Origin: Paenibacillus sp. TCA20
GTDB taxonomy: Bacteria; Bacillota; Bacilli; Paenibacillales; Paenibacillaceae
Direction: 5' to 3'
NCBI RefSeq assembly: GCF_000732325.1
Contig: NZ_BBIW01000005.1
Location: 1-64,000 of the forward strand
DNA: 64,000 nucleotides
The notes under the pieces are model-generated. The model did not search any database. It was given only the letters and a program-made list of their open reading frames with translations, and had not been told where the DNA came from. Positions 1 through 64,000 of this stretch are shown piece after piece. Each line of letters opens with the position of its first letter. The first letter of the stretch is position 1. The position numbers and the translations under genes were made by a program.

Positions 1-38
1 AAAGCACTAACCTCGTTAAATCGTGAGGTTAGTGCTTT
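1..38. terminator. Bidirectional hairpin terminator at window start
   Basis: A perfect 14-bp inverted repeat pairs AAAGCACTAACCTC (1-14) with GAGGTTAGTGCTTT (25-38) around a 10-base loop. The A-rich left arm and T-rich right arm suit termination in both directions. It lies downstream of the minus-strand small-peptide genes at 104-403. Confidence 0.75.
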
Positions 39-103
39 ATTGTGTTATTTCATAAATCTGGAGCTATCCAGCCTCGATTAAAGAATAGTCAACCTAATCA
101 AGA

Positions 104-237
104 TTAAGATCTTTTATGCTTGTTATGATCTTTGTGGTGACAACGATGTTTACATACGACAAGTGCTTTTTCACCTGGTTTCAAAACGACAACTTTTATT
201 TTTTTCTTTTAAGAAACTCTTTAACCATTTCGTTCAT
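104..237 (-). pseudogene. Small basic Cys/His-rich peptide gene, frameshifted in an A7 run
   Basis: A strong ribosome binding site (GGGAGGTG) precedes an ATG at 237, but the literal frame stops after 13 codons (MNEMVKEFLKRKK). One extra A in the seven-A run (minus-strand reading of about 201-207) would open a continuous frame of 44 residues that continues IKVVVLKPGEKALVVCKHR and ends in a His/Lys-rich tail, stopping at 104-106. The conserved-looking valine-rich core and CKHRCHH cluster look like a genuine protein rather than chance. It follows the YjcZ-like gene on the same strand and probably shares its transcript. The family is not recognised. The break may be a sequencing indel, true decay or slippage. 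Confidence 0.5.
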
Positions 238-286
238 ATTTTTCACCTCCCACTTTGACAGAAGGAGTCACATTTTTATTTTCAAA

Positions 287-403
287 TTAAGACCATTTAA
301 AAGCTTTAACAATAATTACAAGCAATATAAACAATACTAGAATGACACCGAGGGTTTTGGAAGAACCATTATCATAGGAAGTTCCTTGAACAGAATTAGT
401 CAT
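287..403 (-). CDS. YjcZ-like small sporulation membrane peptide
   Basis: This 38-residue reading frame has a good ribosome binding site (GGGAGGTG, 411-418 on the plus strand read backwards) and a start at 403. It has a polar Ser/Asn-rich N-terminus followed by a single hydrophobic helix (LGVILVLFILLVIIV) and a short basic end. That matches the pattern of the YjcZ family of tiny spore-associated membrane peptides in Bacilli. The function of that family is poorly known; a spore-envelope role is inferred. The gene is too short for routine gene calling. A second small gene follows at 237 on the same strand. Confidence 0.6.
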   Translation of the reverse strand: MTNSVQGTSYDNGSSKTLGVILVLFILLVIIVKAFKWS

Positions 404-692
404 CACTTGCACCTCCCATCCTGCATCATATTTTCAATTTATGCACCGTTCTATCGATATGATTAAACTATCATCTACTTTTTATAGAATTGTACACATT
501 TACTAGACCTTCTCAGAACTGCACAGCAAATTATCGGAGATGTAAATGAGGGGGAAAAAAACGCATAAAACGTAACCATTATCATGATGACGATTTCGAT
601 TTCAACAAGGAGCCTTCAGAAGATGAGGGCTCTTTTTCCGCTGTTCACCATGTATGATTCATAATGACTACATTTATGGTAGAATGTTACAT
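404..692. other. Gene-poor stretch upstream of the small spore peptide
   Basis: About 290 bases hold no convincing complete gene. They should contain the minus-strand promoter of the YjcZ-like gene, which I cannot pinpoint. On the plus strand, 546-657 would encode a 36-residue acidic/His peptide if one A were removed from the A7 run at 555-561; as written it stops after nine codons. A plus-strand hairpin terminator lies inside it (610-637). Confidence 0.35.
610..637 (+). terminator. Hairpin followed by T5
   Basis: GAGCCTT at 610-616 pairs imperfectly with GAGGGCTC at 625-632, followed by five T residues. It fits a Rho-independent terminator for a plus-strand transcript, although no confident gene lies directly upstream. 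Confidence 0.45.
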
Positions 693-724
693 AAAAAGGA
701 GCTTGTCATTATGAGTAAAATAAA

Positions 725-1054
725 ATGATCAATTGGTTTGCTCTAGGAGATACCGATTATAAATATCTGATTTCATTAGTATTTTATGCCGGACTAGCTA
801 TCGCGCTATATTACTCTTATATTTTCGGAAAGGCCGTATCCGTCTTATTTCCAACTACGATCACGGAGTCAACTGGATTTCACATTTATTCGAGTGTAGA
901 AGCCCCAAATTACGTACTTGGTATGATAGGGGGAATCTTGTTTTTCTTCGTGTGTATGATCATTTGGAAGCTATTGTGTGAATTACTTCTGCTCGTCTTT
1001 GAAAGCTTACGAATATACATAGATAGTAAGAAAATGAAGGAACATTCGGAATAA
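725..1054 (+). CDS. Small membrane protein, DUF4282-like
   Basis: A 109-residue protein with two hydrophobic segments (about residues 13-40 and 63-95). The second carries the aromatic/leucine pattern WKLLCELLLLVFESLRIY, which resembles the DUF4282 family of small two-helix membrane proteins of unknown function. The start is odd: the only good ribosome binding site (AAAAAGGAG, 693-701) serves an ATG at 711, whose frame reads MSKIK and stops at 726-728, overlapping this ATG as ATGA. Either there is translational coupling, or one A was lost from the run at 722-725 and the true start is 711. A shared terminator follows at 1060-1098. Confidence 0.6.
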   Translation: MINWFALGDTDYKYLISLVFYAGLAIALYYSYIFGKAVSVLFPTTITESTGFHIYSSVEAPNYVLGMIGGILFFFVCMIIWKLLCELLLLVFESLRIYIDSKKMKEHSE

Positions 1055-1059
1055 CACGC

Positions 1060-1098
1060 AAAAAAGGACAGTTGCACTTATGCAGCCGCCCCTTTTTT
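1060..1098. terminator. Convergent bidirectional terminator
   Basis: AAAAAAGG (1060-1067) pairs with CCTTTTTT (1091-1098), with an inner GTTGCA/TGCAGC helix. It sits between the 3' ends of the plus-strand membrane gene and the minus-strand GH43 gene and can serve both. Confidence 0.6.
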
Positions 1099-1107
1099 AA
1101 CGTAAGC

Positions 1108-2598
1108 TTACTCGTATTTACAACGGAATTTCGTGAACTCAGCAGATGCATCTTTACCACAAGCATATAAACCAATGACTACACCCGTAAATCCTCCAGC
1201 GACCTCTGAGGATAGGTATTTCGTTTGGGCTGTTCCTAGCGGGATTTGTTGATCTCCTTGCTGAAGGAAGAAACTATAGCGTTCATGGACAGCTTCAACG
1301 ATAAGTGTGGCGTGATTGCTGTCTGGCAGAGGTATCGTCGTTTGAATCGCTTTGATATCCCCAATGTTAAGACGCTCAATCACCTCATAGCCTTGTTCAC
1401 ACTGACGGATTGCCAGATCGTAACGGTGGTTCTCATCCATATAGAGTGTGATGCCAGCTTCACCGTTTGTAACGGCAACCTCACAAGAAATGGTTGCATT
1501 AAAATCTCTTTGTCTTATGCCTATAAAGGTAGGTGATTCAGCTTGATCTAGTGTAACTTCAGTCCCTTTGAGCGTCATTTTATCCGTTCCGAGTTCATAA
1601 TTCTCGAAGTGTGGGTGACGAAGATAGGACCAGTCCAGGCTCCATTCCGTATTCTCGAAGGTATACTCTTTCTTCTCATTCTGCACAACATGCTCCGGGA
1701 TCCGGTTAGTCTCAAAGCTAGTTAATGTCGTCCCGTTATGTCCTGCTGTAAACCATCCATCCTCACCGAAAGTAACCGGCGTCAGGAAGACTTCTCGTCC
1801 CAAGTGGTGGTAAGGGATCCATTTGCCAATCTGGCGGAAGCCCAGGTGGAAGAGCCACCAGTTTCCCTCCTGATTCTGAATCAAATCACCATGACCAACG
1901 GCCTGAACTTCATAACCACCCAAATTACGATTCGTCAGAACCGGATTATGCGCGTAGGGTTCAAAAGGACCGTGAAGTGAAGAAGAGCGGGCATAGGTCT
2001 CCATATGACCAAATTCCGTTCCACCTTCAGCGGCTAATAAATAGTACCAGTCATTAATTTTGTACATATGCGGGCTTTCAAGAAAACGCCCCCCTGTACC
2101 TTTCCAAATAGGGAGGCTAGGAGATAATTTGCGGCCTGTTTCGATATCAATCTCACATTGAAGAATAACACCTGTACCGTCGTCGTCGCTTCCATTGCTC
2201 ATGAAGTAGGCTTTGCCGTCTTCAAAGTACAGATCCGGGTCGATACCACCTTGATCAATATAGATCGGATCAGACCACTCCCCATAAATATCATCTGTCC
2301 AGACATAAAAATTCTGATGGGTCGTATCGTTTGTGGTAGTCATATAGAAGCGGCCATTGTTATGTCGTATGGTAGGGGCAAAAACGCCGCCTGAGCTGTT
2401 CACCTTATCCAGCATGACTTGGCTTTTTCTAGTGAGTACATGTCCGATCTGCTTCCAATTGATCAGGTCCTTACTCTCAAAGAGCGGAACACCGGGAAAA
2501 AACTGAAATGAACTGGTAACAAGATAGTAGGTATCATCTACTTTACAGACACTCGGGTCAGGGTAGAAGCCTTTGATAACCGGGTTGTTATATTTCAT
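1108..2598 (-). CDS. Glycoside hydrolase family 43 (beta-xylosidase / arabinofuranosidase)
   Basis: A 496-residue protein without signal peptide, so probably cytoplasmic, hydrolysing imported xylo- or arabino-oligosaccharides. Residues 1 to about 310 form the five-bladed GH43 propeller with the catalytic set in place: Asp14 in YPDPS (general base), Asp120 in GGIDPD (pKa modulator) and Glu174 in LESPH (general acid). Residues about 320-496 form the concanavalin-like C-terminal domain typical of XynB-type members. The length fits the family. It is transcribed alone on the minus strand from a promoter near 2672-2701 with an overlapping LacI/cre-type operator. Substrate choice between xylose and arabinose linkages cannot be fixed by sequence alone. 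Confidence 0.88.
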   Translation of the reverse strand: MKYNNPVIKGFYPDPSVCKVDDTYYLVTSSFQFFPGVPLFESKDLINWKQIGHVLTRKSQVMLDKVNSSGGVFAPTIRHNNGRFYMTTTNDTTHQNFYVWTDDIYGEWSDPIYIDQGGIDPDLYFEDGKAYFMSNGSDDDGTGVILQCEIDIETGRKLSPSLPIWKGTGGRFLESPHMYKINDWYYLLAAEGGTEFGHMETYARSSSLHGPFEPYAHNPVLTNRNLGGYEVQAVGHGDLIQNQEGNWWLFHLGFRQIGKWIPYHHLGREVFLTPVTFGEDGWFTAGHNGTTLTSFETNRIPEHVVQNEKKEYTFENTEWSLDWSYLRHPHFENYELGTDKMTLKGTEVTLDQAESPTFIGIRQRDFNATISCEVAVTNGEAGITLYMDENHRYDLAIRQCEQGYEVIERLNIGDIKAIQTTIPLPDSNHATLIVEAVHERYSFFLQQGDQQIPLGTAQTKYLSSEVAGGFTGVVIGLYACGKDASAEFTKFRCKYE

Positions 2599-2633
2599 AA
2601 GTCACCTCAAGTATGTATAAATATAGTGGATTT

Positions 2634-2701
2634 AGAAAGCGTTAACGAAACCGTTTTAGTAAATCGATTTCATTATAGCATCCATGGTTTGATTCGGGCA
2701 A
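2634..2701 (-). promoter_or_regulatory. Promoter and cre-like operator of the GH43 gene
   Basis: On the minus strand TTGCCC (plus 2696-2701) and an extended TGC-TATAAT box (plus 2672-2677) are 18 bp apart. Downstream, AGAAAGCGTTAACG (plus 2634-2647) matches the CcpA cre consensus at all but the two outer positions and contains the palindrome CGTTAACG. A site about 20 bp past the start point suits repression by roadblock, by CcpA or another LacI-family protein. Confidence 0.55.
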
Positions 2702-2740
2702 TGGACTAACTTGCGAAACCCATCTAATTTTTATAGATTT

Positions 2741-2768
2741 TCAATCAACTTCAATCAACTTCAATCAT
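2741..2768. repeat. Short tandem repeat, 10-bp unit
   Basis: TCAATCAACT is repeated 2.8 times head to tail in the divergent intergenic region between the GH43 gene and the gene at 2889. No function is apparent. Confidence 0.6.
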
Positions 2769-2888
2769 CTGCTCCTTTTAATAGATACGTATGGAAGGAT
2801 TTGGGTTTGATATATTGAATTATGAATACGTGGAATCCTCCGTCGTTACAGTAACATCTGAAAATATAAGTCTAAGGTGGAGATCAGA

Positions 2889-3602
2889 ATGACACAGCAA
2901 ACGAAACGCAGCCGTATGATGATATTCACAATTCTAGCCGTCATTCTACTCTCTGCAGCCATCTTTTATGCAGCCATCTTTGTGATTGAAAGGCCGGGCG
3001 GTATCGCTGATCGCCTATTATCAGAGGCAGTTGGCATGAATGATGATTTTTTGAAAATTCCAATCGGCAAGACACCGGAAGAGGCAGTTGAACAATTTAG
3101 AGGTGGCAGTTCATCTCCGTATGTCATACATCAAGAGCCTGTGGACGAAGGGATGCTGCTATTCAAGACAAGCACGAGACAAGATAGCGAGAATTTACAG
3201 GTCGAATATGTCCGAAAAACCCGGCTCGGCTGGAAATGGGTATGGGGAGGTGGTTTCTCAAACAGCGAAGCTTCTGATAAACCTTCTGCTGTCCATTATA
3301 TGATTTTGCCTGAACTTAAGGGCGTTTCGACTCCGTTTCCAATGTTATTCGGATACCTTTTTGATCCCTCTGTTGTAAGAATAACGGTTGAGACGATAAA
3401 AGACGGAAGGTATGAGGCGAAGCAAATTGAAGCGGGACCTGATGAGCGCATATGGTTCGTGTTTCTTCCTTCATCAGCAGACATGCCTTATGAGATTAAG
3501 GGCTACGACGAATCCGGAGAACAGATTGCTAGCAAGATAGTAGATGATCCAAACGACAGCGGCATTTTCAATCTTGGCACAACGGCTTTATCTGCTCCAT
3601 GA
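2889..3602 (+). CDS. Membrane-anchored extracytoplasmic protein of unknown function
   Basis: 237 residues with a short basic N-terminus and one strong transmembrane segment (about residues 10-30), followed by a soluble region predicted to lie outside the membrane. I see no recognisable motif. An in-frame GTG at 2877 exists, but the ribosome binding site AAGGTGGAG (2874-2882) is correctly spaced for the ATG at 2889. The next gene starts 49 bp downstream on the same strand and is also extracytoplasmic, so the two probably form one unit. The function is unknown. Confidence 0.7.
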   Translation: MTQQTKRSRMMIFTILAVILLSAAIFYAAIFVIERPGGIADRLLSEAVGMNDDFLKIPIGKTPEEAVEQFRGGSSSPYVIHQEPVDEGMLLFKTSTRQDSENLQVEYVRKTRLGWKWVWGGGFSNSEASDKPSAVHYMILPELKGVSTPFPMLFGYLFDPSVVRITVETIKDGRYEAKQIEAGPDERIWFVFLPSSADMPYEIKGYDESGEQIASKIVDDPNDSGIFNLGTTALSAP

Positions 3603-3651
3603 TGAGGGCAAATGTAATCTAGTCACGATATTAGAGGTTTGGGGAGGATAA

Positions 3652-5058
3652 ATGATGGTTAGCTCTAACAAAAATGATAGGACCATAAAATATAAAAAGA
3701 AGCGGATCAGGAGAGTAATTGCATTTATAACCGCTGGCGTACTGACTATTCATGGTGCAAATATCCTGCCAACTTCTATCATTAGTGCAGAAAAGGCAGA
3801 TGTTTCTGTACGCACCTGGTATTCCGGTTCTACAATTAAAGTCCCTGAATTGAAACCAGCCTGGACACTCCAAGTTGATGGTGGTCTGGAGCAGAGCCAG
3901 GGTACAGGAGTTCAGGCCATCGCTGAAGAGGGTAAAGTGTTTGCATTTTCCGGCAATAAGCTGATCGCACTTGACGCACAAACGGGTAAACGGCTATGGA
4001 GTTACGGTAACGGAAGACATTTGAATCGACTCATCACGTATGATCAAGGGATCCTATATGGGATGACAACGGATAAGAAGCCTTATGCTCTCCATGCAAA
4101 GACGGGTAAATTAAAATGGCAGGCACAGTCATCCACTTATGTTGATGCATGGGAACGGACGGAAGCGTTAATCCCCACTTCCGATACATTATATGCGATC
4201 AATGGCAGTACCACCTTTGCATTTGATAAATTATCAGGCAAACTCAAGTGGAAGGTGGATGAAGAGAAGGCCGAAGGAAACGGTACTGCTTATTTCGAAG
4301 AAGCCGATGGCGTGGTGCTTAGAACCTTCTTAGTTCAAGGAGCACTCACATCCATTCAACTAAATGCATACGACAAGAAGACGGGAAAAGAGCTGTGGGA
4401 AGATTTTGGCCAAGGTGAAGCACTCAAGATCCAAGACGGACTCGTGTATTCGATAGACTATTACTCACCGATGCTGACGGATTATCAGTCTCTGCCCGAT
4501 CGCAAGGTGATCGTAAATGCGTTTAACCTGAAGACCGGTGTGAAGAAGGGAAGCCGGGAGTACATGTGGAAGCTGGCTGGTGAACCACCGTATAGTTACT
4601 ATTCGGGAGATGCATACCTTGCAGGGGACAAGCTGTACATTGAGCAAGGCGATAAGGTCGCAGTATACAATTTTAACAGCTACAAGGCTGGAGAGGACCC
4701 GCTCCGCAGATTACAGCGTCCTGATGGAGACAGCTTGGACATGCTCGGAGTTGTGCAGGAAAGACTCCTATTCAAGGATGCTTCAGGGAATTTAGCCGGC
4801 GTTAAGCTGGCGAACGGTCAGAGGATTGGATGGTATGGGGACGCGCCTGTGGCTCATATTGATGTGTACGGGAATGAAATCTATATGGCACAGCGTAACG
4901 GAACCCTGCTCGGTATTCATATGATGACAACTAAACCCGTCTTCCGAGTCAAAACAGGGGCTGATCTGCATGAGGCGACCCTCAAGACAAACGGAATGAT
5001 TATTATACAGGCAGAAGGCAGGCTGATGGGAGTAAAGGTGCCCGCAACTATGCAGTAA
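3652..5058 (+). CDS. Secreted PQQ-type beta-propeller protein
   Basis: 468 residues with a basic N-terminus and hydrophobic export segment (about residues 20-45). The rest consists of repeated propeller blades with the hallmark pattern ALDAQTGKRLW, FDKLSGKLKW, AYDKKTGKELW, as in PQQ-binding-like WD domains (BamB-like). Such proteins are usually non-enzymatic scaffolds; no quinone-dependent dehydrogenase residues are evident. The ribosome binding site GGGGAGG at about 3641 supports the start. It follows the membrane-anchored unknown and is closed by a strong terminator at 5086, suggesting a two-gene envelope operon. Confidence 0.78.
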   Translation: MMVSSNKNDRTIKYKKKRIRRVIAFITAGVLTIHGANILPTSIISAEKADVSVRTWYSGSTIKVPELKPAWTLQVDGGLEQSQGTGVQAIAEEGKVFAFSGNKLIALDAQTGKRLWSYGNGRHLNRLITYDQGILYGMTTDKKPYALHAKTGKLKWQAQSSTYVDAWERTEALIPTSDTLYAINGSTTFAFDKLSGKLKWKVDEEKAEGNGTAYFEEADGVVLRTFLVQGALTSIQLNAYDKKTGKELWEDFGQGEALKIQDGLVYSIDYYSPMLTDYQSLPDRKVIVNAFNLKTGVKKGSREYMWKLAGEPPYSYYSGDAYLAGDKLYIEQGDKVAVYNFNSYKAGEDPLRRLQRPDGDSLDMLGVVQERLLFKDASGNLAGVKLANGQRIGWYGDAPVAHIDVYGNEIYMAQRNGTLLGIHMMTTKPVFRVKTGADLHEATLKTNGMIIIQAEGRLMGVKVPATMQ

Positions 5059-5085
5059 CGGAATTGACAGTTCGTTGTATGAATT

Positions 5086-5117
5086 AGCACTACTGCTTAT
5101 GCAGTGGTGCTTTTTTA
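5086..5117 (+). terminator. Rho-independent terminator
   Basis: AGCACTACTGC (5086-5096) pairs with GCAGTGGTGCT (5101-5111), 11 bp with one G-T pair, followed by six more Ts. It closes the propeller gene. Confidence 0.85.
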
Positions 5118-5261
5118 GTTCAAAAATCAGTTCATTTGTTGCGTCATAAGAGGTTTTTCCACCAATTTATGGAATATATTGCTCATCTGCTGGCTGTAAA
5201 TTCCAGGAACAGTCACATTTAGGGTGAATATATTATGAGCTTAAAGGGAGGAGCCAAGTTT

Positions 5262-7646
5262 ATGCCTACTTATATGATGCATCTGCTGCGTTTCAGCTTG
5301 CTTCTAGGACTGATTCCGGTCCTGACAATGGGCTTCTTATCTTATTACATTGCCGCTGGTGATGTCGAACAGAAGGTATTAGCCAGCAACACGCAGCTGC
5401 TTCGGCAAAACGAACAGCAGATTGATGACATGCTGAAAGGACTAGAGCGCTCTACACTGCAGCTAGCGAACTCCCCCCTGATGAAGCAAGCGTTACAAGA
5501 GAATTGGACACCCACTCATTTTCAGGAAATTCGAGAGATGTCTTCGGCTTTGTCTAATTTGCAAACCCCAGTCATGACCTCGGAGGCTTATTTTATCCAT
5601 CTCGGGAATGGTACGGTCACAGGATTGGATCGCTTTCAGAGCCTGGATCAATTCAAGGATAGAGACTTAATCATGAAATATGCTTCCCATGACAGCAGCC
5701 TGTTCATGGATACATCGAGCAGCGGAATCTATACAACGTGGGTCCAAAAAATCCCCCTGTTCCCTATGCGTACGGGTCCAAAAGGTCTTATCGTCGTGAA
5801 GATGCCTAAAAAGCACATGGCAGAACGTTTATCGAGGGCATCAGAGCTGGGATCACCATATATTATCGATGCCGAAGGAAGGCTAATCCTTGGCTCCATC
5901 CCGGACTCCTGGCAAAATGAGCTGGATTCAGCGGTCAACACGGAGGTGCTCAGCAGTCTAAAAAACTCTGAAATGAAAAAGCAAACTGCAGCCCATTCAT
6001 TTCGGACCAAAGTGGACGGCGGTCAATATAACGTAACCTATCTTCATTCGGCTTCTTACGGATGGACTCATGTGTCTGTCTCCTCTATTGAGGCCATAAC
6101 CAAGCAAACACAGCATATCGCGTGGATTACAGCCATGGTGAGTGGCATCGTTTTAGTTGTTATTATTGTTACCGCTTACATTTGGAGCCGGCGCATGTAC
6201 AAGCCGATTCATCGCTTGCTCGAATACTCGCGCCAGACGGATATCGAGCCCGATCAGAATGCCCAGCGTGCTGGTTCGAATGAACTCCACTATATAGAAC
6301 AAAGCATTCGCAGACTCTCTTCCTCAAGAACAGAGCTTCAAGCACAGCTGTCTACGCATACAGAGCATATGAGTGAATCACTGATGCTGATGCTGCTATC
6401 TAATCGAATACAGGCGGATGAATTTGTGAAGCGATCTTCCAGATGTGATTTCCCGAAGTCTTGGCAAGCCTTATCGGTGATGAAGATACAGATTGATACC
6501 TTCCATTTAAGCAAGTATGAGGAGCATAATCTGGAGCTGCTGCTGTATGCCATAAATAATATGGTAGAAGAGCTAATCAGTCCGGCTTATAGATTTGCTC
6601 CGGTTATTCTGGAACATGCTCAAGTAACGCTGCTTATAGAGCCGCCCTCTGGAGCTGAGGAAGCGCAAGGGGAGGAACTATTCTATCAAATGGCGGTGAA
6701 ATTGAAGGAACAGATCGAGAGTTACTTGCAGCTGCAAATCAGTATTGGTCTGAGCCGCTCCTTCCTCGATCTGTCTGCTGCTCCTGAAGCTTATCTGGAA
6801 TCCGCCTCTGCCCTAAGGCAGCGGATGGTACCGGATGCGGGCCGAATTATACGTTACACTCCACATCGAACAGACCATTCAGACAGCAGAACCCCATATG
6901 CCAAGCTGCGGGAGATTGAAGAACATATTCTGTATTCACTGAGAAAAAGAGAGCAGGATCAGCTCTCGCTGGCAATGGACCTCTATCTGAACGAAATTAC
7001 CGAAAATCGGGCCTTTCAACCGGAGCTCAATATCCTTCTCATTAAATTGGCCATGCGAATTATTGAAACAGCACAGACACAAGAGCTGAAATTACAGCTT
7101 GGCGGCACCTTAAGCGGAGAGAAGCTGCTGTCCAAGCTGACCAAGCTGAATACAAAGGAGGATATCCGTTATTGGTTCGAGCAGCAGCTGTTCCTGCCTA
7201 TTATTCGTGCAATGGAACGGCAGGCGGAGGAACAGCAGGTAAGGATTGCGAGCCGTATGCTGGAAATGATTCATACCAGATTTGATCAGGACATCACGCT
7301 GGAATCGTGTGCTGCTGAATTGAATTACCATCCTTTTTATTTGAGCAGAGTATTTAAGAAAGATGTCGGCATGCCATTCAGTGAATATTTAACTTCCTAT
7401 CGGATGAGCCAGGCAAAGCTGCTGCTGGAGAGCACGAGTCTGCTCGTGTCCGACATCGGACGCAGGCTGAAGTATGGCAATACGAGTGCCTTCATACGAA
7501 CCTTTCGCAAATGGGCAGGAATGACGCCAGGGCAATATCGGGAGCAGTATGAACGAAGCACAGAGCGGCCGAAGCCGGAGCCAGAACTGAAGCGGGAACT
7601 GGAACTGAAGCGGGAGCGAGAGCCCAAGTTAGAACCTGAACGTTAG
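5262..7646 (+). CDS. Membrane-embedded AraC-family sensor-regulator (YtdP-like)
   Basis: 794 residues from the ATG at 5262, chosen because GGGAGGAG at 5246-5253 is ideally placed; an in-frame ATG lies at 5235. The layout is a transmembrane helix near residues 8-28, an extracellular sensor region, a second helix near 285-310, a cytoplasmic linker, and a C-terminal AraC two-HTH domain at about 660-770. This is the architecture of Bacillus YtdP/YesS-type regulators, which sense an extracellular sugar or binding protein and activate an adjacent importer. The importer genes follow at 7879-11273. The protein ends in a highly charged Glu/Lys/Arg/Pro tail built of a short repeated motif, which is unusual and probably disordered. 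Confidence 0.85.
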   Translation: MPTYMMHLLRFSLLLGLIPVLTMGFLSYYIAAGDVEQKVLASNTQLLRQNEQQIDDMLKGLERSTLQLANSPLMKQALQENWTPTHFQEIREMSSALSNLQTPVMTSEAYFIHLGNGTVTGLDRFQSLDQFKDRDLIMKYASHDSSLFMDTSSSGIYTTWVQKIPLFPMRTGPKGLIVVKMPKKHMAERLSRASELGSPYIIDAEGRLILGSIPDSWQNELDSAVNTEVLSSLKNSEMKKQTAAHSFRTKVDGGQYNVTYLHSASYGWTHVSVSSIEAITKQTQHIAWITAMVSGIVLVVIIVTAYIWSRRMYKPIHRLLEYSRQTDIEPDQNAQRAGSNELHYIEQSIRRLSSSRTELQAQLSTHTEHMSESLMLMLLSNRIQADEFVKRSSRCDFPKSWQALSVMKIQIDTFHLSKYEEHNLELLLYAINNMVEELISPAYRFAPVILEHAQVTLLIEPPSGAEEAQGEELFYQMAVKLKEQIESYLQLQISIGLSRSFLDLSAAPEAYLESASALRQRMVPDAGRIIRYTPHRTDHSDSRTPYAKLREIEEHILYSLRKREQDQLSLAMDLYLNEITENRAFQPELNILLIKLAMRIIETAQTQELKLQLGGTLSGEKLLSKLTKLNTKEDIRYWFEQQLFLPIIRAMERQAEEQQVRIASRMLEMIHTRFDQDITLESCAAELNYHPFYLSRVFKKDVGMPFSEYLTSYRMSQAKLLLESTSLLVSDIGRRLKYGNTSAFIRTFRKWAGMTPGQYREQYERSTERPKPEPELKRELELKREREPKLEPER

Positions 7647-7759
7647 CGATGAGCTTCGGGTCCGCATTGACTATACCTTATATCCTGCATACCGAAGGTT
7701 ATGTGGAAGTTATTGGACACTAGCGAGTTGAATTCTACAACAACGGAATGAAAGGTTAT

Positions 7760-7798
7760 GAAATGATCATTTCCTGTCATCGTGTTGATCTGTATAAT
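7760..7798 (+). promoter_or_regulatory. Putative promoter and palindromic operator of the sugar importer operon
   Basis: A perfect 14-bp palindrome GAAATGATCATTTC (7760-7773) covers the place where a -35 box should be, followed by a consensus TATAAT at 7793-7798. A poor -35 next to an operator fits activator-dependent transcription, plausibly by the regulator encoded at 5262. Confidence 0.45.
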
Positions 7799-7878
7799 TA
7801 TCCCTAATCTAATGCAGAAGGGGGAGGAAGATCATCAAGTACCGGTCAGAATTAGCGGATGCCAAGCCGGATGCGGTC

Positions 7879-8805
7879 ATGATGAGAATGCGAAAAGAGG
7901 GATCATTGTCCATAGCAGGTCTACTACGAGATAAATGGCTGTATGTCATGCTTATACCTGGTATCCTATATTTTCTTATTTTCAAATACGTACCGATGTA
8001 TGGTTTGATTATGGCGTTTCAGGATTTCAAACCGCATCTTGGGTTTTTCGGCAGTCCATGGGTAGGCGTGAAGCATTTCGAACGATTGTTCAGTGATCCG
8101 CAGTTTCTTATCTTGTTCCGCAACACGTTTCTGCTCGCTTTTTACAATTTGGTATTCTTCTTCCCGGCGCCGATCATTCTTGCTTTGATGCTGAATGAGA
8201 TCCGGCGGGAAGGCTTTAAACGATTTATACAAACGCTCATCTATATTCCGCACTTTGTATCGTGGGTCGTTGTGGTAGGGATATGCTATATTTTGCTGAC
8301 GACGGAGAACGGAATTCTTAATGAGCTCATCTATCAGCTGACGGGTCAAAAAATTGCCTTCCTGCTGGATGCAGAATGGTTCAGAACGGTTATTGTCTCT
8401 CAGCAAATATGGAAGGAAGTGGGCTGGGGAACGATTATCTTCCTTGCGGCACTAACGGGTGTCGATATGCAGCTATATGAGGCCGCACGGATGGATGGAG
8501 CAGGCAGATGGCGTCAGATATGGCACATAACTCTGCCTGCGATTCGGAGCACCATCATTATTCTGTTAATTCTTCGGCTTGGCAGTTTTTTGGATACCGG
8601 ATTCGAACAGATCTTCCTTATGCTGGCCCCTACGAACCGGGATGTCGGCGAAGTGTTCGATACATTCGTCTATACCAAAGGGCTTCTCCAGGGGCAGTAC
8701 AGCTATAGCGCAGCGGTAGGCATGTTCAAGTCCGTGGTGGCTCTCGTGCTGGTCGTCTCAGCCAATTGGATGGCCAAAAGGTTCGGAGAAGAAGGCGTTT
8801 ATTAA
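7879..8805 (+). CDS. Sugar ABC transporter permease (LplB/YteP type)
   Basis: 308 residues with about six membrane helices and the binding-protein-dependent permease EAA motif (YEAARMDGAGRWRQIWHITLP) in the last third, which docks onto the ATPase. Sequence style matches LplB/YteP permeases of pectin- and galacturonate-type oligosaccharide importers. No ribosome binding site precedes this ATG; the strong GGGGGAGG lies at about 7820-7827, and the frame stays open upstream for about 15 codons without an ATG, GTG or TTG, so the true start is uncertain (possibly a rare ATC at 7834). It partners the permease at 8839 and the lipoprotein at 9777. Confidence 0.88.
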   Translation: MMRMRKEGSLSIAGLLRDKWLYVMLIPGILYFLIFKYVPMYGLIMAFQDFKPHLGFFGSPWVGVKHFERLFSDPQFLILFRNTFLLAFYNLVFFFPAPIILALMLNEIRREGFKRFIQTLIYIPHFVSWVVVVGICYILLTTENGILNELIYQLTGQKIAFLLDAEWFRTVIVSQQIWKEVGWGTIIFLAALTGVDMQLYEAARMDGAGRWRQIWHITLPAIRSTIIILLILRLGSFLDTGFEQIFLMLAPTNRDVGEVFDTFVYTKGLLQGQYSYSAAVGMFKSVVALVLVVSANWMAKRFGEEGVY

Positions 8806-8838
8806 AGGAGGGAATATAAGAGAAGGGGGTGTTCTCAC

Positions 8839-9714
8839 ATGGTTCAGGATAAAACTGCAGCGAGTCGTATGTTTGATGTGATTAATTATATCTTGCTTAC
8901 AATAGCCGCTCTGGCAGCCGTGCTGCCCTTTATCTATGTCATTGCTGTCTCGTTTACAGCGCCGCAGGAAGTGGCTAAGGGGGGACTGATTCTTTTTCCG
9001 AAGGAGTGGTCACTGTCTGCGTACCAGTATATTTTCTCAACCAATACGCTGATCCGCAGTTTAAGTGTCACGATCTATGTCACCATTGTCGGTACGCTAT
9101 TTAATCTCGTGTTCACTTGTCTGGTGGCTTATCCGCTCTCCAGACCTCGGCTTCAAGGACGTAGATATATTATGCTCGGCGTGCTGTTCACGATGCTGTT
9201 CAGCGGGGGGATGATTCCGACTTATTTTGTTGTACAGAACCTGCATTTAACCAACTCACTATGGTCGCTCATCATTCCGAGTGCTATCAGCGCATTTAAC
9301 CTGATTGTACTTAAAAATTTCTTTCAGCAGATTCCGAGCGAGCTGGAGGACTGCTCCAAGATCGATGGATGTACGGATATCGGCGTTTTCTTCCGGATTG
9401 TGCTGCCGCTCTCGGGTCCCGCCATTGCTACATTTGCACTATTCTATGCTGTGGATCATTGGAACACTTTCTTCAGTGCGGTCCTGTATATCAACGATAA
9501 TACCAAATGGCCCATCCAGGTGTACCTGCGTGAGATCGTCATCCTAGCTCAGAGCAGTATCGGGGATTCTACCGCGTTCGAGGATCTGGATATTCAGCCG
9601 CTCACGATTCGCATGGCGGTCGTTGTGTTCGCTACCATGCCGATTTTGCTCGTTTATCCGTTTTTACAGAAGCATTTTGTAAAAGGAGTTATGCTTGGTT
9701 CGGTTAAAGGCTGA
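8839..9714 (+). CDS. Sugar ABC transporter permease (LplC/YtcP type)
   Basis: 291 residues, about six membrane helices, with the EAA-like loop LEDCSKIDGCTDIGVFFRIVLPL and a C-terminal QKHFVKGVMLGSVKG typical of the MalG-like CUT1 subfamily. The ribosome binding site AGAAGGGGG lies 10 bases upstream of the ATG. It begins 33 bp after the first permease gene and is followed at 9777 by the binding protein. No ATPase gene is present, so a shared MsmX-type ATPase elsewhere in the genome is inferred. Confidence 0.9.
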   Translation: MVQDKTAASRMFDVINYILLTIAALAAVLPFIYVIAVSFTAPQEVAKGGLILFPKEWSLSAYQYIFSTNTLIRSLSVTIYVTIVGTLFNLVFTCLVAYPLSRPRLQGRRYIMLGVLFTMLFSGGMIPTYFVVQNLHLTNSLWSLIIPSAISAFNLIVLKNFFQQIPSELEDCSKIDGCTDIGVFFRIVLPLSGPAIATFALFYAVDHWNTFFSAVLYINDNTKWPIQVYLREIVILAQSSIGDSTAFEDLDIQPLTIRMAVVVFATMPILLVYPFLQKHFVKGVMLGSVKG

Positions 9715-9776
9715 TATGTGCTGAGTCGCCTCAATGAATATGTATCTTAAAATGAATAGATAAGGGGAGATAACTT

Positions 9777-11273
9777 TTGAAAAAAGTTAAGCGCTTACTT
9801 GGAGGAGCTTGTGTAGTGTCGCTGTCCACCACCTTATTACTTGCAGGATGCGGTACTTCTGATGATGGCAGTGCAGCTGTTGATGGAGACGGTCCGTTTC
9901 CCATCAGTATGGCGATTGTCCAGGTGGGGGAAATTCCAGAGAGCGGTGATGTAGAGAAGGCGATTGAGGAATATACGAATACGGACCTTAGTATTCAGTG
10001 GGTTCCGTCCTCTGCTTATGATGAGAAGGTCAGTGTCATGATTGCTTCCAATGAAATGCCCATGATTATGAAGCTGAATTACGTACCCATTGTAATAAGT
10101 GCACTGCAATCCGGTCTTTTTTGGGAGCTGGGACCTTATATTGACGATTATCCAAATCTGAAGGCACAAGACCCGAATCATTATAACAACATTTCTGTAG
10201 AAGGAAAAATATACGGCATTCCGCTATTCCGTGACATGGGACGTGCTTCTTATAACTACCGCAGCGATTGGCTCGAGACCTTGGGTATGGAACTGCCGGA
10301 CAATCTGGATGAGTGGTATGAGCTGCAGAAGGCGATGGTACAGAAGGACCCGGATGGCAACGGTAAGGAGGACACCTATGGATTTGTGCTCGACAAAGGC
10401 TACAATACGGGACATTCTGCGGTAACGACACGTCTTGCGGTTAGTATCGGTGGGGTAAATAAATGGGGGCTTGTCGATGGTAAAATTACACCTGAGTTCA
10501 TGACTACGCAGTATGTGGATGTGCTTAATATGTTTAGACAGATGTATGCCGAAGGCTTGATTAATCAGGATTTTGCCGTGATGGACGGTACGGAAACAGG
10601 AAAGCTGTTCGATTCAGGCCGTGCCGGTCTTGGAAATGCAGTCGCCCAAGCTCTGAAGAGTCAGTATGAGCGGCTTACTGCAACCGACCCAAGCTATGTC
10701 GTAGATAATGCGGCATGGACAGGATCCGAAGGCATAAGACTTGCTGGTGAGCCAGGGCATAATGGATTCTTGGCCATTCCGAAGCAGGCGGTGAAGTCAG
10801 AGGAAGAGCTGAAGCGAGTGCTTGAATTTATGAATGCACTGCTGGATGAGCCGTCTTCGACACTGCTGATGAGAGGCGTCAAGGATGTGCATTATAAGGA
10901 AACGGACGATGGCCGGACGGAGTTTATTGATTTTGCCCTGTTCCAGCAGCAGGTGAAGCCATATCGCGACAATCTGCTCAATATCGAGGGCTATCATGTG
11001 AAGCCGCTGAAGGATACGCCTCAAGGAGAAAAAGGGACTGCGATGGCGAAGGAGAACGCCAAATATGTGGTTCCGAACATCAGTCTGAATCTGACATCCG
11101 CAACCTATATGGAAAGAGGCAATGAGCTTGAACTCTTAATCAGTGATGCCCAAACGAAATACATTATGGGACAGATTGACGAAGCCGGCTGGCAGGCAGA
11201 AGTCGATAAATGGCTAAAAGCAGGCGGATCACAGGTTATTGAGGAGTTCCAAGCATCTTATGATGCAAAATAA
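9777..11273 (+). CDS. Sugar-binding lipoprotein (LplA/YtcQ type)
   Basis: 498 residues starting at TTG (9777) behind AAGGGGAG. The signal peptide ends in the lipobox LLLAGC, so Cys25 would be lipidated and the protein held on the outer face of the membrane. The body has the family 1 solute-binding fold, including the calcium-site-like sequence DPDGNGKEDTYGF seen in LplA-type proteins. It captures an unknown oligosaccharide for the permeases at 7879 and 8839. Neighbours and family suggest a pectin- or hemicellulose-derived substrate, which is inference. A terminator at 11289 ends the operon. Confidence 0.9.
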   Translation: MKKVKRLLGGACVVSLSTTLLLAGCGTSDDGSAAVDGDGPFPISMAIVQVGEIPESGDVEKAIEEYTNTDLSIQWVPSSAYDEKVSVMIASNEMPMIMKLNYVPIVISALQSGLFWELGPYIDDYPNLKAQDPNHYNNISVEGKIYGIPLFRDMGRASYNYRSDWLETLGMELPDNLDEWYELQKAMVQKDPDGNGKEDTYGFVLDKGYNTGHSAVTTRLAVSIGGVNKWGLVDGKITPEFMTTQYVDVLNMFRQMYAEGLINQDFAVMDGTETGKLFDSGRAGLGNAVAQALKSQYERLTATDPSYVVDNAAWTGSEGIRLAGEPGHNGFLAIPKQAVKSEEELKRVLEFMNALLDEPSSTLLMRGVKDVHYKETDDGRTEFIDFALFQQQVKPYRDNLLNIEGYHVKPLKDTPQGEKGTAMAKENAKYVVPNISLNLTSATYMERGNELELLISDAQTKYIMGQIDEAGWQAEVDKWLKAGGSQVIEEFQASYDAK

Positions 11274-11288
11274 GAGAATTAACGAGCG

Positions 11289-11323
11289 AGAAGGGATTGC
11301 TGTGGCAATCTCTTCTATTTTGT
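11289..11323 (+). terminator. Rho-independent terminator
   Basis: AGAAGGGATTGC (11289-11300) pairs with GCAATCTCTTCT (11305-11316), followed by ATTTTGTTT. It closes the importer operon. Confidence 0.75.
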
Positions 11324-11397
11324 TTCAGATGCTTTTCTACAACAAGTGGGGGGGCTTATTTCTAACGATAACGATACTTTTTCTACTAAAGCGCGTT

Positions 11398-11403
11398 TAT
11401 AAT
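11398..11403 (+). promoter_or_regulatory. -10 box upstream of the DUF1835 gene
   Basis: A consensus TATAAT stands 38 bases before the chosen start at 11441. The -35 region 17 bp upstream is poor. Confidence 0.35.
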
Positions 11404-11440
11404 AGATAGGCAAATGTGTAAAAAAAGGGGGAAACGCCAG

Positions 11441-12484
11441 ATGCCTGATCTCGATCAATTAAAACGGACCGTTGAGCAGATGAACGAATCCGAACTCAGG
11501 ACCCTGATGCTTCACTTCATGATTTATATGCAGATGGCACAAGAGCAAGACATCTTGAAGGAACAATTGTATGATCGAATGCTGAACATTTATGAGGCGG
11601 TTTTGAATACTCAAAACCAGCAGCTAGCTCATAAACAGAGCTGGATGCCGGATGAGAACACGAAAAATATACATATCGTATTAGGAGTATCTGCTGCTGG
11701 TAGTGTGAGGCAGATGATTCAAGAGAATGGTTCCCACGGAACCGATCGAATAATCCTTTTTCATGATGTGTTCTCTATAGGGCCGATATGGCGGCTTCAT
11801 GAAGAACAAGGAAGAGAGGAGAGAAGAGCCTGGTTTCGTCAGCATCTGGATCCAAAATTTGAGGATGTCAGGGACGGGGGTTATCGTTCTATTGAATCCC
11901 TACCTGAAGATGCCGCGATATATATTTGGTGCAGCAATAATGCACATGAGCAGACTGGAATGCGATATGTGAGCTGGTTATTAAAGGATCGCTCTAACAA
12001 TCTATATATACTGGATGCTCCAGCCGCGAATGAACAGAAGGAAGATCAGCCGGGTGTATTACATTTCTATTCCCATACGGGAGAGATCTCATCAAAGGAA
12101 TTATCGCGAGTGTATCGTGATCCAACCAAGCATGTCTTGGTAACAGACGAACAAAGGCGATGTTATGAACAAGAATGGCTTTCTTTGTCGGAGAGCTCAA
12201 ATCTGCTCCGCATATGGGCATTTGGTGAGCTGCTCTCTGCAGAGGTGACCTATTTTGATGATTTTATATTGGAGAAGGTTCGTATACTTGAAAAGGATAA
12301 GCCCAATGGGGAGTTCTTGAAGGCTGCTAGAGTCATTGGCGAAGTGATCGGACATTCCGGACAGTATACAGGCGATGCGTTCATTGAATACCGACTAAGA
12401 GAGCTGATCTATGGCGGCAAATTAGAGATACAAGGTGTACCCAGAGCAATGAGATATTACAGTGTACGCAGCAAGGGAACATAA
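11441..12484 (+). CDS. DUF1835/DUF3658 domain protein
   Basis: 347 residues from ATG 11441, preferred over an in-frame ATG at 11414 because AAGGGGG sits nine bases before it. After an N-terminal helical stretch (about 1-65), residues about 75-200 match the DUF1835 pattern (IHIVLGVSAAGSVRQ, then FHDVFSIGPI), and the C-terminal portion with GDAFIEYRLRELIYGGKLEIQG resembles DUF3658. These paired domains occur in Bacilli; their biochemical role is unknown, and no catalytic motif is obvious. The gene stands 30 bp before a small membrane protein gene on the same strand. Confidence 0.75.
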   Translation: MPDLDQLKRTVEQMNESELRTLMLHFMIYMQMAQEQDILKEQLYDRMLNIYEAVLNTQNQQLAHKQSWMPDENTKNIHIVLGVSAAGSVRQMIQENGSHGTDRIILFHDVFSIGPIWRLHEEQGREERRAWFRQHLDPKFEDVRDGGYRSIESLPEDAAIYIWCSNNAHEQTGMRYVSWLLKDRSNNLYILDAPAANEQKEDQPGVLHFYSHTGEISSKELSRVYRDPTKHVLVTDEQRRCYEQEWLSLSESSNLLRIWAFGELLSAEVTYFDDFILEKVRILEKDKPNGEFLKAARVIGEVIGHSGQYTGDAFIEYRLRELIYGGKLEIQGVPRAMRYYSVRSKGT

Positions 12485-12513
12485 ACATATGACAACAAGA
12501 GGAATGACAGCAG

Positions 12514-12954
12514 ATGAAAATAGTGGACCTTTATACGTCGGAAGTGAATGTGGATACCATCGCATTCTCCATCTTTTTTATAGTCTTTGTAATGGGGAAC
12601 GCAATCGTCGTATCCAAACTGATTAAGTTATCAGAGCAATATGTATCAAGGCTTCGGTATATCATCGGCCTTATTCTATTATATGCAGGAGGAGCGGCAG
12701 GGTTCGAGCTCGTCATGAAATACCTGCCTAGGATAGGGCAAGCGGTGCCAGGTCCTGGAGCAGGAATGATCCTGATCGGTATTGGGATCGCTGTAATCCT
12801 GACAGCGGTATTTATCATTGTTGCGAAATATGTATACCGGTTTAACAAGCTGCTTAATCCTACGGTGTTATTTATTGCAGTCCAGCCCGTGCTGTTTCTC
12901 CTGTTTCTAGCAATGTTTGTGGTGTCGGACAAACTGAGTCTACTGCCTCTTTGA
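12514..12954 (+). CDS. Four-helix membrane protein of unknown function
   Basis: 146 residues with four hydrophobic segments, at about 15-38, 50-68, 80-106 and 117-140. A glycine/proline-rich turn (GQAVPGPGAGMILIGIG) lies before the third helix. I recognise no family. It begins 30 bp after the DUF1835 gene and may be co-transcribed with it. Confidence 0.6.
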   Translation: MKIVDLYTSEVNVDTIAFSIFFIVFVMGNAIVVSKLIKLSEQYVSRLRYIIGLILLYAGGAAGFELVMKYLPRIGQAVPGPGAGMILIGIGIAVILTAVFIIVAKYVYRFNKLLNPTVLFIAVQPVLFLLFLAMFVVSDKLSLLPL

Positions 12955-13033
12955 ATCATCGGGATTGGCTTGAACTTTTGAACTTATGAGTGAATCTATT
13001 TCATAATTTATCATAGAGAAAATAGGTGAGCGT

Positions 13034-13921
13034 ATGAAGAAGGTCGTACTTGCAGGAGGGACCGGGTTTATCGGTCAGTATTTTCAACAAAGCTTTGAGC
13101 AGCTGGGATATTATGTGTTCATCATCTCTAGACAGCAAGGTCATATTTCTTGGGAAGATCGTACCGGAATCGGCCATGCCCTGGATGGTGCCGAACTGTT
13201 AATAAATCTGGCTGGTAAATCGGTAAACTGCAGATACAATGACTCAAATAAGAAAGAGATTACAGAGTCACGTACGCGTACAACTCGGATTCTTGGAGAG
13301 GCTGTACTCCAATGCAGCAAGCCCCCGGCCCTGTGGATTAACGCAAGTACGGCAACGATCTACCGTCATGCTGAAGACAAACCGATGACGGAACAATCAG
13401 GTGAGCTCGGCACGGGATTCTCTGTCGAGGTGGCTAAGGCATGGGAGGAAGCGTTCTTTAGCTATGAACTGCCTCATACTAGGCAGGCTGCTCTTCGTAT
13501 TGCTATTGTGCTCGGACCGGGCGGAGGTGTATTGACACCTTATATTTATTTGACGCGATTTGGGCTAGGGGGCAAGCAGGGGCCAGGTAATCAGAAATTC
13601 AGCTTCATCCATGTCGAGGATCTGTTCCGCATAGTGCAGTATATACAGAGCCGTGAAGATCTTATAGGCGTATTTAATGCGTCGGCTCCGTACCCTGTGA
13701 CCAATCGTGAACTAATGCACGAGATGAGGAAGACACTAGGTGTCCCTGTAGGGATTCCAACGCCCAAGTGGATGCTGGAGATGGGTGCTATTGTTATTCG
13801 AACGGAGACAGAGTTGGTACTGAAGAGCAGGTGGGTTGTACCAGAACGGATACTCGAAGAAGGCTTTGAATTTAAATATCCAACGATACAATCGACCTTG
13901 AAGGCGGTATTGGACATCTAA
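13034..13921 (+). CDS. TIGR01777-type NAD(P)-dependent epimerase/oxidoreductase
   Basis: 295 residues with the extended SDR fold: the dinucleotide-binding GGTGFIG at residues 8-14, the NLAGKSV loop after the third strand, and the C-terminal DUF1731-like region (about 245-295). Members of the YfcH/SDR39U1 group are widespread, but their substrate is unknown. The canonical YxxxK is not obvious, as usual in this group. The ATG at 13034 has only a weak AGGTGAG upstream at 13024. It is followed 33 bp later by the diguanylate cyclase gene. Confidence 0.82.
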   Translation: MKKVVLAGGTGFIGQYFQQSFEQLGYYVFIISRQQGHISWEDRTGIGHALDGAELLINLAGKSVNCRYNDSNKKEITESRTRTTRILGEAVLQCSKPPALWINASTATIYRHAEDKPMTEQSGELGTGFSVEVAKAWEEAFFSYELPHTRQAALRIAIVLGPGGGVLTPYIYLTRFGLGGKQGPGNQKFSFIHVEDLFRIVQYIQSREDLIGVFNASAPYPVTNRELMHEMRKTLGVPVGIPTPKWMLEMGAIVIRTETELVLKSRWVVPERILEEGFEFKYPTIQSTLKAVLDI

Positions 13922-13953
13922 TAATTTAACATACGTGATAGGATTATCTAACA

Positions 13954-15507
13954 ATGAACGAACGATTTATGGATTTTCTAACAATATTGCTTCCTACTTA
14001 TTTTTTCTTATATATGGCGATTACCTTAATTCATCGTAACAAGAGGAGTATGTTGAACCGAATAGCTGCCTGTCTGATGCTTGCTTTTCTGTTTTATTTT
14101 CTGGGGGAATACGTCAAGACGTCCTTGCTTCCAGAGTATCAGATGCAGATTGTTCTATATGGAAGTGCGCCCATGCTTCTGTTTGTCATCTGCTTCTTAG
14201 TACATTTGTGTATTCTGATGGGCGGATCTGCGACACAGCATTTGAAGCGGCGGTTACCAATCATCTATGCCGCTCCCTTTACCTTGTGGCTTATTTTTCT
14301 CATGACGATGGATCATAAGCAATTATATAACGTCGATATAACTGATGGAAGAAGTCCGTTGGATCCGTTATTTTTGCTGATGACTCTCTTATTTGTAGCC
14401 GGATATATTCTGCTGTCTGCGGTGATATTGTCTGTAACCTGGTATAGAACGAAGGAACAGAAAGTAAAAAAAGCATCCCGCTCCTTACTTCTCGGTTTGT
14501 TCTCGCTGTTCGCTTGGTTCGTACTGGTGACATTAATGCTGCAATCCATGTTAATAAACACAAGATACTCCATGATTTTGTATTTTGTAGGTTATCTCAT
14601 GTGGGCGGTTGTATTAAGACATCAGATAGGCAAGTACCATATCATGCCGGATTATCGCAAATTGTTTCATATTCTCTTCAAGTCAGCTCCTACAGCCATT
14701 ATGCTGCTGGATCGTCAGGGGATCGTAAGAGAGCTTAATCCTAAGGCAAAACGTTGGTTTGAAGGAATTAAAGCCGAGGAGATTCCCCAGCATATAGAGT
14801 TCAATAATGGGATCAGGCTTCCAGAAGTACTGGCTTCCTTAGATCAGCAGCGTGAAGGAACAACCCACTGGGAGATGAGAGTGGATAGTGATCGAATGGA
14901 TCATGTTGATCTCATCATGAATCTGGATTTGGTGGAGGGGTTGAATGAAGAGCTCTTCGTAATGCATTTGACGGACGTTACCTCTCTCAAGAATACAGAG
15001 CGTAAACTGCTGGAATCAGAACAAGAATATAAGCATCTTGCACTTCACGATTCATTAACGGATCTATATAACAGAGCAGCAATGGAGGAATACCTTGAGC
15101 GAAAAATAGCACAACACGATATGTTCGCTCTCGTATTAATTGATCTGGATAATTTTAAGCCGGTTAATGACACGTACGGTCATCTCATAGGTGATCTGTA
15201 TCTCAAGCATATTGCTCGCATCTTTAAGGACATGTCTGGTCCAAATGATCTGGCAGCTCGAATGGGTGGAGATGAGTTTGTACTAATAATCAGCTGTGCT
15301 GAGGTGTCTGAAGCGGAAGTGGATGAATTCATTAATCAGCGTCTGTCCTTGCTATCTATGCATTCATTTCGTAACGAGAATACGGAAATTCCAATTACGT
15401 ATTCCTCGGGTGTCAGTATATATCCGAGTGATGCATCCAATGTAACTCAATTGCTGAAGATTGCAGATGAAGCGATGTATAAGGCAAAGCGAACGGGCAG
15501 AGCTTGA
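13954..15507 (+). CDS. Diguanylate cyclase with 7TM receptor and PAS domain
   Basis: 517 residues. Residues 1 to about 225 hold seven hydrophobic helices like the N-terminal 7TM receptor region of histidine kinases; about 235-345 form a PAS sensor; about 355-515 form the GGDEF domain. The active site GGDEF is intact at residues 438-442, so synthesis of cyclic di-GMP from two GTP is expected. The usual RxxD inhibitory site five residues before is GPND, so product inhibition may be absent. The start lacks a strong ribosome binding site. Confidence 0.85.
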   Translation: MNERFMDFLTILLPTYFFLYMAITLIHRNKRSMLNRIAACLMLAFLFYFLGEYVKTSLLPEYQMQIVLYGSAPMLLFVICFLVHLCILMGGSATQHLKRRLPIIYAAPFTLWLIFLMTMDHKQLYNVDITDGRSPLDPLFLLMTLLFVAGYILLSAVILSVTWYRTKEQKVKKASRSLLLGLFSLFAWFVLVTLMLQSMLINTRYSMILYFVGYLMWAVVLRHQIGKYHIMPDYRKLFHILFKSAPTAIMLLDRQGIVRELNPKAKRWFEGIKAEEIPQHIEFNNGIRLPEVLASLDQQREGTTHWEMRVDSDRMDHVDLIMNLDLVEGLNEELFVMHLTDVTSLKNTERKLLESEQEYKHLALHDSLTDLYNRAAMEEYLERKIAQHDMFALVLIDLDNFKPVNDTYGHLIGDLYLKHIARIFKDMSGPNDLAARMGGDEFVLIISCAEVSEAEVDEFINQRLSLLSMHSFRNENTEIPITYSSGVSIYPSDASNVTQLLKIADEAMYKAKRTGRA

Positions 15508-15563
15508 TTCACGGAGTTCTAGCATTATAAATAATATATAGAGACGATATGGGTTCAAATAAG

Positions 15564-15625
15564 TTGACAAAAATTTAATTTTGCATTATATTATTTTCGT
15601 TTCAATTCGTAATTATAATAATTAC
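15564..15625 (+). promoter_or_regulatory. Strong promoter with palindromic operator, nitroreductase gene
   Basis: TTGACA (15564-15569) and TATATT (15587-15592) are 17 bp apart. A perfect 17-bp palindrome GTAATTATAATAATTAC (15609-15625) follows about 10 bp beyond the likely start of transcription and ends just before the ribosome binding site. The layout indicates repression. Its form recalls operators of redox-sensing MarR/DUF24 or PerR-type repressors, but no such regulator is adjacent. Confidence 0.65.
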
Positions 15626-15647
15626 AGATATTAGGGAGGCATACAAA

Positions 15648-16283
15648 ATGACCCAAGATATACAAACTGATTTCTTCACGTTAATTCGCGAACGCCAGTC
15701 CATTCGCAGCTATGATCCGAGTGTTACGATCTCGGAGGAAGAACTAACAGCCATTCTTGAAGATGCCGTGCTTGCACCTTCTTCTTCCAACCTGCAGCCA
15801 TGGCGCTTCATTGTCGTTAATGATCCTGCTGTCAAAGAGACACTCAAGCCGATCGCAAATAACCAGCAACAAGTCGTGGATTCCGCAGCGACAATTATTG
15901 TGTTAGGCGACAAAGAAGCTTATAAACGGGCAGATGAGATCTATGATCGTTCTGTAGAGCTGGGCATGCCTCAGGAAGCTCGGGATGCTTACGTACCAAG
16001 AATGCTAGAATATTACCGTACGATGTCAGAAGAAATAGCTCGGAGTACAGCTGAGATTGACGGAGGTCTGGTGTCCATGCAGCTGATGCTGGCTGCGAAG
16101 GCAAGAGGTTACGATAGTGTACCGATGGGTGGCTTCTCACATGAAAGACTCATCGAAGAGTTTAACATTCCATCCAACCTGATTCCGGTCATGCTTATTT
16201 CAATCGGTAAAGCAGCGAAGCCTGGATTGCCTAAATCTCGTCTTCCGCTGGATCGCGTAACGTATTGGAATGCTTTGACGTAA
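15648..16283 (+). CDS. Nitroreductase family flavoprotein
   Basis: 211 residues with the FMN-binding nitroreductase pattern: RQSIRSYDP near the N-terminus (phosphate binding), APSSSNLQPWRFIVV (flavin site) and the C-terminal LISIGKAAKPGLPKSRLPLDRV. These dimeric cytosolic enzymes use NAD(P)H to reduce nitro compounds, quinones or chlorinated stress products. Ribosome binding site GGGAGGC is well placed. The strong promoter and overlapping palindrome at 15564-15625 point to inducible expression; a terminator follows at 16330. Confidence 0.9.
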   Translation: MTQDIQTDFFTLIRERQSIRSYDPSVTISEEELTAILEDAVLAPSSSNLQPWRFIVVNDPAVKETLKPIANNQQQVVDSAATIIVLGDKEAYKRADEIYDRSVELGMPQEARDAYVPRMLEYYRTMSEEIARSTAEIDGGLVSMQLMLAAKARGYDSVPMGGFSHERLIEEFNIPSNLIPVMLISIGKAAKPGLPKSRLPLDRVTYWNALT

Positions 16284-16329
16284 GAATAATAGTTGCTTTT
16301 ATCCCGGGTGAGGGTAAACGCCAGTTCAT

Positions 16330-16362
16330 AACAGCAGTGACTAATTGTCGCTGCTGTTTTTT
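16330..16362 (+). terminator. Rho-independent terminator
   Basis: AACAGCAGTGAC (16330-16341) pairs with GTCGCTGCTGTT (16347-16358) with one mismatch, followed by four further Ts. It ends the nitroreductase transcript. Confidence 0.8.
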
Positions 16363-16434
16363 CTGCTGTATGAATTCCATAGATCCGGCCGGGTTCTCTT
16401 GGTGAGGTGTGTGCCAAGCTATCGCATTAGTTCA

Positions 16435-16956
16435 TTATTGAAAATTGTCGGACATTTTAATGCTAAGCGCTCGGGTCATGTTCTCCACCTTGGTTCTGCC
16501 ATCCTCAAAATAATAGGAATACAGAACGATATCCCCGTCTGATTTGATCATCCGCTCAAACTGATCTTCACTCATTGACAATTCCATGTTCTCCTCAAGC
16601 CATTCATTTTTAGTCAACACGGTAGGTATAGCAATACTCTCAGAGGAACTCGGTGGAAGAATAGATTCGCCGTCTATTTGCAGATCAATTCGGTGTATAT
16701 CAAAGCCATGCATGATCTCTATCTTAGATTCGCTGCCCACATATCGGAGACCAGCTTGAAATCGCAGCAATTGAGCCGTTTGTTCATTCACTGAATTTGT
16801 TTTCAGTCTTATCTGATAATCATCAATTCTTTTGATTGCGGTAACCGATTCCTCCGTCTTAATGATCTCATCCGGTGTGTAATCGACGTTGGAAGAGCAA
16901 GCAGACAGCAGCATGAGGATGAATAATAAAGTGAGACCAGTTATAGATAATCGCAT
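16435..16956 (-). CDS. Lipoprotein of unknown function
   Basis: 173 residues from ATG 16956, chosen over an upstream ATG at 16980 because TTTGGAGG is correctly spaced for it. The signal peptide ends with the lipobox LLSAC, so the mature protein should be anchored at the membrane surface. The rest is polar and mixed alpha/beta with no recognised family. It lies downstream of the ATPase gene at 17026-17883 on the same strand, separated by about 70 bp. Confidence 0.7.
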   Translation of the reverse strand: MRLSITGLTLLFILMLLSACSSNVDYTPDEIIKTEESVTAIKRIDDYQIRLKTNSVNEQTAQLLRFQAGLRYVGSESKIEIMHGFDIHRIDLQIDGESILPPSSSESIAIPTVLTKNEWLEENMELSMSEDQFERMIKSDGDIVLYSYYFEDGRTKVENMTRALSIKMSDNFQ

Positions 16957-17025
16957 TTTCGACCTCCAAAGGGTTGTCATATAAGAACTGACGCAGGGGA
17001 GTGGAGGATTGTTCCATTTATCTGA

Positions 17026-17883
17026 TTAATTGAAGGCATTCTCATTCTTTTTGAAGAATTTATAGTATGTGCGAACATGATCTAATTCGGTCCAGTGTCT
17101 CACCTTCACAGGATTTTCATCCAGGTTATAGATCTTCGCCTCCTTTAGGGATAGCAGGAATGGAGAATGTGTGGAGATAATAAACTGACAGCCAAAGAAA
17201 CGAGCAGAATCTTCAATGAATTTCATAAGATCCAGCTGACGTTGTGGAGAGAGACTATTCTCTGGCTCATCCAGAATATAAAGTCCATTTTCTCCGATTT
17301 TTTCAGTGAAATAGCGGAAGGCACTTTCCCCATTAGAATATTCCCTCACATTATCCATCAAAGTGCTTCGTACATATCGGGACTGTGTTTTACTTCTGGC
17401 TGCATTCACTTTCTTCAACTGCTCGTAATCTTCCATAGATCTCATCTGAAATTGCGAATATTTCGCATCCAAATATTCATCGAACAATTCTTCCCGCTTA
17501 TGATCAATCCCCTCGTTAAGATTTCGGATATTCAACATGAAGTCAAATACATCATCACTAGTAATAATCCTGCTATGTTCTGGAATGTCTGCTCTCGTAT
17601 GCATCTCGCACATACGCACATAATCAGGATAAAAATTAGATTTATTATAGATGGAATCACGTTGGATTCCCGTTTTCTCTGCAATCACGTTGAGTGCAGT
17701 GGATTTCCCTGAACCATTCCCGCCATATAATATTGTCACCGGCTCAAAATCAATGACCTGTAAGCCATTTTTGGACAGGATTTTGAAGGGATAAAACGAG
17801 TCATAGCACGTTCTCTTTATATTCATGAAAAAGTCAAATTCCATGTCATCATTCGGAAATGAAAAAGTATGTAAATAAATCAT
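17026..17883 (-). CDS. Stand-alone ABC-type AAA ATPase
   Basis: 285 residues with Walker A GGNGSGKST (54-62), an ABC signature-like NGE segment in REYSNGESAFRYF, and Walker B plus the following glutamate in LYILDEPENSLSP. This is the compact RecF/SMC-like ATPase head without a coiled-coil arm or membrane part, as in many 'AAA family ATPase' proteins, some of which belong to defence or toxin-antitoxin loci. No nuclease or partner gene is adjacent, so the role is open. The ribosome binding site TAAGGAGGAG precedes the ATG. It transcribes away from the XRE gene at 18099. Confidence 0.82.
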   Translation of the reverse strand: MIYLHTFSFPNDDMEFDFFMNIKRTCYDSFYPFKILSKNGLQVIDFEPVTILYGGNGSGKSTALNVIAEKTGIQRDSIYNKSNFYPDYVRMCEMHTRADIPEHSRIITSDDVFDFMLNIRNLNEGIDHKREELFDEYLDAKYSQFQMRSMEDYEQLKKVNAARSKTQSRYVRSTLMDNVREYSNGESAFRYFTEKIGENGLYILDEPENSLSPQRQLDLMKFIEDSARFFGCQFIISTHSPFLLSLKEAKIYNLDENPVKVRHWTELDHVRTYYKFFKKNENAFN

Positions 17884-17997
17884 CCTTCTCCTCCTTAAAC
17901 AGTATCAATACTAAACTACTTGTTCCCGAGAGAAATGTCCAGAAGTGATCAGATTTAGTAATGAAAATCCATGGATTAAATATGATTAGCAGATTAA

Positions 17998-18080
17998 ATG
18001 CAAAGTATGCTTGACATAAAATGCAAAGTAAACTATTCTAAATATGCAAAGTAAACTATTCTAAATATGCAAAGTAAACA
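17998..18080. repeat. Four 23-bp-spaced iterons over a promoter
   Basis: The core ATGCAAAGTA recurs at 17998, 18021, 18044 and 18067, with an exact 23-bp period; the second and third units are identical over 23 bases. The array overlaps a consensus promoter, TTGACA (18011-18016) and TATTCT (18034-18039), 17 bp apart. Sites two helical turns apart suit cooperative binding, probably by the XRE protein encoded just downstream. Confidence 0.8.
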
Positions 18081-18098
18081 TTGCAAGGAAGTGGTCAA

Positions 18099-18305
18099 TT
18101 GAAGACAAGAATTGCTGAACTGCGTAAGCAACATAAGCTGTCGCAAGAGGAACTAGGGCTCATTGTAGGCGTTACCCGACAAACCATTACCTCACTTGAG
18201 ACGGGAAAATATACGGCTTCCCTTGTTCTTGCCTACAAAATTGCCCAATATTTTGGACTTACCATTGAAGAAGTGTTTGATTTCAGCGAAGTGGAGGAAA
18301 TGTAA
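18099..18305 (+). CDS. XRE-family small transcriptional regulator
   Basis: 68 residues from TTG 18099, supported by AAGGAAGTGG upstream; a TTG at 18081 is possible but would overlap this site. The protein is essentially a single Cro/C1 helix-turn-helix (ELRKQHKLSQEELGLIVGV, then RQTITSLETGKY) plus a short tail ending FDFSEVEEM. This is the compact YozG-like type commonly paired with a small membrane protein, as here: the next gene overlaps by one base. It probably represses its own promoter through the iterons at 17998-18080. Confidence 0.85.
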   Translation: MKTRIAELRKQHKLSQEELGLIVGVTRQTITSLETGKYTASLVLAYKIAQYFGLTIEEVFDFSEVEEM

Positions 18306-18745
18306 TGGAGAAGTATAAGATTCAAGTAACAACCCGCAAGAACGCTCTATTATTAATTGCTGCTGCCATGTTATTGATCTATGCAGGACTTGTGTTTTAT
18401 CGAGGGGGTCTGCCCGAATTACCCAGTTTTATTAAAGGGTTTCATACAGGAGCTTTTATCGGTGTTGAATTATGCATTGTTTTTTTCCTCGTCAAGTATA
18501 GAAAAGCCAGCAAAAATGAAGCAGAGCTGAAGAAGCTGTATATCGAAGAGAACGACGAGCGGAATGCAGTGATTCTTCAGAGTGCCAGCTCACTCAGCAT
18601 GGTCATCATTCTTGTAGGTCTTGGGATGGCCTCTGTTATCGCCGGTTTCTTCAACACGATGATATTTTATACCTTAATGGCTGCTTTATTTTTTGTTTTG
18701 ATTGTGTTCTTTGTATTGTGGATCTATTTTGCAAAGAAGATCTAA
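18305..18745 (+). CDS. Membrane protein paired with XRE regulator
   Basis: 146 residues with four hydrophobic segments (about 15-30, 45-65, 93-115, 118-143) and a charged cytoplasmic loop (KKLYIEENDERNA) in the middle, a pattern seen in membrane partners of small XRE regulators. Its start overlaps the stop of the regulator by one base, so the two are translationally coupled. Function is unknown; a membrane or stress signal feeding the regulator is one possibility. Confidence 0.7.
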   Translation: MEKYKIQVTTRKNALLLIAAAMLLIYAGLVFYRGGLPELPSFIKGFHTGAFIGVELCIVFFLVKYRKASKNEAELKKLYIEENDERNAVILQSASSLSMVIILVGLGMASVIAGFFNTMIFYTLMAALFFVLIVFFVLWIYFAKKI

Positions 18746-18777
18746 CAGCTTAAATAGGATGAATCGAGGTTGAACCA

Positions 18778-19275
18778 ATGGAGAGTAAATTACCTTTATT
18801 TATCGTAACGGGAGCAAGCGGTTCTGGGAAATCCTATGTAATTCAGGATCTGCGGAGATTAATGCCTGACTTTGATATTTTTGACCCTGATCATCTTGTT
18901 GATTTTGTTGGGCACGATTGGGAGAAGATCCGAAATATTTGGCTGAGAGTTGCCCGAAACATCGCGGAGAGTGGACGTATGACGATTATATGCGGAACCA
19001 TGATGCCATGGGATATTGAGAAATGTGCAGACTATTCTTTTTTCAAGCATGTATATTATCTCAACCTACATTGTAATGAAGAAACTCGCGAGAAACGTCT
19101 ACGTGAAAGAAATTGGTCTGAGGAAGAGATTCAGAATCATCTTAACTTTGCAGAACGATTGCTTGAGATTGCTGGCGAGGCTTATAATCCACCCATGCCT
19201 ACAATTGATACTACGGAAACGAATGTAACCGAAGTGGCTTCACAAATAAAAGGGTGGGTTGAGCAATACGTCTGA
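18778..19275 (+). CDS. Small P-loop nucleotide kinase-like protein
   Basis: 165 residues with Walker A GASGSGKS (12-19) near the N-terminus, and a C-terminal region with the arginine-rich lid (ETREKRLRERNWSEEEI) typical of small-molecule or nucleoside kinases. The Walker B-like segment is FDIFDPDHL. The substrate cannot be read from the sequence. It follows the membrane gene by 32 bp with a weak ribosome binding site and may be part of the same transcript, closed by the hairpin at 19358. Confidence 0.7.
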   Translation: MESKLPLFIVTGASGSGKSYVIQDLRRLMPDFDIFDPDHLVDFVGHDWEKIRNIWLRVARNIAESGRMTIICGTMMPWDIEKCADYSFFKHVYYLNLHCNEETREKRLRERNWSEEEIQNHLNFAERLLEIAGEAYNPPMPTIDTTETNVTEVASQIKGWVEQYV

Positions 19276-19357
19276 ATGATACGAAAGAACAAAGCCATAG
19301 GGAGATTTAATATGTGAGCTGAAATAATCTATAGGTCATCCTAAATAACTTTAGAAG

Positions 19358-19385
19358 CAGCTGGTCAAGTTGACAGCTGTTTTTT
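19358..19385 (+). terminator. Rho-independent terminator
   Basis: CAGCTG (19358-19363) and CAGCTG (19374-19379) with inner TCAA/TTGA pairing form a hairpin followed by TTTTTT. Confidence 0.7.
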
Positions 19386-19503
19386 GTAGGAATCAGAATT
19401 ACATTAATTAATTGTCGAAGGGTAGGTGAGCAGGGAGATAGCAGTTTAATATTCATTGCAACTAACAACTATATTACGACATTATATTCCGCTTTCTTTC
19501 CGT

Positions 19504-19541
19504 AAAAAAACTGCGTATAATATAAATTATACGCAGTTTTT
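19504..19541. terminator. Strong bidirectional terminator
   Basis: CTGCGTATAAT (19511-19521) pairs perfectly with ATTATACGCAG (19526-19536), flanked by A7 and T5. Confidence 0.8.
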
Positions 19542-19617
19542 GATTTAATCTATTTTTATATCTACACTCGATCACTTGGTCAGTTTAATAGCAGCTAAGA
19601 AAGTGGTGAAGACGCGC

Positions 19618-20556
19618 ATGATGACAGATTACATACAGGAAACTTATGCTGAGGAGCTCGAGGCTTTCGACATCTGGTTGAAGGATGCGGGCTATACAGG
19701 TTATACCGTGAAATCTTACAAGAGTGATGTATCTGAATTTTTAGACACGCTGGATGGGAAACCGATCGATCGGGTAAAACGGCTTCAGGTGCTGTCCTTC
19801 TTATCCAAGGCACGTGACCGGGGCATCAGCGATGCGACGAGGAATCGGAAGCATGCAGCCGTGAATTGTTTTTTCAAAGCTCTAATTGAGCTTGAGCTCC
19901 TTACCGTTAATCCGGCGGCCGGAATTAAGAAATCCAAGACAGAGAAGAATAGAGTCCCTGTATTTATGGATGAACAGCATCTATCACGTTTCATGGCGTC
20001 GGTAGAAGGGAAATACCGGGAACGGAATATGGCGATCTTTTTGCTAATGGGCTATATGGGACTGCGAGTAGGTGAGGTGCATTTGCTCAACTTAGGTGAT
20101 TACAACGCCGATAGAAAAACGCTGAGTGTATTCGGCAAAGGTCGTAAGTGGAGGCTGCTCCCTGTACCTGATGCTGTGGGTGAAGTATTGAAGGAGGTAA
20201 TGAATAAACGGATTGAGCCTCGAAAGTCGAAGGAGGATGCCTTGTTCGTATCCCAGCAGGGGAGAAGGCTGTCCATTCGTACGATACAGTTAATTGCTTC
20301 CGAAGCGTTTGAGCGTTTTCAGCAAGATGTACCTCCTGCGCAGCACGTATCATACTCAAGTCATAAGCTCAGGCACTCCTTTGCTACAATGATGCTTCGT
20401 AAAGGCGCAGACTTGCGTACAGTGCAGGAATTGCTTGGTCATTCGTCGATTCAGACGACAACCGTTTACACTCACGTAACGAATCGGGAGAAGGAGCAGG
20501 CGATGGCGATGCTGGATATTGTCGTCCCTGATTATATTCATGTTGGAGAAGATTAA
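19618..20556 (+). CDS. Tyrosine recombinase (XerC/D-like)
   Basis: 312 residues from ATG 19618; an earlier in-frame TTG at 19576 lacks a ribosome binding site. The N-terminal SAM-like core-binding domain (about 10-105) is followed by the catalytic domain, with Arg in GLRVGE, Lys in GKGRKW, the His-x-x-Arg box in SHKLRHSFAT, His in LLGHSSIQTT and the nucleophile Tyr in VYTHV all in place. The enzyme should be active in site-specific DNA cleavage and rejoining. No dif-like or att repeats are obvious, and no other mobile-element genes flank it, so it is a solitary recombinase rather than an evident prophage integrase. Confidence 0.85.
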   Translation: MMTDYIQETYAEELEAFDIWLKDAGYTGYTVKSYKSDVSEFLDTLDGKPIDRVKRLQVLSFLSKARDRGISDATRNRKHAAVNCFFKALIELELLTVNPAAGIKKSKTEKNRVPVFMDEQHLSRFMASVEGKYRERNMAIFLLMGYMGLRVGEVHLLNLGDYNADRKTLSVFGKGRKWRLLPVPDAVGEVLKEVMNKRIEPRKSKEDALFVSQQGRRLSIRTIQLIASEAFERFQQDVPPAQHVSYSSHKLRHSFATMMLRKGADLRTVQELLGHSSIQTTTVYTHVTNREKEQAMAMLDIVVPDYIHVGED

Positions 20557-20570
20557 AGATCTAGTATTCG

Positions 20571-20677
20571 TAATAAATATTATGTAAACAAACTTCTAAT
20601 TAAATATAGACGATAACATTTTAAGTAATTCATAACGCATTGCTATGATTGATATCCCTTAATGAATCAGATAAAAT
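20571..20677 (+). promoter_or_regulatory. Promoter of the BusR-like gene and first copy of the locus motif
   Basis: TTGATA (20649-20654) and TAAAAT (20672-20677) are 17 bp apart, 71 bp before the start codon. Upstream at 20571-20589 lies TAATAAATATTATGTAAAC, the first of three near-identical motifs in the locus (others at 22125 and 25286). Confidence 0.55.
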
Positions 20678-20747
20678 ATAGAAATCCATTTACAAGTGAA
20701 GCATTCAACCATAATTGACCGTGTAGGATAAGGGGACGACAGTAACA

Positions 20748-21377
20748 ATGCAGGAAAAGGCCGGATATAAATCCATTGCTCTAGATATTGCCCAAAGGAT
20801 CGTAAGCGGAGAATTCCCCCGTCATAGCAAGATTTCCGGGCGTTCTCTACTGGCTGGGCAATACCATGTATCTCCAGAGACCATCCGCAAAGCGATTGGC
20901 TTACTCAAGGAAGAAAATATCGTTTCTGTATCTCAGGGCAAGGAGATCATCGTTTTGTCAGAGCAGCTGGCTCATGAATATATTACGAAACATAATTATT
21001 TGAAATCAGCCTATTCGCTAAAGCAAGACCTGGAGTCACTGCTTGAAGAGAAGAAGGCGATTGATGAGCGGTTTGAGGAGCTGTTAAACGAAATTATTAA
21101 GGCATCGGATCGAATGCAGAATTTGAAGCCTTACCGGCCTGTGGAAATTACGATTAAGGCCAATTCTCATGTGATCGGCAACACGATTGGTAACTTGTTT
21201 TTTTGGCAAAATACTGGTGCAACTATCATTGCGCTTCGCAGGGGAACCGAGGTCTCCATCTCGCCTGGACCTCATGTTGTTTTAAGAGAAGATGATGTTA
21301 TCGTGGCAGTGGGTGACGAGAAAATGTACGATCGGACGGCCCATTTTATCAATCAAAAAATGCAACCGGAACAATAA
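20748..21377 (+). CDS. busR: BusR-like regulator: GntR winged helix plus RCK_C (TrkA-C) domain
   Basis: 209 residues. Residues about 5-70 form a GntR-type winged helix (IAQRIVSGEFPRHSKISGRS, then SPETIRKAIGLLKEE), about 80-120 a coiled coil rich in Glu/Lys, and about 125-205 a TrkA-C/RCK_C fold (IIALRRGTEVSISPGPHVVL). This order and length match BusR of lactic acid bacteria and streptococci, which binds cyclic di-AMP in the RCK_C domain and represses glycine-betaine uptake genes. The neighbouring opuC-type operon at 22467-25215 supports the same role here. That it binds cyclic di-AMP in this organism is inferred from the family. Confidence 0.8.
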   Translation: MQEKAGYKSIALDIAQRIVSGEFPRHSKISGRSLLAGQYHVSPETIRKAIGLLKEENIVSVSQGKEIIVLSEQLAHEYITKHNYLKSAYSLKQDLESLLEEKKAIDERFEELLNEIIKASDRMQNLKPYRPVEITIKANSHVIGNTIGNLFFWQNTGATIIALRRGTEVSISPGPHVVLREDDVIVAVGDEKMYDRTAHFINQKMQPEQ

Positions 21378-21424
21378 ATATCCTTAAGGATTTGGAGAAA
21401 AGTAGATAAGCTGTCAATTAGATC

Positions 21425-21460
21425 AGGCACATTCACTCATGATGAGAGAAGGTGCCTTTC
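21425..21460 (+). terminator. Rho-independent terminator
   Basis: AGGCACATTCACTC pairs with GAGAGAAGGTGCCT with two mismatches, then TTCTCATTTT. It ends the busR-like transcript. Confidence 0.65.
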
Positions 21461-21566
21461 TCATTTTATTTGGGTAGCTCAACTCTACAATTAATACAAG
21501 ATAGTTTGACCCTCCATTCTTATGTGATAATTTAAATATAAATAGAATGTATTAGGAGGATTTATT

Positions 21567-22043
21567 ATGGATAATAAGTCAATGAACAGGAGAACAGATA
21601 CTGCTTCAAGAGTGATTAAGGCATCACCAAAGACTCTATATCAGGCGTTCGTGAACCCGGAAGCACTGGTTACTTGGCTACCACCGAAAGGAATGTCAGG
21701 CCGTATTGACGTGTTTGATCCCCGCGTAGGCGGAACATATAGAATCACCCTCACGTATGAAATGGATCACGACCTCCCTGGTAAGACTTCGGATAACACA
21801 GACGTATCCCAAGGCAAGTTTTTAGAATTGGTTCCAGAAAAAAGAATTGTGCAATCGGTAAACTTCAGTTCCGAGGACACGGCATTCTCAGGTGAGATGA
21901 TACAGAAATGGCTGTTTGAAACGATTTCAGAAGGCACGAAGGTTACTATCATTTGTGAAAACGTACCTGAAGGTATACAGAAGGAGGATCACGACATAGG
22001 TTTAAGGTCCACACTGGAAAATCTTGCGATCTACACGGAATGA
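21567..22043 (+). CDS. SRPBCC (AHSA1-like) small-molecule-binding protein
   Basis: 158 residues in the START/Bet v1-like SRPBCC fold of the activator-of-Hsp90 type: the N-terminal strand RVIKASPKTLYQAFVNPEAL followed by the tryptophan-containing turn WLPPKGMSG, and the strand GGTYRITLTY. Such proteins bind hydrophobic ligands in a deep cavity; in Bacilli most have no assigned role. AGGAGG is well placed before the ATG. It lies between the BusR-like gene and opuC but has terminators on both sides, so it may be an independent unit. Confidence 0.82.
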   Translation: MDNKSMNRRTDTASRVIKASPKTLYQAFVNPEALVTWLPPKGMSGRIDVFDPRVGGTYRITLTYEMDHDLPGKTSDNTDVSQGKFLELVPEKRIVQSVNFSSEDTAFSGEMIQKWLFETISEGTKVTIICENVPEGIQKEDHDIGLRSTLENLAIYTE

Positions 22044-22122
22044 CAAACTGTAGGCTTTTTTTATGTCTTTATGAATAGCATCTGTCAGCCTGCTTAACAA
22101 TCCTTAGTGATTATCTTTTTTT

Positions 22123-22143
22123 CATAATAAATATTATGTTAAC
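22123..22143. promoter_or_regulatory. Second copy of the locus motif, palindromic
   Basis: CATAATAAATATTATG (22123-22138) is a perfect 16-bp palindrome around a central AA and extends into TATGTTAAC at 22143. It repeats the motif seen at 20571 and, partly, at 25286. Confidence 0.5.
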
Positions 22144-22200
22144 TATAACAGAGAATGTTTTGTTCAACAAAATAATAAACTTACGATGAGTACATGCCAA

Positions 22201-22240
22201 AACACTTGATAAACCTAAGGGTTTATTCAAGTGTTTTTTT
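22201..22240 (+). terminator. Strong terminator upstream of the opuC promoter
   Basis: AACACTTGATAAACC (22201-22215) pairs with GGTTTATTCAAGTGTT (22219-22234) with one mismatch, followed by six Ts. The gene upstream ends at 22043, 157 bp earlier; the hairpin may close that transcript, or a short RNA starting near the 22123 palindrome. Confidence 0.75.
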
Positions 22241-22328
22241 GGTCCAATGAGTGGTTTTATTCAGGAATTTAATAGAAATACAGCTTAATTACCATAAAAA
22301 TACATACAACTTATCTAGTATATAAAGG

Positions 22329-22357
22329 TTGTTAGTAAAATATATATCTGTTATAGT
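22329..22357 (+). promoter_or_regulatory. opuC promoter
   Basis: TTGTTA (22329-22334) and TATAGT (22352-22357) are 17 bp apart, about 110 bp before the opuCA start. The leader contains a small GAAAAGC/GCTTTTC hairpin just before the ribosome binding site region. Confidence 0.55.
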
Positions 22358-22466
22358 AATGTCTAGTCCAAAAGCTTTCTTTTCTATATCTACTCACTAA
22401 GCGGAGCAGAGGCAGAAAAGCACGCTTTTCGGTATATGACTTAGCAGGAGGTTAGAGAAGGTATTT

Positions 22467-23597
22467 ATGCTTAAATTTGAACAGGTTAGCAAGAAGTATC
22501 CGAATGGTCTAGAAGCAGTCAAGAACATCAGCTTTGAGATCGGCGCAGGAGAAATTCTGGCATTGATTGGACCAAGTGGCTGCGGGAAAACGACGACTAT
22601 GAAAATGATCAATCGGCTGATTCCGCATACGTCCGGTCGCATCTATGTCAATGGAAAGGATATTACAACAGAAGACCCCGTAACTCTACGCAAAAATATG
22701 GGCTACGTCATTCAGCAAGCCGGTTTATTTCCCCATTATACGATTGAAGATAATGTTGGCCTGATTCCTCAATTGAAGAAGTGGAACCCGGAGAAGAAAA
22801 AACAGAGGGTTACTGAAATGCTGGAGCTGGTTGGTCTGGACCCTGCAGTATTCGCCAAGCGATATCCCAAACAGCTATCCGGTGGACAGCAGCAGCGGGT
22901 CGGTGTCGCAAGAGCCCTTGCGGCAGATCCAGAAATTATTCTGATGGATGAGCCTTTTGGCGCACTTGACCCCATCACTCGGGAGCAGCTTCAGGATGAG
23001 CTGCTGAAGCTGCAGCAGAATCTGAAGAAAACGATTGTGTTTGTAACGCACGATATGGAGGAAGCACTCAAGCTGGGCGATAAGATCGCCATTCTAAAGG
23101 ATGGTGAACTCGTGCAGATCGATACACCGGATCAGATCCTGAGCCAGCCGGCAAATGAATTTGTTGAAGGCTTTATCGGGAAGAATCGGATCTATCAGAA
23201 TCCGGAATACATTCCGGTAACGAATGTGATGCGGGATAATCCGTCAACCGCTCTGCCGGATCGGACGCCTGCCAAAGCAATTACGATGATGAGACAACGC
23301 AAGACAGATACATTGCTAGTGGGTGACAAAGATGGGAAGCTGCTTGGCATTGTGTCTGCCTATGACCTGTCCAATCATATGGACGCAGCTTCGATCGGTG
23401 AGGTCATGCATCCGGCTGCGGTCGTACTTGAAGATTCAGGGACCGCAAGAGATGCGCTGGCCATCATTAATGAAGCTCCATATGGAATTATCCCTATTGT
23501 TGACGCGAATAGGGTCATTGTTGGAATCGTCACCCGAAGCAGCTTGCTGACTGCCTTTGCTTCTCAATGGGTTGGAGAGAAGGAGGTGCTCGCATGA
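22467..23597 (+). CDS. opuCA: Glycine betaine/carnitine/choline ABC transporter ATPase
   Basis: 376 residues. The ABC domain (about 1-235) has Walker A GPSGCGKTT starting at residue 35, the signature LSGGQQQRVG, Walker B IILMDEPFGALDP and the switch histidine VFVTHD. Residues about 250-370 form two CBS domains, the tandem module found in OpuCA/OpuBA-type ATPases that sense ionic strength or adenine nucleotides. It powers uptake of compatible solutes with OpuCB and OpuCC. Its stop overlaps the start of opuCB (ATGA). The presence of a c-di-AMP-type regulator nearby suggests control at the transcription level; CBS domains offer a second control point. Confidence 0.92.
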   Translation: MLKFEQVSKKYPNGLEAVKNISFEIGAGEILALIGPSGCGKTTTMKMINRLIPHTSGRIYVNGKDITTEDPVTLRKNMGYVIQQAGLFPHYTIEDNVGLIPQLKKWNPEKKKQRVTEMLELVGLDPAVFAKRYPKQLSGGQQQRVGVARALAADPEIILMDEPFGALDPITREQLQDELLKLQQNLKKTIVFVTHDMEEALKLGDKIAILKDGELVQIDTPDQILSQPANEFVEGFIGKNRIYQNPEYIPVTNVMRDNPSTALPDRTPAKAITMMRQRKTDTLLVGDKDGKLLGIVSAYDLSNHMDAASIGEVMHPAAVVLEDSGTARDALAIINEAPYGIIPIVDANRVIVGIVTRSSLLTAFASQWVGEKEVLA

Positions 23598-24250
23598 GAG
23601 ATCAGTCGTTATTTTCACAGCTGATGTATCAGCTCGAGGCAAGAAGTGAGGATGTGCTGAGTGGGCTGCTCGTACATATACAGCTTGTGGTGATTTCAAT
23701 GCTGATTGCTGCGGTGGTCGGGATTACCCTCGGTATTATTATTACACGAGTTAAGTTTCTTAAAGGCGTAACGCTTGGTACAGCAGGAATCCTGCAGACC
23801 ATTCCGAGCCTCGCTATGCTCGGTTTTATGATCCCGTTTTTTGGAATCGGCATGAATACAGCTATTGTTGCTCTATTTCTATATTCTTTGCTGCCGATTA
23901 TTCGCAACACCTACACAGGTATTACGGATGTAGATCCTGCTGTTATTGAGGCTGCCAGAGGCATGGGCATGACGGATATGCAAATTCTGTTCAGAGTCCA
24001 GCTCCCGCTCGCACTTAGTGTCATGATGGCTGGGATAAGAACAGCCACTGTAATTAACGTAGGTACAGCCACTCTTGCGGCTTTTATCGGAGCAGGGGGA
24101 CTTGGGGAGTTCATCTTCCTTGGTATTCAGCGCAACATCGACGCATTGACACTGCTTGGCGCTATACCGGCGGCATTGCTTGCACTCATCATTGATTATG
24201 TATTGGGGCTGGTTGAGAAGGGAACAACGCCAAAGGGTCTGAAGGTTTAA
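23594..24250 (+). CDS. opuCB: Osmoprotectant ABC transporter permease
   Basis: 218 residues from ATG 23594, chosen because AGAAGGAGG precedes it and it overlaps the opuCA stop by four bases; a longer in-frame version from 23567 is not needed. It has five to six membrane helices and the permease motif IEAARGMGMTDMQILFRVQLPL. It belongs to the OpuCB/OpuBB family. Bacillus operons usually encode two permeases (OpuCB and OpuCD); here only one is present, so a homodimeric channel is inferred. Confidence 0.9.
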   Translation: MRDQSLFSQLMYQLEARSEDVLSGLLVHIQLVVISMLIAAVVGITLGIIITRVKFLKGVTLGTAGILQTIPSLAMLGFMIPFFGIGMNTAIVALFLYSLLPIIRNTYTGITDVDPAVIEAARGMGMTDMQILFRVQLPLALSVMMAGIRTATVINVGTATLAAFIGAGGLGEFIFLGIQRNIDALTLLGAIPAALLALIIDYVLGLVEKGTTPKGLKV

Positions 24251-24294
24251 CAAGAATAATACACATCGCATATAGAACAGGAGAGAGAAACAAA

Positions 24295-25215
24295 ATGAAG
24301 AAATTCAGATTTGGAACAGGAATGGCACTACTGCTTGCTGCCTCTTTAATCTTGGGTGCATGCAGCAATGGATCAGGGGAGTCTGGAGCGTCAGGTGATT
24401 CCGCAGGAGAGATCACGATCGGCTCGAAAAATTTCACGGAAAATGTCGTTCTTGCACATATGATTGCACTACTCATTGAAGATCGTACGGATATTACCGT
24501 TAAACGTCAATTAAATCTAGGCGGGTCAAATGTGGTCTGGACTGCGCTTGAGAATAACGAAATCCAGCTGTATCCCGAATATACAGGAACCATTGTAGCC
24601 AGCTATTATCAGGAAGAGACGGGGACTGCTGAAGAAACGCTGAATAAAACCCGCGAGCTGGTTGAAGCGGATGGACTTAAATTTTTGGAGCCTTATGGCA
24701 TAAATAATACGTATACACTTGCGGTTACCCAGGAGACTGCCAAAGAACATAATCTGAAGACATTCAGTGATTTGGCAAAAGTGTCCGAAGATATGGTGCT
24801 TGGAGTAGAGTTCGAATTCCTCGATCGTGATGACGGGTATCCTGGAATTCAGGAGCTGTATGGTATGAACTTTAAAGAATCAAAAGGGATGGACCACGGG
24901 ATTATGTATCGCTCCATTGAAGCAGGCGAGACGGATGTAACGAATGCCTATGCAACGGACGCGCAGATTAAGGTGCATAACCTTGTTATTTTGGAGGATG
25001 ACAAAGAATTCTTCCCTCCATATGACGCTTCCACATTGATTAGACAAGATACGCTTGAACAGTACCCAGAGCTGGAGGGGATACTGAATGAGCTGGAAGG
25101 CTTCCTGACGGAGGAGGAAATGCAGAACCTCAATGCCCAAGTGGATGTAGATGCTATGCTTGAGGAAGATGTGGCTCGTGATTTTCTGATCGAGAAAGGT
25201 TTAATTGAAGGATAA
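24295..25215 (+). CDS. opuCC: Osmoprotectant-binding lipoprotein
   Basis: 306 residues with a signal peptide and lipobox LILGAC, followed by a Ser/Gly-rich linker and the OpuAC-type substrate-binding fold starting EITIGSKNFTENVVLAHM, the hallmark of quaternary-amine receptors. It presents glycine betaine, carnitine or choline to the OpuCB/OpuCA complex at the outer membrane face. The gene ends 17 bp before a clear terminator (25232), which closes the three-gene operon. Confidence 0.92.
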   Translation: MKKFRFGTGMALLLAASLILGACSNGSGESGASGDSAGEITIGSKNFTENVVLAHMIALLIEDRTDITVKRQLNLGGSNVVWTALENNEIQLYPEYTGTIVASYYQEETGTAEETLNKTRELVEADGLKFLEPYGINNTYTLAVTQETAKEHNLKTFSDLAKVSEDMVLGVEFEFLDRDDGYPGIQELYGMNFKESKGMDHGIMYRSIEAGETDVTNAYATDAQIKVHNLVILEDDKEFFPPYDASTLIRQDTLEQYPELEGILNELEGFLTEEEMQNLNAQVDVDAMLEEDVARDFLIEKGLIEG

Positions 25216-25231
25216 AATGAAACTTAAGAGG

Positions 25232-25258
25232 GATTCGCCAATATGGCGGATCTTTTTT
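25232..25258 (+). terminator. Terminator of the opuC operon
   Basis: GATTCGCC (25232-25239) pairs with GGCGGATC (25245-25252), followed by six Ts. Confidence 0.8.
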
Positions 25259-25285
25259 TGTGGAAAAAGCCAAATGTTTTACATA

Positions 25286-25321
25286 TTTAATATTATGTTA
25301 ACTAATCATCATCGTGATTAG
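25286..25321. promoter_or_regulatory. Third copy of the locus motif with adjacent inverted repeat
   Basis: TTTAATATTATGTTAAC (25286-25302) shares the 14-base core AATATTATGTTAAC with the sites at 20571 and 22125. It abuts the inverted repeat CTAATCA...TGATTAG (25302-25321). It lies between opuC and the oxidoreductase gene, roughly 100 bp before the latter. Confidence 0.45.
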
Positions 25322-25417
25322 GACTGGTCGACAAAATCTTTTATAATACATAGAAGATGCAATTAATATAGCTCAGCATCTTAAAATCGTCATGTAAGAC
25401 AGAAGGAGGAGTGTACA

Positions 25418-26422
25418 ATGCGCGTCAGTATACTGGATCAAACACCGCTGAAGGTGAAGGGCACTCCTGAATTGGCTTTTAACGAAACGGCCCAGCTGGC
25501 AAAGTTTGCTGATCAACTTGGATATACACGGTATTGGGTAGCTGAGCATCATAGCACCGATGCAATGGGCGGTTCTTCGCCAGAAGTGCTTCTCGGTTAT
25601 ATCGCTGCAATTACGTCAAATATGCGGATTGGTTCAGGCGGTGTTATGCTGCAAAATTACAGTCCGTACAAGGTTGCTGAGAATTTCAAAGTACTATCTG
25701 CGCTGGCGCCGAATCGAGTGGATTTAGGGGTAGGGAGATCCCCCGGTGGTTTGCCGAACTCGACCAAAGCGTTACAGGATTTACAGCTTCGAGATCCGGA
25801 TACCTATACAGAGCAGCTGCGTCAGCTGCAAGAATATCTTGGAAGAGTGCTCCCTACGTCCCATCCGTTAAGAGGATTAATGACCACGCCTCGCACTCAG
25901 TTCACTCCTGATCTGTGGCTTCTCGGAACGAGTCCCTCCAGTGCGCAGCTTGCCGCATCCATGGGTCTTCGGTACGCCTTTGCTTATTTCTCACCAGGGC
26001 AGGAGGAGCAGCTCTATTCCGCTTTCCGTGAATATAGACGGAGTTTCGTACCTCATGATGGTCTTCATGATCCTTACGGGCTGGCAGCGATTCGGGTTAT
26101 AGCGGCAGATACAGATGAAGAAGCGGAGGAGCTCGCGAAGACTTCCATACAGTTTACCTTTTATTTAAAAAAAGGGAGAGTACTGCGAATGGACAGTCCG
26201 GAAGCTTGGAATGAAGCTGAGCTGTCGCTGCGTGACAAGGAACTAGTGGACTCTATTAAACAGGCTCATATTATAGGCTCTAAGGAAACCATACTGCGAA
26301 GAATAACGGAGCTGAAGGAACAATATCTGTTCGATGAGCTGATGGCCTTGTCCTTTATCTACGATCTGGATAAGCGTAAGGAATCTTTTCGGATATTGCA
26401 AGAGGCAGTGAGTGATCTCTAG
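25418..26422 (+). CDS. LLM-class (luciferase-like) flavin oxidoreductase
   Basis: 334 residues with the bacterial luciferase-like TIM barrel: start VSILDQTPL, the strand RYWVAEHH, GSGGVMLQNYSPYKVAENF, and VDLGVGRSPGG. These are reduced-flavin (FMN) dependent monooxygenases or reductases of uncertain substrate; the single-subunit MsnO8/YtmO-like group is common in Bacilli. The ribosome binding site AGAAGGAGG is strong. It has its own promoter region carrying the third copy of the BusR-locus motif, so shared regulation with opuC is possible. Confidence 0.88.
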   Translation: MRVSILDQTPLKVKGTPELAFNETAQLAKFADQLGYTRYWVAEHHSTDAMGGSSPEVLLGYIAAITSNMRIGSGGVMLQNYSPYKVAENFKVLSALAPNRVDLGVGRSPGGLPNSTKALQDLQLRDPDTYTEQLRQLQEYLGRVLPTSHPLRGLMTTPRTQFTPDLWLLGTSPSSAQLAASMGLRYAFAYFSPGQEEQLYSAFREYRRSFVPHDGLHDPYGLAAIRVIAADTDEEAEELAKTSIQFTFYLKKGRVLRMDSPEAWNEAELSLRDKELVDSIKQAHIIGSKETILRRITELKEQYLFDELMALSFIYDLDKRKESFRILQEAVSDL

Positions 26423-26528
26423 ATCCTGCGCATATTTCAATATTGAATTCGGATGTGGTATTGTAGAGGAGGTAGCGAAACACTAGCATACAATATCAGA
26501 TCTCATAACAAAAAGGTGGAACCATTCG

Positions 26529-26918
26529 TTGAACAAGAAGAAAGACCAAAAATCACTACTCTACATGTTAAAGGGAGATACACCGGCTGAAGTGCCTGTC
26601 AAAGCAAAAGGCAAGCTGAATTGGACAGCGTCCTTCAAGCTGTTTAAAGTATATCGTCAGGTGAGAGCAAGTAAAATGCTGGCTCCAAGCCTCATTATTT
26701 TGTACTTTATCTTCGCACAGATCATGCTGCTCTTTTTCTCCATAATTATGTCTGTGTCACTCATTCCATTTTTCCTGCTGGGCATTCTTCTATGGGCGAT
26801 ATTGAATAAATATTTAGTCTGGGTGCTCAAGGAAACAACGATTCGTACATTAATAAAAGAAGGATATTCTCCCAAAGGTCAAGAAGATCAAGCTTATGTA
26901 GACGCCTTGTACCTGTAA
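26529..26918 (+). CDS. Small two-helix membrane protein
   Basis: 129 residues from TTG 26529 behind AAGGTGG. It has a basic N-terminal half (residues 1-50) and two adjoining hydrophobic segments (about 53-75 and 77-95) followed by a hydrophilic tail. No family is recognised. It stands alone between the oxidoreductase gene and a terminator at 26930. Confidence 0.6.
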   Translation: MNKKKDQKSLLYMLKGDTPAEVPVKAKGKLNWTASFKLFKVYRQVRASKMLAPSLIILYFIFAQIMLLFFSIIMSVSLIPFFLLGILLWAILNKYLVWVLKETTIRTLIKEGYSPKGQEDQAYVDALYL

Positions 26919-26929
26919 GTGGTGAATTT

Positions 26930-26960
26930 AAGCCAGCCTTAAACAAGGTTGGCTTTTTCT
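26930..26960 (+). terminator. Rho-independent terminator
   Basis: AAGCCAGCCTT (26930-26940) pairs with AAGGTTGGCTT (26945-26955) with one mismatch, then TTTC. Confidence 0.8.
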
Positions 26961-26985
26961 TATTTTCGAATTTTGCTTGGGCTGC

Positions 26986-27513
<528 letters not shown>

Positions 27514-27531
27514 TCACATCCCAATATATTT

Positions 27532-27983
27532 TTAATAAACTCTTTTTTTTCCTCTTTTTACATATTCCCAATCTTTTTCGATATTTGATCTTATTCTTCT
27601 GAGAGAGTGAAGCATGTTTTCTGTTTCTATGTCAGAGAACCCTTCTAAAGCAACACGTTCAGAATAATCGTTCTCTTCCTTAATAAAAGGATAAGTAGTC
27701 ATTCCTTTTTCTGTAGGAAAGAGTTTCTTTATTTTTTTATTATGCTTGTCCTCTTTTTTTTAATAAAGCCACTCATTTCGAGTTTTTTTACAGCACGAGC
27801 TGCTGTAGTTCGATCTACTTTAATCATTTCAGCCAACTTTTCTTGAATAATTCCGGGTTTTTCACAAATTCGCACTAGATACAGATATTGGCCTTTAGTC
27901 AGATCGTATTCTTTGAACTCGATGTTACTTATAGAATCTAATGCTCTTGCTATCATTCCAATTTCACGAAGAATCTCCGTCAT
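27532..27983 (-). pseudogene. MarR-family regulator, broken by one base in an A8 run
   Basis: The ATG at 27983 has an excellent ribosome binding site (AAGGAG). The literal frame encodes 84 residues covering the winged-helix core (KPGIIQEKLAEMIKVDRTT, then AARAVKKLEMSGFIKKK) and stops at 27729. With one more A in the eight-A run at 27754-27761 the frame continues as KEDKHNKKIKKLFPTEKGM and on to a stop at 27532, giving 150 residues, the normal MarR length and fold order. The wing and the C-terminal dimer helix are therefore lost as written. It sits upstream of paiA, with two matching palindromes at 28004 and 28048 as probable operators. Confidence 0.8.
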
Positions 27984-28003
27984 AACTCAACTCCTTAATC
28001 TTA

Positions 28004-28065
28004 TTGTTGCATATACAACAAAATATATATATAAACTTACCTCATAATTGTTGTAAATGCAATAA
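28004..28065. promoter_or_regulatory. Two MarR-type operators between marR and the GH18-like gene
   Basis: TTGTTGCATATACAACAA (28004-28021) and TTGTTGTAAATGCAATAA (28048-28065) share the frame TTGTTG-N6-CAAYAA. They are 44 bp apart, in the divergent region between the MarR-type gene and the gene at 28190, as expected for an autoregulated MarR system. Confidence 0.65.
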
Positions 28066-28189
28066 AATTGAAAGATAAATATTATCAGATTAAAGAAAAT
28101 TAACCTATTTCTTCTATTATTATAGTAAAATATGCAGCGTTGATAGATACACCTTTTACTATAATGATGAGAATGGGAGACGAGCAAGA

Positions 28190-29443
28190 ATGAAGAAATG
28201 GGGAAAAATACTGCTCAGCTGCGCCATTGTATTAGGTTCAGCAGCCGGTGGAGCAGCAGCTCCGTTTGCACAAGCGGCGAGCACCAATCAAGTGAAGATT
28301 ATGCTGGATAATTATCCTTTGCCTTTTCCAGTAGAACCGGTCGTCATTAGCGGAACAACGATGGTTCCTTTTAGAGCGATATCCGAAGCGCTTGGGATCA
28401 ATGTAGTATGGAACCAGAAGGCCAAGAAAATAACGGCTTCCAAGCTGTCAGATGGCATCAAAAAGACAGTTGAGCTCACCCTCGGCAGCAAGACAGCTAA
28501 GGTAAATGGTCAAAACGTCTCATTAACATTAGCCCCAAGGACGATCAGCAATACAACGATGATTCCGCTTAGCTTCTTCAGTCAGCAGTTTGGTGCAGGC
28601 GTAGGCTGGAACCAAGCGTCCAAGACTGTATCGATTACATCGCCTCGGGAAGAGATGTACACACTTGGCTATTATGCTCTGCGTTCCTTTGATGAGATTT
28701 CGTATCTCCATCAGTTTGACGCTGCCGCGTTTGGCTGGAGCCGAATTGATCGAGAAGGTCATTTTACGTTAACCGGGGATGAGTACAGATGGCCCGCTCC
28801 ATCAGGAGAGATTACAGGTGAATCCATTATTAAAGATGCCGCATCTGAAGGAACAACCCCCTATCTCATGGTATATTCCGTAGATGGTATGCTGGAGCTG
28901 ACGAAGAACCTCGAAGACACGGAACTGCGGAGTCAAACGATAGACAGCATAATGGAAGCAGCAACAGAAAAAGGCTTCAAAGGCATTGCACTGGACCTGG
29001 AAGGACTTGGGATGACCGGTGATAAATCCAAGGTAAAGAGCGATTATAATGCATTTGTCAAAGAGCTGTCTTCAAGGGCCAAGCAGCAAGACATGAAGCT
29101 GACCGTCATCGTGCATGCACTGAACAGCGTGTACCAAGGGTATGACTATAAGACACTTGCAAATCTTGCGGATGATCTTGTTCTTATGGCGTATGCCTAT
29201 GGAGATGAGAATAGCCCCGAGCCCGTGGCAAAGGTGGATGAAGCCATACAGCTGGCACTGAAGCAGGTCAACAAGGATAAGCTTATTCTAGGTATATCCC
29301 GCGGCAGCGAAACTGCAGCAAGCATCAATACGAAGATTGGTCTAGCGAAGCGTTATGATCTGAAAGGCGTTGCTCTATGGCGTCTTGGGATTATAGGTCC
29401 TGCTACCTGGGCTGAAATGAACAAGACTATTGTGCTTGATTAA
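28190..29443 (+). CDS. Secreted GH18-like protein with stalk (copper amine oxidase N-terminal-like) domain
   Basis: 417 residues with a signal peptide (cleavage near AQAAS, residue 30). Residues about 35-150 form the stalk domain typical of Paenibacillus surface proteins (MLDNYPLPF..., VPFRAISEALG, VNGQNVSLTLAPRTISN). Residues about 155-417 form a GH18-type barrel with the conserved IALDLEG strand: Asp269 and the catalytic-type Glu271. Family members include chitinase-like and spore cortex-associated muropeptide hydrolases (YaaH/YdhD). A cell-wall or exopolymer substrate is inferred. The next gene, a small lipoprotein, follows after 12 bp. Confidence 0.82.
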   Translation: MKKWGKILLSCAIVLGSAAGGAAAPFAQAASTNQVKIMLDNYPLPFPVEPVVISGTTMVPFRAISEALGINVVWNQKAKKITASKLSDGIKKTVELTLGSKTAKVNGQNVSLTLAPRTISNTTMIPLSFFSQQFGAGVGWNQASKTVSITSPREEMYTLGYYALRSFDEISYLHQFDAAAFGWSRIDREGHFTLTGDEYRWPAPSGEITGESIIKDAASEGTTPYLMVYSVDGMLELTKNLEDTELRSQTIDSIMEAATEKGFKGIALDLEGLGMTGDKSKVKSDYNAFVKELSSRAKQQDMKLTVIVHALNSVYQGYDYKTLANLADDLVLMAYAYGDENSPEPVAKVDEAIQLALKQVNKDKLILGISRGSETAASINTKIGLAKRYDLKGVALWRLGIIGPATWAEMNKTIVLD

Positions 29444-29455
29444 AGGAGGTTCATA

Positions 29456-29827
29456 TTGAGAAAAACCAAGCTAGTCGTTGTGCTTCTGTTGCTATGTGCT
29501 GCAGGCTGCAGCGGGACCAGCAAGGAGTCTGAGCTTTCTTATTTTCTATCCGATACAGAAGGGATGTACAAAATTCATCTGTTTCGCGATTCAAGCAGGG
29601 AGCTCGATAACAAGCTGCTTGAATATATGAACTCTAGTGAGGATTTGCTGGAGGTCATTCAAGGTGTACAATTGTATGACATGAACACGGAAGATAACCA
29701 GATTAGAGCGGAACGGGTGGATGTTGAAGAAATCCCGACGATGTTAATTACCGATGATACAGAAATTGTACTCCGTACGCAGAGCATTCAGGAACTGAAG
29801 AACTACTTTGAAGACCTAATTAACTGA
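29456..29827 (+). CDS. Small lipoprotein of unknown function
   Basis: 123 residues from TTG 29456 behind AAAGGAGG. The signal peptide ends in LLCAAGC (lipobox AAGC), so it is membrane-anchored outside the cell. The remaining roughly 105 residues are acidic with predicted alpha/beta content and no recognised family. It is translated immediately after the GH18-like gene, so a helper or localisation role for that protein is possible. Confidence 0.65.
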   Translation: MRKTKLVVVLLLLCAAGCSGTSKESELSYFLSDTEGMYKIHLFRDSSRELDNKLLEYMNSSEDLLEVIQGVQLYDMNTEDNQIRAERVDVEEIPTMLITDDTEIVLRTQSIQELKNYFEDLIN

Positions 29828-29881
29828 AGTAAATTACAATAAAACCTCATTTATGTTCTCGAAATCAAGGTGGATTCCTGC

Positions 29882-29931
29882 ATAAGCCGCTGCTTTCATT
29901 TATATTGAAAACAGCGGCTTATTTATATTTT
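29882..29931. terminator. Terminator
   Basis: ATAAGCCGCTG (29882-29892) pairs perfectly with CAGCGGCTTAT (29912-29922), with a second TTTCA/TGAAA pairing inside, followed by TTATATTTTT. Confidence 0.75.
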
Positions 29932-30004
29932 TGCTGGTACGAACCGGGGGAGCATAACTATAATAAGGTAGTGTGATAAAAACGAATAGGAAAGGGTGGA
30001 GAGA

Positions 30005-30883
30005 ATGGGCGTACCGACATTTCTTGAAACAGGTCATATGACAGAAGGTTTTCCTATCAGGGTTATTCATACGGGTGATCAATTTAACTATGCAGCACAT
30101 TGGCATGAAGAGGTGGAGATGGTATTTGTCGAAGGGGACTACGGGCGTATTGGCGTGAACAGCAGTATTTATGAGCTTCAAAAAGGCGATGTGCTGGTGA
30201 TCAAGCCTGGAGATGTGCATTGTTTTTTGCCGGGAACGCAGAATTTGACCATTATATTGTTTCGAATGGAGCTGTTTACGAGTAGCTTTATAGAAGACAC
30301 AGATTGGCTTGGCATGAAGCAGTTATTTAATAAAACATCCGTTATTCCTGCATCCACATGTAAAGAAAGAGCATTAGGAGAGTACCTCAGTGCGCTTTCA
30401 GCGGAAGAGAGCAACAGACAGGCAGGTTATAAATGGGCCATGATTGCAAGGCTGTATGACTTTATTGTACAGCTCCTGCGCACAATCGATCCTAGTGAGG
30501 ATTCCGAGGCGCTTAACTGGCAAATTACTACCTCGAAGAAGTTTGAGTTTATTGAGGGGGTATGTGAATATCTGGAGGAGCATTACGCTGAGAATATCAA
30601 GCTGGATCAAGTCGCTGACCATATTAAATTTAGTAAATTTTACGTCTGTAAGCTGTTCAAGGATATTAAGGGCATCACGCTGATGGAGTATTTGAATCAT
30701 TTTCGAATTATTAAGTCGGAATGGGCGCTGCTGTTCAGTGAGGATTCCATTCTTGATATTGCGGTAAGCCACGGATTTAACAATATTAACTCATTTAACC
30801 GCCTGTTCAAAAAATATAATAACTGCACCCCGTCCGATTTTCGAAAGAAGCATAAAACAAACAACGCAAAATATGAAGGATGA
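30005..30883 (+). CDS. AraC-family regulator with cupin sensor domain
   Basis: 292 residues from ATG 30005; a GTG at 29996 overlaps the ribosome binding site AAAGGGTGGA. The N-terminal cupin region (about 15-90) has the metal-site-like HWHEEVEM pattern used to bind sugars; the C-terminal AraC double helix-turn-helix occupies about 185-290 (ENIKLDQVADHIKFSKFYVCK..., ending NSFNRLFKKYNNCTPSDFRK). It is the likely activator of the importer operon at 30970-34111, whose promoter lies just downstream. Confidence 0.86.
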   Translation: MGVPTFLETGHMTEGFPIRVIHTGDQFNYAAHWHEEVEMVFVEGDYGRIGVNSSIYELQKGDVLVIKPGDVHCFLPGTQNLTIILFRMELFTSSFIEDTDWLGMKQLFNKTSVIPASTCKERALGEYLSALSAEESNRQAGYKWAMIARLYDFIVQLLRTIDPSEDSEALNWQITTSKKFEFIEGVCEYLEEHYAENIKLDQVADHIKFSKFYVCKLFKDIKGITLMEYLNHFRIIKSEWALLFSEDSILDIAVSHGFNNINSFNRLFKKYNNCTPSDFRKKHKTNNAKYEG

Positions 30884-30921
30884 TGAACAATATCGGTGAA
30901 GAAAGCCTACTTCAAAATCAA

Positions 30922-30950
30922 TATAATCGAATAAAATGTAAGCGTTTCCT
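30922..30950 (+). promoter_or_regulatory. -10 box and CcpA cre site of sugar importer 2
   Basis: TATAAT (30922-30927) is followed by ATGTAAGCGTTTCCT (30936-30950), a full match to the cre consensus. Its place over the transcription start implies repression by CcpA when preferred sugars are present. Confidence 0.7.
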
Positions 30951-30969
30951 TAATTGAAGGAGGGAGCTC

Positions 30970-32271
30970 ATGAATCTATTTTCTCGTCACCGGAAGCCGC
31001 AGGTTAAACGCCATCATCTAGCGCTGCTTGTACTGCTATGCTCAGCCGTATTGCTGTCAGGCTGTCAGCTCCAGGCCTTGGCCGAATCTAATGATAACGA
31101 GATCACGGTGTGGAGCTTCACGGATGAAGCCGGCTATGCGATTGAGAAGTTCGAGGAGAAGTACCCGGACATTAAGGTCAATTTTGTCAACATTCCGGGC
31201 AATTTCTATATCACCAAGCTGAAGTCGGCACTGCAGACCAGCTCCAAGGCACCAGATGTCTTTATGATTGAAAACGCTAACATACGAGAGCTGATTGATG
31301 TGCCTTACCTGCAAAATCTGTCAGAGGCACCTTACGATGCGGACACACTGCTTCCTGAGCAGTATCCTTTTGTCCAGGCCAATGAGAAAGACAGTGAAGG
31401 GAATGTTAGAGCGATTGGCTATCAGGCAACTCCGGGCGCTATCTATTACCGGCGGGATCTGGCGAAGGAATACTTGGGGACAGATGATCCCGAAGAGGTC
31501 AGCAAGCAAATTGACACCTGGGACAAAATCTTTGAGATTGGTGAACGAGTACAGCAGGAGAGTGGCAACCAAGTCCATGCTCTGGCGAACTGGAACGCGA
31601 TTTCGAACTCTTATGATGGAATACCTTGGGTGCAAGACGGCAAGTTTGTCATGGATGATACGTATTTAGAGATTCTGGATCTCGTTAGAGAAGCGAGAGA
31701 ACGTAAAGTGCTTGCGGAATATGAAGAAGGAAGTGCAGGCTCCGCTGCCTCCATGCAGAAGGGGACAGTTATGTTTTACCCAGCAGCCACCTGGGGGCTT
31801 CAATACACCTTTAAGGCCAATGCTCCGGACACTTCTGGCCTGTGGGGGCTCGCTAAAGGACCAACAGGATTCAGCTCGGGTGGAACCTATATTGCCATGT
31901 ACAGCAATAGTGACAAGAAGGATCTGGCCTGGAAGTTTATTGAGTTTTATAACTTTGACCACGAATTTCTGTCTCAGCTGGCACAGGAACAAGACTACTT
32001 TACGAGCAACATGATCGTGAATGATCAGCTGGCAGAGACAGTAACGTCGGATTATCTTGGCGGGCAGAAGCATTTTGAGTTCTTCTCAGAGGCAGCGAAA
32101 GACGTTCCTGTCTATAAAAGAACGAAATATGACACGGTGATCAACAGTGATATATTCAAAAACGTCCTTCAGCTGTATCTGAACAACGACATTCAAACGA
32201 AGGAGGAAGCCGTAGAGAGAATTAAACGCGACGTCAAATTGAGATTTCCAGAGCTCGAAGGATTGGAGTGA
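30970..32271 (+). CDS. Sugar-binding lipoprotein (CUT1 family)
   Basis: 433 residues with a signal peptide ending in the lipobox LLSGC; the ribosome binding site GAAGGAGGG is strong. The mature part begins NEITVWSFTDEAGYAIEKFE and has the family 1 solute-binding motif KAPDVFMIENANI, then MQKGTVMFYPAATWGL, as in maltodextrin-type receptors. Together with the permeases at 32327 and 33233 it forms an importer for an unidentified oligosaccharide. Its proximity to the galactanase at 36683 makes galacto-oligosaccharide one candidate. Confidence 0.9.
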   Translation: MNLFSRHRKPQVKRHHLALLVLLCSAVLLSGCQLQALAESNDNEITVWSFTDEAGYAIEKFEEKYPDIKVNFVNIPGNFYITKLKSALQTSSKAPDVFMIENANIRELIDVPYLQNLSEAPYDADTLLPEQYPFVQANEKDSEGNVRAIGYQATPGAIYYRRDLAKEYLGTDDPEEVSKQIDTWDKIFEIGERVQQESGNQVHALANWNAISNSYDGIPWVQDGKFVMDDTYLEILDLVREARERKVLAEYEEGSAGSAASMQKGTVMFYPAATWGLQYTFKANAPDTSGLWGLAKGPTGFSSGGTYIAMYSNSDKKDLAWKFIEFYNFDHEFLSQLAQEQDYFTSNMIVNDQLAETVTSDYLGGQKHFEFFSEAAKDVPVYKRTKYDTVINSDIFKNVLQLYLNNDIQTKEEAVERIKRDVKLRFPELEGLE

Positions 32272-32326
32272 AATGCTGAATACGAAAGAACGTGAATAGG
32301 AATCCGATCACGGGGGGTACCAATGA

Positions 32327-33217
32327 ATGTTTGCTAAGTCCATACGCAAAGACCACTATGGTTATTATTTTATTGCTCCGTTTTTCATCATTTTTCTCAT
32401 CTTTGGACTTTATCCGATTCTGTACAGCTTATACATCAGTTTTACCAACTGGGACGGAATTACGACGCCGGAGTTCGTAGGTCTTGGCAATTACGTGGCC
32501 GTCGTGCAGGATCCGCTCTTTTGGAAGACACTGTTTAATACCTTATTCATATGGGGAATATCGGTAGTTCCTCAGCTGACCGTTTCGCTGGTATTGGCTT
32601 TTATTCTAAATGACAAGCTTCTCAAAGGAAGAGATTTTTTTAGGGCCGTATACTTCTTTCCGAACATCGTCACTGCTGCTTCCTTAGGTTTGCTGGTGAG
32701 CTTGATCTTCGATTGGCAGTCTGGGGGACTCAATCACTTTCTTGTCCAGGTGGGTCTCATTGAGAATCCGATCAATTGGAAGAACGATCCTTGGTTCATG
32801 CGGCTGATCGTATCGGCGATCTTGTTCTTTCAATATTTTGGCTACTCCATGGTGATCTATCTTGCAGGGCTGCAGGGCATCGACCCTTCCTTGCAGGAAG
32901 CGGCCCAAATTGACGGCGCGGAGAAGAAGCATATCTTCCTTCACATCATCGTTCCTATGCTGCGCCCGATTATTTTGTTCCAGATTATTACGTCCATCAT
33001 CGGCGGCATTCAAATCTTTGATCAGCCCTTTACACTGACGAACGGAACGGGGGGACCTGACCGGGCAGCCATGACAAGCATTATGTATCTGTACAATGTT
33101 GCTTTCCAAAGCACGCGTTTTGGTTATGGAGCAGCCATTGCCTTCTGCTTGTTCGTGATCATTATTTTGTTGTCGGTTGCCTCGTTCGTGATGACCAAAC
33201 GCAAGAGCAGCTCATAA
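32327..33217 (+). CDS. Sugar ABC transporter permease (MalF type)
   Basis: 296 residues, six membrane helices, with EAA loop LQEAAQIDGAEKKHIFLHIIVPML in the expected position and the MalF-like GGPDRAAMTSIMYLYN turn. The start at 32327 lies 11 bases after CGGGGGG. It follows the binding protein gene by 55 bp. No ATPase gene is present in the cluster. Confidence 0.9.
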   Translation: MFAKSIRKDHYGYYFIAPFFIIFLIFGLYPILYSLYISFTNWDGITTPEFVGLGNYVAVVQDPLFWKTLFNTLFIWGISVVPQLTVSLVLAFILNDKLLKGRDFFRAVYFFPNIVTAASLGLLVSLIFDWQSGGLNHFLVQVGLIENPINWKNDPWFMRLIVSAILFFQYFGYSMVIYLAGLQGIDPSLQEAAQIDGAEKKHIFLHIIVPMLRPIILFQIITSIIGGIQIFDQPFTLTNGTGGPDRAAMTSIMYLYNVAFQSTRFGYGAAIAFCLFVIIILLSVASFVMTKRKSSS

Positions 33218-33232
33218 GAGGGGGGAATGAGG

Positions 33233-34111
33233 ATGCATACGGCCAAATCATTAGAGCAAAGCATGGCTTATGAGAGAAAAGCAAAGGTGAATCGGCTGAC
33301 ACCCGGCAAAGTATTGGTCTATCTTTTTCTAATTGCGCTAGCCATTATTTGTATTATCCCGTTCTATCTCATGCTGATCTATTCTACCCATAACAATGCT
33401 ACGATCGCGTCAACCTTCACCTTTCTTCCGGGTTCGTTCCTGCCCGACAATTATGCCAATATGGCTTCCAAGATCAACATTTGGCGGGGCTTCGGGAACA
33501 GCATCTTTATCGCAGGAGCTTCCACGATTCTCTCCCTGTATATCGGTGCCTTAACGGCTTTTGGATTTGCAAAATATAAATTTAAAGGCCGCACATGGCT
33601 GTTCCTGTTCCTGCTGGCGACGATGATGGTACCCGGACAGCTGGCGCTGATCGGGATGTATCGACTGTTCAGTACACTCGGCATGCTGGACAGCTATGCA
33701 GCCATCATATTGCCGGCGGCAGCCAATGCCTTCAACGTATTTTTCATCAAGCAATTCATCGAGAGCAGCATTCCGGATGAGATTATCGAGTCATCACGGG
33801 TTGATGGGAGCGGAGAGTTCAGAACCTTTAACCAGATTGTGCTGCCGATTCTTGGTCCTGCGGTAGCAGCGCTTGGCATATTTACGTTCATTGGCTCATG
33901 GAACAATTTCCTTACACCGCTTGTATTGTTCTTCTCACTGGATAAATATCCACTGCCGGTGCTCGTTGCACTGGTTCAGGGATATTACGGTATGGATTAT
34001 GGACTCCTGTACTTGGGTGTCGCCATCTCGATTGTCCCTATTATTATCGTGTTCGCCGTGTTCTCTAAACAGATTATCGGCAGCGTTGCACTCGGGGCGG
34101 TAAAAGGTTAG
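33233..34111 (+). CDS. Sugar ABC transporter permease (MalG type)
   Basis: 292 residues from ATG 33233; an ATG at 33227 is too close to GAGGGGGG. It has six membrane helices, the EAA-like segment IIESSRVDGSGEFRTFNQIVLPIL, and the C-terminal KQIIGSVALGAVKG of MalG-type permeases. It is separated from the MalF-type gene by 15 bp. The hairpin at 34137 closes the operon. Confidence 0.9.
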   Translation: MHTAKSLEQSMAYERKAKVNRLTPGKVLVYLFLIALAIICIIPFYLMLIYSTHNNATIASTFTFLPGSFLPDNYANMASKINIWRGFGNSIFIAGASTILSLYIGALTAFGFAKYKFKGRTWLFLFLLATMMVPGQLALIGMYRLFSTLGMLDSYAAIILPAAANAFNVFFIKQFIESSIPDEIIESSRVDGSGEFRTFNQIVLPILGPAVAALGIFTFIGSWNNFLTPLVLFFSLDKYPLPVLVALVQGYYGMDYGLLYLGVAISIVPIIIVFAVFSKQIIGSVALGAVKG

Positions 34112-34136
34112 AGAATGACAATTTGATATGTAGATG

Positions 34137-34187
34137 AAAGGCAAGGTTCACGTGAGTTCTACTGCGCTCGCATGAATTTTGCCTTTT
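34137..34187 (+). terminator. Terminator of sugar importer 2
   Basis: AAAGGCAAGGTTCA (34137-34150) pairs with TGAATTTTGCCTTT (34173-34186) with two mismatches, followed by TT. The loop is long (22 bases). Confidence 0.6.
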
Positions 34188-34271
34188 TGATCGTTTCCTA
34201 GATTCTGACTGCTAATTTCGGACTTTTTCTAATATAATGGAGTTATTATAGGAACGGAGGAGAACCATTAT

Positions 34272-34649
34272 ATGGGATTTTTAGATGGATTATTAGGAAA
34301 TGCTTCACAAGTGAACTTGGCTGAAGTTCAAAAAGAATTTGCTGCTCTGCTGGCACCTAATGAGCAAATTGAGCGAGCGTATAAGCTTGTAAGAGACTTG
34401 TTTATTTTTACTGACAAAAGATTAATCCTTGTTGATAAACAAGGGATTACGGGCAAGAAGGTGGAATACCATTCGATCCCTTATAAGAGCATATCGCATT
34501 ATTCCATTGAAACGGCAGGACACTTTGACATGGAAGCTGAACTTAAGATTTACATTTCCAGTTCTACCGTTCCGCTTCAAAAGACGTTTAATAAAAACAC
34601 GAATATTTACGAGGTGCAGAGCGTTCTTTCTCATTATATTTTGAAATAA
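34272..34649 (+). CDS. PH-like domain protein (bPH_1 / YvbH type)
   Basis: 125 residues. The protein shows the bacterial pleckstrin-homology pattern: RLILVDKQGITGKKVEYHSIPY, then a second beta strand set with AELKIYISSSTVPL, and a C-terminal helix. Members are small soluble proteins of unknown function in Firmicutes, some co-expressed with stress genes. GGAGG lies before the ATG. It stands alone between the importer terminator and the T-box promoter. Confidence 0.8.
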   Translation: MGFLDGLLGNASQVNLAEVQKEFAALLAPNEQIERAYKLVRDLFIFTDKRLILVDKQGITGKKVEYHSIPYKSISHYSIETAGHFDMEAELKIYISSSTVPLQKTFNKNTNIYEVQSVLSHYILK

Positions 34650-34719
34650 GACACAGCATGGTCCAGACAGATGGGGCAAATGATCAGAGATCTTACGTGA
34701 GCTTTTGCAAATTCTTTGC

Positions 34720-34748
34720 TTGGCAATAACCTTTTCTATATGTATAAT
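34720..34748 (+). promoter_or_regulatory. Promoter of the T-box leader
   Basis: TTGGCA (34720-34725) and TATAAT (34743-34748) are 17 bp apart, about 25 bp before the T-box stem I. Confidence 0.7.
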
Positions 34749-34770
34749 AGTGGAAATTCAAAACACGAAA

Positions 34771-35050
34771 AGCGATGAAAGGGATCTGCTTCCGCATGAT
34801 GACTTAGAGAGCTGCCGGTTGGTGCAAGGCAGGGATTCAAGCAGAGGCACACCTCACCCTGGAGTAGTATAGCTGAATTGAACTCTTGCTGATATTGGAG
34901 ACTTCATTTAGGCTGTACCGGCTAACCGTCGATATACGGTTGTTCAAGATTCGGATGCGTTTGTGATCATGACCTGCATTCGAATAAAGAAGAGTGGTAC
35001 CGCGAAGGAATGATGGCCTGTCGCCTCTTTAGAGGCGACGGGATTTTTTG
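34771..35050 (+). promoter_or_regulatory. T-box riboswitch leader with terminator
   Basis: The region shows the T-box parts in order: the stem I base (AGCGATGAAAGGG from 34771), the apical GAGAGCTGCCGGTTGGTGCAA with its CTGCC/GGCAG helix (about 34813-34839), a CTGCTT/AAGCAG helix below it, the conserved T-box AGAGTGGTACCGCG (34991-35004), and a terminator GTCGCCTCT/AGAGGCGAC (35020-35039) ending in six Ts. Uncharged tRNA should favour the antiterminator. The specifier codon lies in AGGCACACCTC (about 34851-34861); GGC (Gly), CAC or CTC are possible and I cannot choose. The gene read through is a methyltransferase (35087), not a synthetase or amino-acid gene. Confidence 0.88.
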
Positions 35051-35086
35051 TGCTAAGCAGGTGAAATCCATTGCAGGGGGAAGGTA

Positions 35087-35902
35087 ATGATGAAGGAGAT
35101 CATTGATTATTATGAAGCCTTTGATGAATGGGGAAGACTGGATCGGGAACCGCTGGAATTTACAGTGAACTGGCATTATATAACGCGAAATCTTCCACCG
35201 ACGGGTCATGTACTGGACAATGGGGCAGGTCCAGGTAAATATGCAATGGAGCTGGCGAAGCAAGGCTATCGGGTCACCTTGTCTGATCTGACTCCGAGAC
35301 TTGTAAGCGTAGCTGAGGAACAGGCAGCTCATTTACAGCTGACCTCACAATTTGACGGATTTCATGTGCTGAATGCAGCCGACCTCCATTTATTTTCGGA
35401 CGAAGCCTTTGATGCATCCCTGATGCTCGGTCCTCTGTATCATTTGCAGGAGGAAACGGATCGATCCAAGGCGGCGAAGGAGCTGTATCGAGTTACCAGA
35501 TCAGGTGGAATCGTATTTGTTGCCTTTCAGACACGCACCCGCATGCTGCTGAACTCATTACTGAATCCAGCGCACTGGAAGCCGAATCATACGATGGGCA
35601 ATCTCGAGCAATTTTGGGCTACAGGCAGATTTAATCACGAGGATAAAGGGCGTTTTACGGGAGCGTACTACTTCGACACAGCCAGCATCGAACCTTTTAT
35701 GCAGGAGCATGGATTTGAGAAGATTAATCTTATTGGCTCTACCAGTATCGGAGCATTGCTGCAACCTGAACAGGTGGATTATTGGAGAAATCAAGGGGAC
35801 GAGGCTTACCGAAAATATGTGGAGCTGATGATCTCAACTGCAGAAGACACTGCGCTGCTTGGTATATCCTCACATTTACTCTACATCGGACGAAGAAGGT
35901 AG
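35087..35902 (+). CDS. SAM-dependent class I methyltransferase under T-box control
   Basis: 271 residues. The Rossmann methyltransferase core has motif I HVLDNGAGPGKYAMELAKQG (SAM binding), the acidic residue after strand two (TLSDLTPRLV), and motif IV SLMLGPLYHLQEE. The target substrate is unknown. The gene begins 37 bp after the T-box terminator with the ribosome binding site AGGGGGAAGG, so its expression should depend on a charged/uncharged tRNA ratio. That suggests a role in amino-acid, peptide or translation-related metabolism. An unlinked SRPBCC gene follows. Confidence 0.85.
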   Translation: MMKEIIDYYEAFDEWGRLDREPLEFTVNWHYITRNLPPTGHVLDNGAGPGKYAMELAKQGYRVTLSDLTPRLVSVAEEQAAHLQLTSQFDGFHVLNAADLHLFSDEAFDASLMLGPLYHLQEETDRSKAAKELYRVTRSGGIVFVAFQTRTRMLLNSLLNPAHWKPNHTMGNLEQFWATGRFNHEDKGRFTGAYYFDTASIEPFMQEHGFEKINLIGSTSIGALLQPEQVDYWRNQGDEAYRKYVELMISTAEDTALLGISSHLLYIGRRR

Positions 35903-36002
35903 CTTAGTTCTCCAGGTCCAATGGAATCGCAGGTTTGGAGCATTCGTATTAACCTCATATTATCGGTATAATGATGTGTATATAAGAAGGAGGGACATTC
36001 AA

Positions 36003-36485
36003 ATGATCGCTCAAATTCAGAGGAATGAATCGGGTTACATCGCAGAATTCAAACGCGAATTAAATCATCCTGCATATAAGGTATGGGCAATGCTCATTGA
36101 TAACAAACGATTGAAAGAGTGGTTTCCAGAGCTTGAGGTGAAAGAACTCGGAAACGGGGGAATGATCCTGTTTGATATGCAGGATGGGACTTATGAGGAA
36201 ATGCCGATATTGGACTATGTAGAGGGCAAGGTACTCGAATTTGTGTGGGGAGAAGACAAGGTGCGATTTGAAATCCATGCAGACGAAACGGGCGAAACTT
36301 CGACGCTTCTACTCTCAGAAAAAATCACTTTTCTTACAGACCATACCCCTAAGGATCTGGCAGGCTGGCATGTCTGCCTTGATGCTATTGAAACTTTGTT
36401 AAATGGAAGAGCATTAACAGAGAGTAAAGAAGAGTGGGATCACTGGTATCCGCAATATGTGGAAGCACTCAAGCCTTTACAATAA
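36003..36485 (+). CDS. SRPBCC (AHSA1-like) domain protein
   Basis: 160 residues from ATG 36003 behind AGAAGGAGGG; the longer in-frame extension upstream overlaps the methyltransferase gene and is not supported by codon pattern. The START-like fold shows FKRELNHPAYKVWAMLID at the N-terminus, then WFPELEVKELGNGG and a C-terminal helix with GWHVCLDAIETLLNG. Such cavities bind small hydrophobic ligands; role unknown. It follows the methyltransferase by 100 bp and may be its co-transcribed partner. A terminator follows at 36499. Confidence 0.8.
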   Translation: MIAQIQRNESGYIAEFKRELNHPAYKVWAMLIDNKRLKEWFPELEVKELGNGGMILFDMQDGTYEEMPILDYVEGKVLEFVWGEDKVRFEIHADETGETSTLLLSEKITFLTDHTPKDLAGWHVCLDAIETLLNGRALTESKEEWDHWYPQYVEALKPLQ

Positions 36486-36498
36486 CCTGCTTAAACGT

Positions 36499-36527
36499 AA
36501 AAAGTCGTCCTTCATGGAGGGCTTTTT
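36499..36527 (+). terminator. Rho-independent terminator
   Basis: AAAGTCGTCC (36501-36510) pairs with GGAGGGCTTT (36516-36525) with two mismatches, within an A/T flank ending in Ts. Confidence 0.65.
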
Positions 36528-36617
36528 CTTTTACCTCCTTTACCTTATCGATTCCTACTCCTTTAGTCAGGTTAGAATAAGTGCCAAAATGTTGGAAAAA
36601 TATCCTAGGATGCATAT

Positions 36618-36632
36618 ATGACAGCGTTTACA
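36618..36632. promoter_or_regulatory. cre-like site upstream of the galactanase
   Basis: ATGACAGCGTTTACA matches the CcpA consensus except at one position. It lies 50 bp before the galactanase start. Confidence 0.5.
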
Positions 36633-36682
36633 ATACAGATAACACTTTCCGAGGAGAGTGAACTGGATATAGGAGGTCTTGT

Positions 36683-37735
36683 ATGAAAAAGCACCGAAAC
36701 AGATTTGGATTGATATTCTTGAGTCTCTCGATGTTACTCATGCTGCTCGGCCCGTCTGGTGAAGATCGTAAGGCGGAGGCAGCCCCTGCTTTTGCCAAAG
36801 GAGCGGATATCAGCTGGGTAGCAGGGATGGAAGCAGCAGGATACAAGTGGAAGGACAAGAACGGGGTGCAGCGTGATATCCTGCAAATTTTAAAAAATGA
36901 CTATCAGATGAACTCGGTTCGCTTGCGTGTATGGGTGAATCCCAACATGAGTGATTATGTAAACGGATATATGAATGCAGAGAAAGCAGCTGATCTCGCG
37001 CTTAGAGCGAAGAATCTGGGAATGAGTGTAATGCTGACCTTGCACTACAGTGACTCGTGGGCTGACCCGGGACAGCAGAACAAGCCTTATGCCTGGCGAA
37101 ATTACACTTTTCAGCAGCTTATGGACGCCGTATGGTCCCACACCATTTATGTGATGAATACTATGAAGAACAAAGGGGTTACACCGGATTGGGTTCAAAT
37201 TGGTAACGAAACAAATGACGGGATGTTATGGAATGACGGTAAAGCTTCCGTAAACATGAAAAATTATGCTTGGCTCGTGAACACCGGGCATAATGCCGTG
37301 AAGTCGATCAGTCCGAATACGAAAACCATCGTGCACCTGGCAAACGGACATGATCAGGCCGTTCTCGACTGGAATATCGGAGGTCTTGTTCAAAATGGAG
37401 CCAATTTTGATGTCATCGGACTGTCTCTATATCCATCGGCCTCTGATTGGACGACCAAGGTGAATCAGACCATAACGAATGCGAATCAGTTGATATCGAA
37501 GTATGGAAAAGAGATTGTCATATCCGAGATCGGTATGGATTACAATCAGGCTTCGGCAGCCAAGAGCTTCATTACAAAGATCAAAAATGATGTGCGTAAT
37601 ATTTCTGGAGGCAAAGGGCTCGGTGTATTCTATTGGGAACCTCAAGCGACCCCCGGGTATAATGGTGGATACAACAAGGGTGCCTGGAACGCAGATGGCA
37701 AACCGACTATTGCACTGGAAGGATTTATTAATTAA
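36683..37735 (+). CDS. ganB: Secreted arabinogalactan endo-beta-1,4-galactanase (GH53)
   Basis: 350 residues with an export signal (to about residue 33). The mature enzyme begins FAKGADISWVAGMEAAG and has the GH53 TIM barrel with both catalytic glutamates: acid/base Glu176 in QIGNETNDG and nucleophile Glu282 in VISEIGMD. GH53 enzymes cut beta-1,4-galactan side chains of pectin outside the cell. A near-consensus cre site lies upstream, so glucose repression is likely. The sugar importer at 30970 could take up the released oligosaccharides, which is an inference from distance and theme. Confidence 0.9.
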   Translation: MKKHRNRFGLIFLSLSMLLMLLGPSGEDRKAEAAPAFAKGADISWVAGMEAAGYKWKDKNGVQRDILQILKNDYQMNSVRLRVWVNPNMSDYVNGYMNAEKAADLALRAKNLGMSVMLTLHYSDSWADPGQQNKPYAWRNYTFQQLMDAVWSHTIYVMNTMKNKGVTPDWVQIGNETNDGMLWNDGKASVNMKNYAWLVNTGHNAVKSISPNTKTIVHLANGHDQAVLDWNIGGLVQNGANFDVIGLSLYPSASDWTTKVNQTITNANQLISKYGKEIVISEIGMDYNQASAAKSFITKIKNDVRNISGGKGLGVFYWEPQATPGYNGGYNKGAWNADGKPTIALEGFIN

Positions 37736-37755
37736 AAGAGTGTATTCGTTCTTAT

Positions 37756-37799
37756 AGAGCTGGCTCGTATTCGTCATTAATACGGTCCAGCTCTTTTAT
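37756..37799. terminator. Strong bidirectional terminator
   Basis: AGAGCTGG (37756-37763) pairs with CCAGCTCT (37787-37794), with CGTATT/AATACG inside, followed by TTTATTT. It separates the convergent galactanase and LysR-type genes. Confidence 0.75.
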
Positions 37800-38734
37800 T
37801 TATCTTGACGAAGAGATTTTTTCCTCGTTCTGCCATCGATCTTCCAGCTTCTCGTTTAAATTCAAACCCTGCATATAGTAGTCTATTAAAAATTGCTTGA
37901 AAGCTAGAGCCGCTTTCGATAAATAGCGGTTCTTATGCCAGGTTAAACGAAACAAGGCTTTGGAATGCTCATCAACGATGCTGACTAGCTGCACCTGGGG
38001 AGACCAGTCACGAATACAGGAGGATACGAAGGCGACTCCCATCCCTGCTTCAACCATTTTGAGCAGCATGGAGGGTTCATCCACCCGGCATACAAAATTT
38101 GGTGAAATTCCGGATTTACGACAAAATTCATTCTGGATATGGTAGAGAGCATGAGTTTCCTTGTAACCAACAAAGTGCTCTTGTTTCACTTCAGACAGCT
38201 GCAGCCTGTCACGATCAGAGAAGGGATGGTTTGGGGGGAGTGCCAAATTAATAATTTCTTTCGTGAGATATTCAGATTGGATATCCGATGCAGCGATCGG
38301 AAGGGAAGACAGGCAATAATCAATCCGATCTTCATTTAGTAAAGACTCCATCTCATGATGTGTGGCTTGAATGATCCGAATTTGGCGTTTGGATACTTCT
38401 TACTGAACAATTTCAAAGGCTCTCCTATACGATCCGGGTCTTGAATGGCAATCTCAATCCTTCCTTGGTTCAGTCCAGCCATGTCCTCAAGTTCTCTTCT
38501 GCCTTCTTCAAGTGTTGACAGCACGAGTTCTACTCGCTGAAGAAATGATCTCCCGTATTCATTAAGCCTTATCTGCCTGCCGTTCCTTCGAAATAAAGGA
38601 ACACCCAGATCCTCTTCAAGGCGAGCGATGGTTTTGCTGAGCGCAGGCTGAGCAATTCTTAACTGCTCAGCAGCCTTCGTCATATGCTCAAGCTGCGCCA
38701 CAGTACGGAAATAGTGAAGCTGCAAAAGTTCCAT
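37800..38734 (-). pseudogene. LysR-family regulator, frameshifted near the middle
   Basis: The N-terminal part (start 38734, ribosome binding site AAAAAGGAGC) encodes the LysR helix-turn-helix (MTKAAEQLRIAQPALSKTIA, then RLEEDLGVPLFRR) and stops at 38336 after 132 residues. A second frame opens over the same stretch and encodes the rest of the effector domain to 37800 (with PPNHPFSDRDRL, GMGVAFVSS). Joining them needs one extra base in the AAATTCGG stretch at about 38375-38382 (minus strand), restoring NAKF-RIIQATHHEMESLL and about 311 residues, the usual length. It is divergent from the MFS gene at 38870, which it probably regulated. Confidence 0.85.
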
Positions 38735-38770
38735 CGTTTTCGCTCCTTTTTCTCGATTATATACAGCTTA

Positions 38771-38786
38771 ATATACTTCAGTATAT
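38771..38786. promoter_or_regulatory. Candidate LysR operator
   Basis: ATATACTTCAGTATAT is a palindrome with a four-base centre in the divergent region between the LysR-type gene and the exporter, with further TATATA half-sites nearby. Confidence 0.5.
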
Positions 38787-38869
38787 AAGAATATGGCTAA
38801 ATATATATTTTTCTTCCATCTTCTTCAAGAATAAACTGGAGAAAAGAGAAGTAAGGGAGGAAAACTGAA

Positions 38870-40276
38870 ATGGACGACAAGGTGGTTAGTCCGACTCAAC
38901 AAGATGCAGCCGATCGTGCAAATAGACTAATTCGAATTTTAGCATTTACCATGGTGCTGTCGGTCATGAGTGTAACGATGTTTAACATCGCGCTGACGGA
39001 CATCAGCATTGAATTTTCATTAACCGTAGCTCAGGTAAGCTGGGTCTCCACCGCGTATCTCGTCGTCTACGCGCTGGGTACGCTCACATACGGGAAGCTG
39101 GTAAGCCTGGTTCATCTGCGGCATTTAGTTGTGATTGGATTGTTCATGTTTGCTCTGGGGTCGCTGGTTGGATTTACAGCGCAGTCTTACTCTATGGTTG
39201 TACTGGGCAGAATCGTACAGGCGGCAGGGGCTGCTGTAGTGCCGGCCATGAGTACCATCATACCTGTCAGATATTTCAGTCCGGAGAGAAGAGGGTATGC
39301 ACTGGGGATTACCTTTACAGGACTTGCGGTTGGAAATGCAATAGGACCTGTCATCTCAGCAGCAATTGTCAGCTTTGCCGAATGGAGATGGCTGTTTGCA
39401 GTGCCGATCCTTACACTGGTTACTTTACCGTTTTACCTAAAGTATTTAGAGAAGGGCGAGTTAAAGAAAGATAAGATCGACTACTTCGGGGGAAGCCTGC
39501 TCGCCTTATTTGTTGTATTGCTTATGATGTCGATAACTCAAGCGAACATACTGTATTTTTCAGCAGCGTCAGTCCTGTTTATATTATTTATTGTTCGTTC
39601 AAGGCTGACGTTAGTCCCATTTATACCCCTTCAATTGTTTCGATCGAAAGGCTATGCTATCGGGCTGGTTATTCTGGTTCTTGTACAGGGGATTGGGTTC
39701 TCGTTCCCATTTCTGACCCCGCTGCTGCTGCAACAGGTCAATGATCTTTCCTCGGGAATCGTCGGATTTATGTTGGTTCCCGCAGCGATCGGTTCTGCCT
39801 TGCTTGGAAAAAGGATTGGAAAAGTCGTCGATACCCGTGGGAATCACTTTGTCTATTCGATATCGGCATGTCTCTTGTTCATTACATTTATGGCGATGTC
39901 CATTTGGGCAGGGGCTCATCATTATTGGATAGCAGCTATCCTCATTGTAGGTACTGTAAGCCAAATGAGTCTTCAAATTTCGCTCATTAACAGCGTGTCC
40001 CGTTCACTTGCTCCAGAATATATAGGAATAGGGATGGGGCTTGTTTCGACTCTTAATTTTATGTCCGGCGCAATCGCCGCTTCCTTCTACAGTATACTCC
40101 TTGATCAAGGAGCGAGGAGTGCATGGAATGGACTAAATGGAAACCTGGAAGCATCGGTATTCAGCAATATGTATTTTGTGTTCGCTGTCATGCATATCCT
40201 CCTGCTCGCAGCTTTTCATTACTTGTACAGAAATCATGTTCCGAAAGTTCGAACAGCAAACAGGCACTCGCACTAA
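38870..40276 (+). CDS. MFS exporter (DHA2/Tet(K)-like, 14-helix type)
   Basis: 468 residues with about 13-14 hydrophobic segments. The antiporter-type motif C (GLAVGNAIGPVISA) and motif A-like loop (GKLVSLVHLRHLV) mark it as a drug:proton antiporter of the DHA2 group, resembling Tet(K)/Tet(L) and LmrB/Mdr proteins. The substrate is unknown. The ribosome binding site AAGGGAGG is strong. It is divergent from the frameshifted LysR gene with a palindromic operator between them; loss of that regulator could change exporter expression. Confidence 0.86.
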   Translation: MDDKVVSPTQQDAADRANRLIRILAFTMVLSVMSVTMFNIALTDISIEFSLTVAQVSWVSTAYLVVYALGTLTYGKLVSLVHLRHLVVIGLFMFALGSLVGFTAQSYSMVVLGRIVQAAGAAVVPAMSTIIPVRYFSPERRGYALGITFTGLAVGNAIGPVISAAIVSFAEWRWLFAVPILTLVTLPFYLKYLEKGELKKDKIDYFGGSLLALFVVLLMMSITQANILYFSAASVLFILFIVRSRLTLVPFIPLQLFRSKGYAIGLVILVLVQGIGFSFPFLTPLLLQQVNDLSSGIVGFMLVPAAIGSALLGKRIGKVVDTRGNHFVYSISACLLFITFMAMSIWAGAHHYWIAAILIVGTVSQMSLQISLINSVSRSLAPEYIGIGMGLVSTLNFMSGAIAASFYSILLDQGARSAWNGLNGNLEASVFSNMYFVFAVMHILLLAAFHYLYRNHVPKVRTANRHSH

Positions 40277-40620
40277 TTCGCCAAAATGAAACAATTAGTA
40301 TTTTATTCCTATTAAGTTGTTAATAAACAACAAATAAAATAGGAAGAATTCAGGCGAACAGGACGAAAGAAATGCTGCACGAGCATAGATGGTACTATTT
40401 TGTTTTTGATTCATGCTGATCTGTGCGTCAAAATGTATTTTTCATAGACCAAACAACCTAAATCACAACTGAAAAATAAATGCTGGATAATCCGTCCTGC
40501 ATCTTTCACAAAATTGACATTATTATTCTATCCAAGTAGTAATATCAACGCCCCAATTCGCATTTTCCTTCAAGAACCGCTATACACGCGGTTCTTTATC
40601 CTTTTATGAGAATTTTATCG
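40277..40620. other. Gene-free region with a short possible transcript
   Basis: No coding region is evident. TTGACA at 40515-40520 with TAGTAA 17 bp later could start a short transcript ending at the hairpin AAGAACCGC/GCGGTTCTT (40572-40596), which has a weak T tail. No structure family is recognised. Confidence 0.35.
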
Positions 40621-40627
40621 AAAAATG

Positions 40628-40693
40628 TGACATGCATGTCATATGACGTATCCGTCTTAATACTTAATTGACCTATGTAAAATAAGTATTAAG
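40628..40693. promoter_or_regulatory. Two inverted repeats upstream of the protease promoter
   Basis: TGACATGCATGTCA (40628-40641) is a perfect 14-bp palindrome. CTTAATACTTA (40656-40666) pairs perfectly with TAAGTATTAAG (40683-40693) across a 16-base spacer. Both are about 30-100 bp upstream of the -35 box at 40725 and look like binding sites of two different regulators. Confidence 0.55.
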
Positions 40694-40724
40694 AACCAAA
40701 TGTAAAATTATGTTAAATAAATGC

Positions 40725-41081
40725 TTGTAACCGTCTTTTTTTATGATTTATACTCTCTTCACAAGCAATAGCTTTTCATTTAATAAATCCTCTAAAATGT
40801 TAACTCTCATCTCATCAAACTCTCAGAATCTCATCAATCTCCAAGAATTTTAAACTCTCTCAGTAATACAAAATAGATTAACCCCCTGAATCTACTCAAA
40901 TAAATCTTCTTTTTCCCATCTAAGACGCTTAAGTCTATGAATTCACTTCTATTAACCCCTTAAAGGAGGTGGTGCTCCAATCAAATTCTGATTCGTATCT
41001 TCTCGTCGTTTAATTGGTCGTGTATTTGTTTGGAGGGAATTCATACGTTTCTATTTCTAATCTAAAAGGAGTGTATTAGAC
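40725..41081 (+). promoter_or_regulatory. Promoter and long pyrimidine-rich 5' leader of the protease
   Basis: TTGTAA (40725-40730) and TATACT (40749-40754) are 18 bp apart, giving a leader of about 320 bases. Its first part is rich in CTCTC/CTCATC blocks; near 40970 stands a very strong AAAGGAGGTGG without a usable start codon. The real ribosome binding site AAAGGAGTG is close to the TTG at 41082. The leader may regulate RNA stability or translation. Confidence 0.5.
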
Positions 41082-44000
41082 TTGGTCACAGCGAAAAAGA
41101 CGAAAAAAACCTTCTCATTAAGCATGGCTTTCCTCCTGGCAGTGTCCATCGTAAGTCCGGCTATGGCCGCACCGACGACCTCAGTTTCTGATAAGATCGA
41201 TTTGCGTACTGCGGCTCCCGAACTGATCACTGCAAAAGTAGACTCTAAGCTAAATAAGCTGTTTGACGAAGACAAATATGTCACCTACCTGATCAAAATG
41301 TCAGAACAAGCGGATACTGCGCTTGCTTCTCAGAAAGCAATGGATCTGGCTTCCACTCAAAAAGCAACCCCTGCAGCTGCGAAGCTCTCAGCTCGTACCT
41401 CAGTGGTTAGTACACTGCGTGAAACGGCATCCCGTACACAAATACCGATCCAAAAATATTTGGATGAACAGAAGGAAGTTGGCGGAGTTAAAGAATACAA
41501 GAGCTATTTCATTGTCAATTCACTGGCGGTTACAAGTACCAAAGAGGTGATGGAGGAGCTGGCCCTTCAGCCTGGCATTGACAAGATCCTTCCAAATGAA
41601 GAACGATTCCTACAGGAAGTTACGGTTGATAAGAATGCTTCGACTCCGAAGGCGAATGATTTGGACAGCGATTCTGCTGCCTCAGCAGCGGATCAGAACA
41701 AGAATACAGAACCTTCTGATTATGACCCGGCAGAAATTGAATGGAACATCGCTCAAGTCAATGCACCCGAAGTGTGGGAGCAAGGAATTGACGGCTCTGG
41801 AATTGTCGTCGCAAATTTGGACTCCGGCGTTGATTATACACATCCTGCCCTAGCCAGCAAATGGCGTGGTTTGGATGCCAGCGGAAATGTCGTTGATCCA
41901 GAGCTGAGCTGGTACGATCCTCATAGCGGTGCCTCACTTCCAGCCGATACGGACGGTCATGGTACACATACAATGGGGACGATGGTAGGTGCTGAAGAAG
42001 ACGGCACGAATATGATTGGTGTAGCACCCGGCGCAAAATGGATGGCGGTCCGTATCTTTAATCCGAGCACCACGGATGCCATCATTCTGGATGGTGCTCA
42101 GTGGCTGCTGGCACCGGTAGATGAAGAGGGGAATCTACATCCAGAGCTTGCTCCAGATGTGGTGAACAACTCATGGGGTGGAGGAGCAGGTATTGATGAA
42201 TGGTTCAGACCCATCGTCCAAGCATGGCGTGATGCCCAGATATTCCCCGAATTCTCTGCAGGTAACACAACATTGACGAATCCTGGTGGCCCTGGATCGG
42301 TTGCTAATCCGGCGAACTATCCGGAATCCTTTGCTACAGGTGCAACGGACATCAATGGAGATTTGGCTGACTTCTCACTCTTGGGTCCCTCCCCGTATGA
42401 TGAGATTAAACCTGAAGTTTCTGCTCCGGGTGTGAACATTCGCTCATCGGTTCCAGGCGGCAGTTATGAAGGAGGCTGGAATGGAACATCGATGGCAGGC
42501 CCCCATACAACTGCCATTGCGGCCATGCTATTGCAAGCGAACAGCTCTCTCACTGTCGATGATCTGGAGGATATTCTGACAGAAACAGCGACAGAAAGAA
42601 CAGATAGCACTTATCCGGAATCACCTAACAACGGATATGGACACGGCATTGTCAATGCACTTGATGCGGTTGGCTCAGTCCTTCAAGGTGTCGGTTCTGT
42701 AACGGGTCGAGTGACCATCGACGGTGATGACCTGACTGCACCTGAGCTGGATTACACTGTTCTGGAATCGGTTTATGCCGGACTTGATGCCGGATTCTCC
42801 ATTGAAGCCAGTGATAATGTATCCGTTACTGAAGTCAGTGTTTTTGCAAGAACAGAAGGTATGAGCCGCTATGTATACATACCAGCGGAACTCACTTCCG
42901 GAGATGCGCTTGATGGTACGTACCGAGCTGTTATTCCTGCAGCACTTATCGAGGAGCCAGGCCTTGAATATTACATCCGTGTGAATGACTATGGCAATAA
43001 CGGTTATGAGACGGAAGTACATTCCGTAGACGTATTGGAAGGAATTGAACCAGGTTATTCCCAAAATTTTGAACAGGACTATGTTGGATTCTTGCCTGAT
43101 CTTGACAATCCTTGGGTATGGGGAACTCCTGAAAGCGGACCTGGAAGTGCCTATTCTGGGGAGCATGTAATGGCGACAAATTTAACGGGTACGTATGCAC
43201 CGAATTCTAACACCGCTCTAATTGCACCGCCAATTAATTTGGAAGATGCGCCTGAAGGTGCCCTGTTGTCCTTCAAGCAATGGTATGAGCTAGAAGACGG
43301 CAGTGATTTTGGTACTGTGTATCTAGCGACAGAAGAGAACGACTATGAATTTGAACAGTTGCTGACGGTTACGGGCAGCAGTGAAGATTGGGCGAACCAA
43401 TATGTAGATTTAACCGCGTATGCGGGACAAAAAGTATATGTGGCATTTGTTCTCAGCTCGGACGCTTCAATTCAAGGAGAAGGCTGGTACATTGATGACT
43501 TCTCGTTGCAGCTTCCGGATGAAGTGGCTCCAGCAGCTCCATCTGAGCTGACAGGAACACCTTCAATACTTGGTGACGTATCGCTAGAGTGGAGTGCTCC
43601 TGCTGATGAAGATCTGAAGGAATATAATGTTTATCGTTCTGTGGCATCTGACACGGGATATGAGCTGATTGGCACGACATCTGAAGCATCCTATGTTGAC
43701 AGTATTACGATTGAAGGAGAAACAACTTTTTATTATGTAGTCAAAGCAAAAGATTACAGCGGCAACGAGAGTGACGCTTCCAATGAGATAGCGGTTGATG
43801 TAGCTGTACCAGAAACTGTATTCAGCGATTCATTTGACGGTGAAGACGATAATGGCTGGACACACTTGGGAACGAATGATGTATGGGAGCGGGGCACTCC
43901 TGCTGCACCGGGTCCAGCTTCTGCGGTCACTCCTCCGAATGTTTGGGGAACTGATCTGAACGGAACTTATCTGGCAAGCTCAAATTTTTCTCTTGTATCG

Positions 44001-46493
44001 CCTGTGATTGACTTAACTTCTCAGAATACGGCTGCACTGACCTTCAATCACTGGTACGAAATCGAAAGAAACTATGATGATGCCTACGTGGAAGTAACCA
44101 CGGATGGCGGTACGACCTGGACAGAGATTGGTTACTACTCCAATGTAACAGAAGGTAAACAGTGGTCACCTGTATTTATTGATCTGACAAGCTATGCAGG
44201 AAATGAAATTCAAGTACGCTTTAGATTAACTACGGATGGCAGTGTACAAAAAGCGGGATGGTATTTGGATGATGTCCGGGTGCTGGCTGTATCTGCACCA
44301 GAATCAACAGCTAGTGATACAAAGACTGAATCTAAAAAAGCTAAAGCAATACAGAATGCCCCTGTATTGACGGACTTTGTGAGCAAGCAGCCGATTACGA
44401 CTCAAGGTGATTCCGTATCGAAGGATGGAGAAATAGGACTGTTTAGTCTTCCTGTCTCTGCTACGGTAACGGTTCTCGAAACCGGAAGATCGGTTCGTAC
44501 GGATGCATTTACAGGCCGTTACAGCTTTAATCATGTCGCCGGTGACTATAATTTGAAGGTCGAGTCTTACGGCTATTACCCACAGACGGTTCCTGTAAGC
44601 ATTGAAGATGGCAAGACACGTAACGTTAACTTCCAGCTCGAAGAAATTCCACAAGGTACGATTACGGGCACCGTTACAAATGAACGTACGGGAGAGCCGA
44701 TTGCAGATGCGGTAGTCATGGTCATGGAAGACGCACAGGTATCACCTGTACGGACTGACGAAGCGGGGGTCTTTACTCTGCAGGTATATGAAGGAACATA
44801 TACTTTGTCCATTTCCGCATTAGATTACTATAGTGAAACAGCAGCAGTAACCGTTCCTGCGAACGATACTGTCACGCATGACTTTGATCTGAAGCCCTTC
44901 ATCGGCTATGCAGGTGAGATCAAATATGATGACGGAACAGCGGAGAATGCTCGTGCATGGAATGCGGCAGGGAATGCGTGGGCTGTTAAAATGAGTCCTG
45001 AATCAGAAGCGGCACAAGTAACCGGAGCATCCTTCCTCTTCTGGAATACAGAGTGGCCGAGCCCAGGCGGTACAGCCTTCAGTTATTCTGTATATGATGC
45101 ATCTGGACCAGATGGAGCACCCGGACGTGAGCTTGCAGGTCCATTTGACGGTACTGCACTAAGAAATGATGAATGGACAACGGTAGAGTTCCCGGAACCG
45201 GTCTCGGTTACAGGAGACTTTTACATTGTATACGAGCAGACCGAAGCGAATCCTTATTCACCGGGACTAGCAACCGATGAGAGCAGTACAGTCGCTGAAC
45301 GGGCATGGCAGCGGATCAGTGGCGCATGGACTGCCTCCCCTCTAGAGGAAGGAAATTACATGATCCGTGCGCATGTACAGTATGCGATTGGCGCGCCAAT
45401 CATCACCTCTCCGTCAGAAGATACGTACACGAATGAGGAGTCCATTACAATTACAGGTACTTCCAATGCCAACGGATCAACAGTGACGATTTATAATGGG
45501 GAAGAAGAAGCAGCAACTGCGACGGTGGAAGAGGGACAATTTGAAGCGGTGATCGACCTGAATGCAGGCGAGAACGTTCTTGTCGCTGAAGTCTTGGTGG
45601 GTGATGAAGTAACAGACCCTTCTACTCCAGTAACGGTAACTCTTGATCAAGCTGCACCAGAGCTTGTTGTTACATCTCCAGAGGATGGAGAGACGACGAA
45701 CGCTGAAGCTTATACCGTGAGAGGTACAGTGAATGATGAATACCTTGATACGGTTACAGTGAACGGTGAAGCAGCTGAAGTTACGGAGGATGGAAGCTTC
45801 GAGCATCGTCTTCTGATCAACTCAGGTGATAATGTCGTTACTGTAATAGCAACAGACTTGGCTGGCAACGAAACGACCATTACACGTACAGTAGTAGTAA
45901 ACTGGGCAGCACCTGTCATAACGAATCTCGCACCAAGTTCGGATCTGCATATTTCAGCAGGAGAGGCGGTGTATGTATCCTTCGACAGCCGCCCAGGTCT
46001 GTCAGCATCATTCCGTGTCGAACTGCCAGGCAATGCCCCATCGAGCTTCAATGAAGCTCCGCTCACAGAGACTTCTCCTGGACACTATGAAGGAACCTAT
46101 ACAACCTCAGAATCGTTGAGGCTCGAAGGCGGAGTTATTGTAGTAAGAGTATGGGATACAGCAGGTAACGAAACAGAAGTTGCAGCACTTGGTAAATTAT
46201 ATGTCACAGAGAGTGGGGAAGAGCCGGCTCCGCCAAATGCAGCCCCTGTCGCCATCATTCAATCTCCGAGCGCAGCGCAGCGTAACCGGGATGTTACTTT
46301 CGATGCTTCAAATTCATACGACGAGGATGGCAGCATTGTTTCTTATGTATGGAATTTTGGAGATGGAGCAACGGGTAGTGGAGTCACCGCTACACATGCC
46401 TATACCAAAGGCGGAAATTATACGGTGGAGCTCATCGTCACAGATGATCAAGGTGCAGCGAATACGAAAACATTCGTCATTCGAATTCGCTAA
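41082..46493 (+). CDS. Large secreted modular subtilisin-type protease (S8)
   Basis: 1803 residues from TTG 41082. After a signal peptide and an inhibitor-I9-like propeptide (about 45-180) the S8 domain carries the triad Asp247 (LDSGVDY), His293 (DGHGTHT) and Ser470 (GTSMAGP). The remainder is accessory modules: a choice-of-anchor/cleaved-adhesin-like domain (about 650-810), a fibronectin III domain (about 810-905), a second adhesin-like domain (about 910-1070), two carboxypeptidase-regulatory-like domains (about 1110-1280), Ig-like repeats (about 1440-1690) and a C-terminal PKD domain (about 1720-1803). The layout resembles bacillopeptidase F (Bpr) but is longer. It probably degrades and clings to protein-rich substrates. 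Confidence 0.88.
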   Translation: MVTAKKTKKTFSLSMAFLLAVSIVSPAMAAPTTSVSDKIDLRTAAPELITAKVDSKLNKLFDEDKYVTYLIKMSEQADTALASQKAMDLASTQKATPAAAKLSARTSVVSTLRETASRTQIPIQKYLDEQKEVGGVKEYKSYFIVNSLAVTSTKEVMEELALQPGIDKILPNEERFLQEVTVDKNASTPKANDLDSDSAASAADQNKNTEPSDYDPAEIEWNIAQVNAPEVWEQGIDGSGIVVANLDSGVDYTHPALASKWRGLDASGNVVDPELSWYDPHSGASLPADTDGHGTHTMGTMVGAEEDGTNMIGVAPGAKWMAVRIFNPSTTDAIILDGAQWLLAPVDEEGNLHPELAPDVVNNSWGGGAGIDEWFRPIVQAWRDAQIFPEFSAGNTTLTNPGGPGSVANPANYPESFATGATDINGDLADFSLLGPSPYDEIKPEVSAPGVNIRSSVPGGSYEGGWNGTSMAGPHTTAIAAMLLQANSSLTVDDLEDILTETATERTDSTYPESPNNGYGHGIVNALDAVGSVLQGVGSVTGRVTIDGDDLTAPELDYTVLESVYAGLDAGFSIEASDNVSVTEVSVFARTEGMSRYVYIPAELTSGDALDGTYRAVIPAALIEEPGLEYYIRVNDYGNNGYETEVHSVDVLEGIEPGYSQNFEQDYVGFLPDLDNPWVWGTPESGPGSAYSGEHVMATNLTGTYAPNSNTALIAPPINLEDAPEGALLSFKQWYELEDGSDFGTVYLATEENDYEFEQLLTVTGSSEDWANQYVDLTAYAGQKVYVAFVLSSDASIQGEGWYIDDFSLQLPDEVAPAAPSELTGTPSILGDVSLEWSAPADEDLKEYNVYRSVASDTGYELIGTTSEASYVDSITIEGETTFYYVVKAKDYSGNESDASNEIAVDVAVPETVFSDSFDGEDDNGWTHLGTNDVWERGTPAAPGPASAVTPPNVWGTDLNGTYLASSNFSLVSPVIDLTSQNTAALTFNHWYEIERNYDDAYVEVTTDGGTTWTEIGYYSNVTEGKQWSPVFIDLTSYAGNEIQVRFRLTTDGSVQKAGWYLDDVRVLAVSAPESTASDTKTESKKAKAIQNAPVLTDFVSKQPITTQGDSVSKDGEIGLFSLPVSATVTVLETGRSVRTDAFTGRYSFNHVAGDYNLKVESYGYYPQTVPVSIEDGKTRNVNFQLEEIPQGTITGTVTNERTGEPIADAVVMVMEDAQVSPVRTDEAGVFTLQVYEGTYTLSISALDYYSETAAVTVPANDTVTHDFDLKPFIGYAGEIKYDDGTAENARAWNAAGNAWAVKMSPESEAAQVTGASFLFWNTEWPSPGGTAFSYSVYDASGPDGAPGRELAGPFDGTALRNDEWTTVEFPEPVSVTGDFYIVYEQTEANPYSPGLATDESSTVAERAWQRISGAWTASPLEEGNYMIRAHVQYAIGAPIITSPSEDTYTNEESITITGTSNANGSTVTIYNGEEEAATATVEEGQFEAVIDLNAGENVLVAEVLVGDEVTDPSTPVTVTLDQAAPELVVTSPEDGETTNAEAYTVRGTVNDEYLDTVTVNGEAAEVTEDGSFEHRLLINSGDNVVTVIATDLAGNETTITRTVVVNWAAPVITNLAPSSDLHISAGEAVYVSFDSRPGLSASFRVELPGNAPSSFNEAPLTETSPGHYEGTYTTSESLRLEGGVIVVRVWDTAGNETEVAALGKLYVTESGEEPAPPNAAPVAIIQSPSAAQRNRDVTFDASNSYDEDGSIVSYVWNFGDGATGSGVTATHAYTKGGNYTVELIVTDDQGAANTKTFVIRIR

Positions 46494-46521
46494 GTTTCTG
46501 AACGAACGCTTGTCCTAATAA

Positions 46522-46560
46522 AAAGAGGAGTTCCGGATAATGGTCCGGATTCTCCTCTTT
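46522..46560. terminator. Bidirectional terminator
   Basis: AAAGAGGAG (46522-46530) and CTCCTCTTT (46552-46560) pair perfectly, with CCGGA/TCCGG inside. It lies between the convergent protease and alkyltransferase-like genes. Confidence 0.8.
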
Positions 46561-46569
46561 CTCGATTTT

Positions 46570-46869
46570 TCAGGCCTGATATTTGGATAGGTCAATCCGT
46601 CGGTCAAGTCCCAGTTCTACACCTTCATCTTCGAGCTTCATCTCTTGGATCAATCGCTGCTCGTCTTCAGGGATGGCTATCTCTCCGAACTTATTTACGA
46701 CTCGGTGCCAGGGGAGGGCATGCTTCTCACTCATCGAGTGAAGTACCCGGACAACCTGTCTTGCCGCACGAGGACTTCCGGCTAAAGCCGCAACTTGTCC
46801 GTAGGTCATTACCTTTCCCTCTGGAATGGATTGAATGACTCGAATCACTTCTGCGGTAAAGGGCTGCAT
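46570..46869 (-). CDS. Alkyltransferase-like protein (ATL), MGMT family
   Basis: 99 residues, corresponding only to the DNA-binding domain of O6-methylguanine methyltransferase. It has the helix-turn-helix SIPEGKVMTYGQVAALAG and the arginine finger segment AARQVVR, but the active-site PCHRV is changed to PWHRV, so the alkyl-accepting cysteine is replaced by tryptophan. ATL proteins with this change bind O6-alkylguanine without repairing it and hand the lesion to nucleotide excision repair. The gene is alone on the minus strand. Confidence 0.88.
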   Translation of the reverse strand: MQPFTAEVIRVIQSIPEGKVMTYGQVAALAGSPRAARQVVRVLHSMSEKHALPWHRVVNKFGEIAIPEDEQRLIQEMKLEDEGVELGLDRRIDLSKYQA

Positions 46870-47239
46870 TGCTTCCTGTCTCCTTAAGTTTATACATTCG
46901 TTACTAGAATCATTTCAGATGATTATATCAAAAAAATATCCTTCTTAAGAACTGTTTATCGCGAAGAAGGGTAACAAGTGGTTGACGATGATCAAGACTC
47001 AAAGGTAATATAATCATGCAAACGGTTTCATTGGAAATAAAGCAAGGAATTCCTTGTCTGAACAAAACCACAAGCAGACAATTAGAAGAATGTTTGCGTT
47101 AATCAGAACGGAGGTGTATGTTTACGCTATTCTTGAACAGGAAGAAGTTAGAATGACAACGATCCATACGGTTCGACAATCTATGCAAACGGTACCAAAT
47201 TTGGTGTATTCCATTTCAATATGAATCGGAGGAATGTTC
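46870..47239 (+). promoter_or_regulatory. Pullulanase control region with two cre sites and a palindrome
   Basis: A TATAAT (47009-47014) is followed directly by a perfect cre, ATGCAAACGGTTTCA (47016-47030). A perfect 14-bp palindrome CAAGGAATTCCTTG lies at 47043-47056, and a second perfect cre ATGCAAACGGTACCA at 47183-47197. A TTGACG at 46982 is 21 bp from the -10, too far to be optimal. Together they indicate CcpA repression and a further, probably maltodextrin-responsive, regulator. No gene is confidently encoded here. Confidence 0.6.
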
Positions 47240-50200
47240 ATGCGCAATTATCGTTCTTTGCGTACAGCATTAACAGTGTTCATCGCTGCAGTTATGGTCT
47301 TGACAAGCATATGGATCGTGCCTGTTGATGCTCAGGAGAATCATTCAATTCAGTCGATACCTGAGCAGAATTTAAGAATTCATTATGACGGGACTGGAGA
47401 GAATCTGGGTGTTTGGGTATGGGAGGATGTAGAGCTTCCATCAGCCGAATGGCCAAGCGGTGCAATTCCGTTTACAGCAGAACAGCAGGATGCTTATGGA
47501 GCCTATGTAGATATTCCGCTCAGAGCAGATGCTAAAAAAGTTGGCTTTCTCATCGTAGATCGGACGACCGGGGAGAAGCACGGTGGAGATAAGATACTAG
47601 AGCTGAGCTCAACAAATATAAATGAGGTGTGGCTGGGACAAGGATCAGACGAGATTCTCCTGTATGAACCTGTACCCTTGGCTGATGATGTCGTGCGAAT
47701 CCATTATTCTCGTGCAGATCAAGACTATAATGGATATGGATTATGGTTATGGGAAGATGTGAAAGCGCCTTCAACAGATTGGCCGAAGGGCGCGCTCCCA
47801 TTTACTAACGAACAGACCGATAAATATGGTGCTTATATTGATGTTGAGCTAAAAGAGGATGCCACGAAGCTCGGGTTTCTTATAGTGAATCGTAATAATG
47901 GCGAGGAAAAGGATGGTGGAGATAAGAGCTTCAACCTCCTTCAGCATTATGATCATTTATGGGTCCGGGAAGGTGATGATCAAGTGTACGTCTCACCCTA
48001 TGGTGAGATGGCTACAGGAGTTACAGCTGCTACAGTCACATCCAAGGACCTGATTGAGCTCAAATTTACTCGAACTGAAGGACTTACTCCGGATGCGGTA
48101 AGCAGGGAATTGATCATTAAGGATCAGGCTGGCTCGGTTGTTGAAGCTAGTGAAGTCAAAGTAAGCGAGAATAATACAGTAGAAATCACAGCTGATTTTG
48201 ATCTGAACAAGCTTCCACTTACAATTACGTATGCAGGCATATCGGTTAAGGCAGAGCTTCATTGGAGTGTTATTGATGAATTATATGCTTATAAGGGTAA
48301 CGACCTCGGTGCTACATACAGTAAGAAAAAAGTCACCTTCAAGCTGTGGGCACCGACTGCAAGCTCGGTAAAGCTAAATGTATACGATAAGAAGGATGCA
48401 TCTGTTCATATTGGATCCAAGGAGCTGACCCTTCAAGAGCAAGGGGTATGGAAGACCGTAGTTCGACCAGAAGAGCATGGCGTGAAGGATCTTAAAAATT
48501 ATTTCTACCAATATGAGGTTGTAAACAATGGCGAGAGTCGAAAAGTGCTGGATCCTTATGCGAAATCGATGGCAGCCTTCCAGGTCGATACCTCAGGCGC
48601 TGCGGGTCAAGACGGGGATGTCGTTGGTAAAGCAGCCATCATTGATCTCAGTAAAACAAATCCGAAGGGTTATAACTATGCCAAGATTGACGGTTATAAA
48701 AATAGAGAGGATGCGATTATATGGGAGCTGCACGTTCGGGATTATACTTCCGATCCTTCAATTCAAGATGACCTAACCTCCAGATGGGGCACCTATAATG
48801 CATTAGAAGACAAATTGGATTATATGAAATCACTTGGCGTCACTCACGTACAGCTTCTCCCGGTTATGGCCTGGTACTATGGGGATGAGACGAAGATGGG
48901 TAACAGGGAGCTTCAATACTCTGCCGGAGGCAACGAATACAACTGGGGATATGACCCTCACAATTACTTCTCTCCTGATGGGGCGTATTCCGAAGATGCC
49001 ACAAATCCGGAGCTTCGAGTCAAAGAGCTTAAGAACATGATTGATGCTATTCATGATGCAGGTATGGGTGTCATTCTCGATGTCGTATATACGCACATGG
49101 CGAATGCTGATCTTCTGAATGATATCGTTCCGAATTACTATGCTTGGAAGGACAGTAATGGTGCATACGTCGGCGGCTTCGGCAATAATCTGGCTACGAA
49201 TCATGTAATGGCAGAGAAATTGATGGTGGATTCGGTGAAATACTGGTTTGATGAGTATAAAATTGATGGAATGCGATTCGATATGATGGGGGATGCGACT
49301 TCCGGTTCTATTCAAAAAGCTTATGATGCAGCTGCCAAGCTGAATCCGAATGCGCTATTCATTGGTGAGGGCTGGAGAACCTTCAGTGGAGCCAATGCAG
49401 ATACTGAACTTGCCGGACAAGGTGCGGACCAGGATTGGATGGACGAGACAAATGATGTGGGTGTATTCTCCGATGAAATTCGTAATGAATTAAAATCCGG
49501 ATTCGGTTCTGAAGGAGAGCCTAGATTCCTTACTGGCGGTGCAAGAGATATCAACCTGATCATGAGCAATATCAAAGGCCAGCCGACAAACACGCCAGCG
49601 GACGATCCTGGAGATATGGTGCAATATATTGAAGCTCACGATAATCTCCCGCTGTATGATGTTATTGCACAATCGATCAAGAAAGATCCGTCCATACCGG
49701 CAAATGATCTTGAAATTCATCAGCGAATCAGACTTGGGAATCTGATGGTGCTGACTTCTCAGGGAACGGTATTTCTGCACGCGGGGCAGGAATACGGACG
49801 TACGAAGCAGTGGCATGGTGAAGGGTTGCCTGAGCAGAAATATCACGCTTTGTCAGATGAAACCGGTAAAGTATTTGGCTATTTCATTCACGATTCCTAT
49901 GACTCTTCAGATGCGATTAACAAATTCGATTGGGATAAGGCACTGGACAGTAAGAAATATCCGGTTAACAGTGTAACAAGGGAGTATACGGAGGGACTCA
50001 TTCAACTGAGGAAATCAACCAACGCCTTCCGTCTAGGGGATGAATCTCTCGTAGATAAGAATGTATCTCTAATTAAGGCACCGGAGATGAACAGCAAGGA
50101 TCTAATCATCGCCTACAAAAATAAGTCTACGGATAACACGGGGACATACTATGTTTTTGTTAATGCGGATCAAACCCCAAGAACGCTTAGTCTCGACACA

Positions 50201-50353
50201 GATCTTACGAAAGGAACTGTTGTCGTGGATCAGGATGAAGCTGGAGTTAAGGCGGTTTCTGACAAATCCGGGTTTGAACTTAGTAAAACTTCAATTACAC
50301 TTGAGCCGCTGACGGCTGTTGTAATTAAGATGAAAGAAAAATCTAAAAAGTAA
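47240..50353 (+). CDS. pulA: Secreted type I pullulanase
   Basis: 1037 residues from ATG 47240, favoured over ATG 47234 by the spacing to CGGAGG. A signal peptide is followed by two starch-binding PUD/CBM41 modules (about 45-145 and 150-250, each containing LWLWEDVKAPSTDWP-like sequence), a linker/Ig-like region, a CBM48 (about 350-450) and the GH13 barrel. The pullulanase motif YNWGYDP is present, and the catalytic set is intact: Asp681 (MRFDMMG), Glu710 (GEGW) and Asp801 (EAHDN). It debranches alpha-1,6 links of pullulan, amylopectin and glycogen outside the cell. Two cre boxes upstream suggest glucose repression. Confidence 0.9.
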   Translation: MRNYRSLRTALTVFIAAVMVLTSIWIVPVDAQENHSIQSIPEQNLRIHYDGTGENLGVWVWEDVELPSAEWPSGAIPFTAEQQDAYGAYVDIPLRADAKKVGFLIVDRTTGEKHGGDKILELSSTNINEVWLGQGSDEILLYEPVPLADDVVRIHYSRADQDYNGYGLWLWEDVKAPSTDWPKGALPFTNEQTDKYGAYIDVELKEDATKLGFLIVNRNNGEEKDGGDKSFNLLQHYDHLWVREGDDQVYVSPYGEMATGVTAATVTSKDLIELKFTRTEGLTPDAVSRELIIKDQAGSVVEASEVKVSENNTVEITADFDLNKLPLTITYAGISVKAELHWSVIDELYAYKGNDLGATYSKKKVTFKLWAPTASSVKLNVYDKKDASVHIGSKELTLQEQGVWKTVVRPEEHGVKDLKNYFYQYEVVNNGESRKVLDPYAKSMAAFQVDTSGAAGQDGDVVGKAAIIDLSKTNPKGYNYAKIDGYKNREDAIIWELHVRDYTSDPSIQDDLTSRWGTYNALEDKLDYMKSLGVTHVQLLPVMAWYYGDETKMGNRELQYSAGGNEYNWGYDPHNYFSPDGAYSEDATNPELRVKELKNMIDAIHDAGMGVILDVVYTHMANADLLNDIVPNYYAWKDSNGAYVGGFGNNLATNHVMAEKLMVDSVKYWFDEYKIDGMRFDMMGDATSGSIQKAYDAAAKLNPNALFIGEGWRTFSGANADTELAGQGADQDWMDETNDVGVFSDEIRNELKSGFGSEGEPRFLTGGARDINLIMSNIKGQPTNTPADDPGDMVQYIEAHDNLPLYDVIAQSIKKDPSIPANDLEIHQRIRLGNLMVLTSQGTVFLHAGQEYGRTKQWHGEGLPEQKYHALSDETGKVFGYFIHDSYDSSDAINKFDWDKALDSKKYPVNSVTREYTEGLIQLRKSTNAFRLGDESLVDKNVSLIKAPEMNSKDLIIAYKNKSTDNTGTYYVFVNADQTPRTLSLDTDLTKGTVVVDQDEAGVKAVSDKSGFELSKTSITLEPLTAVVIKMKEKSKK

Positions 50354-50364
50354 AGCATTCCTAA

Positions 50365-50395
50365 GAAACTCTCCTTATTTGATAGGGAGAGTTTT
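50365..50395 (+). terminator. Terminator of the pullulanase gene
   Basis: AACTCTCC (50367-50374) pairs with GGAGAGTT (50386-50393), then TTCTATT. Confidence 0.65.
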
Positions 50396-50488
50396 CTATT
50401 CATCACCATATTTCTAGATAATTATCTCTTATTCACGAAAAAACACCCTTTATCAGCAAACCTGATAGATGTCATAAGATCAATCTAA

Positions 50489-50517
50489 TTGACCACTCTC
50501 TGGTCCTGTGATAGTTT
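50489..50517 (+). promoter_or_regulatory. cysJI promoter
   Basis: TTGACC (50489-50494) and an extended TGA-TAGTTT (50509-50517) are separated by 17 bp. An ATTCT-N12-AGAAT inverted repeat lies downstream (about 50535-50556) and could be a regulator site. Confidence 0.45.
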
Positions 50518-50585
50518 CAGTAGAGACAAATTAATTCTGATAAACTTACTGAGAATTATTATCAAAGCATCCGAGGTGGATATTA

Positions 50586-52427
50586 TTGGAACTCCAAGTG
50601 ATTAACAGCCCATTTACTCAGGAACAGACGGAACTATTAAATCGATTATTACCTACATTATCCGAGACACAGCGTATATGGCTTAGCGGCTATTTAACGG
50701 CGATTCAAGCAAGCGGTGTGGCTGCGACATCTGCGTTAGAAGCACCGGCTGTGAACGTTGCTGGTCAGCCTGCAGTAGCTGCACCTGCGATCAGCAAAGA
50801 GATTACCGTACTGTTCGGTTCCCAGACGGGAAACAGCAGCGGAATTGCGAAGAAATTCAGCAAGAAGCTTCAGGAGCAAGGGTTTGAAGTAACAACCAGC
50901 TCTATGAGTGATTTCAAACCAAACAATCTGAAGAAGGTTCAAAATCTGCTCATTGTCGTCAGCACCCATGGAGAAGGAGAGCCGCCGGATAGTGCGATCG
51001 CTTTCCATGAATTTTTGCACAGTAAACGTGCACCTAAGCTGGATGACTTGAAATTCTCTGTTCTGGCACTTGGAGATACTTCCTACGAATTCTTCTGCCA
51101 AACAGGCAAGGATTTTGACAATCGTCTGGCCGAGCTCGGCGGAACTCGTTTGACGCCAAGAATGGACTGCGATGTTGACTTTGAAGAGTCAGCAGCCGAA
51201 TGGATGAATAATGTCCTGTCTGAGCTGAATGCGGCAAGTACATTAACACCGGTAAGTGTCAGTAGTGTAGGTGCGGCAGCCTCTACCAGTACGGAATCAG
51301 AGTTCACCAGATCGAACCCGTTTCAAGCCGAGGTGCTTGAGAATCTAAATTTGAACGGACGCGGGTCTGATCGTGAAACGAGACATATCGAGCTGTCCTT
51401 AGAAGGATCTGGACTTACTTATGAGCCAGGAGACAGCTTGGGAATCATCCCTCAGAATCATCCTTTGCTCGTAGAAGAGATCATTGCTGCAGCAGGGTGG
51501 AACGGTGAAGAAATCATTCAGGTATCCAAAAAAGGCGACACGCTCTCTTTACAGGATGCACTGACGAAGTATTTTGAAATTACGGTACTGACAAAGCCGC
51601 TGCTGGAGCAAATTGTGAATCTGACCTCGAATGCTCAGCTTAGAAAGCTACTTGAGCCAGGTAATGAACAAGAGCTTCGCAATTATATCAATGACCATGA
51701 TCTGCTCGATTTGATCCAGGACTTTGATCTACGAGGTGTAACCGCATCTGAATTCGTTACGCTGCTTCGTAAAATCCCGGCACGCCTCTATTCCATTGCC
51801 AGCAGTCCAAGTGCATATCCTGATGAAGTGCATTTGACCGTGCGTACAGTACGTTACCAAGCGAACGGACGGGATCGCTACGGTGTCTGCTCCGTGCAGC
51901 TGGCAGAACGAATTGAACCAGGAGATCAACTCCCTGTATTTATACAGAATAACGATAACTTCAAGCTTCCAGCGAACCCTGATGCACCAATTATTATGAT
52001 TGGACCAGGTACGGGTGTTGCTCCTTTCCGTGCATTCATTGGAGAGAGAGAAGAGCAGGGAGCCGGGGGTAAGAGCTGGCTGTTCTATGGTGATCAGCAT
52101 TTTGCAACCGACTTTTTATATCAGGTGGAATGGCAGCGCTGGCTGGCAGATGGTGTGCTGACCCGGATGGATGTCGCTTTCTCCAGAGATACAGACGAGA
52201 AGGTATATGTTCAGCACCGGATGCTCGAGAGAAGCCGTGAGCTGTACGAGTGGCTTCAGGAGGGTGCTTACATCTACGTCTGTGGAGATGAGAAGAAGAT
52301 GGCGCACGATGTTCATTCCACACTTGCAGCCATTCTCGTACAGGAAGGCGGCTTGACGATGGAGGCGGCAACGGATTATCTGATTCGATTACAGCAGGAC
52401 AAACGATATCAACGCGATGTTTACTAA
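50586..52427 (+). CDS. cysJ: Sulfite reductase flavoprotein subunit
   Basis: 613 residues from TTG 50586. Residues about 75-210 form the FMN-binding flavodoxin domain (ITVLFGSQTGNSSG), followed by the FAD-binding insertion domain and the NADPH domain (RLYSIASSPSAYPDEVHLTV for FAD; MIGPGTGVAPFRAF for NADP ribose; IYVCGDEKKMAHDVH near the end). The protein passes electrons from NADPH to the CysI hemoprotein for assimilatory reduction of sulfite to sulfide. cysI follows after 33 bp. Confidence 0.95.
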   Translation: MELQVINSPFTQEQTELLNRLLPTLSETQRIWLSGYLTAIQASGVAATSALEAPAVNVAGQPAVAAPAISKEITVLFGSQTGNSSGIAKKFSKKLQEQGFEVTTSSMSDFKPNNLKKVQNLLIVVSTHGEGEPPDSAIAFHEFLHSKRAPKLDDLKFSVLALGDTSYEFFCQTGKDFDNRLAELGGTRLTPRMDCDVDFEESAAEWMNNVLSELNAASTLTPVSVSSVGAAASTSTESEFTRSNPFQAEVLENLNLNGRGSDRETRHIELSLEGSGLTYEPGDSLGIIPQNHPLLVEEIIAAAGWNGEEIIQVSKKGDTLSLQDALTKYFEITVLTKPLLEQIVNLTSNAQLRKLLEPGNEQELRNYINDHDLLDLIQDFDLRGVTASEFVTLLRKIPARLYSIASSPSAYPDEVHLTVRTVRYQANGRDRYGVCSVQLAERIEPGDQLPVFIQNNDNFKLPANPDAPIIMIGPGTGVAPFRAFIGEREEQGAGGKSWLFYGDQHFATDFLYQVEWQRWLADGVLTRMDVAFSRDTDEKVYVQHRMLERSRELYEWLQEGAYIYVCGDEKKMAHDVHSTLAAILVQEGGLTMEAATDYLIRLQQDKRYQRDVY

Positions 52428-52460
52428 GGAAGGCTTTTCATACCGGAAGGAGATACTAGC

Positions 52461-54185
52461 ATGGCACTAAATGAATTGTACCCGCCACAAAATGCACCCC
52501 ACAGCGATGTAGAGGATATAAAACGTCGAAGCAATTATTTAAGAGGCAGTCTTGTTGAAACATTAAAAGATCCAATTACAGGTTCTATTCCAGAAGATGA
52601 TAATCGTCTGATGAAGCATCACGGCAGCTACATGCAGGATGATCGTGATCTTCGCAACGAGCGTGCCAAGCAGAAGCTGGAGCCAGCCTACCAGTTCATG
52701 CTGCGCGTACGCGCTGCTGGCGGTGTGGTGACACCGGATCAATGGCTGATGATGGATCGGATCTCTCATAAATACGGAAACGGTACAATCCGGCTGACAA
52801 CACGTCAGTCCTTCCAGCTTCACGGTGTACTGAAATGGAATCTGAAGAGCACGATCCGCGAAGTAAACGATGCACTGCTAAGCACACTTGCTGCATGCGG
52901 AGATGTTAACCGGAACGTGATGTGCAACCCAAATCCTTACCAATCCGAAGTGCATGAAGAAGTGTATGCTTGGGCTAGTAAGGTTAGTGATCATCTCGAT
53001 CCCCGCACAAGAGCGTATCATGAGATCTGGCTTGATGAAGAGAAGATCATTGACAGCCGTGATAATGATGCAGAGCAGGAGCCTATCTATGGTGCGGTAT
53101 ATCTGCCGCGTAAATTCAAGATCGGTATTGCAGTACCTCCATCGAATGATGTCGATGTATTCTCCCAGGATCTCGGATATATCGCGATCGTGGAGGATGG
53201 CAAGCTGAAAGGGTTCAATGTGACCGCAGGCGGCGGTATGGGGATGTCATATGGAGATACCAAAACATATCCTCAGGTCGGCAAGTTAATCGGCTTCTGT
53301 ACTCCAGAGCAGATGGTAGATGTAGCTGAGAAGATTGTGACGATTCAGCGTGATTACGGTGATCGTGCCGTTCGTAAGCACGCACGCTTCAAATATACGG
53401 TAGATGATCGGGGTCTGGATTGGCTGAAGAATGAATTGACCACTCGTCTTGGTTATGCCTTGGAGCCTGCGCGTCCTTTTCATTTCGATCATAATGGTGA
53501 CCGTTATGGCTGGGTGGAAGGCAGTAATGGCAAATGGCACTTCACCCTGTTTATCCAGAACGGACGAATTGTCGATCTAGATGGTTATCCGCTGATGACA
53601 GGTCTTCGTGAAATTGCCAAGGTTCACAAAGGCGATTTCCGCCTCACGGCGAATCAGAACTTGATTATTGGGAACGTCGGACCGAAGAGCAAGAAGAAGA
53701 TTGAGAAGCTGATCGCTGAATACGGCTTGACGGATGGGCTTCATTATTCAGCGCTTCGTAGAAACTCCATGGCATGTGTTGCGCTTCCTACTTGTGGACT
53801 TGCGATGGCCGAATCCGAACGTTACCTTCCTACACTTATGGAAAAAATCGAGTGTATTCTGGAAAGTAACGGACTTCGTGAGAAGGAGATTGTAATCCGC
53901 ATGACAGGCTGCCCTAACGGATGTGCCCGCCCGATGCTGGCTGAGCTATCCTTCATCGGCAAAGCACCCGGTAAATACAATATGTATTTGGGCGGCGCAT
54001 TTAACGGTTCACGCCTCAATAAGCTCTACAAAGAGAATATTGGGGAAAAAGAAATATTGGAGTCGCTTGATGAGATCATCGCAAGATATGCTAAAGAGCG
54101 TGAGGATGGAGAGCATTTTGGTGATTTTGTCATCCGTGCTGGATACGTGGAAGCTGTATATGACGGTATGAGATTTCACGCGTAA
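52461..54185 (+). CDS. cysI: Sulfite reductase hemoprotein subunit
   Basis: 574 residues. The siroheme/4Fe-4S cysteines are in the canonical pattern: CVALPTC and, further on, [11 protein letters not shown]. The N-terminal ferredoxin-like half contains [12 protein letters not shown] and the substrate-binding arginines. It reduces sulfite to sulfide by six electrons received from CysJ, supplying sulfide for cysteine synthesis. It is the second gene of the cysJI operon, closed by the terminator at 54211. Confidence 0.95.
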
Positions 54186-54210
54186 TATTTGCTTCATTGG
54201 AATTAAGGCT

Positions 54211-54247
54211 AGAGAAGTACCTGCTTTGACAGGTACTTCTCTTTTTG
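54211..54247 (+). terminator. Terminator of cysJI
   Basis: AGAGAAGTACCTG (54211-54223) pairs perfectly with CAGGTACTTCTCT (54230-54242), followed by TTTT. Confidence 0.85.
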
Positions 54248-54266
54248 TTATGGCTCTTGTACTGCT

Positions 54267-54668
54267 TTACTTTTTCGATTGAAGCCACCATAAGTTTTGA
54301 AATGGATCGACAAACCCTGCCATGCAGCCGCCAACTTCATCTTCCATCACTTCCATCACTGATGCTGCACCAGCTGCGATTGCTTTCTCGTAAGTATCTG
54401 CTACGTTATCCACATATATATACATTTGAATTGGAATTAATCCGTCATTTTTTAACTCACCGCATACGCCTGGACCGCAGCTGCCATCATGTGAAGTATC
54501 GGCAAAGTAAATGAGGCTCTCACCGATTTTCATTTCTGCATGAATAATTCCTCCTGTTTCTTCATGCTTATTAACCTTCACGACCTCGGACTGAAAAACA
54601 GACTTGGTAAAATCAATAAATTGGGATGCACTCAGCACCATGAAATAGGGTACGATCGTATGTTTCAT
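54267..54668 (-). CDS. VOC/PhnB-like protein
   Basis: 133 residues from ATG 54668 (an upstream GTG at 54680 is too near the ribosome binding site AAGGAG). It has two beta-alpha-beta-beta-beta halves typical of the vicinal oxygen chelate fold, with the PhnB-like phrases HAEMKIGESLIYFAD and GFVDPFQNLWWL. Members include bleomycin-resistance-like and glyoxalase-like proteins; metal ligands and function are unclear here. It is alone on the minus strand. Confidence 0.8.
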   Translation of the reverse strand: MKHTIVPYFMVLSASQFIDFTKSVFQSEVVKVNKHEETGGIIHAEMKIGESLIYFADTSHDGSCGPGVCGELKNDGLIPIQMYIYVDNVADTYEKAIAAGAASVMEVMEDEVGGCMAGFVDPFQNLWWLQSKK

Positions 54669-54839
54669 TTTGAACTTCACTCCTTAGGATTTTGATAAAT
54701 TTCACCTTACATTTAGATCATATAATATTGATGCAAATGCTAAGGTTTGTTATGTTTTTTACTGAAGTAAGGGTATTCTATACTTAAAAGCCGTCATGAG
54801 GTTTAATTTCAAATAACAAGATGTTCATAGGAGTAGTTT

Positions 54840-55553
54840 ATGAGAGGGATTGACATAGCCAAGAAATTGAACATTAGCACCAGTGCCTTAAGGCATTATG
54901 AATCCTGGGGGTTGGTTCCTAAGGTGGAAAGGGAGAAGAATGGATACCGAATTTATACCGTGGAGCATGAGGCCTATTTTCAATGTATCCGTGCGCTCTT
55001 GCCTGGATTTGGTATGGAATTGATTAAGGAGCTTATGCCACTTATTATAAGAGGGAACAAGATGGAGGCATTATGGCTGGTTAATCAAGCACAGGTAAAG
55101 CTACATACAGAGAAGGAAACTGTACAAAAAACGGCAGAAATACTTGAATTAAATGAGCTGATGGAAATTCCGCGTTTCTTTGATCGAAATTATTTTACAA
55201 TTGGGGATGTAGCAAGAGAAGCAAATGTATCTACGTCTGCCATCCGACACTGGGAGAAGGAAGGGTTGATCACTCCAGATCGACACAAGGATAGTGGATT
55301 TCGTATTTACAATGCGTCTGATATCCGAAGAGTACTGATCATTCGAACTGTGCAAAAAGCCGCCTATTCATTGAACATTGTTCGTGAGGTATTAGCGGAT
55401 CTTGAGAAGTATAACATTGCCCAGGCGAAAGAAATAACACTAAAGTCACTGGCCTACAATGATTACGCATTAGAAGAACAAGTACGTGGAATAGCAGCGT
55501 TACAGAATCTTCTCGATGTGGTGTCTATAGTACATTTAAGACAAGGAGAATAA
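54840..55553 (+). CDS. Regulator with two MerR-type DNA-binding domains
   Basis: 237 residues containing two MerR helix-turn-helix units in one chain. The first (about 1-65) has IAKKLNISTSALRHYESWGL and RIYTVEHEAY, the second (about 118-185) has IGDVAREANVSTSAIRHWEKEGL and FRIYNASDIRR. Most MerR proteins carry one such domain and a C-terminal effector domain; this one has no evident effector domain, only helical segments. It ends four bases before the AlkC-type gene, so the two are coupled and it probably controls alkylation repair. Confidence 0.85.
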   Translation: MRGIDIAKKLNISTSALRHYESWGLVPKVEREKNGYRIYTVEHEAYFQCIRALLPGFGMELIKELMPLIIRGNKMEALWLVNQAQVKLHTEKETVQKTAEILELNELMEIPRFFDRNYFTIGDVAREANVSTSAIRHWEKEGLITPDRHKDSGFRIYNASDIRRVLIIRTVQKAAYSLNIVREVLADLEKYNIAQAKEITLKSLAYNDYALEEQVRGIAALQNLLDVVSIVHLRQGE

Positions 55554-55557
55554 TTAC

Positions 55558-56691
55558 ATGGCAGAACCGTTGAAAAAAATATATAATCCAACCTTTCTAA
55601 TGGAGTTCGGACAAACGATACAAGCTGCTGATCCTTCCTTTCCGGCTGAAGCTTTCGTAGATAAAGTCATGAATGAGCATTGGGAGGAGCTTGCTCTGAA
55701 AGCTCGGATTCGTCATATTACTAACGTGCTTGGAACTTTATTGCCTGAACGATATGAACATGCAATAGATATTTTACTTGAAGTGAACCGGCATTGCTCT
55801 GGTTTCCCTTATCTGATTCTACCAGATTATGTCGAGGTATTCGGTCAAGCCGATGAGCATTTTGAGCTGTCCATGCGAGCACTTGAGGCATTTACGCAGC
55901 ATTCTTCTGCTGAGTTTGCGGTAAGACCGTTTATTATTCAGCATCCTAAACGGATGATGAAGCAAATGCGATCCTGGTCTACAAGTGAGAATGAGCATGT
56001 ACGGCGGCTCGCAAGTGAAGGTTGCAGACCAAGACTGCCGTGGGGACAAGCATTGACAGAATTTAAGCGTGATCCCGCTCCAATCCTGCCTATACTGACT
56101 CAATTGAAGACGGATCCATCCTTATATGTTCGTAAAAGTGTGGCCAACAATCTGAATGACATTGCGAAGGATCACCCAGAGCTGGTTCTACAGATTGCCA
56201 AGGAATGGATGGGACAGAATCCGCATACGGATTGGATTGTCAGACATGCCTGCAGAAGCTTAATTCGCTCAGCCGAACCGGAAGTGATGGCCCTGTTCGG
56301 ATACACTTCAGCCTCAGAGACAACGCCGCTAGCTATGGAGGCAGCCGTGTCGGTAGTTCCTGTCACGATAAATATTGGAGAGAATACAACACTCAGGTAC
56401 GAGCTGCTTGTTCGCACAGGTCCCCCTGTTCGTATTCGAATCGAATACGGTATTGATTTTGTTAAGGCTGGAAGCAAGGTTTCCCGCAAAAAATTTCTGT
56501 TATCGGACAAAACAGTAGAAGGAGGTTCCCGGCTTAGCGGCTCAAGGACCCATCGCTGGGCAGATTTGAGCACACGCCGCCATTACCCCGGCCTTCACCG
56601 TATTGTACTGCTCTTGAACGGTCAGGAAATTGCGTATACGGAATTACAGCTTCAAAATGCCATAGAGGGACCAGCTTTAAGCAATTTATAA
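55558..56691 (+). CDS. alkC: AlkC-type DNA alkylation repair glycosylase
   Basis: 377 residues. The N-terminal about 255 residues form HEAT-like helical repeats (IRHITNVLGTLLPERYEHAIDI; SASENEHVRRLASEG-like turn; SLYVRKSVANNLNDIAKDHP), as in AlkC/AlkD glycosylases that remove 3-methyladenine and other cationic lesions without base flipping. The C-terminal about 110 residues form a beta-sandwich Ig-like domain, as in the longer AlkC class. The start lies four bases after the stop of the double-MerR regulator, with AAGGAG upstream. Together they form a probable alkylation-stress operon, closed by the terminator at 56705. Confidence 0.85.
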   Translation: MAEPLKKIYNPTFLMEFGQTIQAADPSFPAEAFVDKVMNEHWEELALKARIRHITNVLGTLLPERYEHAIDILLEVNRHCSGFPYLILPDYVEVFGQADEHFELSMRALEAFTQHSSAEFAVRPFIIQHPKRMMKQMRSWSTSENEHVRRLASEGCRPRLPWGQALTEFKRDPAPILPILTQLKTDPSLYVRKSVANNLNDIAKDHPELVLQIAKEWMGQNPHTDWIVRHACRSLIRSAEPEVMALFGYTSASETTPLAMEAAVSVVPVTINIGENTTLRYELLVRTGPPVRIRIEYGIDFVKAGSKVSRKKFLLSDKTVEGGSRLSGSRTHRWADLSTRRHYPGLHRIVLLLNGQEIAYTELQLQNAIEGPALSNL

Positions 56692-56704
56692 CAAATAATT
56701 GATG

Positions 56705-56746
56705 CGCCCGAGGTCTATTACTTTAGACTTCGGGCGTTTTGTTTTT
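56705..56746 (+). terminator. Rho-independent terminator
   Basis: CGCCCGAGGTCT (56705-56716) pairs with AGACTTCGGGCG (56725-56736), one mismatch, then TTTTGTTTTT. Confidence 0.85.
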
Positions 56747-56803
56747 CCCCCAAAGAAAATGACGACTTTTAAACAAGAATGCTGTAATATTAACTCACTT
56801 CAT

Positions 56804-56818
56804 TTGGAAGCGCTATCA
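56804..56818. promoter_or_regulatory. CcpA cre site of sugar importer 3
   Basis: TTGGAAGCGCTATCA is a full match to the cre consensus, about 30 bp before the histidine kinase start. Confidence 0.6.
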
Positions 56819-56845
56819 AAAAGAAGAGAGGAGATGAGTATTTAT

Positions 56846-58636
56846 ATGAGGAAGCTTGCCGAGAGAGTCCTTCAATCACTGCATTCCATCGTTGTTCAAT
56901 TGTTTTTGCTCTTTTTTATCGGTATGGCCATACCGGTAATCATCATGGGATACCTGTCATATGAAAAATCAGCCTCCATTGTAGAGGAGCAGGTAAGCAA
57001 GGTAGCGTCTCTTACGATAACGCAGCTGAGTGACAAATTGAATATGTTCTTCAAGAAAATCGACGATTCCTCCATGATGCTTCTCAACAGCAAAATTATC
57101 CACGGCATATTGGAGGATCAGGAATCCGGATTATACGAGAGCACCGCTAAGGTGAAAGAGGGAAAAGATTTGCTGACCTCCATTATGATCAACTCGCCTG
57201 AGATTCTGGATATTTATATTTTTGATATCAAAAAGCGGAATTCTGTGCTCAGCGCCGACTCCTTTATGTCGATTCCCAACCATGAGCAATCCGAGTGGTT
57301 TAAGCAGATTTTTCAGGCTAATGGAGCCTCTGTCTGGTTTGGTTTATCGGAGGAATCGTACCTCAAACAGGCGGGTATGGGCTTTCCTATATTCGGATTT
57401 GGCCGGGCTATTCGCAGCTGGGAAACAGGTGAAATAACCGGAATTTTATTTTTTGAAATGATGGGCAATGTGCTGATTTCGGAGCTCGACAAGGTCCAGT
57501 TTGGTGACAGCGGTTATGTGGTCATCACGAATGATGAGCATCAGTATTTTTATCATCCGGACAAGACACTCTACGGGCAAATCAGTGATCTGGAGCTCCC
57601 CGCTCAAATGAGGCAGTTTCACAGTGGAAATAAGAGCACTCTCATGATTCCTGAAAAAATGAACAACGGCTGGTATGTTCACGGCATTGTACCGCTGGAA
57701 GAACTGACAGCTGATTCCGCAAGTATTCGAAAATTCACAGTATGGATTATACTCTGTGCTCTTCTGTTTGCAATAGGAATGGGTTATTTTGTCACCTTAA
57801 AAATAGGAAATCCGCTGGTGAAGCTGAGCCGTTTGATGCGAAAAGGAGAAGAGGGCAATCTTAGTGTGCGAAGTCCGGATGTAGGAAGCAATGAAATTGG
57901 ACAGCTTGGCAAGAGCTTTAACAAAATGATTGAACAGATCGATATCCTCATTCAACAAATCGCAAGAGAGGAGCGAGAGAAGAAACTGGCGGAAATCAGG
58001 GCTCTCCGCTACCAAATTAACCCTCACTTTCTCTATAACACACTGAATTCCATCCGATGGCTGGCCAGGCTGAACCGAACGACAGAGGTCGATCACACGA
58101 TAACAACACTTGTACAGCTTCTCGAAGGGAGCTTAGCCCGCGACGGTGTTTTTATAAGGCTGGGAGAGGAGCTGGATCTGCTTACTAAATATATGATCAT
58201 TCAAAATTACAGATATGATTATGAGATTCAGCTGGACATCAGCTGTCCGGATGAGCTTAGGGAAATACCGCTGCCGCGTATGCTGCTTCAGCCTATTGTA
58301 GAAAATGCTATTTTTCATGGTATTGCTCCAAAGGACAGTGGAGGCCGTATCGAGATTAAGGTTGCTTTGAACGAAAAGGATTTAACAATTCTCATTCGTG
58401 ATGACGGTGTTGGGATGAGCAGTGATCGATTGGAGGAGCTGTTGAACCGGGACAGAGAACGATTTAACCAAGGGATGATGAATATCGGAGTCAGGCATGT
58501 GCATCAAACCATTCAATTGTATTACGGCGATAACTATGGCGTGCAAATGAGAAGCGGAATTGGGGCCGGAACCGAAGTGAAGATTACCTTATCCAGCCAA
58601 GGGGGAGATTTGGATGTGCAGGGTGCTGTTGGTTGA
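56846..58636 (+). CDS. YesM-type sensor histidine kinase
   Basis: 596 residues from ATG 56846; ATG 56834 is also possible but is adjacent to its own ribosome binding site. Two membrane helices (about 18-40 and 297-318) enclose an extracellular cache-like sensor. A HAMP linker leads to the His_kinase domain with H-box YQINPHFLYNTLNSIRWLA (His394) and an HATPase domain with VENAIFHG, DDGVGM and GIGAGTEV. It phosphorylates the response regulator encoded immediately downstream, with a 23-bp overlap. The signal is probably a sugar or its binding protein from the importer at 60282-63451. Confidence 0.9.
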   Translation: MRKLAERVLQSLHSIVVQLFLLFFIGMAIPVIIMGYLSYEKSASIVEEQVSKVASLTITQLSDKLNMFFKKIDDSSMMLLNSKIIHGILEDQESGLYESTAKVKEGKDLLTSIMINSPEILDIYIFDIKKRNSVLSADSFMSIPNHEQSEWFKQIFQANGASVWFGLSEESYLKQAGMGFPIFGFGRAIRSWETGEITGILFFEMMGNVLISELDKVQFGDSGYVVITNDEHQYFYHPDKTLYGQISDLELPAQMRQFHSGNKSTLMIPEKMNNGWYVHGIVPLEELTADSASIRKFTVWIILCALLFAIGMGYFVTLKIGNPLVKLSRLMRKGEEGNLSVRSPDVGSNEIGQLGKSFNKMIEQIDILIQQIAREEREKKLAEIRALRYQINPHFLYNTLNSIRWLARLNRTTEVDHTITTLVQLLEGSLARDGVFIRLGEELDLLTKYMIIQNYRYDYEIQLDISCPDELREIPLPRMLLQPIVENAIFHGIAPKDSGGRIEIKVALNEKDLTILIRDDGVGMSSDRLEELLNRDRERFNQGMMNIGVRHVHQTIQLYYGDNYGVQMRSGIGAGTEVKITLSSQGGDLDVQGAVG

Positions 58637-60140
58637 TGACGAGAAAATAGCAAGAACAGGACTAAGGACGGTCTTTGATTGGAAAGGGCATGGCTATGAA
58701 GTCGTAGGTGAAGCAGCTAACGGTGCTAAGGCGATGAAATGGGTCGAGAGCAGAGACATCGATATCCTCATTACGGACATTGCAATGCCGGTTATGGATG
58801 GGCTTGAGTTAACCCGTGCAGCCAGGGAGTTGTGTCCTTGGGTTCAAGTCCTGCTGTTGAGCTGCCATAGTGACTTTAAATACGTAAGGGAAGGAATCCG
58901 GCTAGGTGCCTCGGATTATATCTTGAAACCAACATTAACTGAAAGCACGTTAGTCCCTGTCCTTGATCAGCTGCGAAAAAAAATGCACCAGGAAAAACAA
59001 AACCTTCGGATACTAAACGAATATAGGAAGGAGGCTATCCTGCTGCCGTATAAAAAGAAAGAGCACCTGCTGTACAAGGCACTGTCAGAAGATATAGTTG
59101 CCTCAACAGCCTTTCATACGGAGATGACTGCAGGACCATTTCGGATGGCTGTATTAGACACTGACGGCTCCAATATTTCGTTAGAACAGCTCAAGAAGCG
59201 ATGGTATGAGGTGTTTCCGAATAGCATCTTCTGTACTGCTTATTCTCATCAATGTGTAATCTATTTGCCTGAGGATACGGCGAAGATCCCTTTACTGGCC
59301 GAGTGGATAGACACGCAGCGCAGCCTCCGGGATTTCTCAAGCTCAGAACTCAATTTGACTATTGGAATAAGCAGGAAGCATCCACCTTTACACCGGATTC
59401 GTTCTGCATGGGAAGAGGCGAGAACAGCGCTTGCCGCGACGTTTTTCACTGGACCAGGAAAGGTGCTGACTGCTGAAACAATGGAAAAGGATTACCCTGC
59501 AGATTCAGCAAATAACCAGGAATCGATATTGCAATTTACCGACATGATCCGCTCTGGCCTGTATAGCAAAGGAGAGGAAATCCTCGAGAATATATGCAGG
59601 TGCTGGATGAGCTCAAACAGCAAGCAGCGGGTAATCACAGAGGCGGAAGGAGTGTTAAGCCTGTTTGTTCAGCAGGGAGCAAAGCACGAAATTGCTGCTC
59701 ACATCAGGCAGCTGGATCGGTTAAAGCAGGTTCATGAAGTGATCGTTATTGTCAAACAGGATTATCGTGATCTTGTCGCAGCGTTATCTACTGCTCTGTC
59801 TCCGGAAGAATCCATCCATGAACGAATTGTGGCCCAAGCAGTCAGTTATATAGAGACCCATTTCAGAAAAAGTATTTCACTTCAAGAAGTAGCAAGTCAC
59901 GTATCCGTAAGCCGTAATTACTTTAGTGAGATGTTTAAACGCGTAACCGGGCATACCTTCATAGATTATTTGATTCATTTAAGGCTTGGGCATGCTAAAC
60001 ACCTGCTGGGAAGCTCCTCGCTCAAAGTGTATGAGGTAGCAGAAATGTCCGGTTTCAATGATGTAAAGCACTTCAGCAAACAATTTAAGAAATGGGTCGG
60101 CATATCTCCTGCTGAATATCAAGGGTTGTATCGCAAATGA
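58614..60140 (+). CDS. YesN-type response regulator with AraC output
   Basis: 508 residues. The receiver domain (1-120) has Asp55 as phosphorylation site (LITDIAMPVMDG) with acidic pair DDE at 8-10 and the lysine in DYILKP; the middle region is the YesN-type linker; the C-terminal AraC double helix-turn-helix occupies about 400-505 (SLQEVASHVSVSRNYFSEMF, then FNDVKHFSKQFKKWVGISPAEY). The start codon overlaps the kinase gene by 23 bases behind AAGGGGGAG. It is expected to activate the adjacent importer. Confidence 0.9.
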   Translation: MCRVLLVDDEKIARTGLRTVFDWKGHGYEVVGEAANGAKAMKWVESRDIDILITDIAMPVMDGLELTRAARELCPWVQVLLLSCHSDFKYVREGIRLGASDYILKPTLTESTLVPVLDQLRKKMHQEKQNLRILNEYRKEAILLPYKKKEHLLYKALSEDIVASTAFHTEMTAGPFRMAVLDTDGSNISLEQLKKRWYEVFPNSIFCTAYSHQCVIYLPEDTAKIPLLAEWIDTQRSLRDFSSSELNLTIGISRKHPPLHRIRSAWEEARTALAATFFTGPGKVLTAETMEKDYPADSANNQESILQFTDMIRSGLYSKGEEILENICRCWMSSNSKQRVITEAEGVLSLFVQQGAKHEIAAHIRQLDRLKQVHEVIVIVKQDYRDLVAALSTALSPEESIHERIVAQAVSYIETHFRKSISLQEVASHVSVSRNYFSEMFKRVTGHTFIDYLIHLRLGHAKHLLGSSSLKVYEVAEMSGFNDVKHFSKQFKKWVGISPAEYQGLYRK

Positions 60141-60203
60141 ATCATCGGAATCCAACACACTCTTTCGGAACATATCCCGTTCAATGGATAGTTCAACCCG
60201 ATT

Positions 60204-60222
60204 TATAATAAAAGCGCTTACA
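60204..60222 (+). promoter_or_regulatory. -10 box overlapping a cre-like site
   Basis: TATAAT (60204-60209) is followed by ATAAAAGCGCTTACA (60208-60222), cre consensus with one mismatch. It sits 60 bp before the binding protein gene. Confidence 0.5.
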
Positions 60223-60281
60223 AAAAATACTTCGTAGTGAAGTCATCTACATTCAGCACCTAAAATTCATGGGAGGGAAAA

Positions 60282-61598
60282 ATGATGACAAGAAAACAGG
60301 CTAGAGGGGCGATGCTTGTACTCGCGCTGTTGTTCTCCACAATTCTTCAAGCATGCAGCGGAGCAGGAAGCGAAGGATCGGACGGAGAGTCGGGGGAAAA
60401 GGTAAAGATCAAATGGGCAAGCTGGGGCAACCCGGGAGAACTCAGCCGGTATCAGGAGCTGACGAAAGAATTTAACAGCACGCATGCTGACATTGAGGCA
60501 GAATTTATTCCGATCCCCGGTGAGTACGACCAAAAAATTCTGACACAGCTTACAGGAGGAACAGCCCCGGATATCTTTTATGCCGGAGATGGACTTATCG
60601 TTAAATTGATTGAGAACAACAGTATTGAGAATCTTACACCGCTTATGGAGGCGGAAGGCAGCCTGATTAAAGAGGAGGACTACTTTCCAGGGTTATGGGG
60701 TGCAGCTCAGCGGGACGGACAAACCTATGGTGTTCCCGTAGACTGCAATCCGATGGTGCTCTGGTATAACAAAAAGGTGCTTGAGGAGGCGGGAATAACG
60801 GAACTGCCTGCAGAGTTGCAGGGGCGCGGAGAATGGACATGGGACAAATTTGAGGAGATGACGACCAAAATTCGTGAGAGCAATAAATACGGATACGTAT
60901 TGGATAACAGCTGGAACACTTATCATAGCTGGGTTACTTCGAACGGAGGCCAGATTTATGATGGGAATGGTCAATTTATCGGAGCAACGGATGAGCGCTC
61001 CAAGGAAGCATTTCAGTTTCTATACGATAACGTAAGAGTAAAGAATATTACGTTCTCAGGCACCCTTCCCAAAGGACAAGGCGGAGATGCAATGTTCATG
61101 TCCAACCAAGTTGGCTTTGTCGGTGCTGGGCGCTGGTACCTGCCGTTGTTTAAGAAAAATGCCAGCCTGGAATATGATGTCGTGACATGGCCGACAAACA
61201 CCGGCAACAAAATCGAGCCGGCAGGGATAGCCACTGCCTATCTCGTGCTTAATAAAGCCTCAAAGAACAAAGAGGCAGCCTTTCAGTTCTTCTCCGAATA
61301 TCTCAACAGCGATGGTCAAAAATTCCGCCTGCAAGGCGGTAGTAATGCCGTTCCATCCGTTGGAGGGGTTGATGAAGTTGTACTTGAGGGCAACCTTCCT
61401 GAGCATGCACAGCTGTTCTTAGATGCACGTGAGGTGGGTTATGCACTTACTCCTGCTGAGGCGGGTATTCCAGGATTAACTCAGGACATCGCCTCCAAGT
61501 TCGAGGCGCTATGGCTGAAAGATCAGCCGCTGGAATCTTCTCTCATGGATATTCAGACGATGGCGAACCAGAAGATCGACGAATATAAGAGCAAGTGA
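60282..61598 (+). CDS. Sugar-binding lipoprotein (CUT1 family)
   Basis: 438 residues with a signal peptide ending in ILQAC (lipobox-like; Cys25) and a Gly/Ser-rich linker. The mature part starts KIKWASWGNPGELSRYQELT, then GGTAPDIFYAGDG and VPVDCNPMVLWYNKKVLEEAG, typical of maltose/oligosaccharide receptors. It forms an importer with the two permeases downstream; the substrate is unknown. AGGGA stands before the ATG. Confidence 0.9.
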   Translation: MMTRKQARGAMLVLALLFSTILQACSGAGSEGSDGESGEKVKIKWASWGNPGELSRYQELTKEFNSTHADIEAEFIPIPGEYDQKILTQLTGGTAPDIFYAGDGLIVKLIENNSIENLTPLMEAEGSLIKEEDYFPGLWGAAQRDGQTYGVPVDCNPMVLWYNKKVLEEAGITELPAELQGRGEWTWDKFEEMTTKIRESNKYGYVLDNSWNTYHSWVTSNGGQIYDGNGQFIGATDERSKEAFQFLYDNVRVKNITFSGTLPKGQGGDAMFMSNQVGFVGAGRWYLPLFKKNASLEYDVVTWPTNTGNKIEPAGIATAYLVLNKASKNKEAAFQFFSEYLNSDGQKFRLQGGSNAVPSVGGVDEVVLEGNLPEHAQLFLDAREVGYALTPAEAGIPGLTQDIASKFEALWLKDQPLESSLMDIQTMANQKIDEYKSK

Positions 61599-61635
61599 TA
61601 TTGATCATGTACCCAGCTAAGGAGGTGTCTGTATA

Positions 61636-62586
61636 GTGAACTTGCAGCTGCCGAGACCTTCGTTACCCTCTTCATCTCCGAAGGGTGAAATGTCCTCGGG
61701 AACAACATGGACCAACAGAAGGAAAGACGGCTTGTGGGGATATTTCTTTATCTTCCCGCAATTATTGGGTTTAATCTGTTTTGCCCTGATTCCGTTAGTT
61801 TCTGCCTTTGCCATCAGTATGATGAACTGGGACGGCATGGGAACGAAAGAGTTTGTCGGATTTGCCAATTTTGCTTCCCAGCTGAAGGATGAAGAATTTC
61901 GGATCGCTGTCGTCAACACGATCTACTATACGATTCTATCAGTACCGACAGGGATTGTTCTCGCGATGCTTGTTGCGGTTGGACTGAACAAGGTGAAGGG
62001 CAAGGTCTTTTATAGACTGATTTACTTTATGCCTAATATTACGATGTCCGTTGCGGTTGCTGTTGTTTTTATGTGGCTGTTCAATGCGGATTTTGGCCTG
62101 ATCAATCTGTACTTACAGGAGTGGTTCGGCATACAGGGACCGCAGTGGCTGACTGATAGCAGATTTGTTATGCCTTCTATCGCTCTGCTAAGTATCTGGA
62201 TGGGGCTTGGAGGAAATATGGTCCTCTTTCTGGCGGGTCTTCAAGGAATTTCGCCCACATACTATGAAGCCGCGCAGATCGACGGGGCAAGTAAATGGCA
62301 GCAGCTCAAGTACATTACGATACCACTGTTGTCGCCAACCACCTTTTTCGTAACCATTATGTCCGTTATCGGCTCATTTCAGGTCTTTGACCAGTCCTTT
62401 GTCATGACATCGGGCGGACCAGCAAAAGCCAGTTATACGATGGTTTATCATATTTATGAAATGGCATTTGTTGATTTTACTTTTGGAAAAAGCACGGCAG
62501 CGGCCGTCATTCTATTCATCGTCATCCTTACCCTTACATTGTTCCAAATGAAAATGTCGAAGCGTTGGGTGCATTATGAGGATTAG
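61636..62586 (+). CDS. Sugar ABC transporter permease (MalF type)
   Basis: 316 residues starting at GTG 61636 behind AAGGAGGT. A hydrophilic N-terminal about 35 residues is followed by six membrane helices and the EAA motif YEAAQIDGASKWQQLKYITIPL. The GGPAKASYTMVYHIYEMAF turn near the C-terminus is typical of this subfamily. It is 37 bp downstream of the binding protein gene. Confidence 0.9.
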   Translation: MNLQLPRPSLPSSSPKGEMSSGTTWTNRRKDGLWGYFFIFPQLLGLICFALIPLVSAFAISMMNWDGMGTKEFVGFANFASQLKDEEFRIAVVNTIYYTILSVPTGIVLAMLVAVGLNKVKGKVFYRLIYFMPNITMSVAVAVVFMWLFNADFGLINLYLQEWFGIQGPQWLTDSRFVMPSIALLSIWMGLGGNMVLFLAGLQGISPTYYEAAQIDGASKWQQLKYITIPLLSPTTFFVTIMSVIGSFQVFDQSFVMTSGGPAKASYTMVYHIYEMAFVDFTFGKSTAAAVILFIVILTLTLFQMKMSKRWVHYED

Positions 62587-62617
62587 AAGGCCCATCTTAT
62601 GAGAGGAGGAACCACGA

Positions 62618-63451
62618 ATGCCGCTTAAAGGCTTCAGGATCAGTACGCTGCTGCTTCATTTTGTGTTAATCATCGGCGCCTGTATCATGGCTTTGCCTTT
62701 TGTCTGGATGCTGCTCAGCTCCTTGAAGGACTTGTCCCAAGTGTTTGTCGTTCCGCCGAAATGGATTCCTGATCCGTTTGTATGGACCAACTTCAGGGAT
62801 TCTCTCACTGCGCTGCCCTTTGGCAGAGCTTATCTCAATAGTCTTTACATTAACGTCATTGTTGTCCTATGCCAGCTTATTACTTGTTCTATGGCAGCAT
62901 ATGCCTTTGCAAAAATCAAATTTCCGCTGCGGGAGCCTCTGTTCGTCATGTTTCTCGCAACTATGATGGTTCCTGGACAGGTGACCATTATTCCACTGTA
63001 TTTGATGTTTAAAAATATCGGCTGGCTGGATTCCCATCTCGCCATCATCATCCCATCTGCGCTGTTGAACGCGTTTGGCGTTTTTCTACTGAGACAGTTC
63101 TTTCGCGGAATACCAAAGGACATGGAGGAGGCATCGATAGTGGATGGCGCAGGGAGGCTGACCATCTATGCTAAAATTATGCTGCCGCTGATTAAACCGG
63201 CATTGTCTGCCTTAGGTATTTTTACTTTTCTCGGCATGTGGAACAACTTCTTTAATCCTCTTATCTTTCTAAACAGTCCAGAGAAGTTTACCGTGCCGAT
63301 GATGTTGAATTTATATCGAGGGATGTATTCAACGGACTGGACGCTAATGATGGCAGGTGCATCTATTGCCCTAATTCCGGTTCTGATCGTCTATGTAATC
63401 GGGCAAAGATACATCATTGAAGGAGTAACACTTTCGGGAATCAAAGGATAG
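62618..63451 (+). CDS. Sugar ABC transporter permease (MalG type)
   Basis: 277 residues with six membrane helices, the loop MEEASIVDGAGRLTIYAKIMLPL and a C-terminal IIEGVTLSGIKG, typical of MalG-like permeases. The ribosome binding site GAGGAGGA is strong. It is the last gene of importer 3; again no ATPase gene is present. Confidence 0.9.
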   Translation: MPLKGFRISTLLLHFVLIIGACIMALPFVWMLLSSLKDLSQVFVVPPKWIPDPFVWTNFRDSLTALPFGRAYLNSLYINVIVVLCQLITCSMAAYAFAKIKFPLREPLFVMFLATMMVPGQVTIIPLYLMFKNIGWLDSHLAIIIPSALLNAFGVFLLRQFFRGIPKDMEEASIVDGAGRLTIYAKIMLPLIKPALSALGIFTFLGMWNNFFNPLIFLNSPEKFTVPMMLNLYRGMYSTDWTLMMAGASIALIPVLIVYVIGQRYIIEGVTLSGIKG

Positions 63452-63512
63452 AAAATTTATTATAATCTTTTACTCCCTTGGGTAAGATCCCATCACTCTT
63501 TATACAAAATAA
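63452..63512 (+). other. Short gap after importer 3
   Basis: No clear terminator hairpin is seen between the last permease and the truncated kinase remnant. Confidence 0.5.
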
Positions 63513-63848
63513 AGAATAGTCCAAGATGTCGTAATTGGGAAAGTCTTGAATGAATTCTTATCGTATATGCAAAGCCGTCCCTTCTACTTCATCGTGTTAT
63601 GTCCTGATCCGGAAATGGTTGCGGAGCGAGAAGCTGCAAGAGACAAGAAAGGATACGGCGATTGGAGTCTGCATGCCCTTGATCAAGTATTAAGGAATGA
63701 AACTTCTCCTGTCGGGATGCGGCCTAACGCGCTTTCGATAATTTTAAATTACGGATCGAAGGACGAGATCCTATCTCCAAACGAGCTGATAGAAGATTTA
63801 TTAAAGGTCATATCTGAAATTCAATCCCGTTATATCCATCAACAATAA
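63513..63848 (+). pseudogene. Truncated P-loop phosphotransferase remnant
   Basis: An open frame from 63513 (no ATG or GTG; the first usable start is a TTG at 63546) encodes about 111 residues resembling the C-terminal two thirds of small P-loop phosphotransferases (VIGKVLNEFLSYMQSRPFYF, then EREAARDKKGYGDWSLHAL). The Walker A-containing N-terminus is missing, and the preceding codon is a stop (TAA 63510). No ribosome binding site precedes the TTG. It is most likely a 5'-deleted gene. An upstream fragment is not found in the window. Confidence 0.7.
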
Positions 63849-63863
63849 ATGGAGGAGATATAA

Positions 63864-64000
63864 ATGACGATTCTAGTAACCGGTGCGACTGGGACGTAGG
63901 AAGACATCTTGTTCATGAACTTGTACAAATGGATAAAAATGTTAGGGCAGTTTTACGTCATCCGGACAGAGCCGTTCTCCCGGAAGGCGTTCAGGTTGTA
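63864..64000 (+). pseudogene. NmrA-like NAD(P)-binding protein, frameshifted and cut at window end
   Basis: A strong GGAGGAG precedes ATG 63864. The literal frame reads MTILVTGATGT and stops at once (TAG, 63897-63899). One extra G in GGGACGTAGG would give VTGATGTVGRHLVHELVQMD and onward through the window edge, the glycine-rich dinucleotide-binding loop of NmrA/YtfG-type quinone oxidoreductases. So there is a single-base deletion near 63893, or an error there. The C-terminal part lies beyond the window. Confidence 0.7.

Follow-up and report, generated by a model that had tools for sequence, protein, structure and literature searches.

A T-box leader with a leucine specifier upstream of a class I methyltransferase gene in Paenibacillus sp. 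TCA20 and its relatives

The methyltransferase locus and its T-box leader

The window analysed here is a 64,000 nt stretch of Paenibacillus sp. TCA20 (NZ_BBIW01000005.1, positions 1 to 64,000), in which a sequence-only reading had proposed that a T-box leader controls a SAM-dependent methyltransferase. The gene it had named as the first behind the leader (35087..35902, + strand) indeed encodes a class I SAM-dependent methyltransferase of 271 aa (Methyltransf_11, E 2.5e-15), for which a second ATG at 35090 agrees with the start used in most relatives in the family alignment. No NCBIfam family scored above its cut-off for this protein, and the family and fold searches for a named function returned general methyltransferase matches only. 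An AHSA1-like protein is encoded 100 nt downstream on the same strand (36003..36485; AHSA1 E 2.2e-07); a pattern scan detected no terminator between the two genes, which are possibly co-transcribed. This neighbour is common only to the window and three close relatives (L023-L026) and lies outside the conserved pairing. Among eight proteins tested with Pfam, no synthetase or other amino-acid gene was found beside the leader, in line with what had been read from the sequence. On the minus strand at 37800-38734 a LysR-type regulator is split across two overlapping ORFs (HTH_1, LysR_substrate); in the relative L081 the LysR-type regulator is a single ORF of 317 aa.

The leader (34766..35031, + strand) matched the T-box covariance model RF00230 over its full length (model positions 1-219 of 219) with 68.6 bits and an E value of 6.7e-15 in a relaxed cmscan. 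As this score falls below the gathering score of 93, the default Rfam scan of the window reported nothing at that score; 22 RF00230 matches were noticed in the window genome, seven at or above the gathering score and 15 below it. The landmarks claimed earlier were all located. The T-box sequence AGAGTGGTACCGCG, whose TGGT would pair with the acceptor end of the tRNA, lies at 34991..35004 (+), and the apical Stem I motif GGTTGGTGCAA at 34817-34827 falls within the apical part of Stem I, AGAGAGCTGCCGGTTGGTGCAAGGCAG (34806..34832, +), both placed by the Rfam alignment and motif positions. An intrinsic terminator, recovered by folding and by pattern scan, occupies 35017..35050 (+) and consists of a strong stem at 35017-35042 (-21.7 kcal/mol, z -6.5) and a T tract, while the antiterminator at 34990..35030 (+) is formed by two helices flanking a seven-base bulge (fold of -9.0 kcal/mol, Rfam alignment). 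Consensus folding of 47 orthologous leaders in a single alignment, from which L122 and L151 were excluded, gave 32 common pairs, 14 of which have changes in both partners; the window's own clade, with four leaders, gave 74 pairs, five with two-sided changes, a fold left unproven by so few sequences. The leader had also been credited with a consensus promoter of its own, and a promoter-like site TTGGCA-17-TATAAT at 34720..34748 (+) does agree with the consensus at 11 of 12 bases; yet one such site was found where shuffled versions of the region average 2.7, so the site alone is weak evidence.

Three specifier candidates had been offered (GGC, CAC and CTC), and we assign CTC (Leu) at 34853..34855 (+), which is followed by A and CCC. 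In the Rfam alignment it is the triplet ahead of the purine and the lower-stem CC, and it is constant in 47 of 49 leaders of orthologous genes while the flanks vary. The call is based on comparison and not on the fold, because the Stem I fold is unsupportive and the AGUA strand is missing: Stem I folded by itself is no more stable than its shuffles (z +1.3), the fold of minimum energy draws CTC into a local hairpin, and the AGUA strand of the specifier loop, which is usual in T-boxes though not universal, is absent from the window leader in the Rfam alignment and present in others such as L034. The window genome carries two tRNA-Leu(GAG) genes (tRNA pattern search, ARAGORN call), both with discriminator A, to which the UGGU of the leader is complementary. 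Having the T-box sequence, an antiterminator with its competing terminator, a specifier with a matching tRNA and the UGGN-discriminator fit, the window leader is a genuine T-box. In comparison with leucine-class T-boxes, such as the CUC-bearing B. subtilis ilv-leu T-box named in the title of a reference in PMC2494555, it is alike in its full-length model match, CTC, T-box sequence, antiterminator, terminator and matching tRNA; it is unlike them in lacking the AGUA strand and in having a methyltransferase as its target.

It is this target, and not the RNA, an ordinary T-box in itself, which is of interest. As read from the sequences, 21 of the 22 T-boxes in the window genome precede genes for aminoacyl-tRNA synthetases or amino-acid synthesis, the methyltransferase being the sole exception. 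The other T-boxes with CTC stand before leuA, a second 2-isopropylmalate synthase, leuS and ilvB; both synthases scored over their NCBIfam cut-offs, while the remaining targets were named by sequence reading and not by family searches. The two synthases, at L212 (5045-6610, - strand) and L222 (7597-9327, - strand), are of the bacterial and yeast types, respectively, by NCBIfam, and each has its own Leu T-box. Taken together, these observations make it almost certain that a leucine T-box controls the methyltransferase gene, as had been proposed, with the switching itself expected from the known T-box mechanism.

Leucine-linked control among orthologous genes

Of the 295 genomes sampled from the family, 139 (from 13 of 19 genera) contain a match to the methyltransferase at E <= 1e-30; of the 398 sampled from the class, 37 (from 13 of 145 genera) contain one at E <= 1e-50. 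The pooled set comprised 165 loci, of which the 130 with distinct genes were retained; since each search contributed its best matches instead of a random sample, the fractions given below are not population frequencies. Allowing up to two substitutions within 260 nt upstream of the methyltransferase, we observed a T-box motif adjoining the gene in 49 of the 130 loci, spanning several genera and including Brevibacillus panacihumi, and the specifier was CTC in 47 of these. Thus homologues do stand behind T-boxes, which the sequence-only reading had suggested checking. The covariance model confirmed 31 of the 32 motif-positive leaders submitted to it, that of the window included, whereas the motif-negative L029, L031 and L032 gave no match. 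T-boxes have also been lost: L029 retains a decayed T-box motif, GTGGTACTTCG, beside a hairpin some 74 nt ahead of the methyltransferase gene. Seven paralogues (30-36% identity) used as a small control showed no convincing T-box within 1500 nt, with a weak motif match in L220.

The one leader missed by the covariance model, that of L122 (P. rigui), is also one of the two exceptions to CTC, being reduced to its 3' half with the T-box and the terminator. This half T-box lies about 94 nt upstream of the methyltransferase and close behind a promoter-like sequence, and neither Stem I nor a specifier is recognisable in it. The other exception, L055 (G095), has GTC; because the context GAAGTCGCCC is the same as in the T-box before valS of the window genome (L009), the leader has probably switched its specifier from leucine to valine.

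Furthermore, a link to leucine was noticed by other routes. Among the 81 loci without an adjacent T-box, 11 have a leuA-type gene (2-isopropylmalate synthase) upstream on the same strand with a gap of 8-146 nt, and in all 11 two T-boxes precede leuA, as detected by the covariance model in seven loci and by the motif in four; 21 of these 22 tandem T-boxes carry CTC. One of the 49 T-box loci, L151 (P. marchantiophytorum), has the order T-box, T-box, methyltransferase, leuA, which brings the loci with leuA linkage to 12. The two leuA proteins tested, that upstream of the methyltransferase in L115 and that downstream of it in L151, scored over the cut-offs of LeuA_dimer and TIGR00973, and the remaining leuA genes were grouped with these two by blastp. 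Since the leuA proteins of G104 and L115 are only 42% identical, the pairing is not bound to a single leuA lineage. Hairpins separate leuA from the methyltransferase in several loci, and co-transcription of the two genes is on that account unproven. Tandem T-boxes before leuA in Bacillota have already been described (PMC12452182), and the loci found here have the same arrangement; a methyltransferase after leuA is not mentioned in the part of that paper compared. In L110 and L117 (Paenisporosarcina; 1710-2500) the order is Leu T-box, GNAT acetyltransferase, methyltransferase. By blastp, the Paenisporosarcina GNAT falls together with genes of L142 and L157 that precede the methyltransferase by 0.8-1.5 kb.

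Apart from the Paenisporosarcina T-box, which precedes the GNAT gene, and the P. marchantiophytorum pair, an Rfam scan at gathering score of 20 orthologous loci (all but one lacking an adjacent T-box) revealed no same-strand riboswitch immediately upstream of the methyltransferase. No neighbour was shared universally across 19 orthologous loci and one paralogue, a further locus having yielded no methyltransferase ORF, and the commonest neighbour family was present in 26 of the 130 loci. The loci with no leucine link number 68 of 130 and include the sampled Bacillaceae, save two "Bacillus sp." records which group with Paenibacillus; the leucine link is therefore dispensable for the enzyme.

In a FastTree phylogeny of 128 proteins, rooted at the midpoint only and with many weak forks, two main sides were seen. 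One has 69 rows, 47 with a T-box and 22 unlinked; the other has 59 rows, comprising 11 with leuA, two with GNAT, one with a T-box (L151) and 45 unlinked. The T-box route and the leuA route thus lie mostly on different sides of the tree, and the four linkage states require 16 changes on it against a mean of 49.7 when shuffled. The leaders themselves can be compared as well, although trees of T-boxes have been judged unreliable according to PMC2494555. The Paenisporosarcina leader is about 75% identical to leaders of Paenibacillus methyltransferase genes over about 240 nt (best E 4e-42), while its matches to leuA leaders do not exceed 64 nt; the P. marchantiophytorum leader, on the other hand, most resembles leuA leaders. 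On a possible descent from a leuA leader the window leader is less telling: beyond its four-member clade, its matches to methyltransferase leaders extend over about 62-75 nt, and that to one leuA leader is of similar length (74 nt).

Proposed role of the methyltransferase and competing explanations

We propose that leucine shortage would leave tRNA-Leu(GAG) uncharged, that this tRNA would pair with both the CTC specifier and the TGGT of the antiterminator bulge, and that the antiterminator would then replace the terminator and allow expression of the methyltransferase. The enzyme would thereby belong to the leucine regulon and have as its substrate a small molecule of the leucine pathway or its surroundings, a reading which, taken as a whole, we moderately favour. 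Of the two alternatives raised from the sequence, an enzyme of amino-acid metabolism or a captured leader, the first is favoured by the 49 T-box loci and the 11 loci with leuA upstream, and a role in or near leucine metabolism is likely judging by this linkage. Because many relatives retain leucine control, some of them by another route, an as yet unrecognised job in or near leucine synthesis is the most likely one.

The reaction can at present be guessed from two comparisons. The nearest characterised fold is that of E. coli CmoM, the tRNA cmo5U34 carboxyl methyltransferase (19% identity), which methylates a carboxylate (PMC10516636), and yeast Tmt1 methylates 3-isopropylmalate and isopropylmaleate (PMC3197675) and is tied to amino-acid starvation by the title of a reference therein. 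By description, Tmt1 is likewise a class I methyltransferase linked to leucine synthesis; an activity shared with it is a guess. The enzyme might thus O-methylate a carboxylate on isopropylmalate or isopropylmaleate, or on a side product, for repair, discard or signalling, and methyl-esterification of such an acid is a tentative suggestion with the odds rather against it. No less doubtful is the fuller version, that of an independently arisen bacterial counterpart of Tmt1, in which leucine-starvation-induced methyl-esterification of an isopropylmalate-type intermediate would either repair metabolites around the step of the isopropylmalate isomerase or yield a secreted starvation signal, the enzyme being expressed from its own Leu T-box or from the leuA transcription unit. 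Kinship to E. coli Tam was not apparent, hmmsearch giving 2 bits and hhalign matching the SAM-binding part alone. The uncharacterised TM1389 of Thermotoga (2avn; 21% identity) is uninformative, as it has no known function.

Since its best characterised fold match acts on tRNA, the methyltransferase could instead be an enzyme of the CmoM kind which adjusts a tRNA under leucine limitation. We regard this as improbable, for it scored 37.5 bits with the CmoM model NF008264 against a cut-off of 366, and its family is acidic, with a median pI of 5.4 compared with 7.7 for CmoM. In a rough alignment at 23% identity, residues R26 and W124 of the CmoM substrate site stand opposite E24 and E122, with Y247 and K22 opposite H263 and R20; moreover, it is not obvious how a tRNA-modifying role would account for the linkage to leuA. 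Slightly less probable is a protective role, in which the enzyme would methylate a natural compound that inhibits leucyl-tRNA synthetase or leucine synthesis and the Leu T-box would detect the poison. Such compounds are commonly inactivated by acetylation or methylation, and the Paenisporosarcina order, with a Leu T-box and a GNAT acetyltransferase gene ahead of the methyltransferase, would suit protection, as would the monocistronic and patchy occurrence of the methyltransferase gene; yet the leuA linkage in 12 loci suits metabolism better, and neither transporters nor resistance genes are recurrent neighbours among the 130 loci. Equally improbable is C- or N-methylation of leucine or a leucine precursor to give an unusual building block: no peptide-synthesis genes recur nearby, and an enzyme induced by leucine shortage would waste the precursor. 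That the methyltransferase is merely read, without function, from a leftover Leu T-box whose original target was lost is very improbable for the present state, since against the absence of the T-box in several lineages, the decayed motif in L029 and the reduced P. rigui leader stand the retention of CTC in 47 of 49 leaders from several genera, the second leucine route through leuA mostly on the opposite side of the tree, and the long match of the Paenisporosarcina leader to Paenibacillus methyltransferase leaders. No locus examined shows the methyltransferase as a chance insertion behind a synthetase leader; capture may nevertheless account for the origin of the arrangement.

The pairing of a T-box with a methyltransferase was not found reported in the literature examined, which included parts of PMC2494555, PMC7778990 and PMC12452182, and supplementary T-box catalogues may well list such loci. 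If the proposed role in the leucine regulon is true, leucine synthesis in these bacteria would include a methylation step or side reaction, none of which was found described in the literature searched. A T-box specifier can hint at the role of an uncharacterised gene, and here the specifier, the linkage to leuA and the recurrence of both would combine to place a widespread, unnamed methyltransferase of the Bacilli beside leucine synthesis.
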